Positions 1 through 64,000 of a stretch of DNA of 64,000 nt are shown here, in pieces; position 1 is the stretch's first letter; each line of letters starts with the position of its first letter. Source of the DNA: Capitulum mitella (lineage: Eukaryota; Arthropoda; Thecostraca; Pollicipedomorpha; Pollicipedidae). The DNA lies in the NCBI GenBank assembly GCA_030062745.1, contig CP099846.1, positions 3,286,001 through 3,350,000 of the forward strand. The letters run 5' to 3'. A program made the position numbers and the translations under genes. The notes under the pieces were generated by a model that saw nothing but the letters and a program-made list of their open reading frames with translations, ran no database searches and was not told the origin of the DNA.

Positions 1-2853
1 ACCAGCAGTTCTAATAGTCGTGTTTACTTTCTGCGCGATTCCAGCGTAGGTACTCCGAGCTAACAGTGATGACGCTGATGTTTCGGAAGGTTTGTGACGG
101 GTTTTGTTCATCCCTTATTGGAAAATTTGGACTCTTACACATGCAGTCAATTCAACTCGACGCTTTTCGGCAATAACAGCATCTCCATCCAGTCGCTGGA
201 AATACTTGGTAACCATCTTCAGGAGGATATAACAAATCACAGGACGCAGGTGTTCCTGAACAGGGCTGCCTATTCTGTATCAGCCGAAACGTGGTTAAAT
301 GCATTCATCACGTATGAAAGAATGAGCTTTACGAATCACGAAGAAATGGTAATGGTGGGGTCGCGAAATTTTGGGACGAGGATAACATAAAATTACGCAT
401 TGCCTCGAGGGATTTTTTTTTGTACATCTCCTCCTGATGTCCACACCATGGAGCACTCTTGTAGCACGTTCACGATCGAAATCGTGTCGATTTGCGCTTC
501 TCGGCTATATGGCGAGAGATTGTCGAATCGATAATCAAAATCGACTTTATCTATCCGAAACCAAGAGACGTACGCATGCCTGCTTGTGTTCACCCTGCCC
601 CCCCCCCCCCACGCCTGCCGAACTACTGAACCGATTTCGACGAAGTGGGAGTTTAAACAAAAGCTTGTGATCTGGACTAACTTTGGTACATGGGAAAGCA
701 GCAAAACGCGTCACTGGCGCCTTCAGGGAACCACAAAGAGTGTAAACGGACCATTGCTGACTTCTGACATGCGAAGCTACAAGTAAATACTTTTTTACTT
801 TCGCGGAAATTCGTTGGGCTTTGGTTAGTCTCAAGACATGTTTGCAAGCAATGCCAGAGCAGTGGAGTATTCAGGGTCTCAAACTTAGGAAGGCAAATGC
901 CTACAAATGGCTGGAACAGTTTTACTACTTTCATGTCAGGCGATGGTTGCAATATTTTAAAAATATTAATGGTGGATCCAGTAAATTAAATATAGGGTAA
1001 CTGCATCGTACTGAATGTGCAAATGGCGGCATCATAAAAATAAACCATGTAACTTATTTTCTCGTTTTTCCCCTCCATTGTACCTGAATCCGTCCCTGCC
1101 AAACATGTACAGGAATACGTTGTATATATGCAGTTTTGATGTATGTCACTATTGGGCTAAAATCAGCGATGTTAGTCATTGATAGGTGTGGATCAAAGTC
1201 GGAGCCACCAAAATTGCTGAACCTGGTTCCGCCCTTTCTTATTCTTATTTATTTTCCCACTACAATTTATATCTTTTATATTAGTGTTATCAAATTTAAC
1301 AATGTTTCTTTGTCGATCCATACCTTGTTTTCAGCCCGTAGAACCCACTTACACATGGCGTTGCATTACGCCGCATGATGTTCGCTGCATCTGTCCTTGG
1401 CCAATCTACTAACATTTTTGGACTAAGCAGATGGCCGATTATCATACATGACACTCACTGAAATAGGATTACTACGCTTGGCTTCCAGCACCAGTCTGTA
1501 CGAGCGAGGACGAGTATGAAACGACTGCAAAATACCTGGATAGCCTCCCAGAAACACCTCCTGGAGCCACTCTTGCTCAACGAGGAAGGTCGAAATTTTC
1601 ATGAAACCTGTCATAAGGCAACATAGGAAAAGTGACCAAATTTCAGAGCGATAACGCAAATGATTTTGCTTTAGCGCCGAAAAAAAATCCTGGGGGTCCG
1701 AAACAAACCCCCGCCCGCATAAAAATAGGGCCAAGTATCTCGAGCTCCCGAACTGTTGCTTTGATGTTCTCTGATCAATTTCTCTAAACGTCAGGGACGT
1801 GCCGATAAGCCAGGACTTTGATTGCTGCCATAACTCAAACCTTATTTCATGTTTACAAACCTTTAGAAGACACGACAGGCAATATCCCCCGACATGAACT
1901 GAAGTGGCCCGAACCCATGACCTCAAATACTGTAAAATCGCTGGAATTTCGGCTTCCTCACTAATTGGCAGGGCACCAGGGCCGACTCTTTGCCCGGCCA
2001 AAACCACACTGGGATGTTAATTTTACCGCCTTTTCAATCGGACAAGCCATTCCTCCAGGTCGCGGCCTAGCCCCGGCCGGTCGTCTTAGCGGCTGGAAAT
2101 AATGGGCGCGCCGGCTTATTCAATTCGGAGATAAATGAGGACGTTGTTTTGATTGTTTGCTCAATCTATCAGCGGTAGCGGGCCCATTCGGCGGGATTTG
2201 GTGCGGATCAGGGGCCAGCCGAGCCGTGGTATCTGACGCGCGGACTCCCGCGCACGAACGCCCGCCCGGCCGGCCGGCGTCGGCGCGGCGGCGCGGCGGC
2301 CCGGCCGACCCACGCGACTCGGTCGTGATAAAACTCGGCCCGGACGCCGCGCATTTACATCAATTAGCGGCGGCGCGGAGACGGCGCGTGGAGCCGGCGA
2401 TCGACCAGCGCGGTCTCGCCGCGGTCGGCCCACGTCACTAAGTCATTTAGCGCGGCCCGGCCGCCGACGGCTCGCGCCATTTTCATGAATAATTAAATAA
2501 ATTAGCGCGGCCGGCAAGGTGCTAATTGGCGAGGACCGGCGCGCTTCTGGCGCCCGACTCATGCCGCCCCGCGCTGCGTGTGAATGTGCCGGTGCCACGT
2601 GCCGCGCGGGGAAAGTCCGCCAGTTACTGAATTCAATACGGAGCGTTGGGCTCACACCGGAAGAAGCCGTTCAGAACGCAGTTGTAAACTGATGCGTTGA
2701 AAGCTGTGAAATTACGTGTATAACAGGCGAAATTACTTCTCAATAGGGAGAGAGACGCGTTCTTTGTTGACTACTCAGAGACGATGAAGCGGATACGGGC
2801 ATCATTCATTCGTAGCTGCCATATGGTTTCCTCTACCAGTCAGCGCTACTCAC
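1..2853. other. Start of dipeptidase intron 8: no gene seen
   Basis: I searched both strands for the next dipeptidase exon (expected motifs NFY and GGDFDG) and found none. The region holds a homopolymer C tract near 600-610 and a 194-codon open frame on the minus strand (1423-2007) without recognisable motifs. At 2080-2660 it holds a very GC-rich, CpG-dense block with AT-rich islands that contain ATTA cores (near 2360, 2485-2505 and 2522). Confidence 0.6.
2080..2660. promoter_or_regulatory. GC-rich CpG-dense block with homeodomain-type ATTA cores
   Basis: The block is dominated by CGGC/GCGCC runs but interrupted by short AT-rich words such as CAATTAGCGG, AAATTAGCGCGG and GCTAATTGGC. This looks like a CpG island or an intronic regulatory element, not coding sequence, because the open frames on both strands are low-complexity Arg/Ala/Pro shadows. 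The regulatory role is inferred from composition only. Confidence 0.3.
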
Positions 2854-3030
2854 CAGCTTCTTCAGCAGGTAGTCGGGCACGTTCCTGCTGGAGTTGCAGA
2901 GCGCCTGCGCCGACGAATGCGAGAAGATGACCGGCGCTTGGCTGTGCTCAAGCGCCCGCTTCATGGCCGGCTCGGAGACGTGCGACAGGTCGATCATCAT
3001 GCCCAGCCGGTTCATTTCCCGGACCACCGT
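2854..3030 (-). CDS. Dipeptidase coding exon 8 (two zinc-ligand histidines)
   Basis: This exon encodes residues 368-426. The acceptor is ATCCCCGCAG|ACGGTG and the donor AAGCTG|GTGAGT, phase 0. It contains [18 protein letters not shown] with H384 and [14 protein letters not shown] with H405, the third and fourth ligand positions of the di-zinc site. C412 sits seven residues after H405, as in mammalian DPEP1, where it pairs with a cysteine in the next part of the protein. The sequon NSS is at 413-415, and the exon ends with [12 protein letters not shown]. The following exon, expected to begin the hydrophobic strand ending in NFY, is not found in 1-2853. Confidence 0.96.
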
Positions 3031-3598
3031 CTGCGGGGATCGGCACGTCGTCAATCGGCGCTCACGAGCCCGGCGAGGGCTCGCCTTCGCCGGCGGCAGA
3101 CTGGCGCCGTGACGACTGCCGAATATCGACGCCGACCTTATTCTGACCTCGGAGAGCCGACGGCGTCGCCTCTTGCTTATGAATACGTGATGGCGGCGCC
3201 TGAATTTCCGTGAGCCGTCAGTCCGCAGACGGGTTTGCGACATGCGGTGGAACGCCGGGTTAAGAAAACTCGAGCAGATTTCCGGCTTGAACATCGTCAC
3301 GTTCGTATGTTCAACCGAACTTTAACGTACTGCGTGCGGGGCGCGGACGACCCACCCGGCTGTCGAAATTCCTTTCCGGCGACCGCCTCCGGCGAGGGGC
3401 CAGGGTCCCGTCCGGTCGGCAGGGACCCACCGACGGCGGGCGGCGGCGAAGGGCGTCCGCACCGAACCCGCCGCGCCACGCCGTATTGATCAGCCGGCGT
3501 CCGCGCGACATTCGACACCGAACCTATCGTCCCGGTGCTGAATCTCGTATTCTTGCCGAGCGCGCCCGCCGGCCGGCAGCCACTCCGCCGCCGCGCCG

Positions 3599-3627
3599 CG
3601 GTGACGTCACCCCGGGTGACGTCACCG
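3599..3627. promoter_or_regulatory. Double CRE palindrome
   Basis: The 12-base perfect palindrome GGTGACGTCACC occurs twice, at 3600-3611 and 3615-3626, three bases apart. Each copy contains the consensus cAMP-response element TGACGTCA bound by CREB/ATF-type bZIP factors. It lies in intron 7 within a GC-rich block (about 3330-3700). Function is inferred from the motif. Confidence 0.45.
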
Positions 3628-3975
3628 CGACTAATGTCGCCGGTCGGGTCTCCGGGGAGGGGAGGGGAAGGCGACGACTGCCGGCAGCGGGCCCGTGACA
3701 GATCGCTTCCCATTCTCCTCAGAGAGCGGCAGCCAAAGGCCCGGGATGTCTGGCGTGGTGGGGCGATTAGATAATATCGCCGCACCCCGACCCGACCGGA
3801 ACGTGGTTCACACTCAGTCACCGGACGGGGTCATAAAGAGAGGAACGTTCACATCAGAGCCGACCGTGTCGATCAAAGCGCGCCATTCCAAACGGCAAAG
3901 AAACAACGGCCAGAATCCAAGGCCTGCAGCGGCGCTTGCGGGTGCAGTCTCCGTCCCCGTGCCGCGCCTACTCAC

Positions 3976-4045
3976 CAGGCCGAAACGGGTGAGGCCATTA
4001 GGCCCGGGGGGCTTCCGGTACCCGGGAATAGGCGCACACTCCGCC
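3976..4045 (-). CDS. Dipeptidase coding exon 7 (short, GLTxFG motif)
   Basis: This 70-base exon encodes residues 345-367. The acceptor is ATTCCCGCAG|GGCGG; its first base completes the Trp codon of CDTPW, and the donor is GGCCTG|GTGAGT, phase 0. The product includes GPNGLTRFGL, the equivalent of the family motif GLSPFG that precedes VVKELNRLG, so the exon bridges exons 6 and 8 exactly in frame. The first part (AECAPIPGYRKPP) is the variable surface loop of the family. The acceptor and first bases of the exon are repeated in the tandem array 4036-4300, so upstream decoy acceptors exist. Confidence 0.9.
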
Positions 4046-4300
4046 CTGCGGGAATACCGCGGGTCAGCGGGCACCTGCACATACTCCGCTCCGCGAGGAC
4101 ACCGCGAGTCAGAGAGCACATTCCTCCCTGCAGGGATAACAGGTCCGCCCTGCGGGGATACTACAGGTCAGAGAGAATATGCGTACGTTCACTCCGCCCT
4201 GCGGGAATACCGCGGGTCAGAGGGCATCCCAGCACACTCTGCCCTGCGGGGATACCATAGGTCAGAGGGCATCGTTATTTCCTTCGCCCCGCCAAGACTC
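4036..4300. repeat. Degenerate ~45-bp tandem array that includes the exon 7 acceptor
   Basis: Units carrying CTCCGCCCTGCGGGAATACC and variants recur near 4038, 4083, 4122, 4141, 4191 and 4236. Read on the minus strand, each carries an acceptor-like TATTCCCGCAG followed by GGCGGAGTG, the first bases of exon 7. The array therefore spans the exon 7/intron 6 junction. Confidence 0.8.
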
Positions 4301-4560
4301 TCCAGCTCAGACGGCATCTGTGCACACCCCACTATGTAGACGTGTCACACACAAGTCAGACGGAAATGGTGCCCGCTGGCTCGCCATGGGTCTGAAAATA
4401 CAGTCCTCTGACAGCGGACTGAAGTGTGTGCATTATGTACGGTGACACTGGGTTGGCTGGCAGTGGTCTCGAAGCCGTGTGGAGTTTTTCAGTATTGCTC
4501 GAATTCGGCGTAGAGAATTCGGCCTTGCTCGCGAACCTTGGGTCTGCCTGCAGGCAATAG

Positions 4561-4600
4561 CAGACGTCGTGACGTGACGTGACGTCACGCGAAATGACGC
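4561..4600. promoter_or_regulatory. Cluster of TGACG half-sites with one full CRE
   Basis: GACGTCGTGACGTGACGTGA leads into TGACGTCACGCG and AATGACGCAG. There are five TGACG or CGTCA half-sites within 40 bases of intron 6. It could also be a short GTGAC slippage repeat; a regulatory role is inference. Confidence 0.35.
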
Positions 4601-4720
4601 AGCGCAGCGCAGCGTACCCCAGCAGATACCGAGAACGTGGAGTCGGGGTTAATATACGCATCAGGGTGTGTCACAGATACGGGGCCGCTCCACATAATGC
4701 AGTCGAGTTGCACAACGTAC

Positions 4721-4871
4721 CAGGGCGTGTCGCAGGTGTGAGTCAGGGTCATGTACCGGACCCCGAGCTCGTACATGGCACGCAGCGTGGCCAGCGTCGA
4801 CTGGATGCTGTGGCCTCCTTCAAGGCCGATCAGGCTGACGATCTTTCCCTCCTTATGGCCTTTCATGATAT
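4721..4871 (-). CDS. Dipeptidase coding exon 6 (zinc-bridging Glu, GLEGGHS)
   Basis: This exon encodes residues 295-343 with split codons at both ends (acceptor CTTGTTTCAG|ATATC, donor CCCTG|GTACGT, phase 2). It contains [16 protein letters not shown], in which E311 is the bridging zinc ligand of the family. It also has [16 protein letters not shown], the counterpart of LGMRYLTLTHSCNTPW, with C340 as the second cysteine of the conserved pair. The tryptophan codon is completed by the first base of exon 7. There are no frameshifts. On the 5' side, intron 5 holds the 42-bp and 39-bp arrays. Confidence 0.96.
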
Positions 4872-5234
4872 CTGAAACAAGGGGAACAAATCGCTTGGTC
4901 AAAGATGGCCCAGAAAACTACAACGGGCAGCTGTGGCTGATCTCCTGCATTTCAAAATGAGACGATAACGCACATGGATTAAGAGTGAAAACATTTTAGC
5001 GTTTTTCTCTAAAAGCAATGGAAATCTGAAGCCTCTACAGTCTACAAGTGGAGACAGATAAAAAAAAGATGAAAATGACGTATGTGCGATTTGCAAAGGA
5101 TGGAAACGTCATTTCACAAATTCAATAATGTTTGGTCCTCCCCTTCTCCAGACTAACCGGCACTCGCGTCATCCAGCCCTTCTTGCCTTCCGCCACTGGA
5201 ATATCCACGTTCCGTGACAAAACCTGTCTGGCTC

Positions 5235-5570
5235 CTCTTATCCAGCATCACTGGACTATCGACTGCGCAAGGCCTGTTGTCCGGGATCAATGGACTATCA
5301 GCTGTTCAGCCCTCTTATCCAAGACCACTGGACTATCGACTGTTCATGAGCTCTTATCCAGGATCACTGGACTATTGGCTTGCCATGCCCTTTTATCCGG
5401 GATCACTGGGCTATCGGCCATCAAGCCCCTCTTATCCAAGAACACTGGACTATCGACTGTCCAGATCCTCTTATCCAGAATCAGTGGGCTCTCGACCGCC
5501 AAGCCTCTCCTGCCCAGGACCGCTGGGCCATCGACCGTTCAGTCCCTCTTATCCCTAACCACTGGGCTTC
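5235..5570. repeat. 39-bp minisatellite, about 8.5 copies (intron 5)
   Basis: Unit pattern: CTCTTATCCAGGATCACTGG followed by ACTATCGACTGTTCAGCC or variants. Starts are spaced by about 39 bases (5235, 5274, 5312 and onward). Because 39 is a multiple of three, all three plus-strand frames give repeated peptide patterns, but nothing supports coding. Confidence 0.9.
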
Positions 5571-5639
5571 CGACTCGGCCCTCGGCGCCCGATGACTGCT
5601 CATGCTCGGAAACTTCCCCAGTCTCGATCTGAGCCAATT

Positions 5640-6000
5640 ATAAGTTAGCGGTCGGCGCCACGCCGCTTCCTCATCCCCGCCCCTCCCTCGAGCGGTGCGG
5701 GGGTCCGGTGAGCGATGTCTTCAGCGCTCGGACTGACTGACCACCGCCTCGGAAGCCTCGAGCGCCGCCGCGGCGTCTTAGCCGGGCTCGGCGAGCGCTA
5801 ATTGGTCCATCCGTTGCAGCGTCGCTTGCCGTCGGCCGCACCCAGCCGGAGAGCCTATTAGCGACGCTCGCACGAGAGGCCGATCCCCACTCATGGAAAT
5901 ACGGCCACATCTCCCGGAAGGCCGTGCTCGAGATGGCACGACAGTACCCTGAGCGTGATGCGCCGCCTAATTGGAGAGGGCAGTTCGCAGTAACGATCAG
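5640..6000. promoter_or_regulatory. GC-rich block with CTAATTGG-type cores (intron 5)
   Basis: CpG-dense DNA punctuated by GCGCTAATTGGTCC (near 5793), GCCTATTAGCGAC (near 5851) and CGCCTAATTGGAG (near 5963). The composition is like the blocks at 2080-2660 and 15420-15840. I see no coding potential. Confidence 0.3.
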
Positions 6001-6684
6001 GCGCTGGAGTTTCAGACACGGTTAAGAGCGCATGACTGCGCAAGCCACGGATACTTTGGTATTTTAATGCCTTTGATGGCTTGGTTTTCAAGCTTTCCGG
6101 AAGGTATTTTGGGGCATAAAATTTCATATAAAATCGGGTTTGTTGTTTTTTCAGTGGCGGTTCACGATTGAACACAAACTTTCCTCCCGTAATGAGCATG
6201 TGGTTTTTAACACATGCTTCTGGTAGCGTAACTGACGGAATTTTGCGATATTATCACACGCCTAATTAAACATGCACAGCTTCCAGGCACGATGAAAAGT
6301 TCGGTGAAAACTCGTGAGAGCACGAGCGTAAAAATACCGAATGTTGGACAAGGAGAAAAAGAACGAAGCGTGAACGCCATGCGGCTCATCTGCTTCGGTC
6401 GTCTTAGATAATCAGTGTTCTGCTAGCGTGATAAACGTTTGCTCAACACAGCAGAACATACTTTGATAATCGTGGTCATTTGGGTCCACCTATTGGCTTG
6501 CTGAGGACTGTCGATAACAGGTGAAGCAGACATGCGTTTGCCAGCATCATCAGAGCTGATGTTGATGATGATATCACAGACATTGAGGTGCACCCAATAC
6601 TACAAGGCAGACATGCGTTTGTCAGTATCACCAGAGCAGGTCTGAGGTAGACGCAGTAATAACTGTTGGCGGTGAATACCCAGC

Positions 6685-7104
6685 TGATGTGTCCCGGTAC
6701 TTACTGTCAGCGTTGACTGCTAGGCTGAGGTAGTCCTAGTACTGACCGTCAGCGGTGAGGGCCAGGCTGAGGTAGTCCTAGTACTGACCGTCAGCGGTGA
6801 GGGCCAGGCTGAGGTAGTCCTAGTACTGACCGTCAGCGGTGAGGGTCAGGCTGAGGTAGTCCTAGTACTGACCGTCAGCGGTGAGGGTCAGGCTGAGGTA
6901 GTCCCGGTACTGACCGTCAGCGGTGAGGGCCAGGCTGAGGTAGTCCCAGTACTGACCGTCAGCGGTGAGGGTCAGGCTGAGGTAGTCCCGGTACTGACCG
7001 TCAGCGGTGAGGGTCAGGCTGAGGTAGTCCGAGTACTGACCGTCAGCGGTGAGGGCCAGGCTGAGGTAGTCCGAGTACTGTCGAACCACCCGCTTGATCA
7101 GGTC
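6685..7104 (-). repeat. 42-bp tandem array at the exon 5 donor: nine full units plus one degenerate
   Basis: Units start on the plus strand at 6727, 6769, 6811, 6853, 6895, 6937, 6979, 7021 and 7063; a decayed copy lies at 6685-6726. On the minus strand each unit reads as 14 codons of the type QYSDYLSLALTADG. It carries the same GACG|GTCAGT donor as the exon 5 end. The exon-side unit is coding. The next four stay open in frame, and the sixth begins with an in-frame TAG (QY then stop). Confidence 0.95.
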
Positions 7105-7173
7105 CACCTGCTCCAGAGTCATCTGCACGGCGTTTTTGTACTGCGACTCGCACGGCACATACGCCGCCCAAAA
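7041..7173 (-). CDS. Dipeptidase coding exon 5 (conserved Cys, helix before the GxEGGHS strand)
   Basis: This exon encodes residues 250-293 plus one base. The acceptor is TGTTTCAG|TTTTGG, giving FWAAYVPCESQYKNAV, the equivalent of FWSVYTPCDTQ in mammalian DPEP1. C257 is the expected first half of the conserved disulfide. The end of the exon (QYSDYLSLALTAD) is the first unit of a 42-bp tandem array that continues into the intron. The chosen donor is GCTGACG|GTCAGT at 7041/7040, phase 1. It is the only one that gives the family length before [10 protein letters not shown] in exon 6. GTCAGT has a C at +3, so the donor is somewhat weak, and identical donors recur every 42 bases downstream. Confidence 0.9.
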
Positions 7174-7330
7174 CTGAAACAGCACGTCACAGCCGGTCTT
7201 AACAAAGCAGAGAGTGCGCCCAAACCTAAACCAGCGGGCCGCAACCAGTCTTAGCACGGTGCATTTTTCACCCAAAACTGAAACCGCAGCTCACAGCCGG
7301 ACGCGTGCCGTCCAAAACTGAAAGAGCTAC
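7168..7330 (-). repeat. Degenerate 40-52-bp repeat duplicating the exon 5 acceptor
   Basis: The plus-strand word CCCAAAACTGAAAC occurs at 7168 (the true acceptor), 7219 (CCCAAACCTAAACC), 7271 and 7311 (TCCAAAACTGAAAG). It is followed in two copies by CAGCTCACAGCCGG or AGCACGTCACAGCCGG. On the minus strand these read as GTTTCAG|TTTTGG-type acceptors, so three decoys lie upstream of exon 5. Confidence 0.8.
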
Positions 7331-8025
7331 GTCCGCCTGGGCGCGGCACTCAAACCGCCAGCAGTGCTGATTCGTCCCAGGAACACCGCGGCCTTCGCCC
7401 AGAGCCATTACGACCAACCGGCACAGCACCGCCACGCAGTCCCGCGCAGCTCAATCTTCGCGCCGGCCCGTCCCCAGGGTAACGGGCGGCGCGCCTGCGA
7501 ATGCATTGTTGTTCCCGGCAGCATTCAGGTGCCGCCGCCCGCCGCCCGCCGCCGAAAACAAAGGGGAATTCCCCGAGTCGATTAAGCGTGCGGTGCCGGA
7601 AACGCGGCACGTAAACAACGAGTGCCGCCCGATGGCGGCGGAAATCTCTATGCGGCTCAGACTGGGGCGGCGCGATTACCGTGAAAAGACCCAGCAATCG
7701 ACCGGGAGCCGAATACCGGAACGCACGCACTTGTCGCAGATGTTACGACAGGGGTGAATTTGGTAGATTCATGAATTTTATGGAGCAGGTAAATGGCTTG
7801 AGGCGTCAGCCCGTGGCCTGTGTGTTACGCATTTCTGGATGCCGCCAATGTGGTGTCAAACGGAACAAACACAACACAGTGCCTTCACGGTTAACTGCCA
7901 CAGCACAAAGCACGGATCAGTCCCATGACCAGCCGTGACGGGAAGGAGGCGGTAACGGCAACCGCCGCCGCGTGCTCCGTCCAAGCCATCGGCGCGCCCC
8001 GAGGCGAACCGACCCGGACACTGAC

Positions 8026-8182
8026 CTGAGCGCCGACGTGCCCCTCCCGCAGACGGGGAATGTCCGTGTGCGACCACTGGCTGGAGGCCCACGGCCGCAC
8101 TCTCCGCAGGTCGGCCGTGAAATTGAATATCCGCAGGTTGTTGTGCACGAACTTCCTGATGTTCCACGGCAGGTCGTTGTGC
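8026..8182 (-). CDS. Dipeptidase coding exon 4 (zinc ligands His and Asp)
   Basis: This exon encodes residues 198-249. The acceptor is CGCTCCAG|GCACAAC. One base completes the glycine of DG, giving DGHNDLPW, the first zinc motif of the M19 family (H198 and D200). An N-glycosylation sequon NFT lies at 217-219. The segment SHTDIPRLREGHVGAQ corresponds to the family motif around THTNIPKLRAGFVGGQ, which leads into QFW. The donor is GCTCAG|GTCAGT, phase 0. The exon codes across the expected alignment with no gaps or stops. A nested inverted repeat lies just upstream in intron 3. Confidence 0.95.
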
Positions 8183-8216
8183 CTGGAGCGTTCCGCCGGA
8201 CGGGGGGGGGCGCGGT

Positions 8217-8317
8217 TTAATATGCCAGTGGCCTCCCAGTCACATAATGGCCGCGGCTAAAATGTGGGACAATGCGGGATTGATGGCAGAATAAGCCGCG
8301 GCCATCCGGCATATTAA
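8217..8317. repeat. Nested inverted repeat beside exon 4
   Basis: Outer arms TTAATATGCC (8217-8226) and GGCATATTAA (8308-8317) enclose inner arms ATGGCCGCGGCT (8247-8258) and AGCCGCGGCCAT (8294-8305). All are perfect. It lies 35 bases upstream of the exon 4 acceptor in transcript sense, so the pre-mRNA could fold there. A small MITE-like relic is an alternative. Confidence 0.7.
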
Positions 8318-9313
8318 TGACCGTCTCCTCCGCTAAAATTGTTATGTGATCCGCTCTCGGCCATTTTATGGCCTTTTCTATAAATGTCTTAACGTTAGCG
8401 ATGTACTAAACCAGGAATCAAGACCAACCACGAAGAACGACTGGGTGACTCTTGAATTCACGGAATACGTACGATGGTTCGCGCTTATTCAAGGGCAATA
8501 GCGGTAAAAATAGTGAAGTGATGCGACCTAGTTTAAAGTTAGTTTACCGAAGATGTAACTGCTCGTATTTTGTGTTATTATGAACACAAAAGTATTATCT
8601 TTTAGAACTGTTGTACCCTTAAACGTGTATCGTCACCGGCAAAGACTTAAACCATTAGGCCATTGGTGCGCAGAAAAACTTTCTTACTTGTGTCGAGTAA
8701 TTTAGAAGTTCACAAGTCTTTTCAAGTATCACTGAAAGGAAAGTACCGAAAGGCAACATGCTCTGGTTGTTATAAAATGTAAGCGGTAAAAGTTATACTG
8801 CCTGAGGGACACAGGGCAAAATTAGAAGTGTTCCGTCGCAAGGTCATTCCAAACCACGCACGTCCATTCGTCCAGCCAACAAATTTATAATGCTGTAGCT
8901 ACCACCACACGAGTCGAACACCTCTAAGCTGCTACCCCACTGAACGATGATGGGTATCTGCACACCCCAGGCTACGTATAGGGATTAAATCACTCCGTTA
9001 TTGTCGCGACACGTTAGGTCTGGGTCACTCAGTGGGAGCAAAACTGTGCCATGCTCCTGTGCGCGAGGGCATTAACCTGCAATGTCTGACTGTCACGCCA
9101 GTCGGTTAGCAGAATCATAAGCATCCAGTAATGAACACAGCACGTTCAAGTGGCGAAAAACAAGCTGCGACAAAGCGCTCCACCGATCAACGTCCCAGGA
9201 GTCTGCACGCCCTGTAGCAGCAGCAGCACACCCTCACCAGCAACAACCCCCACCGTCCCAGTCCCCCCCTCCCCCGTCCGGCAGCCGGCGCCCAGCGGGA
9301 CGTCGTCGCTCAC
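8318..9313. other. Most of intron 3: no gene seen
   Basis: AT-rich and mixed sequence without repeats or coding signal that I recognise. Short open frames near 9146-9313 are in-frame run-on of exon 3. Confidence 0.5.
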
Positions 9314-9491
9314 CCGTCGATGAGCGGCACCTGCTGCAGGATCTGCTTGGCCGCGTGCAGGCGCTGCTCGAGGCCGGCCCGCGGCTCGATCTGCAGCACC
9401 ATCGGCACGCTGACGCCGACACCGGCCGCCAGCGCCACCACCAGCACCGCGCAGCACAGCCAGCAGGCGTAGCCGCAGGCCAGCCGCCGTC
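9314..9491 (-). CDS. Dipeptidase coding exon 3 (transmembrane signal anchor and start of ectodomain)
   Basis: This exon encodes residues 139-196 with split glycine codons at both ends (acceptor GGCAG|GACGG, donor GACGG|GTGAGC, phase 2). Residues about 146-170 form one hydrophobic segment (WLCCAVLVVALAAG is its core), preceded by basic RR. After it comes an amphipathic stretch and QVPLIDG, which is the beginning of the M19 catalytic barrel. The next exon adds HND to complete the DGHND zinc motif. The acceptor lies 25 bases from a 39-bp minisatellite, so the branch point and pyrimidine tract must be in or next to that array. Confidence 0.9.
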
Positions 9492-9515
9492 CTGCCGGCC
9501 GGCCAGCGGTCAGCA

Positions 9516-9810
9516 GGGAACTCCGTCCAGCGGGAACTACGGGAACGGTCAACAGGGAACTCCGTCCAGCGGGAACTACAGGAACGGTCAACAGGGAACT
9601 CCGTCCAGCGGGAACTACGGGAACGGTCAACAGGGAACTCTGTCCGGCGGGAACTACAGGAACGGTCAACAGGGAACTCTGTCCGGCGGGAACTACGGGA
9701 ACGGTCAACAGGGAACTCCGTCCAGCGGGAACTACGGGAACGGTCAAAAGGGAACTCTGTCCAGCGGGAACTACGGGAACGGTCAGCACGAGACTCCGAC
9801 CAGCGGAAAC
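9516..9810. repeat. 39-bp minisatellite, about 7.5 copies, abutting the exon 3 acceptor
   Basis: Unit: GGAACTCCGTCCAGCGGGAA plus CTACGGGAACGGTCAACAG, repeated with a few substitutions (period 39, for example 9516 to 9555). It begins 25 bases from exon 3 within intron 2. It gives apparent open frames on both strands, such as a GNYGNGQQGTPSS pattern on plus, which I treat as artefacts of the period being divisible by three. Confidence 0.95.
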
Positions 9811-11669
9811 TCGGGGAACGATCAGCGGAGAACACTGGGCAGACGGAGGCGAACGATCAGCAGGGGAATTTCGGACTATAGGTCGGCAGAACTCCGAACA
9901 GAGGGGTTCGAACAGCCAGCATTGCAATTCTGGACAGGAGTCCAGCGGAGACCAGGAAGAGTGGGGTCAGACGATTAAAGACATGCTCCAAAGGTCCTCA
10001 GAGGCGAACATTTGGGGCGTGCATGATCAGCAGAAAAAAACGCTGCGGCTCTTAAACGGCCATTGGAAACTGACAAAGTGCTCTCTCGGTCTACGGGCTG
10101 GTTGTTGGGCTGCTTTCATTGACAGTGTGTTGGTGTCGCCTTTCGATGGCTTATGAGAATAGGTTTCAAAGCTTTGCGCCCGAGTTTATGGGACAAGTAA
10201 GTACTTTTGCGAGCTCGTTGCAAGATTACGTTGGGGTTTTTGAGAAAGTATCGCCCTTTAAAGGAGAATGACAAGCTCCAGTGGAGTTGTTTCGTGCATT
10301 ACTATGACATGAAATCCCACGCCGCTTACTGCACGACCGAATCGTACCCAAGTCTCTGAACCTTTCAGATAATTTCGCATTTTATCATCTTATCTGATCA
10401 ATCCACGGTAAAAGCACTTTAGAGCAAACAGTTGCTAGATGTGGCCTTGCCACAGCTGATCAAAAATGGCAATACGCAGCTTTTGACTCGTCTCGAAAAC
10501 ACCGGAGTTGCACGTCACAACTCTGCTGAACGCTCCCCTCTCTCCGCCTGGCTAACAAGAGATCAGACACTCATGTGGCGTTGAACACTCGGGAACAAAT
10601 ATGCGCGTGCTCAGCCTCCTCAGATTTGGACTCGATCTTGTGGCTTTAAGCTGAAGTAAAAAAAAACATCAAGAAAACTTAGTCTGTAGTTGTTAAATGA
10701 ATGTTTACGGTTGTTCATCGTATTACAACGTAAATCACGGAGTGGACCAAAAACCGACGAAACAGACTTCATCGCTGAAGAGACGAATGCAAGTGGCGTG
10801 AAACAGGGCAGAGGAACGTATGCTGGCAGAATACCCAAGACATAAAACTTTAAATTGGTGTTGTCCATGGAAAATTTTAACGTTTAATTAAAAACTTTCC
10901 AAGACAGAAGTTGGGCTACTGGGTCAGGTTAATCCCCTGCTTCTGATCCGCGATGACGGAAAGATTTGAATGGAGCCTGGGACTGACTCAGCAATGCTAC
11001 ATACTAAACGGGACTGACATGCGAGAGAAGACTGATAGATCAGGGAAAACGTTCAGGGCAATGTTTCCTAACGACAGAGAAATCTGGCACCAAGGTCAAA
11101 CATACTCCCCTATCACGACATTGACAGCACTTTTACGAAATGAAATATTCGCGAAGCACTCCATGAAGGTGGCTATGGCATTAGAATGACATGAAGATGA
11201 CCTCGAATGGCTGAAGATTTGCCTAACAAATCGCCGTTGAAGTCATATAAGGCCCGGTCTAAAGCCCGTTCAGCCATCAATATTTCTCATATCAGCCATG
11301 ACGAATCCGAGATTTCGACGTTCCCGGAAATAAGGCTACGAAGAGATGCATCGTGGCTCCATTACTGAAAACCACAACCAGTGGATGATGGAGTTAAACA
11401 TTTCCGACGTTTTTATTCGACGTAAAGCTACTCCATCTTTTCCCCATTATATGAACTGAGTTTTGCGGACAAATTCACGGGAAATCGCTCGGCTGCTCAA
11501 ATATCGTCTTCTGTATCCCTTGTTCATCTTTCATCCTCTGTCTCTCATGCTCGCATTCAGTCTTCTTGTTGCGCTTACCTGTCGCCATCGGCGTTCTCGC
11601 CAGACTTTTCATGCTCACCTCTCGTTGTTGCGTTTCGTTTTTGCACCCGCGTCCAGTCCGACTGCCTAC
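9811..11669. other. Rest of intron 2: no gene seen
   Basis: Unique-looking sequence of mixed composition. No ORF has recognisable motifs and there are no transposon termini that I can define. Confidence 0.5.
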
Positions 11670-11973
11670 CTCTCGTCCTCTGCTTCTTCTGCTCTTCCAG
11701 TCGAATGTGCTCGGCGGTCGCCGCGTCTTCGGACAGCTGGTCGGCGTACTGCTCCCCGCTGACGTCACTGACCGCGTCAGACGAGCCGGCGTGCCGAATC
11801 ACGTGGTTCAGCGTGCCGTACGCCCGCTCGCAGTCCGGCGGCAGCACGTGGAAGTTGTGGTCGGCGGGGAACACGTGGTCCGAGACGAGGTCACACGGCC
11901 CCACCGGGCCCGGCTCGAGGTCGGTGAACTCGAGAGGAGGAGGCGGCGTTTTCTGCTGCTGCCGACGCAGCGA
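11670..11973 (-). CDS. Dipeptidase coding exon 2 (cytoplasmic tail)
   Basis: This exon encodes residues 37-137 plus one base. The acceptor is CCGTTGCAG|TCGCTG, and the donor is ACGAGAG|GTAGGC in phase 1. The translated segment is polar, with a proline run TPPPPLEF, an aspartate/glutamate-rich stretch and a basic end (EEQKKQRTRG) that runs directly into the membrane segment of exon 3. A positive flank on the cytoplasmic side suits a signal anchor. I recognise no domain. Base composition is GC-rich with C/G-ending codons, like the catalytic exons and unlike the surrounding intron. The role of this tail is unknown; targeting or anchoring to a cytoplasmic partner would be typical of such tails, but that is inference. 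Confidence 0.8.
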
Positions 11974-13627
11974 CTGCAACGGCGTAAACAGCAGTCAAAG
12001 CGAGGAAACGACCGGTTGCTTTAGTCGTCGTCTCACCTCATCCTAACAGCCGTACACCAGCATACTTGATCGCGTCATTGCAAAACGCAGGCCAGCTTGG
12101 CCTGCGGCCAGAAGGAAATTTCACTTTAGCGTTAACGTCGCATGAAAAAACTGTGCTCAGATGTACATAGCGCAAACCCCGCGTTTTAGACACAAACGAA
12201 CATTGGTTAAAGAACGATTCGTACTACGGAAAGTTACAAGAATGCCTTCCTTCGCAATGCCATCCTAAAATCCATGTTTCCAAACCACGGCACTATACTA
12301 AAACATTGTGACCCGAATTTACAGCACTGGCTGTCGTCATACAACCTCTTTCAAACAATTTTATGGCGAGCCACTAGGTTGCTTCGTTTGTGGCATTATT
12401 TCAGACACGTTTTTCGTTTTCCAAAGCATTACTAACGGATTTCCATCGCAAGTGAAACTCACTTTGTCTACAAAATGTTCCCACGTTACATTCAACACTT
12501 GCACAAGAATTTTTGGTGCGCTGGACTATTTATTTCCTGTTGGTACTTTAATGTTGGTAGCGCAGTAATATATGTACTTAAAAAACTCAATAAAGGTCGG
12601 ATATCGTTTGCTGGATTTCGGACAAATTGCAACGCTTTGCCGGTACCGAAGATTGATAATTAGCAAAGATTCCAAGGCAATGCATCGATTCAATGAAAAG
12701 CGTGATGAGCGTGGTTTGTCAGATTTCTGATTTGCTGCTTTTCAGCAGGTTAAGACCCCCTTTGTATGTTATTCGTGCGTACGTGCATTTAGAACAAAAA
12801 CAGGCGTGTTCCGGAAATTATCCTTTACGAGACGGACAACTGAGAGAAAATAACGCCAGTGGAATCGGACTAGGGGACTCTTAATTTTGGTCAGAGTTAT
12901 ATTTAACTGCAATCAGTGAAAGTGTCTGCGTGCATCTAATCAACAACGTTTTGAATCTGGTGCTATTTTCATTTAGATGGCTGCATTCCTTCCCGAAGTC
13001 GTAGGCTATGGTAGAGTAATAGCCTTTCCTTCGCATGAACTAGTTTCTTCAGTACGCTAACATGTGTATCTACGTGGGACCCCCGGCTGCTGCGGACAAA
13101 GAACAATAACATCATGAACGAATAAAATCAAAATCATTGCTAAGCACGATGAAGTCGGCATCCGGAGTCAGGACTGGGATGGGAATAGAGAATGGGAAAA
13201 TGACAGCAGGTGCCCTGCCGAGCACTACCTTCGGCAAAGCTCTATTCTCAGGCGTGAGGCGACAAAAAAGTTCATTACAGATCACCGCGCCCTCGCGTTG
13301 CGATCAATTCAAGGACTCATTGCAGGCTAAAGGGTGAAGAAATGAGCGAAGGGGAAGATTGGGTGTAAAAATGAAGGACGGAGGAATATGACAACCCCAG
13401 ATTAAAATGCATGCAACTGTACCGCACTAAACTGCGTTGTACGGCAAGGCCCACGTATTACGCTGCAATGTTCTATTTATGTGCGTCATATGCATTAATA
13501 AACGTTCTCAGATTAAAAAAGGTCTACTCGAGGTATTAATGTCGCCTATCCATAGATATTTACTGGCGAATATGGGATGTTTGCATGGAGTACCTGAAAA
13601 GCACGTCTTGCTTTTCCTCAAGCTTAT
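11974..13627. other. 3' part of intron 1: no gene seen
   Basis: AT-leaning sequence on the exon 2 side of the first copy of the dispersed element. Short open frames here have no conserved motifs. Confidence 0.5.
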
Positions 13628-14815
13628 TCCTGGCGAGGGGGCTAATCCGCCCCCCCCCCCGGGTTTTTCGCTTGCTAATTCCAGGGTTCTTAGAGCAGCT
13701 TCACGAAATTTGGTCAACCTATTTTTTTCTATGCGCTACAAGCAAATTTCGTTATTTCACTTTGCTCAAGGGCGGAGCCAAGCAACGTTTTTGGGAGGCA
13801 CCCAGGCCATTTTTTGGCCCTGTTAAAGTTAAGAGGAAAATGGCTGAGAAAAATAAGTTTTTTTAAGATAAAACTTAAACCTTTATATGGGTGCATAGCT
13901 AAATAGTTGAGCAAACATACAAATGCAATTTTGTAATCGCGGGTCTTTGACAAGGTCAGGCCAAGGTCCAAAGTCAAAATTCGGTTTCATGGTAATAATT
14001 TTGACACCATTTTCCGAGTGCCAAACTCGAAACAGATATAACGCAGAAGGGTATCTTCTGCTTGTGTACCAAGTTTCAGGTTGATATCAGTTGGGGTCAC
14101 GGAGCTATGACCTAAAATGCCAGAGGACGTACTTTATACCACGACAACCGAATAATGGAATTTTAGAAACAGAGTAAATTAGCATGATTGGGGAGGTTTC
14201 CAAACAACACCAAAGGTACTCAGGACCATTCCATGTGACTCTAAGGTCAATGGAGGTCATTTAAGGTCAGAGGTCGTGAAGTGACCTGATAAGCATGTGA
14301 CCATGACAGTTTCCCTGTTTTCATGTCCCTAACACCGCCTATACCAACATTTTGCAAACGTAGTACGATTTGTATTTCTTTGGCATAACATGATTAGTAA
14401 CAGCTACAAAAGTGTTTTTGACTTTTTTGTTAATTCAGTTTTTCTTATTAATCCTCCTATGTTCAAAACCCTGTGAACGCCTATGAATTTTCTCAAAATG
14501 TAAAATGTATATACCAGTGGTAAAATTTCCATTGGTAGGCGCACGATTCATACCAATGTCATCAAAATCGGTCCATAAACAGCGGAGTTATAACAAATCC
14601 AAAAATATTCCCCATTTTGACTTTTTGACCCCCCTTTCCACCCCTTTCAAGATCGTGAAAATTTCTTTCTGTAAGAATGCAGTTGACTTCATGATGAATC
14701 GATTGCCGTTTATTGCGATGAAATCAGATGTGTAGTTCTCGAGATCTCAGAAGGGTGCGAATCCGCCCCCTCACTGCCGGGAATCGGCTTACCGTCTAGC
14801 CCTCCGGGAGAAGGG
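13628..14815 (+). mobile_element. Dispersed ~1.2-kb element, copy 1 (probable non-autonomous TTAA-type DNA transposon)
   Basis: It shares with two other loci a chain of words: GAGCAGCTTCACGAAA, GGTCACGGAGCTATGACCTA, CATTCCATGTGACTCTAAGG, GTGACCATGACAGTTTCCCT and TAGTTCTCGAGATCTCAG. The ends are approximate: left CCTGGCG (after TTAT), right AGAAGGG followed by TTAG. The C-tract near 13650 and the CCGCCCCCTCACTGCC near the right end are roughly inverted. It contains no ORF of note. I assign it to the piggyBac-like class only by analogy with copy 3, whose left flank is TTAA. Confidence 0.65.
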
Positions 14816-17351
14816 TTAGGTTTACTTACATCCTGCTGTTTTATTCTATGAAAAGGCATACCGCAATATTTCTAGCTCAGTGGGATTTAGCTCTAAAAAC
14901 ATTTATTATTCTTGTTATTACCAATGTTATTACCTCTGAACGATGCGTTGCTTTTGACAGCCGGCCGTGTAAGATGCTGCTACTCTATAGCCAACGCGCC
15001 CGACACCTTCAAAAGAACCAAACTTTGCGAACGCGTTAGTTTTTATGTTACAGACAAAAACACAGCAAGTTGAGAACTTGGCTGCTTGGAGTTGGAAGTA
15101 ACAAACTTGTGTTTTTGATCGTGACACGAAGATGAAAGGTGGCTCGATGACTGTTTTGCTCAGACTTCAGCACATGCCCCTTGAAATACTGAGCCGCATT
15201 TGCCTTGAGCCTTGACATCTTTGATACAGAGTACGACGAGACGACCGAGGCTACGAAATAAGGGACACGAAACACTGCACCGTGGCAAAACAACGTATAA
15301 TACCAACGGCCATTTTCAGTACTGGTTCCAAAAGAGCCTCGTTACCATTTCGAAACATTTGACGATGTCGGTTATGCAAACTAACAGCACAATCATGGAT
15401 CAAATTTTCCATTAAAATTCGGATGCCGGCAGCCCATTGACCCAAATCAAATTAGCAATATCTCGAATTGTCCGCGCTAATGGCAGGCGATACGAGCTCG
15501 ATGTCACCCTATCAGGGCGGCTGCTCATGCAGGTCGGAGCGGAGCGCCCCGGCTGGCACATTTGGCGCGCTTTATCATTTCCGGCGCGGCCCGGGCGGCG
15601 GCGGCGGCGGTCGCGGCGCGCCGTTCCGGCCGCCGCTCCGGCCGGCGCCGTCCGGGGAGTTAGCACCGGCCCGGCGCCGGCGCCATGTTCATTAGGCTAA
15701 TTGATCTGTTCGCGGCGCTCCGGGGTCGGCATCGGCCGCCGGTGGCGAGTCGGCGCGCTCTGCCGACCTCGGGACACGACGCGGGAGACCCCGGCATGCC
15801 GCCGCCGGCCGACGGCGAACGGATACACGCTCGGCGCTCCGGTAATGATGCTGTAAATGTTTGCGCAGTCGCCGCTACTTCCAAACTGCTGTTCAGTTGT
15901 TGTCGTTTTGGGCTCCGATTCTTATGTTCTCTGCGTGTTGTCAATCGCGCTTCGTTCCATTCGGTGTAACCGCGAACATTGGAACTCAACAAATTAACAA
16001 AGTATAACGGTGTTAGAAGAAAGTAATAACGCTATTGCATTGATCATTGTAGTCTCCCACTTAACCATTCGCCATGTCTGCTTGTGACTGTCAACACTAC
16101 GAGAGTGTACCCAAACTATATGTAAACCATCGTCAGCAGTTGTCATTCGCATTGTCTTTTTAATCAGTGGAGCGAATGGCTTTTCCTTCGTTCTAGTGTA
16201 GGCACATCCCTTACCAGTCACCATCTTTATGCCCTCCTATCTTACGTTTCGTGGCTTTGAATTGGGCCATCTTGAAGCAAATGGGCACACTGCAGTACCT
16301 TTGAGATAGCCGTCTTTGACTTCCCTTGCTGCAGAACAGTGCAGATGATCGAACTAAGTGTACGAACTCTAAATTCGGCTCGGAGTCCCTACAGATATAT
16401 TCAGCTGCATTCATTCGCTCGTCGATGTTATGTTATGTTAACAAAAAACTACAAAAACATTTGATTAGTATCTAAAATTCTCTGTGACTGGTCTACCGAT
16501 CTGCGCCAAAATTCGAATCGCCTCTGGGGAGCACAGCGGTGAGACCACATTCCATCAAGTCACGCAAATGTTCTTGATGAAGGTGTTGGTACTGAAGAAC
16601 GTCCTGGGCTCTAGTGATAAGCTTCCGCTGGGACTGTTTGCGATTTTTCGGCAAAGCTCTTTCACTTAAATATATGAGGAATCATCTATCATACTGAGGG
16701 TCCAAATCGGCCTTCATTTCAATTCGAGGTTGCTGAGTAGATCAGTTTGATAATAAGGCAAGCCGACGAGCAAGACTATTTCCCCTGCTGCTACTTATCC
16801 TTATGATGAGTTTGCGCCACAGCTGTAGTTGGGACTGTAGCTGTAACTTGGGGAGAAACGTTATCACGGAAAGCTTTATTCCATTTCGAATTGTTGTTGT
16901 TCCTTTTGCCGTCCTGATTGTAGGTGTCGAAGTGAGTGCCTTGGCGTCAAGCAAATGGCTGCTACAAATTACAGAAAGCACTGGATAATCATTTCGCGGA
17001 TACTTTCGACCAGTCACAGGACTTTGTCTTTTCCGAATGCTTTTGAGGAATGTAGCTACGAAATTCATAATAAGAAAGCGGATCAGAATTATACTCATCA
17101 TGGCCTCTGTGTTCGACGTTTCGACGTATCGGTCGTACAGACGACATTTTCGGGAACGGTTTAACTCGGCTCTATTTTATACGTAAATACGCAATCGGTA
17201 GAAGCACTTCACATTTCAGAGTTCCGTAATAAACTGACATACTGGTATTGATATCGTTTGAATACTGAGATAATCTCCTTATTTTCTGTTCGGAGGTGGG
17301 CCCTCATGCAACTGGAGGTCCCGCACGTATTTACCTGTTTATGGTTGGGTC
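14816..17351. other. Intron 1 sequence with a GC-rich block at about 15420-15840
   Basis: The GC block resembles those at 2080 and 5640: CGGCGG runs with AAATTAGCAAT, CGCTAATGGC and TTAGGCTAATTGATC nearby. I identify no exon; the rest is AT-rich and featureless to me. Confidence 0.4.
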
Positions 17352-17748
17352 TAGTGTTCGCCACGGGCCGGGCCGGGCCAGCCCTATGGGTTTAAGGCCC
17401 GGATTGGGGCCCGGGTGGGGCCAGGGCACGCTAATCCCCAAAGCCGTTGGGTTCAGGCTGGGCCTTGGCCCAGTTATTCCCAACGATTTCAAATCAAACG
17501 CTGAGTTTCGGCATACGATTAGCTTAACTGTGTCTGAAATAAAAGTTAGTGGGATGTCGAGTCATTATTTAGCATAGACTTCTACACTTCACACTCTCTG
17601 CATGCATACTTAACAATGAAAGACCTAGGGCTGGACTAGGTCTTCGTATTCATTGAACTGATAGAGCCTGGGCATGGCCTGGGCTTCACGTCAGCAGGTT
17701 AGGGCTGCGGAGCCATGGCTTGTCATTTTGGGCCCGTGGCGAACTCTG
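17352..17748. mobile_element. hAT-type MITE, 397 bp, with 8-bp target-site duplication
   Basis: The left end is TAGTGTTCGCCACGGGCC; the right end read in reverse is CAGAGTTCGCCACGGGCC (16 of 18 match). The element is flanked by an exact 8-bp direct repeat GTTGGGTC at 17344-17351 and 17749-17756, the size made by hAT transposases. The interior is rich in GGCCCGGG words and has no transposase frame, so it is non-autonomous. Confidence 0.85.
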
Positions 17749-17810
17749 GTTGGGTCCCTTTCCCGCATGTAAGGGCTGCAAGAGCATATAGCGATAAGGT
17801 GGAGCCTATT

Positions 17811-19031
17811 CCCTGACGGGGAAGGCCTCAGAAGCCTCCTCGTCGCGTTTTTGCTCCTCATTGGTAGGGCTTTTGAAGCAGCTCCCCGAAACTTACTGGA
17901 TTTTCCTACCAATGCTTCCTACGTATTTTGTCAATTCTCATTATTTCATTTTGCTCAGGGGCAGAGCCAAGCCAAGTTTTTGTGAGATATCTTAAGCCTT
18001 TTTTGGCCTTGTTGAAGGTAAAAGAAAAATGGCTGCCAAAAAAGTAGTTTTCAAGAAGAACTTAAAAGTTTATACGAAATTATAGACAAGTAAATGAGCG
18101 AAAATAAAAACATATTTTTGTTGCACTGAGATCACTTCATAAGGTCAGGTGAACGTCAAAAATCAGAATTCGGTTTTATATAAATATTTTTGACGACAAT
18201 TTTCAAAATGCGAAACTGAAAATCGGGACACATATGACCCCGCACACTGTCCTCGACTTGTATTTTAAGTTTTAGATTGATATCAGGTCGGGTCACGAAA
18301 ACAGAGCTATGACCTAAAATCCCAGCTCGTTTACCTTATGTAACGAGGGTCATAAACTTGGAGTTTTAGAAATGTAGTCAATTCAAATCATTGGAAACAT
18401 TTTCAAACATTATGGAACAAAGGAAAGGTCATTCCATGTGACTCTGAGCTCATCTGAGGCCATTTAAGGTCAAAGGTCATGAGCTGACCTGATGAACATA
18501 CGACCATGACAGTTTCCCTTTTTCTATGTCCCTGATGGCGCCCATGCCAACATTGTACAAACATCGTAATACGATTTGTACTTCATAAGTATAACATGAC
18601 TAGAAAACCCCAAAAAAATCCGACTTTTTCGTCAGTTTAGTTTTCAAAACATTATGTATATTCCTTCAATTTTCCAAACCCTATCAACGCCGGCGAAATT
18701 TTTTCTTCAAAATTTTAGAAGTATGGGCCAATGGAAAACGTCCCCATAATTATGTCTCGATTCATGTCCATTTGCAGCAAAATCGGTCAATAAGCACCGG
18801 ACTTATAAGAAATGAAACAATACCCCCTTTCTGACGTTTTTAACCCTCTCTTTATCCACGCTTTTCAAGACTCCATAATTTCTGCTTTGCAAAACGTTGT
18901 TTATGTCACGGCAAATCGATGGCTGCTGGTTGCGGTGAAAATGGATAGGTAGTTCTCGAGATCTAAGGGGCCGAATAAGTCCCCCCTCCCGTTTTGGAAG
19001 ACGTTCCTAGCGTTGTGGGCACGGGAATGGG
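17811..19031 (+). mobile_element. Dispersed ~1.2-kb element, copy 2
   Basis: It is in the same orientation as copy 1 and collinear with it: GAAGCAGCTCCCCGAAA, CATTCCATGTGACTCTGAGC, TGACCATGACAGTTTCCCTT and TAGTTCTCGAGATCTAAGG. The left end is CCCTGACGGGG after TATT; the right end is near GGGAATGGG followed by GTAA. It is non-coding. It starts 55 bases after the hAT MITE's flank, so this part of intron 1 is a transposon cluster. Confidence 0.65.
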
Positions 19032-19044
19032 GTAAATAACCTTA

Positions 19045-19633
19045 GTGAGTGCCCCCAGCGCTACAAAACCAGTGTTGTTCGGGCCCTGTATGGCCCCATG
19101 CGCGCCAAAAAGTGTAAAAACCAAACAAATACTTTTGGATAACTATGATCTAATAACCAACACAGAGAAACAACTTCACAAAGCCTTCATAAAACACTGT
19201 AACCAGCAAAGCTCAAATCAGGTAGGTAGCACATTCGACCCATACTATCAAACCATCATGCCACGAGGCTATAAAACCGATGAAAAGTACTCCATCGCAT
19301 CAGCCAACATAACTGCAAAACTCAGCATGTCATAAACAACCCCAATTCCACATTACTACAAAAGCCAAAACACGTTATCTCTTGTCGTAAAAATGTCAGC
19401 AACTACCAGAAAACACTGAAAGAGCGTGGAGTGATCTACTACGATCAGTGCAACAAAGAACGCGCGCTCCTTTCGAAAGAGGGTACGTAGGCATTGCCAC
19501 TACAGTACTCTCCAGGAGTCTCCCAGACCAGCTCCAAAACGATGGGCCACCAACACTCGAGACGCAACATGACACCCGACTGATCAGACAGGCGCTCGTT
19601 CCCAAATACGACAATCATCGTCAAAACATCTGA
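19045..19633 (+). mobile_element. Penelope-like retroelement remnant with GIY-YIG-like segment
   Basis: The open frame ending at 19633 contains GYVGIATTVLSRSL, then DQLQNDGPP and ETQHDTRLIRQALV. This follows the order of the GIY-YIG endonuclease end of Penelope-like elements (YIG-TTTxLSRRL, HLQxGAPK, then HxTRLTRQ). The upstream GIY half is lost or shifted (LKERGVIYYDQCNKERALL in another frame). A further open piece at 19045-19335 (HKAFIKHCNQ) may be reverse-transcriptase-side sequence, but I cannot confirm it. The copy is broken by frame changes and is inactive. Confidence 0.55.
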
Positions 19634-19667
19634 CAAGCAACCGCTGACAGCTCTTAGAAGCTCTTAA

Positions 19668-20117
19668 CCCGGCACCGCCTGGGGGGTGTAAATAGGGCCT
19701 ACCTTCCCCCCTCGGTTTTGTGAATAACTTCTGAACTGTTAGAGCCAATCACAAACAAACTTCCAGTACCTATTCAGTAATCAGTTTTACATATTTTGGC
19801 ATTAAAACCATTCCCATGCTAGATCAGGTCATGGAGCTATGACGTCATAAGTGAGCCCTTGCATGCATGTTCTCGCCTGTTCGAGCGGTGGTGCGAACAT
19901 GCTTCCTTTTTTATAATATTCGAGATACAATGTATGGATTATTTGGATTTTCATGGAACGCGGTCCCCGAAAGCATATGCAACCGTGACAGTCAACATTA
20001 GAGGTCATGTTAGGTCACATGCATGAAAATTGGACTGATTTGCATTGCGTGTGATAGAAGCGTTTGCCGCTGACCTTCCCCATCGTCGAAGCCACACTAG
20101 CAAATCTATATGTATAT

Positions 20118-20173
<56 letters not shown>

Positions 20174-21006
20174 CAAATCTATATGCACCTCTTAGCAAGG
20201 TTTACCAGATGCAACGTAAAGTCATGTCAGGTCCCGCCATAGGTTGATGTCAAACGGCATATAATACAACACTGTCTGTGGAAGATTGTTCTTTAGCAGC
20301 AGAGAGCAATTATTGTTCCTACTAAGGGAATGAAAAATAGCTATCTGTCCTGACCTGGCTTGACCTTGACCCGATAAGGAAAAGACAAAGCAGATTTAAT
20401 TGTCACGAGACGTCATTTCAGTTCTGTACTTGTCGCCATTAAGATTCCCAACGAGAAATTAATGCACTTAGTCAGAAGGAGTAATGCAACCTTATCTGAT
20501 CTGACCTAGAATGCCCCTCAGTGGATGAAAAGCAGGCAGCGCAAAAGTGATCATTAAAAGGTTTCACTTGCGTCCTTTTTGTCACGTGGATCAAAACAGC
20601 TGCGGGTAAGTATCGATCTCTGACATGTAAAGTGAGACCAATATTTCACTTGAATTAGGCTGACCTTGACCCGACACCTTTCTAGCATTTTGCCATGTTT
20701 CTGATGCAGAAGATGATGAACTTTCGTTTAATACCTAGCTGAAGGTTCTAAGGCCAGTATTGCCGATGATATGATGTCCGAACCTGTATCAGTTTTTCAG
20801 ACGTCGTGTAATGCGTTTTGCGTGGCCTGTGACGTCATCACTTACATGACGAAGGCTTGCCATATTTTCTGAATTGCTAGACTCAGGGCTATTGATTGGT
20901 ACCAGACCGGTTCAGATACGATGGTTAGATCCAGAGGTAACAGGGAGGTGCCATTGTTGACATCTCAGGCGGTCGCGGGTATAAAAACACGCCAAGCGGT
21001 GCCGGG
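19668..21006. mobile_element. TTAA-flanked non-autonomous DNA transposon with ~15-bp inverted termini
   Basis: The left terminus is CCCGGCACCGCCTGG after TTAA (19664-19667). The right terminus in reverse is CCCGGCACCGCTTGG before CTAA (21007-21010), so 14 of 15 bases match and the target duplication has one change. TTAA targets with CCC termini are the hallmark of piggyBac-type elements. The 1339-bp interior has many TGACCT/AGGTCA words and a TA microsatellite but no transposase. Confidence 0.75.
20099..20185. repeat. (TA)n microsatellite bounded by duplicated 14-mers
   Basis: A pure TA tract (about 20124-20171) lies between two direct copies of AGCAAATCTATATG (20099-20112 and 20172-20185). 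It is inside the TTAA-flanked element. Confidence 0.9.
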
Positions 21007-21010
21007 CTAA

Positions 21011-23760
21011 GATTCCGGAAAAACACGCAACAGTACATCGTCAGGTAAATGCGTGTGAGACTCTCCAGATACATGACGACCACTGCCGAGAAGGAAGTAA
21101 GGAGAAGGACTGGAACGATATAAATAGGTCCGTTTATGAGGAAACTCTTTGAAATGCTGCCACTGGGTCGAAAGTACAACAAAGAAAACAAATGATACGG
21201 AATTTGTCGATTACTTATCACGCATTGATTGTTAAAAGCCGCGGCAAATTCTGCATCATTTGCTTTTTGCTGTTGATGTGCTTTTCTCGTTGTTTGTTTT
21301 GTTTTTTGTTTGCTGTTCGTTTTGTTGTTTTTTGGTTGATTGCCAGCAATCCTCTCATGAAACTTAGTGTCTGGTAGGAATAATAGGGATTAATGTATGT
21401 ACGCATGAATGTAGTGGAGCTTTATGCATGGATTGGTGTATGGACTAACACCATCATGCATGAACCACCATGATGTTTATCGAACACTTCTTGCAGATGA
21501 CGGCATTGTATGACGCGCATTAATCGTATCTTCGCGTTTTTGTCATAGGAAGCACTAAAATAAGACGCAGTGAATGCCAGTAGATTCGATGAACAGCCTG
21601 CTGTTTCCATAAAAACAGATGTGTCTAAGAAATTCCGTTCTAATGCTCAATGATCAATGCGTCACATCCAGACACATTTCTAACCGATGACGTCGCACTG
21701 AACCGATCTGACGCAACCACTTTTGACTTCACCTTCCAGGAAAACTCACGTCTGGCTGAGTCAGCCGTGAAGGTCCTTGGTGGTCATCTCGCCACCAAAT
21801 GTCGCGCAGAGTTGGCTGAGCTGACCTTTTCGAATCGCAATTTGAACATGAGTTCAACTCGTTGAATCCGCCCGAACGCGGCTACATTTCATATCGACGT
21901 CATGAGCAAAGTCTGGGGGACCGTAAAGGCCACACCATGCCCCTCGCCAATCACCGATCCACTGGAAGGGGGCGCGCCTCCACGAACCCACGGATCCACG
22001 GATTCCTCATCGCCTGGTAAACGAAGCGGTAAAGGCAGTAAGCACTTCGTCCCACGTACCAGTTCAGTCACCTTACTCTCCGCACGCTTTTCGTAGCAAG
22101 TGGTGAAAAGCGCAGCACCTTCCATACTACGTGTCACGGGCAACGGTCAGCGCGCGCGATCGACGCTGATGAACCGAACATTTTCGGCCATCGGCCGCCG
22201 AAGCCGACGCCGATCCGTCGAAAACGGCCGCCGGCGAAATTCCGCGTCCCCGACGACTGCTTAGCATATCAATGGTAAAATAAATAGACCAGAGGCTCGG
22301 AGATTGAGGTCTGGCGGGCGGCGGGCCGTCTGCGGTTTTCCTCCGGCCGCCAGCGGATTCCCATGGGTCGTCCGCGGGACGAGCGGCCGTTGAACGCCGG
22401 GACAGTGTCGTCAGTCGTCGGCCGAGGGCGATATGAGCGCGCGGGAGCGCCGAGCCCGAGCCGGGGCGGCCGCCGAGCCCGCAGGAGCGCCGAGCCCGAG
22501 CCGGGGCGGCCGCCGAGCCCGCAGGAGCGCCGAGCCCGAGCCGGGACGGCCGCCGAGCCCGATGTAGGACTAGGAGAGTAGGATGTAGGTCTAGGAGAGT
22601 AGATGTAGGACTAGGAGAGTAGGAGCGGTGAGCCCGAGCTAGGACGGCCACCGTTCGCCGCCAGGTGCCAGAGGCCGGATCGCGTGACGGCCTGCTACAG
22701 ATGGCCGGCGGCCGCGTGCAGCGAGCGTTTGGTGAGGTGAACGTCCCGGCCGCAATTGCGCGGTGTAAGCGGCTCGTTCTCGACGACTATGCACGCTGTC
22801 ACAAGGCCCCGACATCGAGTCGATGCATGCTGAAATTACGATGATAACGTCCTGAAAATACAGTCGACTGGTGAAAAAAACGATGAACCACCGGCTACTT
22901 CGTGTTAGGTAATGGCGACTTGAACCACTCAAAGGACACATCAAAAGTGATCAGACCACCAATCAAAGCCAATCCGACCAATCTCCGACCAATGCCCAAA
23001 GCCATTTTCGCGCCAATATCCGACCAAACTTTCGTAACAACCCTGGCTTGATTTGGGTCCGTCTGAAGCAATGACAAATGCATCCGGTCCGCTGGGCCAA
23101 TACACGAGCCAATCCCTGGACGTTTGCGGGAAGGGGGGCGCAAGCCCAGCAGACCCGTTGACCCGTTCCGATCAACTACCCGGATAAATGAGGGCACGGA
23201 ACAGAGCCGGCTCTCCTCATCGCCGACACGACGTGAGGGGGGCAGACAAGCACGACGTGAGCGTATCTGAGACGGGGCGATAAGTGGCCACTGAAGGCGA
23301 CGCCCTCGTAAACCCGGAGCGCGGCCGCGGCTGGGCCCTGAGGTTGACGGCGTCCCCCCGCCCGACGCCGGCCGGTGGCCACTTCTCTCGCCGTTCTGCC
23401 CGCGTATGTGCCCTGACGCCGACTCCTCGAGACGCCGCCCGAGTTATAGCCCTTATCTGGCGGCAGCAGCGGTGAGTCACCCGCCAGCGCCGCCCGGCAG
23501 CTGCCGCCGGTGGGCGCCGGGACGGCGATGGGATGGCTGATGTTTTGGTGGGATGTAACCAGGTCATGCAGTGACGTGGGGGTCTCGTGAGCCGCCAGGA
23601 GCCGATGACGGCGTCGGCGTGAGCTGCTTGAGTCGGTGCCTAACATTAGGTTGTGGAAATCGGTCTGAAATACAACCGACAGGGGTCTGGGTGCCGTGTT
23701 CCGGGCCAGAGCGGACGGAGGTAGCATCGGCAGCCGTGATTTCCTTCCGTGTCTCTACCC
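21011..23760. other. Intron 1 sequence with GC blocks; no gene seen
   Basis: GC-rich CpG-dense segments lie at about 22140-22560 and 23280-23540, separated by AT-rich DNA. Open frames in the GC blocks are Arg/Pro/Ala-rich on both strands and overlap tandem repeats, so I do not call them genes. Confidence 0.45.
22441..22625. repeat. 40-bp repeat (3 copies) followed by ~21-bp repeat (3 copies)
   Basis: A 40-bp GC-rich unit beginning GAGCGCCGAGCCCGAGCCGG repeats at 22445, 22485 and 22525. Directly after it comes GATGTAGGACTAGGAGAGTA three times (22561-22623). Two unrelated arrays lie back to back. Confidence 0.9.
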
Positions 23761-23779
23761 ACATCACTCCCTCTCGCAA

Positions 23780-24060
23780 CCGAGCGCCACGTCAGTTGGC
23801 GTCACCTACCGCGCCTCTCCCCTCATCCGCGCCTCTGCTCCATGTTGCGCACGTCAGTTGACGTCACCTCCTTCTGTGCCTCATCCCTGTCACGCCGGCC
23901 GGTACTCTGTATCGCACACGTCAGCTGACGTCACCCCTTTGTGCCTCTCTCCCATCACCCTCGCCGCTGCTCCGTGTCGTGCACGCCAGTCGACACCACC
24001 CCTCTGCGTCTCTCCTTGTAGCCCTGGCCCGTGCCGTGTGTCGCGCACGCCATGCGTATT
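23780..24060. repeat. 62-67-bp tandem array, each unit carrying a CRE half-site palindrome
   Basis: ACGTCAGTTGGCGT (23789), ACGTCAGTTGACGT (23851), ACGTCAGCTGACGT (23918, a perfect palindrome) and ACGCCAGTCGACAC (23983) sit in units with shared flanks of the type GCGCAC...GTCACC...GTGCCTC. The inverted TGACGT half-sites could bind bZIP dimers; that is inference. Confidence 0.75.
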
Positions 24061-27000
24061 AGGCCGGCAGGTCGCGTGTTATTGCGTTAGGCAGCGGGAC
24101 CACCGTACGCCCAGCTGAGCCGCCGCCGTCTGGTCTCCGTCAACATGGCGAAGTCGTGTCATGGCCCCAGGGGGCCGCGCCGCCGCCCTGCAGTGCTGCC
24201 GGGCCTGCAGTGGCGGCCGAATAATCGCGTGGTGGTCGTGCGCCCACGTCCGGTCCCTGCATCACCACTCCCGCGGACGATAGGTGAGCGCGAACGATCA
24301 TTTGCGACTTGATGGAACCCATGTTCTTCCACCATGTGACGTCATGCTTCCGCCTTGCGACGACCGGTTATGCTTTGTCAACGGCTATTAAATGCCCGGG
24401 TACGGTGCATAATGTCTGTATTTGTATATTTTGTGGCGTAGAGGCGATGCAGCGAAATGCATTAGTGAGGTGTGTAGTGCACTCTCAGGTTATTGGAACA
24501 GCAGGCGAGAGAAGCCGCAGCCGTAATATCAGACACATTCGTACTTGTTTCTTTAGTCAGTAAATGGCAAAAAGCTTTATAACGTTCAAATAATTAGAAC
24601 AGGTATAATATAAGCAGACATATGAAGCATGCTTTTGTCCTCTTGACGAGGCAGAATATCCACAAAAGTGCCAAAATGAATGTACAATACATTGTCTTCT
24701 CCAAATCGAGAACCGTTCGGGTGTCCAATGCAGACATAGCCATGGAACACCTCGGAGAAAGGACGCAGAATCTCAGGTTGTCGCTCCAATAGCTTACCAG
24801 ACACCAGCGCCAGCTTCTCGTCAATGCGGGTGATTCCTCTAGGTGCGTACATTGACTGCCTCTTACAGTATTCAGGATGCTATCAGATCCCCATAAATTC
24901 GCTGCTTCATTTGAAATAACGAGAATTTGACACGGTACAGTCATTTACATATCTCTGTCAATGTCAAACAGTAACGCATGGTTCCACTGTTTATTGTTCC
25001 CATCGGCATTTGATCAGATCACCGCCAGGATGGTTGGTATCATCACTACACAACCCGCAGGTGGGCGTGACGGCCCCAGATCCGTCATTGTGTGCGCTAT
25101 TTGCCGGCTGGGGCCACGCAATCTCAAGATTAAGTACCCTCGATGGTTCAAATTTGATCGAACGTTCAGACCACGTGAAAAACACAGTCGTTTCTCTGGC
25201 GCCGTCTGCAGATAATGGCTTTGAACTTTGGGAAACGAATAGACCCAGAGTCTAACCTTTCTTCCCATAAATGCAAAAAAGGAACAAGATTAAGTACCGA
25301 GTCCCTCGTTTCTGTGGCATCCGATCTTGCATCTTTATTAACCACTTATTCCTGCGGCTGACTGAAGCCAGCCATTGACAGGAAGCCTTGAAACCCTGAT
25401 CATTAGATCCGAATGCTGTTCTAATAAGACGTTTGGTCCCATTGCCACAAAGCAGACGGAAGAGGAAAGACACGAATGTGGCTCGATGGTCTGATGTCGG
25501 TTACGTTGGCGGCGCTGGATCCCCACGTTTGTCCTTTTTCTGCATTTCCTGGCCTGAATATGATGCTACTAGTCGAGGAAGTTCTTCAGCTATGATTCCA
25601 TGACTATCCCTGGTCTGATTAGATTTATTTTCACATTGAGTGCATGTATTACGTCGATTATATGAGCATGTTAATTCAGTTCGGGAAACGTTCACAAAGC
25701 ATGACATAAAAAGTCATGAGGAAAAACGGTATGACACAGAGGTAAACTTTGGTTACATGTCTCCTTCAGAATATGCATATGTATAGGCAGAACTGCAAGT
25801 GGGACATTAAAACAGGTTATTCGCCTAAAAAAAATCCGAGTAAACGTCACAGGCGGCTGTTTAAACTGAAAACCGAGTGTAATGCACCATGAAACATCAG
25901 CCAGCGCCGAAAGTTGTCGAAGAATTTGGTTTTAGACCTTCTGCGTCAAATGGATTTAGTATATGCATCAGACAACCGCAGCAATGCAAAGTAAACTGGA
26001 AGTGTGGGCCTTTCTTAGGATTTAGACCAACTTATTCGTTAGTAAATGTTCTTGAAGTGCAACTTACAAAAAATGTCTTACCAGTGGTAGCTGAGTTTCG
26101 CTGGCCGAAACTGCAAGGCTCCAACAGGAACACTTTCATTTAATTGTAAAGTTTAGCTTGTCATTTCTCCTGCAGCGGCACATTCTGGAAAAATTACTGC
26201 CATTGTATTTCTTGCATGAAATAACCCAGCAGGCGTCTGAAAAAAAACTGTCGACGGCAGCCAGCGGTAGACATGATATACCGTATCGTCCAGTCAGCCT
26301 TCCGTCGAGTCACCGCTATAAATCACTGTCGCCAAGGCCCACCAGCTCGCACTTGTCGGCCGTGTCGCCGGGCGGCCGCCGTCGGGGCGTCGCCCGCCTC
26401 GTCAGGCGCACCGCCTGTCGGCCGTAATCAGTCCGGACCGGCCCGGTCACGCCCCCAGGCCGGTATCATTTACTCTTTAATCCGGACCAATCTCGCCGGC
26501 CCGGGCCAGGCGTGAGCGGGCCCGTTTACAAGGTGTTTCAGAGCGCGAACGTCGACAAACGCCGCTCCCGCCGGGCCCTCCTGAGCCGCCCGCCGTCGAC
26601 GGCGGGTCAACGACGTCGTCGACGGCGACGGCGGCGCGGTGACGGCGCGGCGACGTGCGACGGCAGCGGCCGGCAGAGGCGACGAGTCCTGACTCGGCTC
26701 CGTGTCTGACCCGCTCTGTGATCGTCGTTTGCTGTCACGTTAACGGATCACAGTCTCATGCGATTTTGCATTTGTTTCGAATTGCATTTATTTCAAATGG
26801 ATTCAATAAAGGCCAGAATCTCACGAGTTCCTGATTATATTTTGTTTCCATCTGCCTTCCCTACCATGTATTTAGAACGACGGTAGCCTGAAATTGTCAG
26901 CATATAAACCTTACCACCGTCGTTGTCTTTTGCTCAAAAAATGGTTAGTTCGTCATAGGTCAGTCTGTTGTGACTTCATGATAAGCATTATGTCAGGCTG

Positions 27001-30000
27001 GTTTTCCGCTGGTTTCTGTTGTTTCTTTGAGTGTGGTTTGTACCAGGTTATCATACGTGCAACGAGTGAGGGAAATCATACATAAACTCTCGGTGTGCTC
27101 GCACGGTCATTTCTTTACACGTATTCGTTTATGTGAAAGGAATCAATGCCACTTGGACTACAGTGGGCACTTTTCAGTTACAATAGTGATGATATTGCTT
27201 CTAGTCAGCCCCTAGCCAGTGAGCCGCCCTATACAAGTACTAAAACCATCTAATTACCGAAAAAAATTCCCGTCATATCGGTATTCAAGTACCATTGAAC
27301 GCCTCCCATATCTGAATATTCCGGAACAGTGGTGTATTTTGTCACATCAACACATATTTACCGAAAAACGCGGTCTTCTTTGCTTTCAGAATGTTTTCGA
27401 AAGACCCAGTAATGGTCGTTAGTTCGGATTGACTAAGATTTATCCAGGACAAGTCTGTGACATATGCCCATACAACAGATCCAGGCCTTTTATGTTGACT
27501 TGGTATTAACTGGTGTGTTTAAACATCATGGAGTTACGACGAGCATACATCTTCGTTTATTGAAACGTTTCTGGGTTGCCGTTGCCGGATGCGGGGACTG
27601 AGATTGATTGGACGTTTAGAGGCCATCGACAGCTGCGGCGATTTATTACCAAACGTCTGCATACAACCGCGCCCCAGAGTTCTCCATCGAACAATCAGCT
27701 GACGTTTCAGCATAATAGCGGCCACGTTTGGTGCAATAATGCTTGCGAGTGGGCCAATCAACTTCGCCGGAAAAACTGAATTATTCCGAATTCGTGTCAC
27801 GCATAAGCCTCAAATACTTTCAAAGATGTTCCGTTTCAAGCTAAAATCTCAGTACGAATCTGTCGTCGCAACGTTAAGCGCTCATGTTATTGATGTAGGA
27901 CGCTTACAGCCTAGGGTAACAGTCCATTAACGTATTTCTCTTCTGGGTGCCAACCCTAGCAAGTTTAGTTACTGACAGAGAGCAACCTGTTTCACGAGTG
28001 CTTTCTATTCCATGCATTATAACAAAACCATTACAGGGTGCCAGTCAATGGCGAATTTAGTGCTGCCAGAACATACTCTCTGCAGATGGTCCTTTGCAAC
28101 GTCGTACCAAGTTTTTCATCAATGACTAGATCCCAACTAGTCTCGCAATTTGTTTTCCTGCATCATGTGCTTGAGGCAGTTTTGATAGTTGGCACAGCGT
28201 GCATTTAATACCGACACAGTGCCTTTCGATGATCAATGAGAGTCATAAATTTCAAATAGCCGGGACTCAAAGCCCTGAAGCCAATGCATCGAATAACCGG
28301 AAGTGGCTGAACGCCCAGCTTTGGAGAGATGCGATTTATTGGCATTCACGGACCGACGGAAACTTTCGAAACCAAATCGAAACCGATTTGATTTAACGCC
28401 TTTTAAACTGACTTTTCCTTAATATCCACCCTCGTTTAAAGCCTACTCAATAGCAGCACAGAAGCCTGGCCTTAGGAAGTTCAAGTAACATCCATCTCAG
28501 AAAAAGCGATGAGAACAACAATACACAAACGATCGATTTAAAAGAAGCATAGTCCTCTACTTGTTTTACTGAAAACAAACGAGGAACTTCCTAATAGGTA
28601 TCAAAACTACATTCGAAGTTTTTCGCGCAATTGTTCGACTTTCTTCTGCGGTAAATTTCTTTCAGTTGGAGCTTCTTGTTTGAGAGCACACAGCTTGCAT
28701 TGTCCCTCCCACCTGTTCGTGACGTTTATTTAACACCAGTAAGGTGCCTCGTGGGGCGCCTGAATATCGATGGATACTTCGCTCCTTTCTAAATTTGGAG
28801 TATATCTCTAATACTTTTGGTGCCTGGCTTTACCATCACGCACATCTCAATGCGTGCGGACATTTAGCGATATATATGAACGTTTCACATCCCGAGAAAC
28901 TGCAAATTTAATTCCCATGCCTGTTCATTATAGTATTCGCTGCAAGCACTAATCAGTAAAAAAAGAGGAAAACGTAGAAAAATAGGTCTTAAAGCAAAGA
29001 CTCTCTCAGAATACTCATGTGAACGAAAAAGTTTGCAGGTTCAAACACAGTACGAATATAGTTGAATAAAATTAACACAATTGGTCTATATTCTAGTGGA
29101 AGTTTTATGATTCTGGGCCCAATGGTTGCGAAGTTCTTAGCCTTCAGGAAGCACAACGGCTGGGCCGGTCCGGGCCAGCCGCTCAAAATTATTATTATTA
29201 TTTTTTTTTTTTTGCTAGTTGTAGTAAAACTCACTCTACTTGCGGCCTCGCTCGTAATAAGTACAGCTTTACTGATGTTCATAAACTCCAGCAGCGTTTT
29301 ACTCCCGTGGAATGCCCACAAAATCAGTCAGCCACGGAAACCCAACTGGGAAAACCTGGGCTATGAAAGATCAACCCACGCCGGTCGATCGGTACTTGGC
29401 ATTTATATCTCATTCGAGTTGCAAACCAGAAGTTATCCGCGGCAGAATTTCCGATGTTTAAAAGCGGAATGCATCAGCAAAATGGCCTCGAGTTTTATGC
29501 GTAACGCTGGTGGTGAAGTTTTAATCCCAAACCAGTGGAAATTCCTTATGTATTTCGATTGTGAGGGCGCACGGATGTTTAGCTGGGAGATGGTCTCTCT
29601 CCTATCGAGAACTCCCAAACGCACGGGAATGATTGTACAGACAGATGAATTGTACAATGCACCGTCACAGACATTGGCGTTGGAACACAGCGTGACAGGG
29701 AGCGAACATGTTCCTCACTTTTCTGAGTTTTTAAAACTAGGTATATGGCGTTGCACAGCGAGAACCGTCGCAAACATCCACATGCGCGTGCACACACACA
29801 CACACACGCACGCACTCACACTTTCCTGGTTACACGGATGCCTTCTATGATCAAAGCCTTTTCGGGTCTTCTACTGGTGATTCGACCCTACAAACATCCG
29901 AAGGAAAGCTCGCATGTGACTTCTCTCGGCCCCGCCTTCCGTCAAAACAGGATCAGCCCGCAAACCACATCCGGTAAGACCAGCCACCAACTTCAAACTC

Positions 30001-33000
30001 CAGCCGTCAGTTAAGACCAGCCACCAGTCAGACAACACCTGCCACTAGATGGCTAGGACCAGTCCTCCTAGCTTCTCACTGCATGGAGTAGCATGTGCAG
30101 CAGCAAGGCAACCCGTTTAGTGTTCACTGAAGTTTGAACGAAGCCTTTTGAAACAGCTAGTTCTCACGAACATCGTTTTTAACTTTCATTTCCAGAACAA
30201 AATGGAGAAAAGGCACTAAAAGACAGAAGCCGACGCATAGTTTCGGAACTGCAGTTTTATTGCACATACCTAGAATGAAGAAGAGCGTCCGACCAACTGA
30301 AATTATACTTTCCGTTACCCCCTGCAAGGCTGGTTTCCGGCTAGCCGGCTACCCGGCTAGCCGCCGATCGATCGGCTAATTGCGGCAGCTAGCTAGCAAA
30401 GCCGGTTAACCGGCCGTGGGGAGGGGAGAGGCTGTTGAAAAAAGTTCGCAAGAACGAGCATCGCACTGCATGCGCAAGTAGTTGTTTGTCCCGGGAAGCA
30501 GTCACGATTTCTGACGGCGATTTTCCCAAGGTTTACGAATTTTACAGGATAGCGAGATGCTACCCAAACAACCCTCTGGATAACTGCTCTATCTTACACA
30601 ACTGTCGCACACAGAAAAACCTAAGGAAATTTTCCAAGGTCTGGCAAACCTTGAGAAATTTACCAAAATTTTGGGAAATTGACTTTGTTCTTGGGAGCTT
30701 GGGAGAAATCTACACTGATCCCATGAAAATGGGAAAATAGGGCATGTATTTTCAACTCCACACCGCAAAGTAAAACCAGTTCTGTTACCCTTCATAAGTC
30801 ATTAGCCATCTGGTCACAGAATCGTCTGGCCGGCTAGCCGCCGGTGCCGGGCCTGATAGACGTCGACCCGAAAACCGGCTGGCCGCAACCAACGACGAAC
30901 GAGACCACAACCAACCTTGCTCCGTGTTTAAGCACCTCATACTTCCGTCCCCGTGCTTAGATAATGAACCCTGCAGTGTCGTACCTCGCTACGACGAGCA
31001 GCACTCGTTACTTGGATGTTCCAGGGCTGAGTGATGGCTCTCGACATGCCTGCCATCAGGAAAATCGTCCTCCATTTACAAAGAGACCCAGCCTGGACCT
31101 GATGTCATATTCGCGGTTCGCCGTCGAAGAACCATGCGCGAACAAGGAGCAATTTTTGGCGACAATTTTCATGAGACATAATGAAAAGCAAAGCAGGATA
31201 TGAACTTGAAATCAGAATTTTTGGCATGATACATGACCTTATGTACCTTATATTCGCTTATGCGGTAGTGGCGTGCTAAAATAATATTTGCCTCCAGACA
31301 ATGGCCACATTGTGTGTCTAGTGTCTAATGCCTTCAAGGCACTAGTTACAACACACGTTGCGACTAGTGCCTCCAGCACTAATCGCAATGTGTGTTGCAA
31401 CCGAATGCATGTGTTGCTTTGATTTCTTCCTTCTCCCGTTACAAGCGCCTGATTAATTCCAACGTCGTCATTTGACAAACCCATAAAAACCAGCATAGCC
31501 GTCCGTCACTTTCCCTCCAATCCAAACTGAATATCTCGGTAAAACAAAAACAGCCTTCGTAATACGAAAACCAGCGAGCCGCCATCGAGTCAAACAGGCG
31601 AAACTCTGATGAAAGGATGCCTGACATCGCACAGCCGATGATGTGATGGAATTAGCCGCAGCTGTGGCTCTGTGGTAACTGGTCCGCTCAAAACCGGCGT
31701 GTGTCAGGCACCGCGGGGCGATATTCACCAGGCGCCGACATCACGCGAACAGCGACAGGGAGGGTCACCAAAACCAGGCGCCGTCGTGTCGAGGTCTGGA
31801 CATCCCTCTGGCTCAGTGCCCACGACAAAATTTGTCCCACGTTTCACAACGACAAATTCCCAGTCTGCTTGGGCAAAGAGTGAGCAAACGCAAAACGAGT
31901 AATACTTAGCTGGTACCTGATGCATCTTTCGTGTCGTATTTTACCGGTACCACGCAGAACATATGTATAGCCGACCGCCGCTGGCGCCACTCCCGCCAGA
32001 TTGTTTGTTTTCTGTCTTGTTTATCGACGCATCAGTCAGGTAAGACCATTACCGCCGCAGTCTTGTGTCAAATCGTGCGCCTCGTCGGGCGTAAGCCAGT
32101 CGTCTCGCTCCAGCCGGCGCCCCGTTCATAAACTGACCTACGAGGCGCACCAGATTACCTTGATTGGCACATTCTGCCAAATGGCGCTCATAAACTAACC
32201 TGTGACGTCAACCAAGTTACCTCGATAGGCACACCGAATTACCTCGCAGTTACCTCCGTGAGCGCCGAGGTAAGTCGGTAAGTATGGCGGCCTCTAAAAG
32301 CTTGTGAACAATCGACACGGCCCAATATACGTGCATCGAGCTTCCGGCATAGGTCGCGATTTGTCCCGACAATGCAATAATTGGCGAAATCCGAACAGCG
32401 TTCGAGAACTAGCCCACTAACATTGCCCCAGGGCTGTTATCTCGGTAACTCGCGAAAGAGGATCGCGAACGGGGATCAGAGCGCTCTGCGTTTGGGCCAC
32501 GCCCCCGCCCCCGATCGCCCGGGGGATGTCGACGTCAGTGATCTCGCGCTGGATCTTTATCATTGAACGGGTTAACGGCGGGCCTGCACTATACATTACA
32601 GTACCCTAATCTCAATGTCTTCCGTTCCAAACGCTCGGATTGAATTTTTGCAGGTAACGAAACACTGGAAAAATACATGAAAATCCCATCACCAAACCGA
32701 CGAGCAAATCGATTAAAGATGAAGCACGTGACACGTTGTGGTCCGTTATAGAAGTGTCCAAACAGACACGAGCTGGCCTTGTTTGCGCCAGACCCTACAG
32801 CGGGATCCAGTGCGTGTGTACATCCGTCGTGGCAAATGTTTTGACTGTGTATTCGCGTACACTGCGACGCTCAGACAGAAGGAATTCAGATAATGGACAG
32901 TCCGCAGAGGTTCGCTGTCAGTCTGTGTTAGCGGCTATCTGAACAACGTGTATGCAGGCACACGACGTGTGCGTTCAGAATTCAAGAAAGCACGGAGCCG

Positions 33001-33280
33001 CTGCCGACGTGGCCGGTATTGCAATCGCACTGTTAGCCTTCAAATGCAACCTTTCGACAGAGATCGCGAGAAAAAATTCGGTACAAAAAATGCGGCTTTT
33101 CCATCGTCAGCTCTGTGCTTAGATTTGCGCCCGAGTGCTGTTTTTTGGAAACCTCCCGAAAAGCAAAAACTCGCATTAACCGCATTCTTGCAGACTGTCT
33201 ACTTACGCACCAGCGTGAAACATAGAAATAATTCTATGTTATAGCTTATTAGGTTATAGCTTAGCTTAGCTTAGTTTACA

Positions 33281-33313
33281 TATTCAGCTATAGCTTCATG
33301 CTATAACTGAATA
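33281..33313. repeat. Inverted repeat, 14-base arms
   Basis: TATTCAGCTATAGC, a 5-base spacer, then GCTATAACTGAATA (13 of 14 pair). It lies just after a GCTTA slippage run. Confidence 0.7.
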
Positions 33314-33464
33314 TCAGGTTGTTTGTATTTCAGAAGGGCCCCAACATTATTACTGTGAAATGTCTACGAAATTTTTGCCAGGTAAGAACTTGTTCCGAGT
33401 AACGAAGAATAGAAAAACTAAACCATCTTGGGAGCATTTGAATACATGTCTACCTTTTAACAGG

Positions 33465-33760
33465 AGGTTACGGTGGCAAAAGGTTTGGTCCCTCTCTACC
33501 GTTAAAGAAGCCGAATGCATAATTGTCAAGAGATTTCAGCTCCGTATAACGAGAAAGAAACACGATGTCATTGTCCAAATGTAGGGGCATTAGACTGCAT
33601 TTTCACTTTAAAACTGTTCTGATCGTGGCAAAGTCTCGGTCCCTCCCAGCAATTCAAGAGCTTCATGCTCGACAGAAGACAAATGCGTAGTTGTTTCGAG
33701 GTTTCAGCCCCATACAGCGAGGCAGAAATACGACGTCCTTGCCCAAAAATTTACATATCT
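33465..33760. repeat. Diverged ~154-bp tandem duplication
   Basis: Two copies share GGTCCCTC, GAGATTTCAGCTCC / GAGGTTTCAGCCCC and ACACGATGTCATTGTCCAAA / ATACGACGTCCTTGCCCAAA about 154 bases apart. The function is unknown; it may be a relic of a longer repeat. Confidence 0.6.
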
Positions 33761-33989
33761 GCAAGAAGAGACCTTCCTCAGAGGTCAGCGTGATGACAAC
33801 AATGGAGTACACCGTCGTTCCCAGTCCGTAACTTGTTTCCATTCTGCCGTGTGTTAGGTGCTGATGCTGAAAATGTCTGGGTGTACTGCCGTGCTCTGCA
33901 AACACCTCGCGTTCGCGTGCTCCGCAAACATTCTCGGCGGAACCCTCCAGCGCAACAGGTGATTTCGTGAGTTTCAGACGTTACCATGC

Positions 33990-34480
33990 AGGGGTACGGA
34001 CGCCGAAAACCCACGTGACTTCGCGGCACTGGGCCCCACAGCAGCGCTCGCCACCGCCGCCCGAGCGCGAAGCGCGTGTTAGCCGCGGCCGACCGCATCG
34101 AGAGTGCCCTGATCCTGTTACTCCCGAACGCCCTCGCCGCACTCCACCGGCGCAGTTTGTCCGAATTAGCGGGCGCAGGCCGCGCTCGCTCCAGTCGGCG
34201 CCCAGGCCCGTCACAGCGAGCCCGAACATCATTTGTCGCCGGTCGAGCGTGAGGCCCGCCTTTAGCACCGCGTGGTGGCGGCCCGGCAGACCGCCACCGC
34301 CTCCCAGGCCGGCCGCCGGGCGGAGAACCCCGACAGCCGCCGCTCCTCCTCCGCCGCCGCCGCCGCCGCCGCACAGACATTCAGGAATTTTCAGCGCGCG
34401 TACCGGGCCGCGAATGCTCGGCTCCACCGCCCGAGGCAGGCCGAATTCGAGAGCCATGGTGGCGCTCCCCGACCAAGCCC
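33990..34480. promoter_or_regulatory. GC-rich CpG block with (CCG)n just downstream of exon 1
   Basis: CpG-dense sequence in intron 1, about 0.5-0.9 kb downstream of the first coding exon, with a (CCG)n run at 34346-34373. Together with the GC-rich sequence around and upstream of exon 1 (34850-35130 and 35520-35720) it may form the CpG-island promoter region of the dipeptidase gene. No TATA box is evident. Confidence 0.35.
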
Positions 34481-34907
34481 ATCCCGAATGGGCAATTCCC
34501 ATCGGAGAGCTAAGTATGGATCTGAATCGGTCGCGCGAGCAGACCGGGTTGGCAACCGCGAACTGTTACGACAGCATTTCGATTAAGCGATGCCGCAGGG
34601 TTGTCGCACGAATAAAATTACACCGGCTCGCGGCACGAAATATCAATGCGTTTCACGAACCATACCAAATAATGAATTAATGTTTAATTTGAGTCAGATG
34701 AATGGGTGAAACGAGCACACGAAAACACCAAGTCCAATAAAAGACGGGTCGAGCAGGTAAAACAGAAGCAGGGAGAGTCGCGTTACAGCAAAACCACGGT
34801 CGAGACGTGAAATGAAACCACGCAAAACAGACGAAACAGACGACCGACCCGGCGAATTTCCCGCCCGCATCGCAGGGTCGGCGACGCGCAGCCGGCGGCG
34901 GCCTCAC

Positions 34908-35015
34908 CTGGTAGTTGCCGAAGCCCATGTGGTCGCAGGAGCAGTCGCACACGCTCAGATGCTTCCTGATCTCGAGCGGCATTTCCTCCAGCGGTATGGG
35001 CACGTCGCCGTTCAT
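34908..35015 (-). CDS. Dipeptidase coding exon 1 (start codon, cytoplasmic tail)
   Basis: This exon encodes residues 1-36 and begins with the first ATG of the open frame (context GGCAATGA, with G at -3). It contains a cysteine cluster CDCSCDH at residues 23-29 and ends at NYQ. The donor is CAG|GTGAGG, phase 0, which fits the phase-0 acceptor of exon 2. No catalytic residue lies here; the segment precedes the membrane anchor by about 105 residues and is inferred to be cytoplasmic. I saw no stop in the eight codons before the ATG, so an upstream coding exon is not excluded. It lies about 23 kb from exon 2, so its assignment rests on phase, strand, a strong donor and the lack of a competing gene. 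It could instead be the 5' end of another gene. Confidence 0.7.
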
Positions 35016-35960
35016 TGCCGCCGCTGTTGGGTGGGCGCCGGGCCCGGGCAGCTGGCGGTGGCGCGTGCTACGGCATGGCGCTGTCAGTGCGACGGCACGT
35101 TCGGGAGCCCTGCGGAGGGAGATGGTGGAGGCGCTTTAGCTTGGGAGCCAGACCACTTGGCGAAGACTCCCAGCAATCTGTTTGTTCGTTTGGGGAAGAA
35201 ACAACTAGTTCATCCTCACTTCTGAGTTATTTCTGTTATGCTTCCAAAACGCCTCGGAAACCCCTGGTAACATGCATTATGGAGCGAACTCGTGCGAGTC
35301 CTGATTCGCGCTAAGTCAGTGGCTTTAGCATGCAGCAGGTTCGCAGTCCCTAAAAATCACAACGTTCCACGGCGATTAACAATTCCTCTCCCAAACCAAG
35401 CGTCCGACTAATGCGATGACCCCACTGGTGCGCTGTAGGCCAAACAACACACAAAAAAACCATCCGCAGCGCCGCGTCCCCTTGCCAGCGTCCTTCTCCC
35501 CGCTCGCAATGAGCGATGTGCTCCCAGACGGGAGGCGACAGCGCGTTCCCCAGGCCGCGACGCCCTCGACCGGAGAGGGAACATCGATTGGACTGGGAGA
35601 CCTCGACCGCGTCTCCGTCGCGCACGCCGTCTCCGTCTCCGCGGTCGGAGGACGCCGGCGCAGGGGCAGGAGACAGTCAGTTCAGATGGACGCGCCGGCG
35701 GCGGATTCCACTGCCTGCGCAAATAACGCTGGCAGCAGAGGCCGAAGCAATAGTCGCTTCAGGTAACTGCTGGGAAGTTGGCTGGTTCAATCAGGAAATG
35801 AGCCATTACGCCGCCTACATCCGTGTTACAGCGAGTCTGCGTGCAGGAGGTTCCCGTGGATTACATTTGTGTAATCTCCTGGTCTATGGTTACGTCGATA
35901 GTCTTCAGGACGGACAAGCAAGGCAAGTTCGCCGGTAATATCAGCAGGATGCAAACAATA
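35016..35960 (-). promoter_or_regulatory. Presumed 5' UTR/promoter region of the dipeptidase gene
   Basis: This is the sequence immediately upstream of the first ATG. It is GC-rich in two patches (35016-35130, 35480-35720) and has no other gene. I cannot place the transcription start; the assignment comes from position only. Confidence 0.35.
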
Positions 35961-36187
35961 AAGAGCTTAAGACTCTTTCAGAAACAGAATAGAATGGACT
36001 GAAACAGAGGTATCAAAAAAGAAGAAAGGAAATTGGAATAGATAGAAGACAAAACGGAGCAAAGTAGCGAGCGACGGGGGTGGCAAGAGGGGGAGAAGGG
36101 GGGTAAATAGAGACAGGGAGTCAGAAAGAGAGAAGGTGAGAGGGAGATAGAGAAAATGGGAGAGAGAGGAGAGAGAGGGAAGAGAGA

Positions 36188-36292
<105 letters not shown>

Positions 36293-37229
36293 AGACGGGA
36301 ACAGACAAAGCAAGACTGAAACATTATTCGCCGTGGAGCAATTTCAAGATTGAGAAAATTTTTGCCGAGGAACGTCCTCGCAGGCGTTATCTTCAGAGTG
36401 CCGGCGGGATTAAGTACCAACACCACTTCTCAGCAGGGCTCCCAGACGGCGCTTGGAAGCTTTTGATACCCTTCTGCCGGCGCGATTCTTCCGGTTTGAT
36501 ATTCTTGAGTCCAGTGACTGTCTGCGCTCGACTTACCTGTTGTATCCGATGGGATCTAAGGGACTCGGCAGATATTCACGTGAAAATTCCAGACTTCTCA
36601 AATGGTCGTCGAGTACTTGTACGTCCACCACGGGAAAGCAGGGTTTCGGAAAAGAAAATAAAACATCACACGACGCGCTTTCAGTCGCGCACGTTCTGCT
36701 CATGTCAGTTGTTTGAACTAGTGGGCCGGCTTCGGCCCAACAGCAAGTTATCGAAAGCTATTCGAAGCTACCGTAACCCATCTGCTCTAATGGGAATGAC
36801 CCGAGATTCATGCCAGTGGATCCATCCAATATGATTTTCTTTCCCGTGCTGCGTATGCTCTCTGCCTCTGGGAGAACTTTGTGTTTCACGATCCAGCCCT
36901 GTATGTCTAGATTTCTTCCATTGCCGAGATTTATCCCTCTTCTGAGATTCAACCATCGGTATTCGGGCTAGCCCTCCCCCCTCTCTCTCTGGGTCAGACA
37001 CTAGGCCAGTCCTCTTTTCGACTGGGCAATTCCTCTGCCACCTTGTCAGCTCTCTTTATGTTATTTAGAACATCTCTCCATGTACCAAGATCAGCCCTCT
37101 GTTCCACTTGGTCATCCCTCCCTGCCTCTGGATCGGCCCTCTGCCGCTGGGTCAGTCCTCACTCTCAATAGGCCAACCCTCTGTACCACTAGGTCATCCC
37201 TCCCTGCCCCTGGGTTGGCCTCTGCAACT

Positions 37230-37660
37230 GGGTTAGCCGTCCGTGGCCCAGCCTGTCCGCCGCCGTCTCGCCCTCCGTCGCTGCCGGTCGGACAACCCCG
37301 GGGGAGTGTGACGTCAGAGCGCCAGGCCTGGTCGGAGCCGGCTGTCGCGTCGCCTCGGGCGGTCTCATCAGCCCGGGACCGACCCGCCGACAGCCGCCCC
37401 CGCCCCGGCCTCCGTGACGTCACAGGCCGGGACGGTCGCGGCCCCAGGCGTGCTGTCCGCGGCGGCGGCGGCGGCGGCAGGACGCGGTGGGCCTCGGTGC
37501 TGCCTGGCGCGTTCGGAGGTGGGCGTCGGGTTCCGCGAGGCCGGCGGAAGGCCCGAACTCGGCCAAGTGGCTCGCTGGACCGGCTGGACCGGCTATACGG
37601 CCGGACCGGCTCGGCGGCTGAACCGGCTGGTCGGCTGGACCGGTTGGATGCGGCCATGCG
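37230..37660. promoter_or_regulatory. GC-rich block with two consensus CREs
   Basis: CpG-dense block about 2.2-2.6 kb upstream of the dipeptidase ATG. TGACGTCA occurs at 37309-37316 and 37415-37422, and a (GGC)n run is near 37455-37480. It could be a distal promoter or enhancer; this is inference. Confidence 0.35.
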
Positions 37661-37679
37661 CCCCGCAGGGTTGGTCTTT

Positions 37680-37985
37680 CACAGAACGGAACGCAGAATG
37701 GAGCAACACCACCTGCAGGCTGATCTGAGCGCAGATCGGAGCAGAGCCGTCAGTCTGCTGGGCTGAGCAGAGGTCGCAGCAACACCGTCCATACGCTGAT
37801 CTGAGCGGAGATGGGAACAGCGTCGTCTGTGGGCTGATGTGAGCAGAGATCGGAACAGCGCTGTCTGTAGGCTGCTGTGAGCAGAGATCGGAATGGTGCG
37901 GTCTGTAGACTGATAGAGCAGAGATCGGGGTACCACTGTCTATAAGCTGACTTGAACAGAAATCGCGACAAAGTTCTTCACCGGT
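37680..37985. repeat. ~39-bp minisatellite, about 8 diverged copies
   Basis: Units of the type GGCTGATGTGAGCAGAGATC followed by GGAACAGCGCTGTCTGTA; on the minus strand they show as 13-residue periods. The sequence is unlike the other two 39-bp arrays. Confidence 0.85.
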
Positions 37986-38471
37986 TAATGCAAGAAGCGA
38001 ACGGCTTCCATCTCCGACTTGAAATGCTGCGCCCACACCCACTTGAGAGCCGCTGACGTGAGAATTACGGCAAAGTGCAGCTGCGAATGAAAGTCTGGGG
38101 TTGGAAATCCAGCTCATATATGTAAGAACACGATGGAAGAATACACGAACCGCAGAAGTGACGTCATCAGTAGGACTAAAGTTTGGCAGTCCAGTTATGT
38201 ACCATCACGGCACAGAAATATTCTAGAATCAGCAACGACGTTTGTAACAAACGTGGTCATCGTGTTCCTGAAATAGCTCGAAAACGTTTTCCGAGTCGTA
38301 GACTTGAATAAGCCCGCTTTATCTTACGTGACGTCATACAAACTCACGTGCGTCATGTGCGTCATGTACGTCAGTCGGCATCTGCATTGCAGCTATATAT
38401 CTTTTCCGTTGTCAGCAGGGAAACTTGGATACATAGGCCAGCAGAGGAAGCACGTTTTACAACACGTTTTA

Positions 38472-38499
38472 CAGTCTTGTCACGAAAGTGACAAGACTG
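38472..38499. repeat. Perfect 12-bp hairpin with GAAA loop
   Basis: CAGTCTTGTCAC, loop GAAA, GTGACAAGACTG. If transcribed it would form a stable stem capped by a GNRA tetraloop. I see no surrounding gene. Confidence 0.85.
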
Positions 38500-40044
38500 A
38501 GAACTCTGTAGGATAAGGCACAGAGTGAACACAAGCGTCACATGTCCAAGCACTGGTATTGGTCCTTCACGTTACGACCTGTCAAAGACTGGAAACTGTG
38601 CGATTCCGTAATGGTATTTCATTCAGATATTCATTGATGTAATTTTTTTGTTTGAGTGCATTACCGATACGATTTAGTGTATGAAAGAGCCGAAGGCGAT
38701 TTCTTAAACCGAATCTTTAGTGTTACCAATGCTTGAAACGATTTAGTGCGTGGCCGTCCTGCGAAGAAGTTTTTTAACATATGGTGACAATCTATTATTT
38801 CTGATTGCAATTAACCCATAGGACATTTCCATGCAGCAAACTTGGCACGAAGTTTTCCTTCATGTTTTTCTCTTGGACGTTTACTTCCCAATGTATGCGA
38901 AAAATGCGGCGCGAAATAAAAGACGTAACGTTGCACAGCAGTTTGGAACTTCCTGCATTTACTATAAACATGATGCTTTACAAACAATTTTCGTGTAGAC
39001 TTAAAAATGCGCTTATATTCGTCATACCTAATTACATCACACGAAATGAAGGGCAAAGCTCCATTACACACATGACAAATAATTTTGAATGTAACCGAAA
39101 TATAATAATTTGAAAAGGTATCAGAACCCGAGTCTGATGTCAATAATGAGCACGATGGCAAAACCTGTGAGTTTACTCGGGTACTGCATTACTCGGGTAC
39201 TCAAACATACAGAAAACAACTTCTTGCACTTTGCCAGCTAAACTCCATGTCCTAAATCTAGGTCATTTGCACAGTTTCTGGCAGCTCGTTACGTTCGAGA
39301 CGCAAACCATATTAATTATCTCGATTCAGAATATTCCGTTTTCTTGGCACCGTGCAAGAATATATATATTCTTAGACTCTATTCTTTACGGCAAATAATT
39401 ACACCCAAAGATGTGTCATGATCAACGCACGTGACTACCTAGACAAAAAAGAAAATTTCACAAGTTCAGCGAATCAGCGAATGACTACATGTATGACCTC
39501 CTACGTATGAAATAAATTTAACGTATGGTGGGCTTTAATTGACCTGTTAAAATACTGCTCAACTTAAGCACATGATCAAAGGCAAAACAATTCTCTGGCA
39601 TGTACTAATACTTTTTTCTGGCCACATGTCAGTAACGGAGTCGTTTTATGTTGAAAAAGCCCACATGTTTCGGCATGAATTAAAAAGGCGAAGGCATGTC
39701 AATGCCAAAAATCTATGGGCTGTTGACAACATCAAGCGACCTTCTCCCGAAGGGTATTCCAAGAGAATTCCATCAAGATCCGGGAACGTTCATATGGCAA
39801 GATCTTGAATCTCCATTTCAAAATAACATATGTAGACAACGCTGCCTTTTTGGTCATCCCAATATGACTCATGGATTACAGGCGGCATATCACAGACGAA
39901 ATGATTGGACTAAAAAACTACATGCTTATTTTACCACATAATGAGAGCAGTGGTGAAATTCCTAGTCGGCAGGAACTACGCAGTGCCGCTCCCGGGGTTG
40001 AGAGCAATGTGTGGGCCTTAGTTTTTCTTTGCAGTTAACAAGGA

Positions 40045-40196
40045 TCAGAGGCGCAGCCGAGGGGACCCGGCCTCTTCCCCTCCCCCTTAGGCCCGCATAT
40101 TTGTGGAAACTATTGCACATCGTCTTCCCGGCAGGTCATTTTCGTATGATTTGGCTCACACTGAGCTCCCCCCTTGAATCCTGGCTGCGCCCCTGA
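40045..40196. mobile_element. Short MITE-like element, ~150 bp
   Basis: The left end TCAGAGGCGCAGCC and the right end in reverse TCAGGGGCGCAGCC match at 13 of 14 bases. This TCAGGGGCGCAGCC-type terminus is common in animal MITEs. I could not define a clear target duplication. There is no coding capacity. Confidence 0.55.
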
Positions 40197-43100
40197 GGAA
40201 GACCGATATGCCAGGGGCATGGCTACTCACAACCCAGTCCAGCGCCCCCCCCCCCCCTCATTCCTTTCTGAACAGGTAGGATCTATAACTGATACCTTTG
40301 CAGTATGCTTACCAAATTTGACTGTACAGATGGTTTCGCATCCCGCCATGGCGTGGCGGACAGGAAGCAGGACAACACAATCCGGCATCGCAGGCGCCGA
40401 GTTTCGGTTCCAGAACGGGCAACAATTTCACGCACGAGATCGAAAGTGTCAGCCGGTCACGGTGCGGCTATGTCATGGAGTTGCACAGCACCGCAAACAT
40501 CCTCCAGCGTCATTTGGTTCGACACCTCGGGCAAAATTACTCCGAATTTTGGCAGCAACCTCGGGTTACCCAGCTCGGATCTCAACCACATTTCAGCACG
40601 TTCGGGCCACATTTATGACAGGTGCATTGGTCGTGTTTGCAGACAGCGTCCGTCAAACAGCCGTGCTAACTCGAATTCAAAATGCGGAGAGCAGGTGAGA
40701 GGAAAGCGCAATTCTGCAATCACCCAGCCGTCAGTAACACGACGATCCGATTATCTCGCTGCTGTCTGCTGCGACGCGGACAGCTTATTACGCTGATTCG
40801 CAGTTGGCTGGGTGGAGCTCAGAGCTGGCCGCGAAGAGAGCCCAGACGGAGAAAATGATGGGTAAGCCTTTTAGGCCCCGTCTCCAGGCATGTCAGTGTC
40901 GAGACGTCTGAAGTTCTACCTGCTCTCCGAGCAAAATGTGCAACGACAACGGGCGGGTGGAAAAATCCGCTGGCCTGTCGCTTTTCGGGCATAAACCAAG
41001 CCTGGCCAAAGAAGCCAATGTGGAAAATGCTAGAATACTCCAATGGTGGGATTGCGTGGCTTGAATTCGTGGCACTCCTGCTTCGCTTCCAGGTTTAACT
41101 GCTTACCCAATGATCTTATTGCAGTAATAATAAAAAGACTACATCAGAAACAACAAAACAGATGCCACACGCATTTCATTCCATTACATTACATTCCACA
41201 ATTTCCAGCGTCCGTTCCACTCTTCTCTGGAGACTGATTGTCTCTTTGACAGCCGGAGACAACACTGCGTCTCGGCAGAGAAACTGGGATTTCTCTGTAT
41301 CGCAGTCTCAGAGCCCTCGGCGTACCAGAAATAGCCAGTACTTTGGGAACTTCGCGAGGCCAGTCAGCGGCCGGCCCGTCCGCGGTGTGCGTTCGGAAGA
41401 CGAGACGCCCGTAAAGCCGCTATTAGGATTCCCGCGCCGACCATAGCACGACGTTACCGGACAACGAGCTGGTCCGTCTCGGACAATTTGTAGCAATTAC
41501 GGCAAACCGGACCGTGAAAGCCCGACTGGCCGGCAAATTTCCTCTTCGGAGTTCTGAAGGAATGAGGAAAATTGCTGTCATTAAAAATGGATGCAATGCA
41601 AGCTTCAGACTGCGCGTTGTGTTCTAACGGAAGCACCAATGGCAGTCGCCGTTCATACGCTTCAGGCACCATTCGAATTACGACATAGCGATGTTAAATA
41701 GTTGATGTGTTCATGTTTTTGAGCATTAGCAAAAAAAGGAAAGAAAATGAAAGATGAGGACAGATGAAATATCAATCTTGCAAACTATTTTCGTCTAAGC
41801 ACACAGCCGATAAATGTAGTCATACGAGTTTTCGGTGTGAAGGTAGCAACTTCGTAAGCGTGTCGGTCGCTGGGGAAACAGGCTGCAAACAACTTTTGCA
41901 ATAACTCACCCCTACAGGGGCAGACCCACTGTAATGCAAAGACCTGCGCAATGCGCCTCCGGACACTTGGCAGCGGATCCTGTCTGCCAACTTATGTAGC
42001 GCACGTTGCTGCTGGCGCTTGTTGCCCCAGAACGTGAGCTGTACGCAACGTTTAAGCGACCTTTGCAGAACTTTTGGACGTCAAGTCAAACATTCAGTAA
42101 TTTCCAAAACGTGATGTTTTTTTGGGATGTGACCATAGCAAAGTCACGTTGTCAAAATATCACGCGTTTGGCGACGACTTGGTTGAGGGTCAATGAGGGC
42201 AAACGCATGTTTGTTGACCCTTACAAAGAATCGCGGGTTCATGCATTTTGGCATCTTTTCCTAGCGTGCTATGAAAGTTGGCTTCATCCCACCAGCTGGC
42301 CAGTGCAGCTGTTTGGTTGCCTGATCAAGAAAAACCGGCTAGCCCCACCGCCCCCCCCCCCCCACCACCCAAAAAAAGCCGATTAGAGTCGGGTTCGAAC
42401 CGGACCCATCCCATCCTCGTTCAACAAACAAAAAGTCGAAATCTTATACAAGCTTGCTCGCCGCCTCGCGCCCCCCCCCCCTCTTCCCCCCTCCCGTTAA
42501 AATCGGATTCAACGTTCTGACGATGTCATTGTTTTTATTGGAGCGAATTGTACCCGTCAGCTTTTGCATAAACTCATCGCCGGAGCAGCATCGTTGATCA
42601 CTGCCGATCGCATCGATTTGCTGGGACCAGGCGTTATGAACTACAGTCAATATAGTGGCCAGATTCCTCGGCCGTCCAGTGCTGGTCGTTTGTCAGTCGG
42701 GCGGTCTGGGGGCATCCTGAATGCGTATCGCGGTCTCCGCCGCGAACTTAGCTCGCGCCAGGGCCGGTTTTAAATGGGTCCGAGAAACTTTCCGGAAATT
42801 AACATATCCACCAGCCAGCTAGCCAGAAATATGAAGAATCTGACACGTTTTCCCATTTTCGTCGCTTTGGACGACGTAAAGGTAAAGTCAACTCCTGTGC
42901 GGACCTCAGCGGTCAAAACGACATTCCTCTGAGCTCTATGCAAGAGGAATGCAGATTTCCCAGGTCATGAACTCATAAATCAGCCGAACAACCCATGACG
43001 GGGTCGTTTTTGCCTAGTGGAATAGACTGCTTGACTCTTAGTTCCGGTTTTCGACTCACTGACGCGACAGTCCAATTCGCCAGCCTCTATCTTCCTTGCC

Positions 43101-43720
43101 TAGGGTCAAGACATAAGCTGATGGCAATGCAGAACATAGGCAAACCAGGGTGTAGTGAAAGTCAGGTAGGTAAGTAGAAATGAAATGCCGGCTGTAAGCA
43201 CTTACAAAGCTTAAACGAAAAAGATGTCGGAATTTTTCCCTGCCTGCCCTTCAAACCGTGAATGTAATTTCTTTTGTTTCGGAGATTTTACTTCATCTTT
43301 GACGCCACTGTGGACATCAATGCCACTTTTTAAGCCTCCGAGGGAAGGTCTTGGATATTTGCATATCAGGCTTAGTCTTCAGTTCTTCAGATCGATGAAG
43401 GTAGAACATTGTACACCAGTAACTCGCAGAAAACGACGTTCCAGAAGACAACAGTGAGGAAAACAATTCAGTCCTTGCCGGGAAGCTGTGTGTTCCCGTC
43501 GTCCCGCGCTGCGACAGCTGACAGGCGAGCACCACTCCGGAAATCAGGTCAGGTCAGCACGGACCGGAGCGAGCACCAGCTGAAGCCTACCTAACAAGGC
43601 GATCAAAAACGTCACACGTGGCCGTCTTGAAAGTTGAGACTGAAGCAGTTGCACGTGCATGCGAACTTTCAACGAACTCCGAACAAACCCACTAGTCTAT
43701 ATTAGTCACTACAGTGCACA
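40197..43720. other. Upstream region: no gene seen
   Basis: Mixed sequence with poly-C tracts (40244-40258, 42351-42363, 42470-42482). The plus-strand frames at 40174-40698 and 40305-40796 overlap each other in different frames and show no motifs. Confidence 0.45.
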
Positions 43721-43724
43721 CTGC

Positions 43725-43965
43725 TCACACTTCATGGAAAGTTATTGCTCCCGTCAGAGTTACTTGTTGCTCACTTCATGAGCGTTTACTGCCCACTTAA
43801 TGACCACTTGCTGCTCATTTCATAATCACTTGCTGCTCACTTTGCGGTCGCTTCAAGTCATTTATTGGTCGAGCCTCACTGTCATCTACTGATAATGGTC
43901 ACTTGATGACACTCCATGGCCAAGTCCTGTTTACGCCATAGCCACACTTACTGCTCACTTCATCA
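43725..43965. repeat. Degenerate ~28-bp tandem repeat (TGCTCACTTCATGA)
   Basis: TTGCTGCTCACTTCATGAGC-like words recur about eight times with many changes. Confidence 0.65.
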
Positions 43966-44929
43966 TCGCGCCTCGCGAGAACCGCTGCCGGCCATGACTG
44001 ATGCAGCTGTGATGGCTCGCACTCACGCCTGTTTGCAGTAGCGGACACGATGGGTTTCCTCAGACCGGCGGTCCGACAGCCCGGCAGGCGGCAGATCCAG
44101 AGACGCTACAGCGGCGGATCCCGATCGACGCCGCACGTGCGACGCATGGCGCCTGGTCCGAGAAGGCCTACGCAGGTTCATTGGGTTCTGCAGAGTCTAG
44201 CTGCTCTGCCCATGCCCCATATCGGACAGCACACCTGAGCCTGCAGACTGGAGAAGACCTCGACGACCCCGAAGTGACAGACTAGAGCAGTGAAGATGGC
44301 AGGATGCGGAGGCTGCGGCTTAAGCAGACTATTGATCACATAGTCTCGGCTAGGCCCATAGACTGGGCAGAGGAAACATATATAGATGGGATGTCAGGGA
44401 CTTCGCGGCGTCCCCCAGTGCGGCTCCAAGTCGGAGATGCGGCCCAGTCAACGCCGGCTCGACGTTAAGTCGGTACCGAAGTCCAGACTTTATTGGGCTT
44501 TTCCATCGTTAAAATTTATTGCCGTCCATTGTAGGGCACCGGGAACAAATGCAGTCCCGGCAGATTTGTAGCTTAGGCAACTCGAAACTGGTGTACTGCA
44601 CAATGCCATCAACAGCTGAACGGCGTCAACCTCGGTTCAACGAACGTTCTATCATCTCACAAATATGAGAGCGCATCTGAATTCTTACCGTTCACAACGG
44701 AATCAATGGCGTTGTCAAAAAGGATTAGCAGAACGATGTAACGCTGACAAACAAGTTTCGAAACAAAGCAGATCTACTCGACATTCAACAGCGCCCTCTG
44801 ACCAAAATATCCGGGCACGAACGATAACTTTTGGAACGCAGGGCATCAATAAGTCTGCTCCATTAGCCACCGGCGCCCATGAAGAAGGACCCCACAAGGG
44901 CGCCGACCGCTCCGAGCCTCACACGCCCC

Positions 44930-45560
44930 GGCGCCCGTCGCAGCCCTAATGCGCATCAGTCCGGCGGAAAACACGGGCCCACGTGAGCGGAATCGATGGC
45001 GTTTTGTCCCGCGACGAATGTTAAAGTGATGCTTGGGGCGGGACCTGCCCCCGCCTCCCCCTCCAGGTCCGGCCTCGGGCCGTCGACGGATGCCTTCCGG
45101 CCTCTCCACTCGACTGGCGCCGTTTTGCCGGTGCCACGATCGATGGCACGACGCAGGCGCGTGGCACGCACACCTTCGCCGCGGGCGGAGAGCGCCTGAC
45201 TGATCCCCGCTCGAGGTCCTCCCGCCGGCGGTCAGCAGTGCCTCCGTCCTCAAAGTGCGGCCGGTTTGGCTAAGTTCGACAGCGCGTCCCCTGGTGTCCG
45301 TCCTGGCGACGCCCGTGCCTCGCGGCGGGGGGGGGGGGGGTCATCAGTCTCGGAAGCGAGTCGCCGGCGGCCTGGAGCTCCGCCGCCGGCAGTTCCAGCC
45401 CACCTCTGCCCTGAGCGCAGCGGTCGTGACCCAGTTGGGCGGGATTCCGGGTACCGGCGGGGACCGGGGTCCCGGTGGGGACCCGGGACCCCCGACCGGC
45501 GGCAGCCACCGCGTGGCAGACTCGTGGCGCGTGTGCCTGAGTGGTGTACGTCGGCGAGCG
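44930..45560. promoter_or_regulatory. GC-rich CpG-dense block
   Basis: Very GC-rich with a G11-12 tract near 45327. Open frames occur in every frame on both strands and are Arg/Pro/Gly-rich, which is compositional and not coding. It may be a CpG island of an unseen gene. Confidence 0.3.
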
Positions 45561-46336
45561 TACCACGGGCGCGTCCCCCGTCGTTGGCACGTACACCATC
45601 GCATCCCTGCGCCGCTGGCGAAAGCACTGCGATGGGGGGCTGTTGACCCACGTTCGAAATACGCCAGCAGTGTGATGATGGCACCGAACGACGTGCATTG
45701 TACTCACCACGGGAGACCATTTTTAACCCTGTTTGGGGACGATGACATGAAATCGAACTGGTTGCGAGCATACCGTAAGAGCAGTGTAGTGGACTGAGTT
45801 ATCCAAAATGCAGGATAGTCCAAGATATACCGAGACCAAGAAAGGACAAAATTTATGATGACTAGTCTATGTGCATGCTCTAAGTAAAATAGCATGCAAA
45901 GCCGTTCACGCGATCCCTGTCCAGTAGAAATGTTTCGATTTTGGGACGATTTTAGAACTGGTTCGATGCAGCCACGACGCGTTTGAATTCGACCTCATAT
46001 AACCTATTCCAGCACGAAAGTGCAATGCATCCCATCTATTGAGTTTATCACGCACATAGTATCCAGACCAGCGTTGACGTGATTAAGTCAGTCGTCCCGG
46101 ACAAAACGTGTTACAATTAGTGAGCAAATCCGGTTGAATGTCCCTTTTGCCAGCACCACTAAGAGCTGTCATAGCTTTGTTACACTGCTCAAACCCGACA
46201 GGCGTACTGCAGAGCATAATCTCTCCCGAGTAGCTTGTTTTGACGCCGTCCTTCCTGCATTCGCATACGCCTGTTTGAAAAACAGCAGCTCAGAACTTCG
46301 CAACATGAAATAGCCCTATCTGAAACCAAATGATTT

Positions 46337-46567
46337 TTAAAAAGAGGACTATTCAGCCAGCGAAGGAAACACCTTGCCTCTTTCAGGACACCATTATCGC
46401 TGTGTCGTTTTTATTACACGCACAAGGCATCTTTATCCGCTAATCAACTCTGTTAAAAAGAGGACTATTCAGCCAGCGAAGGAAACACCTTGCCTCTTTC
46501 AGGACACCATTATCGCTGTGTCGTTTTTATTACACGCACAAGGCATCTTTATCCGCTAATCAACTCT
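46337..46567. repeat. Perfect 116-bp tandem duplication
   Basis: Positions 46337-46451 and 46453-46567 are identical as far as I can read (period 116), beginning TTAAAAAGAGGACTATTCAG and ending CTAATCAACTCT. The lack of divergence implies a recent event or an assembly artefact. Confidence 0.95.
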
Positions 46568-46569
46568 CT

Positions 46570-49500
46570 GCAGCCGTCGCCTTTCAGCTTAATCCTTCCC
46601 ACGAGAGCGTTCCAGCACCGGAAAATCCGGAAACAATCCCCCGGTTTTGAGCACAAGACCAGCTTTAAGACGCTATCTGAAGCCATCACGCCCGCCGTCG
46701 AGTAGCTATTGTGATCCCCGCGTCAACAGCTCGCAGGCAGAACAAACGGTTCCGTTGTCGGCCCGGCGATCTCGAGGGACCTGACAAGCGACGAGTGAGC
46801 AAAACAGGTGAACATTGCCAGAGGGGTTCAGCTCCATCTCCGAGCATTACGCGCATTGCCGCTAGATTGCACGTCGAACGCCGTTGTTCAAAATCAAAAG
46901 GTTTATGACAGACGTGGAAGATAAAATACAGTTAGGCAAATTCGATATTTTTTTTTAAATGAAGAGTAGATTAGGGACTGGCCATGACCGCTCAAAAACT
47001 GCACTGAAATCCAGCAATTCCACACATTTCTCCCAAACAGGACCAGCGAAATCGCCTTTTCCACACCACCCTTCCCTAACCGCACTGCCCCAACCAGCTC
47101 CATCAATTTTTACAATCGCGGAGCAACACCATTTCAGGCGGTGACCAACTCCGAGCCCAGCCAACCAGCGGGGGGGGGGACAATCCAGCGCGGCCAGCCG
47201 ACGGTGATGGCTGCGGGAGGGGGGTGAGGGGGTTCCATTTCAACTGGTCGGAGGTCGCTCTCGGATCCGGGGCTCGTACGTCAGAATATCAGCTGCGAGG
47301 ACGGTAAATTTTCAGTTTTCCAGACGTTCAACATGCTGATGCCACCGATAATCGTCCACTTATCTCCCTGAGAACCTCATAAAGTTTCCGATATGGCCCG
47401 AGGACGGCCAATGTTAAACTGAAATACCCGCGGCGCGCGGCGCACAGGACGGAGCGCTAAATGTAAAACTCATACAAAACTACCTGACTAGGCACGATGA
47501 AATGGGAAAAAGTTTACAGTACTAAATACGTTTCCTTGATTTATTGCTGCAATGAAAGTAACAAGGCAAACGACCCAGGAAAAAAGGCTTAGGCAGGTTT
47601 GGAATTTTAACAAACCCGACTTGGGATTCTGACAAAAGTATGCTTCTAACTTTCCAGTGAACAGCAAGCCATGTTTGTTTTCCGATATTCGTGGCTTAAA
47701 AAGTTCAGGGAAGTTTTCGTTGATAACAGGATACATCCTTAATAAAACATGTTAGAGCTCACAACAAATTAACGTTGGACGCGGCAGGTAGTGATAGCTG
47801 TAACGGGAAGGACCAACATGATGCGTCAGCAATATGAGTTTAGATTTAACGGAGGTCTTTCGAAAAATCCATGCTGCAGTATGGTTGATCCTGAAGCTCT
47901 TCGATGTCTCCTCTCCGTTGACAAAGCACCGAAAATTTGTACTGAAGAAAACGTCCAGAATTTCATTATTGTTGGCTGGAAAAGCAAGCCAACGTAACAT
48001 TTCCATTCCATTTCAAAGCAGCCCAGGTATTAAAGATCAATCATAGATACATTGTTATTTCACTTATACGAAAGGGAGTTCAGCTTGAATATTAAGACAA
48101 GTTGCATGGAAGGTATCATAAGTAGCAATTCATAAGAACGCATGCTGTCTTTTATCCGAGAATGAATGCATCCCGGAGACCTATACTTAACCTAATTTCG
48201 CTAGGAAGACCAATTCAGACGACCCTCTGGAACCACTTGAAAGGTAATCTGTACCTATCCAGTGAAAAATATGCAGGCTTAACAATACAAGTTTGCTTAC
48301 AAACACAGTAAAGAATCTGGAACAGAAACATCACGAAGTCGGGCTTACTGAGGTCCTCGTGGCTCTGCCGTACCGTGCTCGGCTCACGTTCGGTATGTGG
48401 TGGGCTCGAGGTCTGATGTTTACAAAGACTCAGCACTGTTTAACTCGAAGCAACAATGACCATCTAAAAATCCAGACCAATGTGCAGCCGTCCCGTGGCC
48501 CAGCTACATATTAATGGTCCCTGAATACCATTTTCCGTACCTGGGGCAAAACAACACCAGACTTGGGTCCATTTAGGCACTCGGCCTGCATGACAAGATC
48601 CACTAGTATTCTACAAGATGTACTACAAGATCTACTGGTCTGCAAAGATCAACTGAACAAGGATCCTGACGCCAGCACTGTTGGCTTCCAGCATTCGATT
48701 CGAACCAAAAAACGAAATGGCAACAAAGACAATGCCTGAAACATAACAATGTCTCTATGTGCAATAAATAGTGCTTGTCAGACCATTTAACGGAATTAAG
48801 AAAAAGCAAACCGGTCACGTCAAGAAAATATTAAGAGCAAATTAGTAGTACGAAGATTTTATGTTTTTTATTAATAAATCCGTGGTATATTTTTAACAAT
48901 GAATTGGGGAAATAGGTGGAAAACATGGACAAGATGTAAATAAAATTCCTACAAATATGAGGATATATGGATACACGGATATACAAATATACGGATGTCC
49001 TGCACTGCTTTCTATGATACATTTTATTAAATCTCATAAGTGTGAGACATACATAAACTATCATTGAAGAAAAGGTTGCAACCTTGACCCGAGGATGTAC
49101 CGCATCGAGATTCAACAAGCTTTGAATTATCAGGACTTAACAGGGTGTGAAGCAAAAGTTATGATAGCCCGGAAATATCCCTGAAATCACCATTGTCAAA
49201 AATATGAGCACTGTCCGGAAGCTTTCCTGGCAGATGATATCCCAACCCACCTGATTCCAGCTTCAGTCAGACCTCCCACGTTTAGTCGACTGTGACTTCC
49301 GATCCGAATGTTAAACCTCTGACCGTCCAGTGGCCGGCAGTCCTCTCAGTCACAGTGCTGATCACGTTCAGGTCACGTGGCGGCCAGCGCCGCGGCCGCC
49401 CTGACCCCAGGTCGCCGCACGCGGCCGTCGCCTGCACCGCCAGACGGGACGAGCCAGTCGCAGCTCCGCTGACGGACCGTCCGACCGCACACAGGCTGGC

Positions 49501-51900
49501 GCCTCCGCCGCCCGCGCCGCCGCCGCCGCCGCCGCGCCGCTATCGACGGCGAGACTGAGCCTGTCGTCGAGCGTCGGCCGGCCGCAGCTGCGCGTCGGCA
49601 CCGACGGCGGACGGCAACGATCTCGCGGTGGCAGGCGGCGGCGGCGGTCCGGCGGCCGCCCCGGCGGACCCGGAGCCGCGGTCAGTCTGGTCTGGCGCCG
49701 CGGGTTGTCCACGCTGGAGGAGGGGTCCGGGGGATGCCGTCGGCCCGGTCCGACGGATCCCGGAACTGTGCGCAGCCCGGTCCGGCGGATCCTGGAGCTG
49801 TGGACCGCCAGGTCCGGCATACCCGAGATGTGAGCAACCGGGTCCGGCGGATCCCGGAGCTATGGGCCAGGTCCAGTGGATTTAGGAGATGCAGGCAGTG
49901 AGGTCCAGCGGATCCTGGAACTGAAATCGCCACAAAACCAGAAAGTCGCGAAGCAAAATGAAAACGATTCACACACGGTGCTCCAAGAGACGCACTGAGG
50001 CGACGCGAAGAACAGTTTCGGAGATGCTGCATAGAAAGGACGCAGGTTTCTCAAAGTATAGGCATATCCCATCGGTGAAGTAATCGTGCTCTGCTTTTGA
50101 GCCGCCGTAGGTGAGATTAATGAAAACACGTTTTTGAGCGGGTTTTCTCCGAAAATGATGAATACACAGGCCGTTTTGTAATCAAGGTATGTTGCATGCA
50201 ACGCTTTTCCGTACAATACGTCTGGAAATTCACCATTTTGCCAATGACTGCGTCACCTAAGACCTAATGGGCCTGGGTATTCATGAGGAGACTTCGGCAC
50301 GCCCCTGTACCTTGGTAGTATTCCTGATGAATGTCTCCATTTCTCTGCGGCACACGGAGAGGCGAGCGTGAAGGTGTGAGCGAAAAGACTTCTTGCATGT
50401 TTCCTTTGGATAATCTTTTCTTCTCTGGAGTGCAAAATATGCTTCCCGCTTACATGTGATATAAATATGTGTTTGGAGGTTCCTCACGCTCCGAGTCAAA
50501 AAGCCATTCTGTCCGCGTAAATCAGCTTATTCTTGTTTATCGGGAAGACTGTTTGTTGGTCCTTGTTCCATTTTGTTCGAGTCCGCTCGCAAATAAGGTC
50601 GCTAGCTGTCGGAGCCTTGTAACGCGTGGCCAATATTCCTCCACGCTGCAATTCGCCATGCTGAAGATCACTGGCGCGTGAAATTCGAAAAGTTGGATGA
50701 AGTCGGAGGACGGCACTCCGAATAGCAAGCTGTGAAGAAATCCCATTGGGAATACGATATGTCAGCACGCCATTTTTCTCCACGCACACGAGACGCTCGC
50801 CGAGATATCCAAGCTCTGTTGTTCAGTCCGGTCTGTTGAGTAGAAGCTTTAGGTGCCAAGATTTGGCTTATTGCGCAATTTTCGGGAAATTATACAAGAA
50901 ATGGTCCTTTTCTTAGCAGAGTCAGACGATCGTAACAAGAGAACCGAGTACTTTAAGGCATGCACATGTATCTTCAGTGGTTCACAAAGCTCCCATTATA
51001 CTTTAAATGCACTCCAGATGTTTGAGGTCTACTATTTAATGATACATACGAAAAGGCGAGTTTCTCAAACCAAAACCTTTAAATCATCAACATCAGCCTT
51101 GGAAGATGTTTGTAAATACAGTTTAGCTGTACTCATTTCACGCATTTATTTCAGCCCGGTGCAATGTCACGAATACCACGAAGTGCAAATGCTACAAAAT
51201 AATCTTCCAAGTCAAACTATTGAAATCCCAAATAATAAGTGCTAAAATGCCAAATTGCTAAGCTATGGCCCGTCTTGTATCTAAAACAACTTTATAGGCA
51301 GGTTGTCACCCTTACCATTTCCTGTTATAAAATAGTGGTGCCTCAAAAGGCATTCTAGAATTATTCAGGCTATGTCATTTTTTATGAGTATTGCTTTAAT
51401 CGTGTTAATTTGCAGGCTTTAATACACACCTAATATCTATTTCCTATGCATTAAGTACCAACTATCAAGTACACGGTAATCGGCTATGCATACAGACAAC
51501 TGAGGAACGAATATCGGCGACGCGCAATGAAAATACAGCAATATTGAAAATCGTGTCACATCGAAGAGCAATACTGTCGTCGCCGTATTATTCCAAACAT
51601 CCTACAAGGTCCATGTTTGTTCTTTAATTGCATTTTTAAGTTTTTAGCTCTCGGCTATACCTCAACTCTTTAGGTTCTGCTCCAGCTATTTTTCTCTCGT
51701 AGTTTTGCCGATAGCTGCTCTCATTTCTTTCCCTCGAGGCATCCTCATTGTCGGAAGCATCCTTACCTGTTTTTTTTTTCACGTCTCTTGTGTGAATTTT
51801 TATTTCTGCCGCGCGATGGTCACAAGAAAAAGTGGTGTCCATGCAACATAGCTGCTCCCAATAACCACACCGAACCCAGACTCATGCATGAAGCCTTCGT
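46570..51900. other. Upstream region: no gene seen
   Basis: Mostly AT-rich. A GC block at about 49370-49800 is followed by a tandem array of about 30-33 bp at 49740-49920 (GGTCCGGCGGATCCCGGAGC-like words). No ORF carries recognisable motifs. Confidence 0.45.
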
Positions 51901-51904
51901 TTAA

Positions 51905-54415
51905 CCCTGTTCCGATATAGGAAGGGACACAAACTTCTTTTGGCTTTATTGCTCACTTTTTCAAGGGTTTTTGAAGCAGCTCCACGAAGCTTGATTATTT
52001 TCTTCTCCTTGTTATTCCTACGTATTATGCCAAATCTGCATGATTTTATTTTGGTGGAGGGTGAAGCCAAACCAAGTTTTTTTGGGGGACACATCGGGTT
52101 TTTTTTTTGCACTGCTGAATGCAAAAAATAGCTGCAAAACATAGAGTTATAAACGTAAAACTTAAAACATTTTATAAGTGTATAGGTACGTAACTGAGAA
52201 AACATACAAAAAAAGGTTTCGTCGATCTGAGGTCACTTAAAAGGATCAGGTCAACGTCGAAAGCCAAAATTTGGTTTTGTGTAAATATGCTTGACGCTAA
52301 CTTTTACAACGCAAAATCCGGAATATGTTTGCTACAGCATAGTACTTTCAATTTGTGTTCTAAGTTTCAGTTTTTCATCAGGTCAGGTCATGGAGCTATA
52401 ACCTAAAATGTCCGCTTGCCTACTCTATATCACGACGACCATAAACAGGACTTTTAGAACTATAGCTAATTAAGACGACTGGAACATTTCAGCACACATT
52501 AATAAAATGAACTCACGGCGATTCTATATGAATATGAAGTCATTTAAGGCCATATAAGGTCAAAGATCATAAGTTGTCCTGATGAACATGCGACCATAAC
52601 ATTTCCCCCTTTTTCATGTTCTTGGTGCTGCCTATACCAACATTATACGGACATTGCAATACGTTTGCACTTTTAAAAACAGCATGATTAGCAAAAACCC
52701 AAAGTGTTTTTAACTTTAATTTTAATTTACTTAGGAATATTCGTAGACATGTCAAGCCTTATGAACGTCTAGGAGTCTTCACAAAATTCCAAATGTATGG
52801 GTCAATAGGAAAAGTTCAGTCGACTAGCTCGCGATTCATGCCAATTGCCTTAACCCGCCCCCGCTTAGGGGGGGGGGGTTGACCACTGGAGTTTTTGCAA
52901 GACTGCGAAATAACGAACAAACGTAGGGCCACGAAACTTTGTGTACTTTTTACTTGATCATTTTTACGTCTTGCGCCAAACTTTTGACCTCAGGTCAAGT
53001 CAGGTGTCCGAAGTAGGTGAATCCAAGCGGACCTATGTTTAAAAAATTTAGCGCATTGTAATTTTTTTCGGAAAACGCGATATCACAGTAAACCTTTCAG
53101 AGATTAAGCATCTTGATAGATGCAACAAATATGCCATCTCAGATTTTTCAAGATTCCCCGGGTCATTGGCCTAAGACCAAACCCATTTTTAAGGCATGTT
53201 GTCGTTTTTCCGGAAACTGACGGATTTTTTCATAACATTTTTAGTGTGGGGTGATGCAGATACCCAGTTATCGTCAATGGGCAAAGTATCAATGGCTTCC
53301 ATCCATTGACCTGAGGTCACGTCACGAATAACTTATGAGCCAAAATGCACCGCCGTCAAAATCGGCGATTAATTGCTCAGAACGGGTAAAAAATGGCGGT
53401 ACTGGCTCGCACAGTTGCGGGTGATACCCCGAAGTTCAAAGAGCTGAAAAAATAGGCATTCTGGAAACAAACAGGCTCTCGCTAATAAACCTCCGCTGAC
53501 TGTGTAGATTGATAACCACTAAATTCTTCCGAACTTAAAGTGTGAGAAACCATCACAAGAACCACAAGAATCAAGAAATATTGAAAGACTTATGTCGCGA
53601 TTATCATATATGTCGTTAAGATTACTTCCCGTTAATTTCATTCCACGACGCCCGCCGGCAGTCGGCGCGAAAATCGCTGTGTCTTTTATGCAATCGTGTG
53701 TCTTTAATTCAACGTTTCGAATTGTATATTAAACAAATCGGGGAAACGACAATTAAGCATTTTATTAAAGAACGTTTTTTAACATTTTATCTAACATTTT
53801 ATGAACCAGACCAGAGAAGCGGACTTTTGCCTGTCCGTTGTTGCCTTTACCTGGACTTTATTAATCACAGCCCTTGAGATCTAGGTCTCTTCTCGGCTTC
53901 GTGCAGTCGATTGTGAGAAAACATATATAGGGTATAACATACATATAATGGCTTACATATTACCCGAGACTAAAAATGAGACCAGTTTCGAACTATACTT
54001 GTCACAGGATTTCCAACAGTGTGCTTATTTTTGCCGTGCGACCAACCGTTCGTGAGTCAGAGGGAGGGCGGTCAACCGTCCTCCCCCAGTGGCCCGTGGT
54101 TGGCGCTGACCGCCAGTCGGGCGCGGGTTAAAATCGGTCGATAAACAGCGGAGTTACAACAAGTAGAAAATAACTCCCTTTCTGACATTTCCCCACCCCT
54201 GCATCCACCCCTGTCAACACTGTGAGGGGAAAAGGTAGTTTTTAAAGTTTTAAGTAGTCTGCTTTGAAAAGATAGTTTACGTCAAGGTGAACCTAGTGTC
54301 GTCCCTTGCGCTGAAATCGGGCAGATAGTTCTCGAGATCTCAGGGGGAAGGAAGGGCAAATAAGAGCCCCCCCCCATAAGGAAATGCGCCCTACCGCCGT
54401 GGGTACGGCAGTAGG
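51905..54415 (+). mobile_element. Dispersed ~1.2-kb element, copy 3, split by a nested insertion
   Basis: The left part, 51905-52849, begins CCCTGTTCCG directly after TTAA (51901-51904) and carries GAAGCAGCTCCACGAAGC and GGTCATGGAGCTATAACCTA. The right part, 54132-54415, resumes at AATCGGTCGATAAACAGCGG and carries TAGTTCTCGAGATCTCAGG. Together they match copies 1 and 2 end to end. The interruption is the 1274-bp element at 52854-54127. Confidence 0.7.
52854..54127. mobile_element. Nested TTAA-flanked DNA transposon (piggyBac-type, non-autonomous)
   Basis: It is flanked by exact TTAA at 52850-52853 and 54128-54131. Comparison with copy 2 (TTTGCAGCAAAATCGG) shows that copy 3 without the insert and one TTAA would read TTGCCTTAAAATCGG, the same length, so the boundaries are firm. 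The termini are CCCGCCCCCGCTTAG and, in reverse, CCCGCGCCCGACTGG (imperfect). There is no transposase frame. The interior is non-coding with TGACCT-type words. Confidence 0.85.
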
Positions 54416-57400
54416 AGTATCTCGCAATGTTGTCTTTCCCGCACGAACTCAGTCATCCGGGGTGACTTGGATCACTGACCAGTTTCACGAAGAAAATATT
54501 GGTCATTTTAAATTTCGAAGCTAAGTAAAGGACCACCCACTAAGTGTTTTAAGTGCCAACGGGAAAGCTTTATGTCGTCCGCAACAACCATTAACTGGTT
54601 TTCACCACGACATATAAGTGGCAAATCGTCTGTGAGGCGCGGGTCTTCCCCAGTGCAAACGTCCCTGCTGTTGCGTCGCGCTCCTGTGGGGTTGTTATCA
54701 CCATAGCATACCCCGGCCGATCCTTTCCGAGTCCTGTTCGCGGTAGACATGCTCCCTCTTTCATATCCCGTTGTCAGGTATGGGGGAGGGTGGCGCAGGG
54801 ATGGCTCGCCGTCCTCATTCTGTATGCCGCTCATATTTCTCCTCAGTTAAAACAATCTATCGTAGCCGGAAAGCCAGCCGGCTTTCTGCGGAATTTAATG
54901 CCATTCCGGAATGTTTTTCTTTTGTGTAAATAGATTAGAACGACGCCCGGAAGCGCATCAGGGAAGCCATTGAAACGGACTTTTGCACGCCTCCCGGCAT
55001 TGTTCTCGCAGTGAATGGAAACACTTTGTGCAATACAGTTGTCCGCTCATGATTATTTATGACCCCCGGCATGGTTGTTTCGGAAAGACTGCAGTGAGAG
55101 CACACAGATTAATGCGTGTTCTGAGAAACAAATTTTATGCAATAAATTGAGCAGCCGTTCCCAGCGATTTGACAAGCTCCTTGGATGTCTACTGTCAGGG
55201 CTTCCTTAAATCAAAGCTGCATGTTCGGGTGGACTGCGTGAACTTGTCTGCCCCATCTCTTACTCTCTACTTTAATTCCCCTTCTTTCACCTGACTGGTG
55301 CCAGGTTGGACAGGAAGAGTAAACAAAGCTGCGTGTTTTTTGCATGCATGAACAGCAAAACTGCATGATCGGGTGGACTGCGTGGACTTTATTTTTCTTT
55401 GTCTTATCGCTTTCAACTTTAATTCACCTCGTTTCACCTGAACGGTGCAAGGTCGGATAAGAACGAAAAACGAAGTTTCCAGCTGACCAGAGGGCTCACC
55501 AGGATTACTCGGCACCGCATTATGTCTCATTTGCCCTCGTTTTGAGCTAGTCATATCTCAGATTTACCCGGACGATCACAACGGTCACTGCAAACTCGAC
55601 AACGTCCGTCATTTCATTTCTGGGGTTCTTTAGTCGGGCATGCGGTCGGGCTGCGCACTGTGTGTTCAGCGTTGCGGCCACCTTCGGGAAACCAAAGAGA
55701 CCGAGACATTCCCAGAGACGCCCACGACTAGACAATTCAGCACCGAAAATAAGTGTTCATTTCTCTGCTCTAGAAAGTCGTCTCATAATGCCTAGGAGGG
55801 AGACGAGCATTTCTGTCTTGCACGTGTTTCTGATGGCTTATGGTAACCTCTCGTGGCTGGTCGCCTCCAAGCGGTCGGGTTTCTGCCGATCTTGTTGCCG
55901 GTCCGCAGCCTGCGGTCTCCGGCCGGCAATGCCGATTCGCTCAAGCCGCAGGAGTTCCTGTCTCGAAACGCAAACACGGAGAGTTTGCGAACGCCGCCGG
56001 GTATGTGGCTGAACTGCTTTGGAGGGACACTGCGGACATCGAGGAAGCGCGAGCACCATTTCCGTAGAGCTCCAGCTATCCCGACAACCAGGACCAGTTG
56101 GCTGCTCGAGCCCTTAGAAGCATAGCCTATGGAAGCGTTCATGCATTGCTGCGCCGTAGGTATTTACCACCCATTACATGTCGCCTAGAAAAAGTTTGTT
56201 ACCCTGGCCAACCAGAGCTGCTCGTAGGCCAACGGACTGCATGTGCGAAATGCCGCTGTCCTCTTTCGTGTTGTTTTTGACAGTGGTCTTTCCGAACGGT
56301 CCTCTTGGTGAAGCATGCGTGGAAAGTACCCTGTACGTCCTGCAGCGTGGGTGTTTGACGATCGTTCGCACAGCGTCCTTCGTCCCGAAAGACCAGACCA
56401 CACCGTCCTGCGTCCACCAGACCACACCGTCCTGCGTCCACCAGACCACACCGTCCGACTAAGCCAGACCGTCCTCCTGCGTTCGACCAGGCCGGACCTT
56501 TATCTTCCTTTTGACCAGACCGGACCGTCCTCCTGCGTCTCGTGCGGCGTCGTCCGACCTGACCCGGCCGCGGGCGATGCCCGGCGGCAATATGTCGGCC
56601 GGGCCGTCTGCGGGCGGGCGGATCTCGCGCCGGCTGTCGAGATTCCTGCTGCGGTCCGGCCCGGTTCGTCTCATCGATCCGAGGCGAGGTCGGCTGCCGA
56701 GGCCGCCCGCTGTCCGTCCACCTGGCGGCCTCACGCGGCCCGCCGGCCCCAGATGAAAAATCACCCGCCCGGTCAAAGTCAATAGAGCCGTTCAAAAGAG
56801 AACTCATGCATATTTCATCGCCCGAAATGCATTGGTCTGTATGATCTTGGCTTTTCATGGAGGCGTGTTTGATTGGCACTTTTATAAGCAGGGGTATTAA
56901 TAAGAAAAATAAGCTTCGCCATCAGCACATCTATTTCAGAACTGTATTTTTGGTTACCATGGTTACATCATGCACTTCGTCCGTCGCATTCCAGTCATAC
57001 TGCATGTTTCTTTTCAGAGAACCCTCATGTTTCCAGCCAGTGTAGCCACGGCACCCATGTGCTCCAGATTATGCCTTTCATTGTCCTATTCTGTTCTTTG
57101 CAATGGACAACTGCACCTCTGTCTTAGACATGACACTGAAAAAAAGATTTTCGAATTTTTAAAGATTTTCGTTTGTGGCTAGATACCGAGAGAAAGACTG
57201 GTTTTGTACCAACTGAGCTCTTGCTTTTACAGTGATATGATCCCATTGCAGATGTCTTAATTTCTATCAGAAGTCAGGCAAGAAGCGGCACTTTGGCGGG
57301 GCTCTAGCATGCCCATGAGGAAGGTTAAGTCCGAAGACATACATCGTCAAGATGCGGCGCAAAAGGACTGAGCGAACGCAGCGAGCGAACGCAGTCACGC

Positions 57401-60400
57401 AGTCGGTGAAAACCAGAATCCTTGTTGCTTATTTACTTAACTGAATGCTATTTAAAGGAATGTCTTGCATTGCGCTTCCTTTATCAGCGATCTTGGTACG
57501 TAGTGAAATGCCTGAAAACTGTTGAGTGCTATGAATAGGTTTAAACCGGCAACATTACTTGAAAATCACTAACAATGCAGTTATATCGGAGTTTCAATCA
57601 CTTCATATGATCTTATAGTAAATCATGACCGATTTTTTCTGCGTAGCTCTCTTGCAGGAAAACGAAAAACCAGCGTATTTCAATTCATATAGATTTGCTT
57701 CTCTGCGGACCCGGTGTAACTTTCCTGGCTTCATGTTACAAACCGATGCTTTAAACGGCATCGGGTGTATGTTTACGTAGTGCATGGTGTGACAGTCTTT
57801 CATCAGACGGCTGGATTGACAGACACTCACTGAATATAGGTAAGAGCAAATTTGCGACAAAGGCGATTTATGTTATGAAATATTCATCATTTATGCCTGA
57901 TTCGGGTCCAATGAGCACTGATGCACGATGGAACTTTCGACAGTTTCTCATGTCGTCTGTTTCATGCCATGCACACCCTGACTAGAAGATCTTCAATCAA
58001 AATAGCTTTTTCACGACGGAATAGCATGGTCAAGATACCTTCTGTTGTTTCTACAACGAAAACACATCGAAACGTGAAAATCTCAAACGGGATATACCTT
58101 TCGCAGACAAAATCCGCCCCATTCTGCCCAGCTGCTGTTTTCACGACCGACGAGACGGCTCCCCTGTTCACGTGCGGCGAGAGGCCGGTCGACGACTGTC
58201 GGCTGTTTGTCCGCGGTCTCGCCCGACCCGCCGCCGCCGCCGACGGAAAATAGAGCTGCTTGAGAGGAAACCAGCAGAGGGGTGTTTTCTCAGTTGAATG
58301 GGCCAGAGGAATGCTGACGGGAAGCTTGCTTGCGTTGTCAATCAGACTAAATTGCTCCACTTCGCTTCTCCAATTGCCTGTTAGCTGGCTTCAAATTTGT
58401 CGGCAACAGTATCCAGAAGACGAAAAATTACAGAGGATGGGAAAAAGAAGGAGAGCAATGGCGGGTAAGGAAGGAGAAAGAGTGAGAGAGATGGAAGATC
58501 TTGAGAAAGGAAAATATAGAAAAGTCGAAAGAGGAACCAACAAACTGATGAAATGGCCGAAACCCAAACCCTTCGCGTGATCGTCTTCGTCTCCCGGGCC
58601 CGCTGCCTCGGGTCGTCAGCAGCCGTCCGGTCAGCTCCCCCCTCCCACGAGACCCGGCAATGATCATGGCAGTGCGGCGGCGCAGGCCGGGGCCGGACCC
58701 GGGCCGGGGTCGGGTCGGCCGGTTCATCGCGCGCCGCCGCCGGAACCGCGCGCTGGCCGGAAGCCACGCCGGAAGTGGCGCCGACGGCCGGGCTCGGCCG
58801 GCGCCGTGTCGTCGGACGCCGCAGCCGGGCTGGGCAGCCGGGCCGGCACGACCTTGACCCCCCGGCGCCGTCCGACCCGGCCCGGCCTCTCCCGCCGCCG
58901 CGCCTGGCACCGCCCCTGCTTCCCCGGCGCCGCGCCCTGGCTCCGCCCCTGCGCGCCGATCGGCGCCGGCCGTGATGGATGGCGCGGCGCGGCGACGCGC
59001 GGCGCGCCCCCCTTTGGCGCCGTAATGCCGCCAGCTAATAGCGCGCCATTATTGATACGGGCCCGCGCGCCGCAGGCCGCGACCTGGGCGGCGGCGACCA
59101 CAGGGGACTGAGGACCGTCCGCTGGAGACTCCGGTCCCTGACAGTCCCTGTCAGGTCCCTGTCCTGTCCTGTCCCTGTCCTCAGCGACGCAAACAGGAAC
59201 AAATTATGGGTTTCAGGAGAGAGGGAGAGAGCTTGGTCATCAGCATGGCTGGAGATTTCCGAGAATTATTTGAGAATCTGACTAGAATTTCGCATTCATT
59301 CTTCCAGTCCTCTTCATGGGCCTAATGTCGAAATTTCTAAAAGTGTTGAGGTCAAGCTTTAGTTATCAGATTGCCAGGCTACCTTCCGTCGTGATCTCAC
59401 GAGAAAGACGGAAACAGAGGGCACCCCATCTCCCTCCCTGGTACCGCCTCAGATGTGAGGACGTTCGTTACGACCTTGGTGTGATGGGTCTTCGGCGCTG
59501 GCCGCCTCACAGAAGTCGGTCATGTTGCGTCCCCTGAGGTCACAGTGTGCCAATCCCCGGCCACAGTCACTGCAGTCTGGGTGGCCGGAGATCCCAGCGC
59601 GTTTGTGCGCGTCGTGATCGGTCGTGTGTGTTAGTCCTGGGACTCCAGTGGCCACGAAATGCAGCCGACGCTGACGACGTGTGAGGTTACAGCGTGGCGG
59701 TTTCGATGTGTTTCAGCACCCGACATGCGCCGGAATCAAATGAGACGCAGTAGAACAACACAGTAGCCGTACCACGATTGACGCTGGTCGACATTTCTTG
59801 CATGGCATTGCGCAGTAATGAAGCACTGGAAATGCAACACCCCTGACCGTATTATTCCGAAATCCTGAGGAAGTGAGGCGCGCTCTGGATTCCAAGTGAG
59901 ATTGGCTCGAGGACAGTGTATTGTGTATATCTCAGACAGTGTTACTTGGAAGTTCTGAAATATTCCGATTTGCGTGGAATATTTGGTTTTCAATAGCGTT
60001 TCACACATGACATGCAACATAGGATTATGCATGGGCCTGCAACCTTGCATGTAAGACAAAAAAATCATTAGCTCGGATGGCATGGTCTTTTACCGAGGGA
60101 CCATAGGTGCCGAATGAAAACATGCTACGAGAACTGATGATTTCTTTTAACAAGTGCAAGGTCCGCGCATAATTTTGTTCCTTACGCACGATACACGGCA
60201 CAGGCAATGTTGCCACTAGTTCAAAACAGCTTCGGTGCGATTTGATTTTGTAAGTGATTTCCTTGCCGACAATGAACCAGAGGCCTGATAAATCATGACG
60301 ATTTGATTGCCGTAACCGAAAATGTTCCAGAGAAATAAAAGAACTACGCCTAAATAAAATGCATCTGGGCATGGATACAAAAACATTTCAGAGGCACTAA

Positions 60401-60470
60401 AAACTGAAAGAACTGTCGAGTGAAGATCTGAGGAATGCAGTTCTTTTTCACAAATGTTGGGGAACAAGAT
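54416..60470. other. Upstream region: no gene seen
   Basis: Contents: a ~146-bp tandem duplication at 55217-55470 (GCATGTTCGGGTGGACTGCG / GCATGATCGGGTGGACTGCG); a 24-bp repeat at 56390-56460 (CCAGACCACACCGTCCTGCG); and GC blocks at 56510-56760 and 58600-59110, the last ending in CCAGCTAATAGCGCGCCATT. The minus-strand frame at 54508-54834 has no motif I recognise. Confidence 0.45.
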
Positions 60471-60476
60471 GTTGAA

Positions 60477-61340
60477 TTATATGAACCAACAAGCGTCAGA
60501 GGCTTCTTGGAAAGCGTGTACCGCCACCTGAAGCAAAACGACGACCCAAAACGAAATCATGGCTGACAATGAGTTTACCAAAGACAAGAGTGGTGATGAA
60601 GTCCGGACAAAAGCATGTGGAAGCCAAGAAAAAGGCAACAGTCTCAAACGTCTGATATTCTTAGCAGCGAAGAAATCGACATTCCCGATGAGAAGCGTCT
60701 TCTCGGCACTCACTTCGCCTGAGAGCCCGATCAGCACGATTTGGCTCAGCAGCGTAACTCTGTTTGGGCTGCAGCCTGGAATGGAACAGCGGCGTCTGCA
60801 GTGGGGTAACGTGACCATGTCCGCTGGAGCTGATGGCGGCGTTATCTGTCCACAGCTGAACGTACAACCAAAACGAGGCAAGGGGACGTCGTGAGCGATC
60901 GTGGCCGCATCGGTAAAAGCGTTTGAAGCGTACCAGTGCCACAGAGGTCCCAACATGAAAACTACTGCCTTGTACCTGAGCACCAATACCAATCATGCGT
61001 CGACTAAGTGGTTGATGGATTTACCTGTCGGGAAAAATAAGCTTGGTACGCTTCTCAAAACAATGGCAAAAAGGCTGGCCTGTAAGGAAAACTGACCAAC
61101 CACGGAGTCAGAAAGTTCACGGTTCCACATATTAGACGGTGGGATATCAGCGCCGGAAACCATGCAGGTAACCGGCCATAACGTTCCCAAAAGTGTTACC
61201 AACTACTCAGTATCTTGTGAGAAAAGGTTAACGCTGGCTTCCACAGCCATGATACCGGCCAGGACGGCAATGAAACCAAAACAGTCATTGTGCAGTAGCG
61301 CCAGTTTTTGGCGGTATTTGAACCGTGCCAAATGTAACCA
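60477..61340 (-). pseudogene. Possible remnant of a multi-pass membrane protein (chemoreceptor-like?)
   Basis: One minus-strand frame reads through about 860 bases with only two stops. It contains RFKYRQKLALLHNDCFGF, then the hydrophobic IAVLAGIMAVEASVNLF, later LLSQIVLIGLSGEVSAEK, and near the end LLSLVNSLSAMISFWVVVLL. The order (charged loop, membrane segment, short loop, final membrane segment before a short tail) recalls the C-terminal part of arthropod gustatory receptors, but the diagnostic TYxxxxxQF motif is not clear. I saw no convincing splice sites. It may be a decayed gene or chance hydrophobic ORFs. Confidence 0.2.
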
Positions 61341-62889
61341 TAAACATCAACCGCAAATGAGTATCAAGGTTAAAGCTTGCGGCCGTCGTCGCAGCTCACC
61401 GAGATGTCCGTTCACGTGACGATGAAAGACAGAGACTGGCGTCGAGGTGACTTTTGCCTTGTTCCGATTTTAAATGGGCAGAAAAGGAATAAATTGCGCC
61501 ACTTGCGCCAGAAATTCAAGCTATGACCATTTATCGCACGACAAAAGCAGTGATTTTTTACTGAGCCAATGTACTTTCCTCCGGTCGGTGGTCATGAGAT
61601 GCCATAATCATCAGCTCTGCTCATAATCCATGGCTTTCGCCCAAATGCAAATTTTCATTCACGATTTTCTTATTTGCTAAATGTATAAGAGAACATGTGC
61701 TGATAGTTGTAACGTGAAATATTGCTATAATAACGAGGGTGATTTGGGAATTTGGATCAAAGGTGACTTAGGCTCGTTCGGTACCATTGTCCTTCCATGC
61801 TAAGAGGGAAAACATGCATGTGACATTCAAATCAAAATTTCAAAAAGGTTGGCGCGACAGTACTCAATCACGTCTCATAATGAAATGTGCATTGTCACGT
61901 TGCTAATTGTGCATATGTTGAATACACCTTTGCCCAGACTGAGACCAGAGGGGCCTACCTCTCCCAGGGACGCCATTGCCATCATTTCGTAGCTCGCGCT
62001 GGTGGCCACCGTCTTCGTCGTAAGTCGGTTCGTAGTATTCTCCTTGTTTAGGCTTAAGGTCCGCTAAGGAGCTCATGCTAAGAGGGTTGAACGATCTGCC
62101 GTCTATTTCGCCGAGTAATGTGGCGCTAGCATCTTTTCCCGCCAGAAATACCACGAACTTCTTGAAATCGAAATCACGTTTCCTCTGTTTGTTCCTTGTA
62201 ACTATGCGGGATGTAAATAACTTTCCCGCCTTTTCAGCCGCGTCAATAAACCTTGTTAAATCGAAATGTTGCCTACCATTCATTTTTCTCGCAAAATATG
62301 TATCGTAAAATTCACTTGGAACTTTTTATTTAGGTTACGTGAGTGTCATGCGGTAAATTTATTTACGCTCTCGTGGTGTAGTACCACCTCATCGAATGGC
62401 CCGGTGGTTATGAAAATTATTACAGCTCTTGAGCATAAATATAAACATGTTTATTTTGGTGTACTTGAGCAGAATATTTTCTTTGACACAAGCTTTATTG
62501 GACACTAGGGCATACTTTGCTTTAGTTTGCTTTTTATTTGTTTTTTCGATGTCTCGAACCATATGGTTCAGTTCATCACTCAGTTCGAGTAAAACCTCAG
62601 CCGAATATACACATTAGAATGACATTACTCTTGGTGGTATGTCCGAATGCTATATCTATATGTCCGAATGCTATATGCTATATCCGAAACGTTTTATTTA
62701 ACGTTTCGGATATAACACTATCCACTCCCAAAATTATACAGCGACACTGCATTTCCATTACACTTAGATTCGAAAATAAACCACAATACACGTTCGCTAC
62801 TCGGTTGCTACACTTCCGCGATACACGTCACATCAACACAGTTATGAAAGGCCAAAACCTCCCTCACACCTGCTCACGCATTCTGTAAA
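61341..62889. other. No gene seen; contains one strong hairpin
   Basis: AT-rich sequence. The minus-strand frame at 61903-62283 (126 codons) has no recognised motif. The hairpin is listed separately. Confidence 0.45.
62679..62714. repeat. Perfect 15-bp inverted repeat with 6-base loop
   Basis: TATATCCGAAACGTT, loop TTATTT, AACGTTTCGGATATA. It follows two direct ATGTCCGAATGCTATAT repeats. Possible causes are a MITE end-to-end relic or a slippage-made cruciform. Confidence 0.9.
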
Positions 62890-63420
62890 ATTATCCGAAG
62901 AGCTTCAAGGATACTCAGGCGTTTATTTTTTGTTTAGTGCTGGACTGAACTGTCTGATGCATAATGCTTCGAGGATATTGAGTTTTCGTCGGTCAGTTGC
63001 AGATGTGATGATTTCTGTGTTGCCTGTGATCTGTTGTCTGGTGATGATGCTGCCGTGGGTGTCCTGCATGTGTGTCTTTGTTGCTCCCTCTTGCAAATTC
63101 ATGATGAGACGTCTTCAGAGTGTTGTTGTAGTCACACCAACGTAGCCTAAGCTGTTATGAAATATGCAATCTTCATGTGGGCGGGTTAACTTGTAGACTA
63201 CGTTGGTGCGCTTTAGGTGTCCGTGTTTCTTGGTGGCGTTGTTCTGCATGAAGTGGCTGGTTTTCTTGTTCTTGTAACGGTTGGTGAGCTTCAGACGATG
63301 TTCTGTGTTGTTGCATTTTGTGCTTAGTTTTCAGTATTTGACGGATGATTTTTTCGTCCGTCTTATGGGCTCATGACATTTGATTGCAGTAAAACGGTTG
63401 GTGGGTCTTCGTCTCCTCGT
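62890..63420 (-). mobile_element. Penelope-like retroelement 3' fragment with GIY-YIG domain
   Basis: The minus-strand translation gives TNVVYKLTRPHEDCIF, LGYVGVTTTTL, a TGA stop, then RRLIMNLQEGATKTHM and ILEALCIRQFSP. This is the order of the GIY-YIG endonuclease of Penelope-like elements (VVY.. for GIY, YVG for YIG, the RRL arginine, and an E in the final helix). A frameshift separates it from EKIIRQILKTKHK upstream. A stop and a frameshift make it inactive. Its 5' side runs into the TA microsatellite. Confidence 0.75.
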
Positions 63421-63436
63421 CTTCGTCATTATATAT

Positions 63437-63537
63437 GTGTATATATATATATATATATATCATATACAGATATATATATGTTTGTATATCTATATAATAT
63501 ACAGATATATATATATATATATATATGTTTGTATATC

Positions 63538-63582
<45 letters not shown>
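63437..63582. repeat. Large TA microsatellite with internal ~65-bp period
   Basis: TATATA tracts interrupted by GTTTGTATATCTATATAATA twice, so a larger unit has duplicated within the TA run. It separates the Penelope-like fragment from unannotated sequence to the right. Confidence 0.9.
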
Positions 63583-63584
<2 letters not shown>

Positions 63585-64000
63585 ATCCCCTGAGGCCATA
63601 ATCAAGTTTTCTGTTTCACAGTTGATCCAACAGCCAAATATCCTCACACTGTTGTCCAATGGCTCTTTCGCTTCGATGTGCAAGCAAAAATGCCTAGCAC
63701 GTGGTAAGATGAAAAGCGGCTGTTTAGCGATCGATGAACAAATGCATTCGTTGCACTTGAAACTCCTGAAAGCAAACATTAATCTTCGCCAAGTTGGGGG
63801 ATGGACACCCCCTCAGGTTTTCTAAGGTTAACTAAAAAACGAAAAGGCGCAGAGGTGCAAAGCTAGGAGTGCCTTTTTATGTGTCATTTTGTTCATCTTG
63901 CATAAATTTTTAAACTCAGGGCCGCCTTAGGCCATTGACCTAACACAGGCAAAGAGGACTATGTTCCAAAGAAATGAAACAGGAAAATTTTGTAAAATGC
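63583..64000. other. Window end: no gene seen
   Basis: The plus-strand frame ending at 63825 begins inside the TA repeat and shows no motifs. Confidence 0.4.

Follow-up and report, generated by a model that had tools for sequence, protein, structure and literature searches.

The term 'mirages' was coined for tandem repeats that cross exon-intron boundaries in amphioxus Adh3; such repeats were later found in globin genes as well (PMC3087553). In amphioxus mirages many of the units carry AG/GT signals, and the Adh3 data, together with RT-PCR of the globin genes, suggested that mirage genes are spliced regularly; haplotypes of one of them, BflGb6, carry 6 and 3 units (PMC3087553). According to PMC3902484, the Adh and TnC mirages give rise to no aberrant mRNA, and the same has been argued for the PGBD5 repeats. 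In human genes, repeats at such boundaries may lead to alternative splicing or to novel introns (PMC2812944), and in prawn lectins, coding repeats lie within exon 2, away from the exon edge (PMC7536079). The amphioxus mirages (Adh3; the globins BflGb6 and BflGb9; TnC; and the similar PGBD5 repeats) are the closest known system to the locus described here, a 42-bp tandem array at the 3' end of a dipeptidase exon.

The array lies on the minus strand in the low end of the window (the whole stretch of 64,000 nucleotides that was analyzed), inside an animal gene for an M19 membrane dipeptidase that the window contains in part; the exons recognized are listed in Table 1. AG and GT are present at both borders of exons 4, 5 and 6 and of the last exon seen, and joining the first four exons, from the transmembrane exon to exon 6, produces a single open frame. 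The joined product found its best match of known structure in 9h0b (E = 9.4e-46) and also matched human renal dipeptidase 1itq (E = 2.2e-44); the Peptidase_M19 domain (Pfam PF01244) was present at 2.8e-39 and 4.1e-25 in two exon groups. A search of the window with five short motif patterns revealed no later, C-terminal dipeptidase exons (two matches were unconvincing and both far from the gene), and the remainder of the gene probably lies past the low end of the window. The N-terminal anchor and some motifs of the protein presumably resemble those of arthropod dipeptidases.

Table 1. Features of the dipeptidase gene and of the 42-bp array; exons 4 to 6 are numbered as in the first-pass annotation.
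Feature	Position	Strand	Description
Exon with transmembrane segment	9483-9314	minus	start uncertain
Dipeptidase exon 4	8026..8182	minus	ends CAG/GTCAGT, phase 0; protein aligns with dipeptidases
Dipeptidase exon 5, canonical form (donor 1)	7041..7173	minus	133 nt; final 40 nt inside unit 1
Array unit 1	7039..7080	minus	coding QYSDYLSLALTAD, then G/GT; donor GT at 7040
Array units 2-5	6871..7038	minus	intronic if donor 1 is used; exon frame open; donors at 6998, 6956, 6914, 6872
Array units 6-9	6703..6870	minus	TAG at codon 3 of each; donors at 6830, 6788, 6746 (GTCAGT) and 6704 (GTAAGT)
Unit 10 (decayed), perhaps with half of unit 11	6637..6702	minus	recognized with shuffle controls
Dipeptidase exon 6	4721..4871	minus	continues the frame (G/AT ATC ATG); contains SLIGLEGGH
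Tentative short dipeptidase exon	ends 3976	minus	tentative
Last dipeptidase exon seen	3030-2854	minus	matches PF01244

The first-pass annotation had described nine near-identical 42-bp units at 6685..7104 that duplicate the exon end together with its splice donor. The array is real: Tandem Repeats Finder reported a repeat of period 42 at 6683-7080 (9.5 copies, 94% matches, score 649), and laying out the units along the minus strand from 7080 down to 6703 (7080-7039 to 6744-6703) gave nine, the first of which consists of the final 40 coding bases of exon 5 followed by the intronic GT, with the copies running on past the exon border as set by homology and frame. The span given earlier takes in ordinary exon at 7104-7081, and decayed copies continue past its low end. 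Unit 10 (6702-6661) scored 32, a value reached by 0 of 500 dinucleotide shuffles, and the longer stretch 6702-6600 scored 56 (0 of 500 as high); half of unit 11 alone (6660-6619) is less sure, with a score of 26 (8 of 500 as high), and no signal above shuffles was found for the array beyond unit 11 (127 and 143 of 500).

Near-identity describes units 1-8, which differ pairwise at 0-3 of 42 bases, but not unit 9, which has diverged (5-8 differences). In the one allele analyzed, divergence is thus found at the distal edge of the cluster (unit 9 and decayed unit 10) and not in the exon-side unit 1. Variation among units 1-8 is confined to three columns (positions 1 and 2 of codon 3 and position 1 of codon 9), too few to test selection on the copies; all three entail an amino-acid change or a TAG, synonymous variation is absent, and purifying selection is not apparent. 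Codon 3 reads, from unit 1, TCG, TCG, CGG, TGG and CGG, followed by TAG four times. The corresponding residue is proline in the three dipeptidases with printed alignments; as the proline codon CCG is one step from TCG and from CGG, such a codon may have been the array's starting point. No Rfam family matched anywhere in the window at gathering scores, and the exact unit pattern had no match in viral contigs, a collection from which records near the window's genome may be excluded. The opposite strand of the array is open as well, with a 176 aa ORF carrying AEVVLVLTVSGEGQ repeats at 6724-7251 on the plus strand; a unit length divisible by three can produce such openness by chance.

Many of the units carry splice signals. 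Eight of the nine unit junctions read GACG/GTCAGTAC, as had been claimed for every unit, and the ninth, missed earlier, reads GACA/GTAAGTAC; in short form, there are eight GACG/GTCAGT donors and one GACA/GTAAGT. The donor is made by the junction, because GT ends each of units 1-8 and the next unit opens with CAGTAC (Gln-Tyr codons) to give GTCAGT, and duplication or loss of whole units therefore leaves the first-junction donor in place, given one more unit after it. With a general weight matrix that is not species-specific, the eight GTCAGT donors score 2.27 and the ninth 3.05, the maximum in intron 5. By the same matrix the exon 5 donor is the lowest of six scored donors of the gene, one of them tentative (the others range from 3.43 to 6.27), and the two strands of the window contain 7350 GT sites, 212 of which score at least 2.27 and 149 at least 3.05. 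Exon 4 also ends with GTCAGT, so C at +3 seems acceptable in this gene. Duplexes with U1 gave -6.6 kcal/mol for the eight donors and -7.0 kcal/mol for the ninth, with the exon 6 donor weaker (-4.9); an exonic GT at 7107 (-7.8) outranks all of the array donors, which makes the U1 energy a rough guide at best. In predicted RNA folds the ninth donor is less paired than the others (0.48 unpaired versus 0.22-0.27 in the whole fold, 0.39 versus 0.22-0.27 in local folds). The fold of the array RNA gave a z of about -3.1 versus 60 shuffles, but the shuffles destroy the repeats, so only the per-donor accessibilities were used.

The predicted products follow from this layout. As calculated in the first-pass annotation, donors 2-5 add 14, 28, 42 and 56 residues with the frame kept, the units being open in the exon frame, and it was also right that an in-frame stop appears from the sixth unit: TAG is codon 3 of units 6-9 and is contained in the products of donors 6-9. 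Extension to the ninth donor would lengthen exon 5 to 469 nt. The donor 1 product, the only one that is colinear with human dipeptidase 1, is gap-free against 1itq near the site (query 149-203 to chain 103-157). The extra residues of donors 2-5 would fall between the positions aligned to 1itq 107 and 108, a site that is unbroken in the three dipeptidases with printed alignments; 17 residues past 108, a downstream Glu aligns with E125 of 1itq, which we take to be a zinc ligand of the human renal enzyme. For the five-unit form the best score falls from 159.2 to 143.5 bits and the match splits in two, as expected of any insertion there.

Taken together, these results are likely to reflect a donor-side mirage in which the first donor is functional and the others are silent or give low-level noise. 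The minisatellite would have arisen when the final 14 codons of exon 5 and the adjoining beginning of intron 5 were duplicated in tandem; its first eight junctions each rebuild a donor from the GACGGT of one unit and the CAGTAC of the next. Unequal exchange or slippage, we infer, has kept the units near the exon uniform, with older copies decaying toward the distal end. Functional mRNA would be spliced from the donor at 7040, the remaining donors being silent or active at the level of noise, and since duplication regenerates the first-junction donor, splicing of unit 1 would tolerate changes in copy number and the array could persist beside the exon. Colinearity of its product, around the site, with dipeptidases of solved structure favors donor 1 as the probable functional donor, and the TAG in units 6-9 and the lack of synonymous variation among units 1-8 point the same way; copy-number variation between individuals is plausible by analogy with the amphioxus mirages. 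Weighing against the mirage reading, the ninth donor outscores donor 1 and is less paired, and duplicated donors reportedly often favor the intron-proximal copy, a result associated with Reed and Maniatis in 1986. It has further been noted that mirage splice signals could serve as cryptic sites (PMC3087553).

No special function for the array needs to be invoked, because the window is rich in minisatellite arrays: 16 repeat rows (2.5 or more copies of a period of at least 20) combine into 11 stretches that make up 3.3% of the window, with the stretch at 63430-63573 belonging to a TA run. Two other arrays, 5233-5565 and 9507-9824, lie less than 3 kb from the 42-bp array, in or beside the dipeptidase gene. 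The array at 9507-9824, on the minus strand, has a 39-bp unit in 8.2 copies and adjoins the 5' side of the transmembrane exon, whose frame is open throughout the array (PVVPAGRSSLLTV-like repeats, ORF 9966-9313); the array may therefore be coding or represent a mirage on the acceptor side. A second 39-bp array, at 5234-5554 in intron 5, is more diverged (8.3 copies, 71% matches). Elsewhere, a 116-bp unit stands head to tail at 46337-46567 (2.0 copies, 100% matches), either a very recent duplication or an assembly effect. The window contains 184 ORFs of 90 aa or longer; 20 long ones were scanned against Pfam, and none matched at E 0.01.

Ranked next, though unlikely, is unproductive splicing: use of the intron-proximal donors, above all the GTAAGT at 6704, would retain a TAG and direct the transcript to NMD, with copy number tuning the output. 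The position at 6704 is the best intron 5 donor by weight matrix and has the highest accessibility among the nine; its U1 pairing is slightly better than that of the other array donors, and its product contains TAG. The score gaps are small, however, and come from general tables that are not species-specific, the U1 measure places the exonic GT at 7107 above every array donor, the extended exon would be long at 469 nt, and the lancelet precedent is normal splicing (PMC3087553). Unproductive splicing to the ninth donor is compatible with use of the first, so these two readings are not strictly exclusive.

The first-pass annotation had instead proposed a built-in ladder of alternative donors, in which alternative use of donors 1-5 would yield dipeptidases lengthened by 0, 14, 28, 42 or 56 residues a short distance ahead of the zinc-binding Glu. 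Its anatomy and arithmetic hold, with units 1-5 in frame and open, their donors identical and every TAG unit distal. Donors 1-8 are all identical, however, so that nothing sets donors 2-5 apart from donor 1 or speaks in their favor, and the product of the best donor contains TAG. Frame preservation was rejected as evidence of function, as the unit was coding from the start and units 2-5 are open because they were copied from coding unit 1; a period divisible by three is the remaining coincidence, and weak evidence. Units 1-8 vary nonsynonymously, including nonsense, albeit at three columns only, the distal clustering of TAG is also expected from neighbor copying, and the insertion site is uninterrupted in the aligned dipeptidases. 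Published mirages are, moreover, reported or argued to splice normally (PMC3087553 and PMC3902484). The ladder is therefore possible but improbable and lacks support, and the first donor is most likely the only one of consequence.

Very improbable, too, is that the array seeds a new intron. Branch-point-like CTGAC and acceptor-like CTCAG sequences could, with the donors, permit splicing inside the array to form a new exon or intron; CTGAC and AG sites occur in each of the nine units, and gain from mirages or boundary repeats has been proposed in print (PMC2812944 and PMC3087553), but no pyrimidine tract precedes the candidate acceptors (the 18 bases before AG contain 9-12 pyrimidines) and AGGT is absent from the printed unit sequences. 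An assembly artefact or collapsed allele difference is just as remote: misassembly is frequent in tandem arrays and one lancelet mirage had an aberrant draft assembly (PMC3087553), but the distinct order of variant units and the decayed distal end do not resemble a simple read duplication, although the assembled number of copies may be incorrect.

With its eight identical donors, a slightly better ninth and an unchanged frame, the array constitutes a natural test of how the spliceosome chooses among equal donors; if the first donor alone is used, the choice must be set by position or exon context and not by donor sequence. If the source is not a lancelet, mirages, described for lancelets in PMC3087553 and PMC3902484, are more widespread. 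More speculatively, and doubtful at present, a self-regenerating donor array of variable copy number, perhaps outside lancelets, might set the ratio of normal to TAG-containing (NMD) or 14-residue-extended isoforms, with allele length acting as a splicing rheostat.

Compared with the known systems, the dipeptidase array probably belongs, by analogy, among the mirages already described, as a further example. Like the mirage of BflGb9, it duplicates a 3' exon boundary (PMC3087553). It differs from the amphioxus mirages in lying in a different gene, possibly of another animal group, in having a 42-bp unit whose length is divisible by three and whose frame stays open across five units, and in creating its donor at the unit junction. 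In BflGb6 the edge of the cluster was spared homogenization (PMC3087553), whereas here the distal edge alone has diverged and coding unit 1 is near-identical to its neighbors. In human genes of segmental duplications, internal tandem repeats likewise place minisatellite units at an exon edge, but the changed structures there are backed by transcripts (PMC2812944), whereas the dipeptidase array is known from DNA alone. In the AGGT model of intron gain by tandem genomic duplication, exonic DNA is likewise duplicated in tandem and generates splice sites (PMC3443670); the dipeptidase unit has no AGGT and the locus shows no sign of a new intron, and it is instead the exon end and donor region that have been copied.
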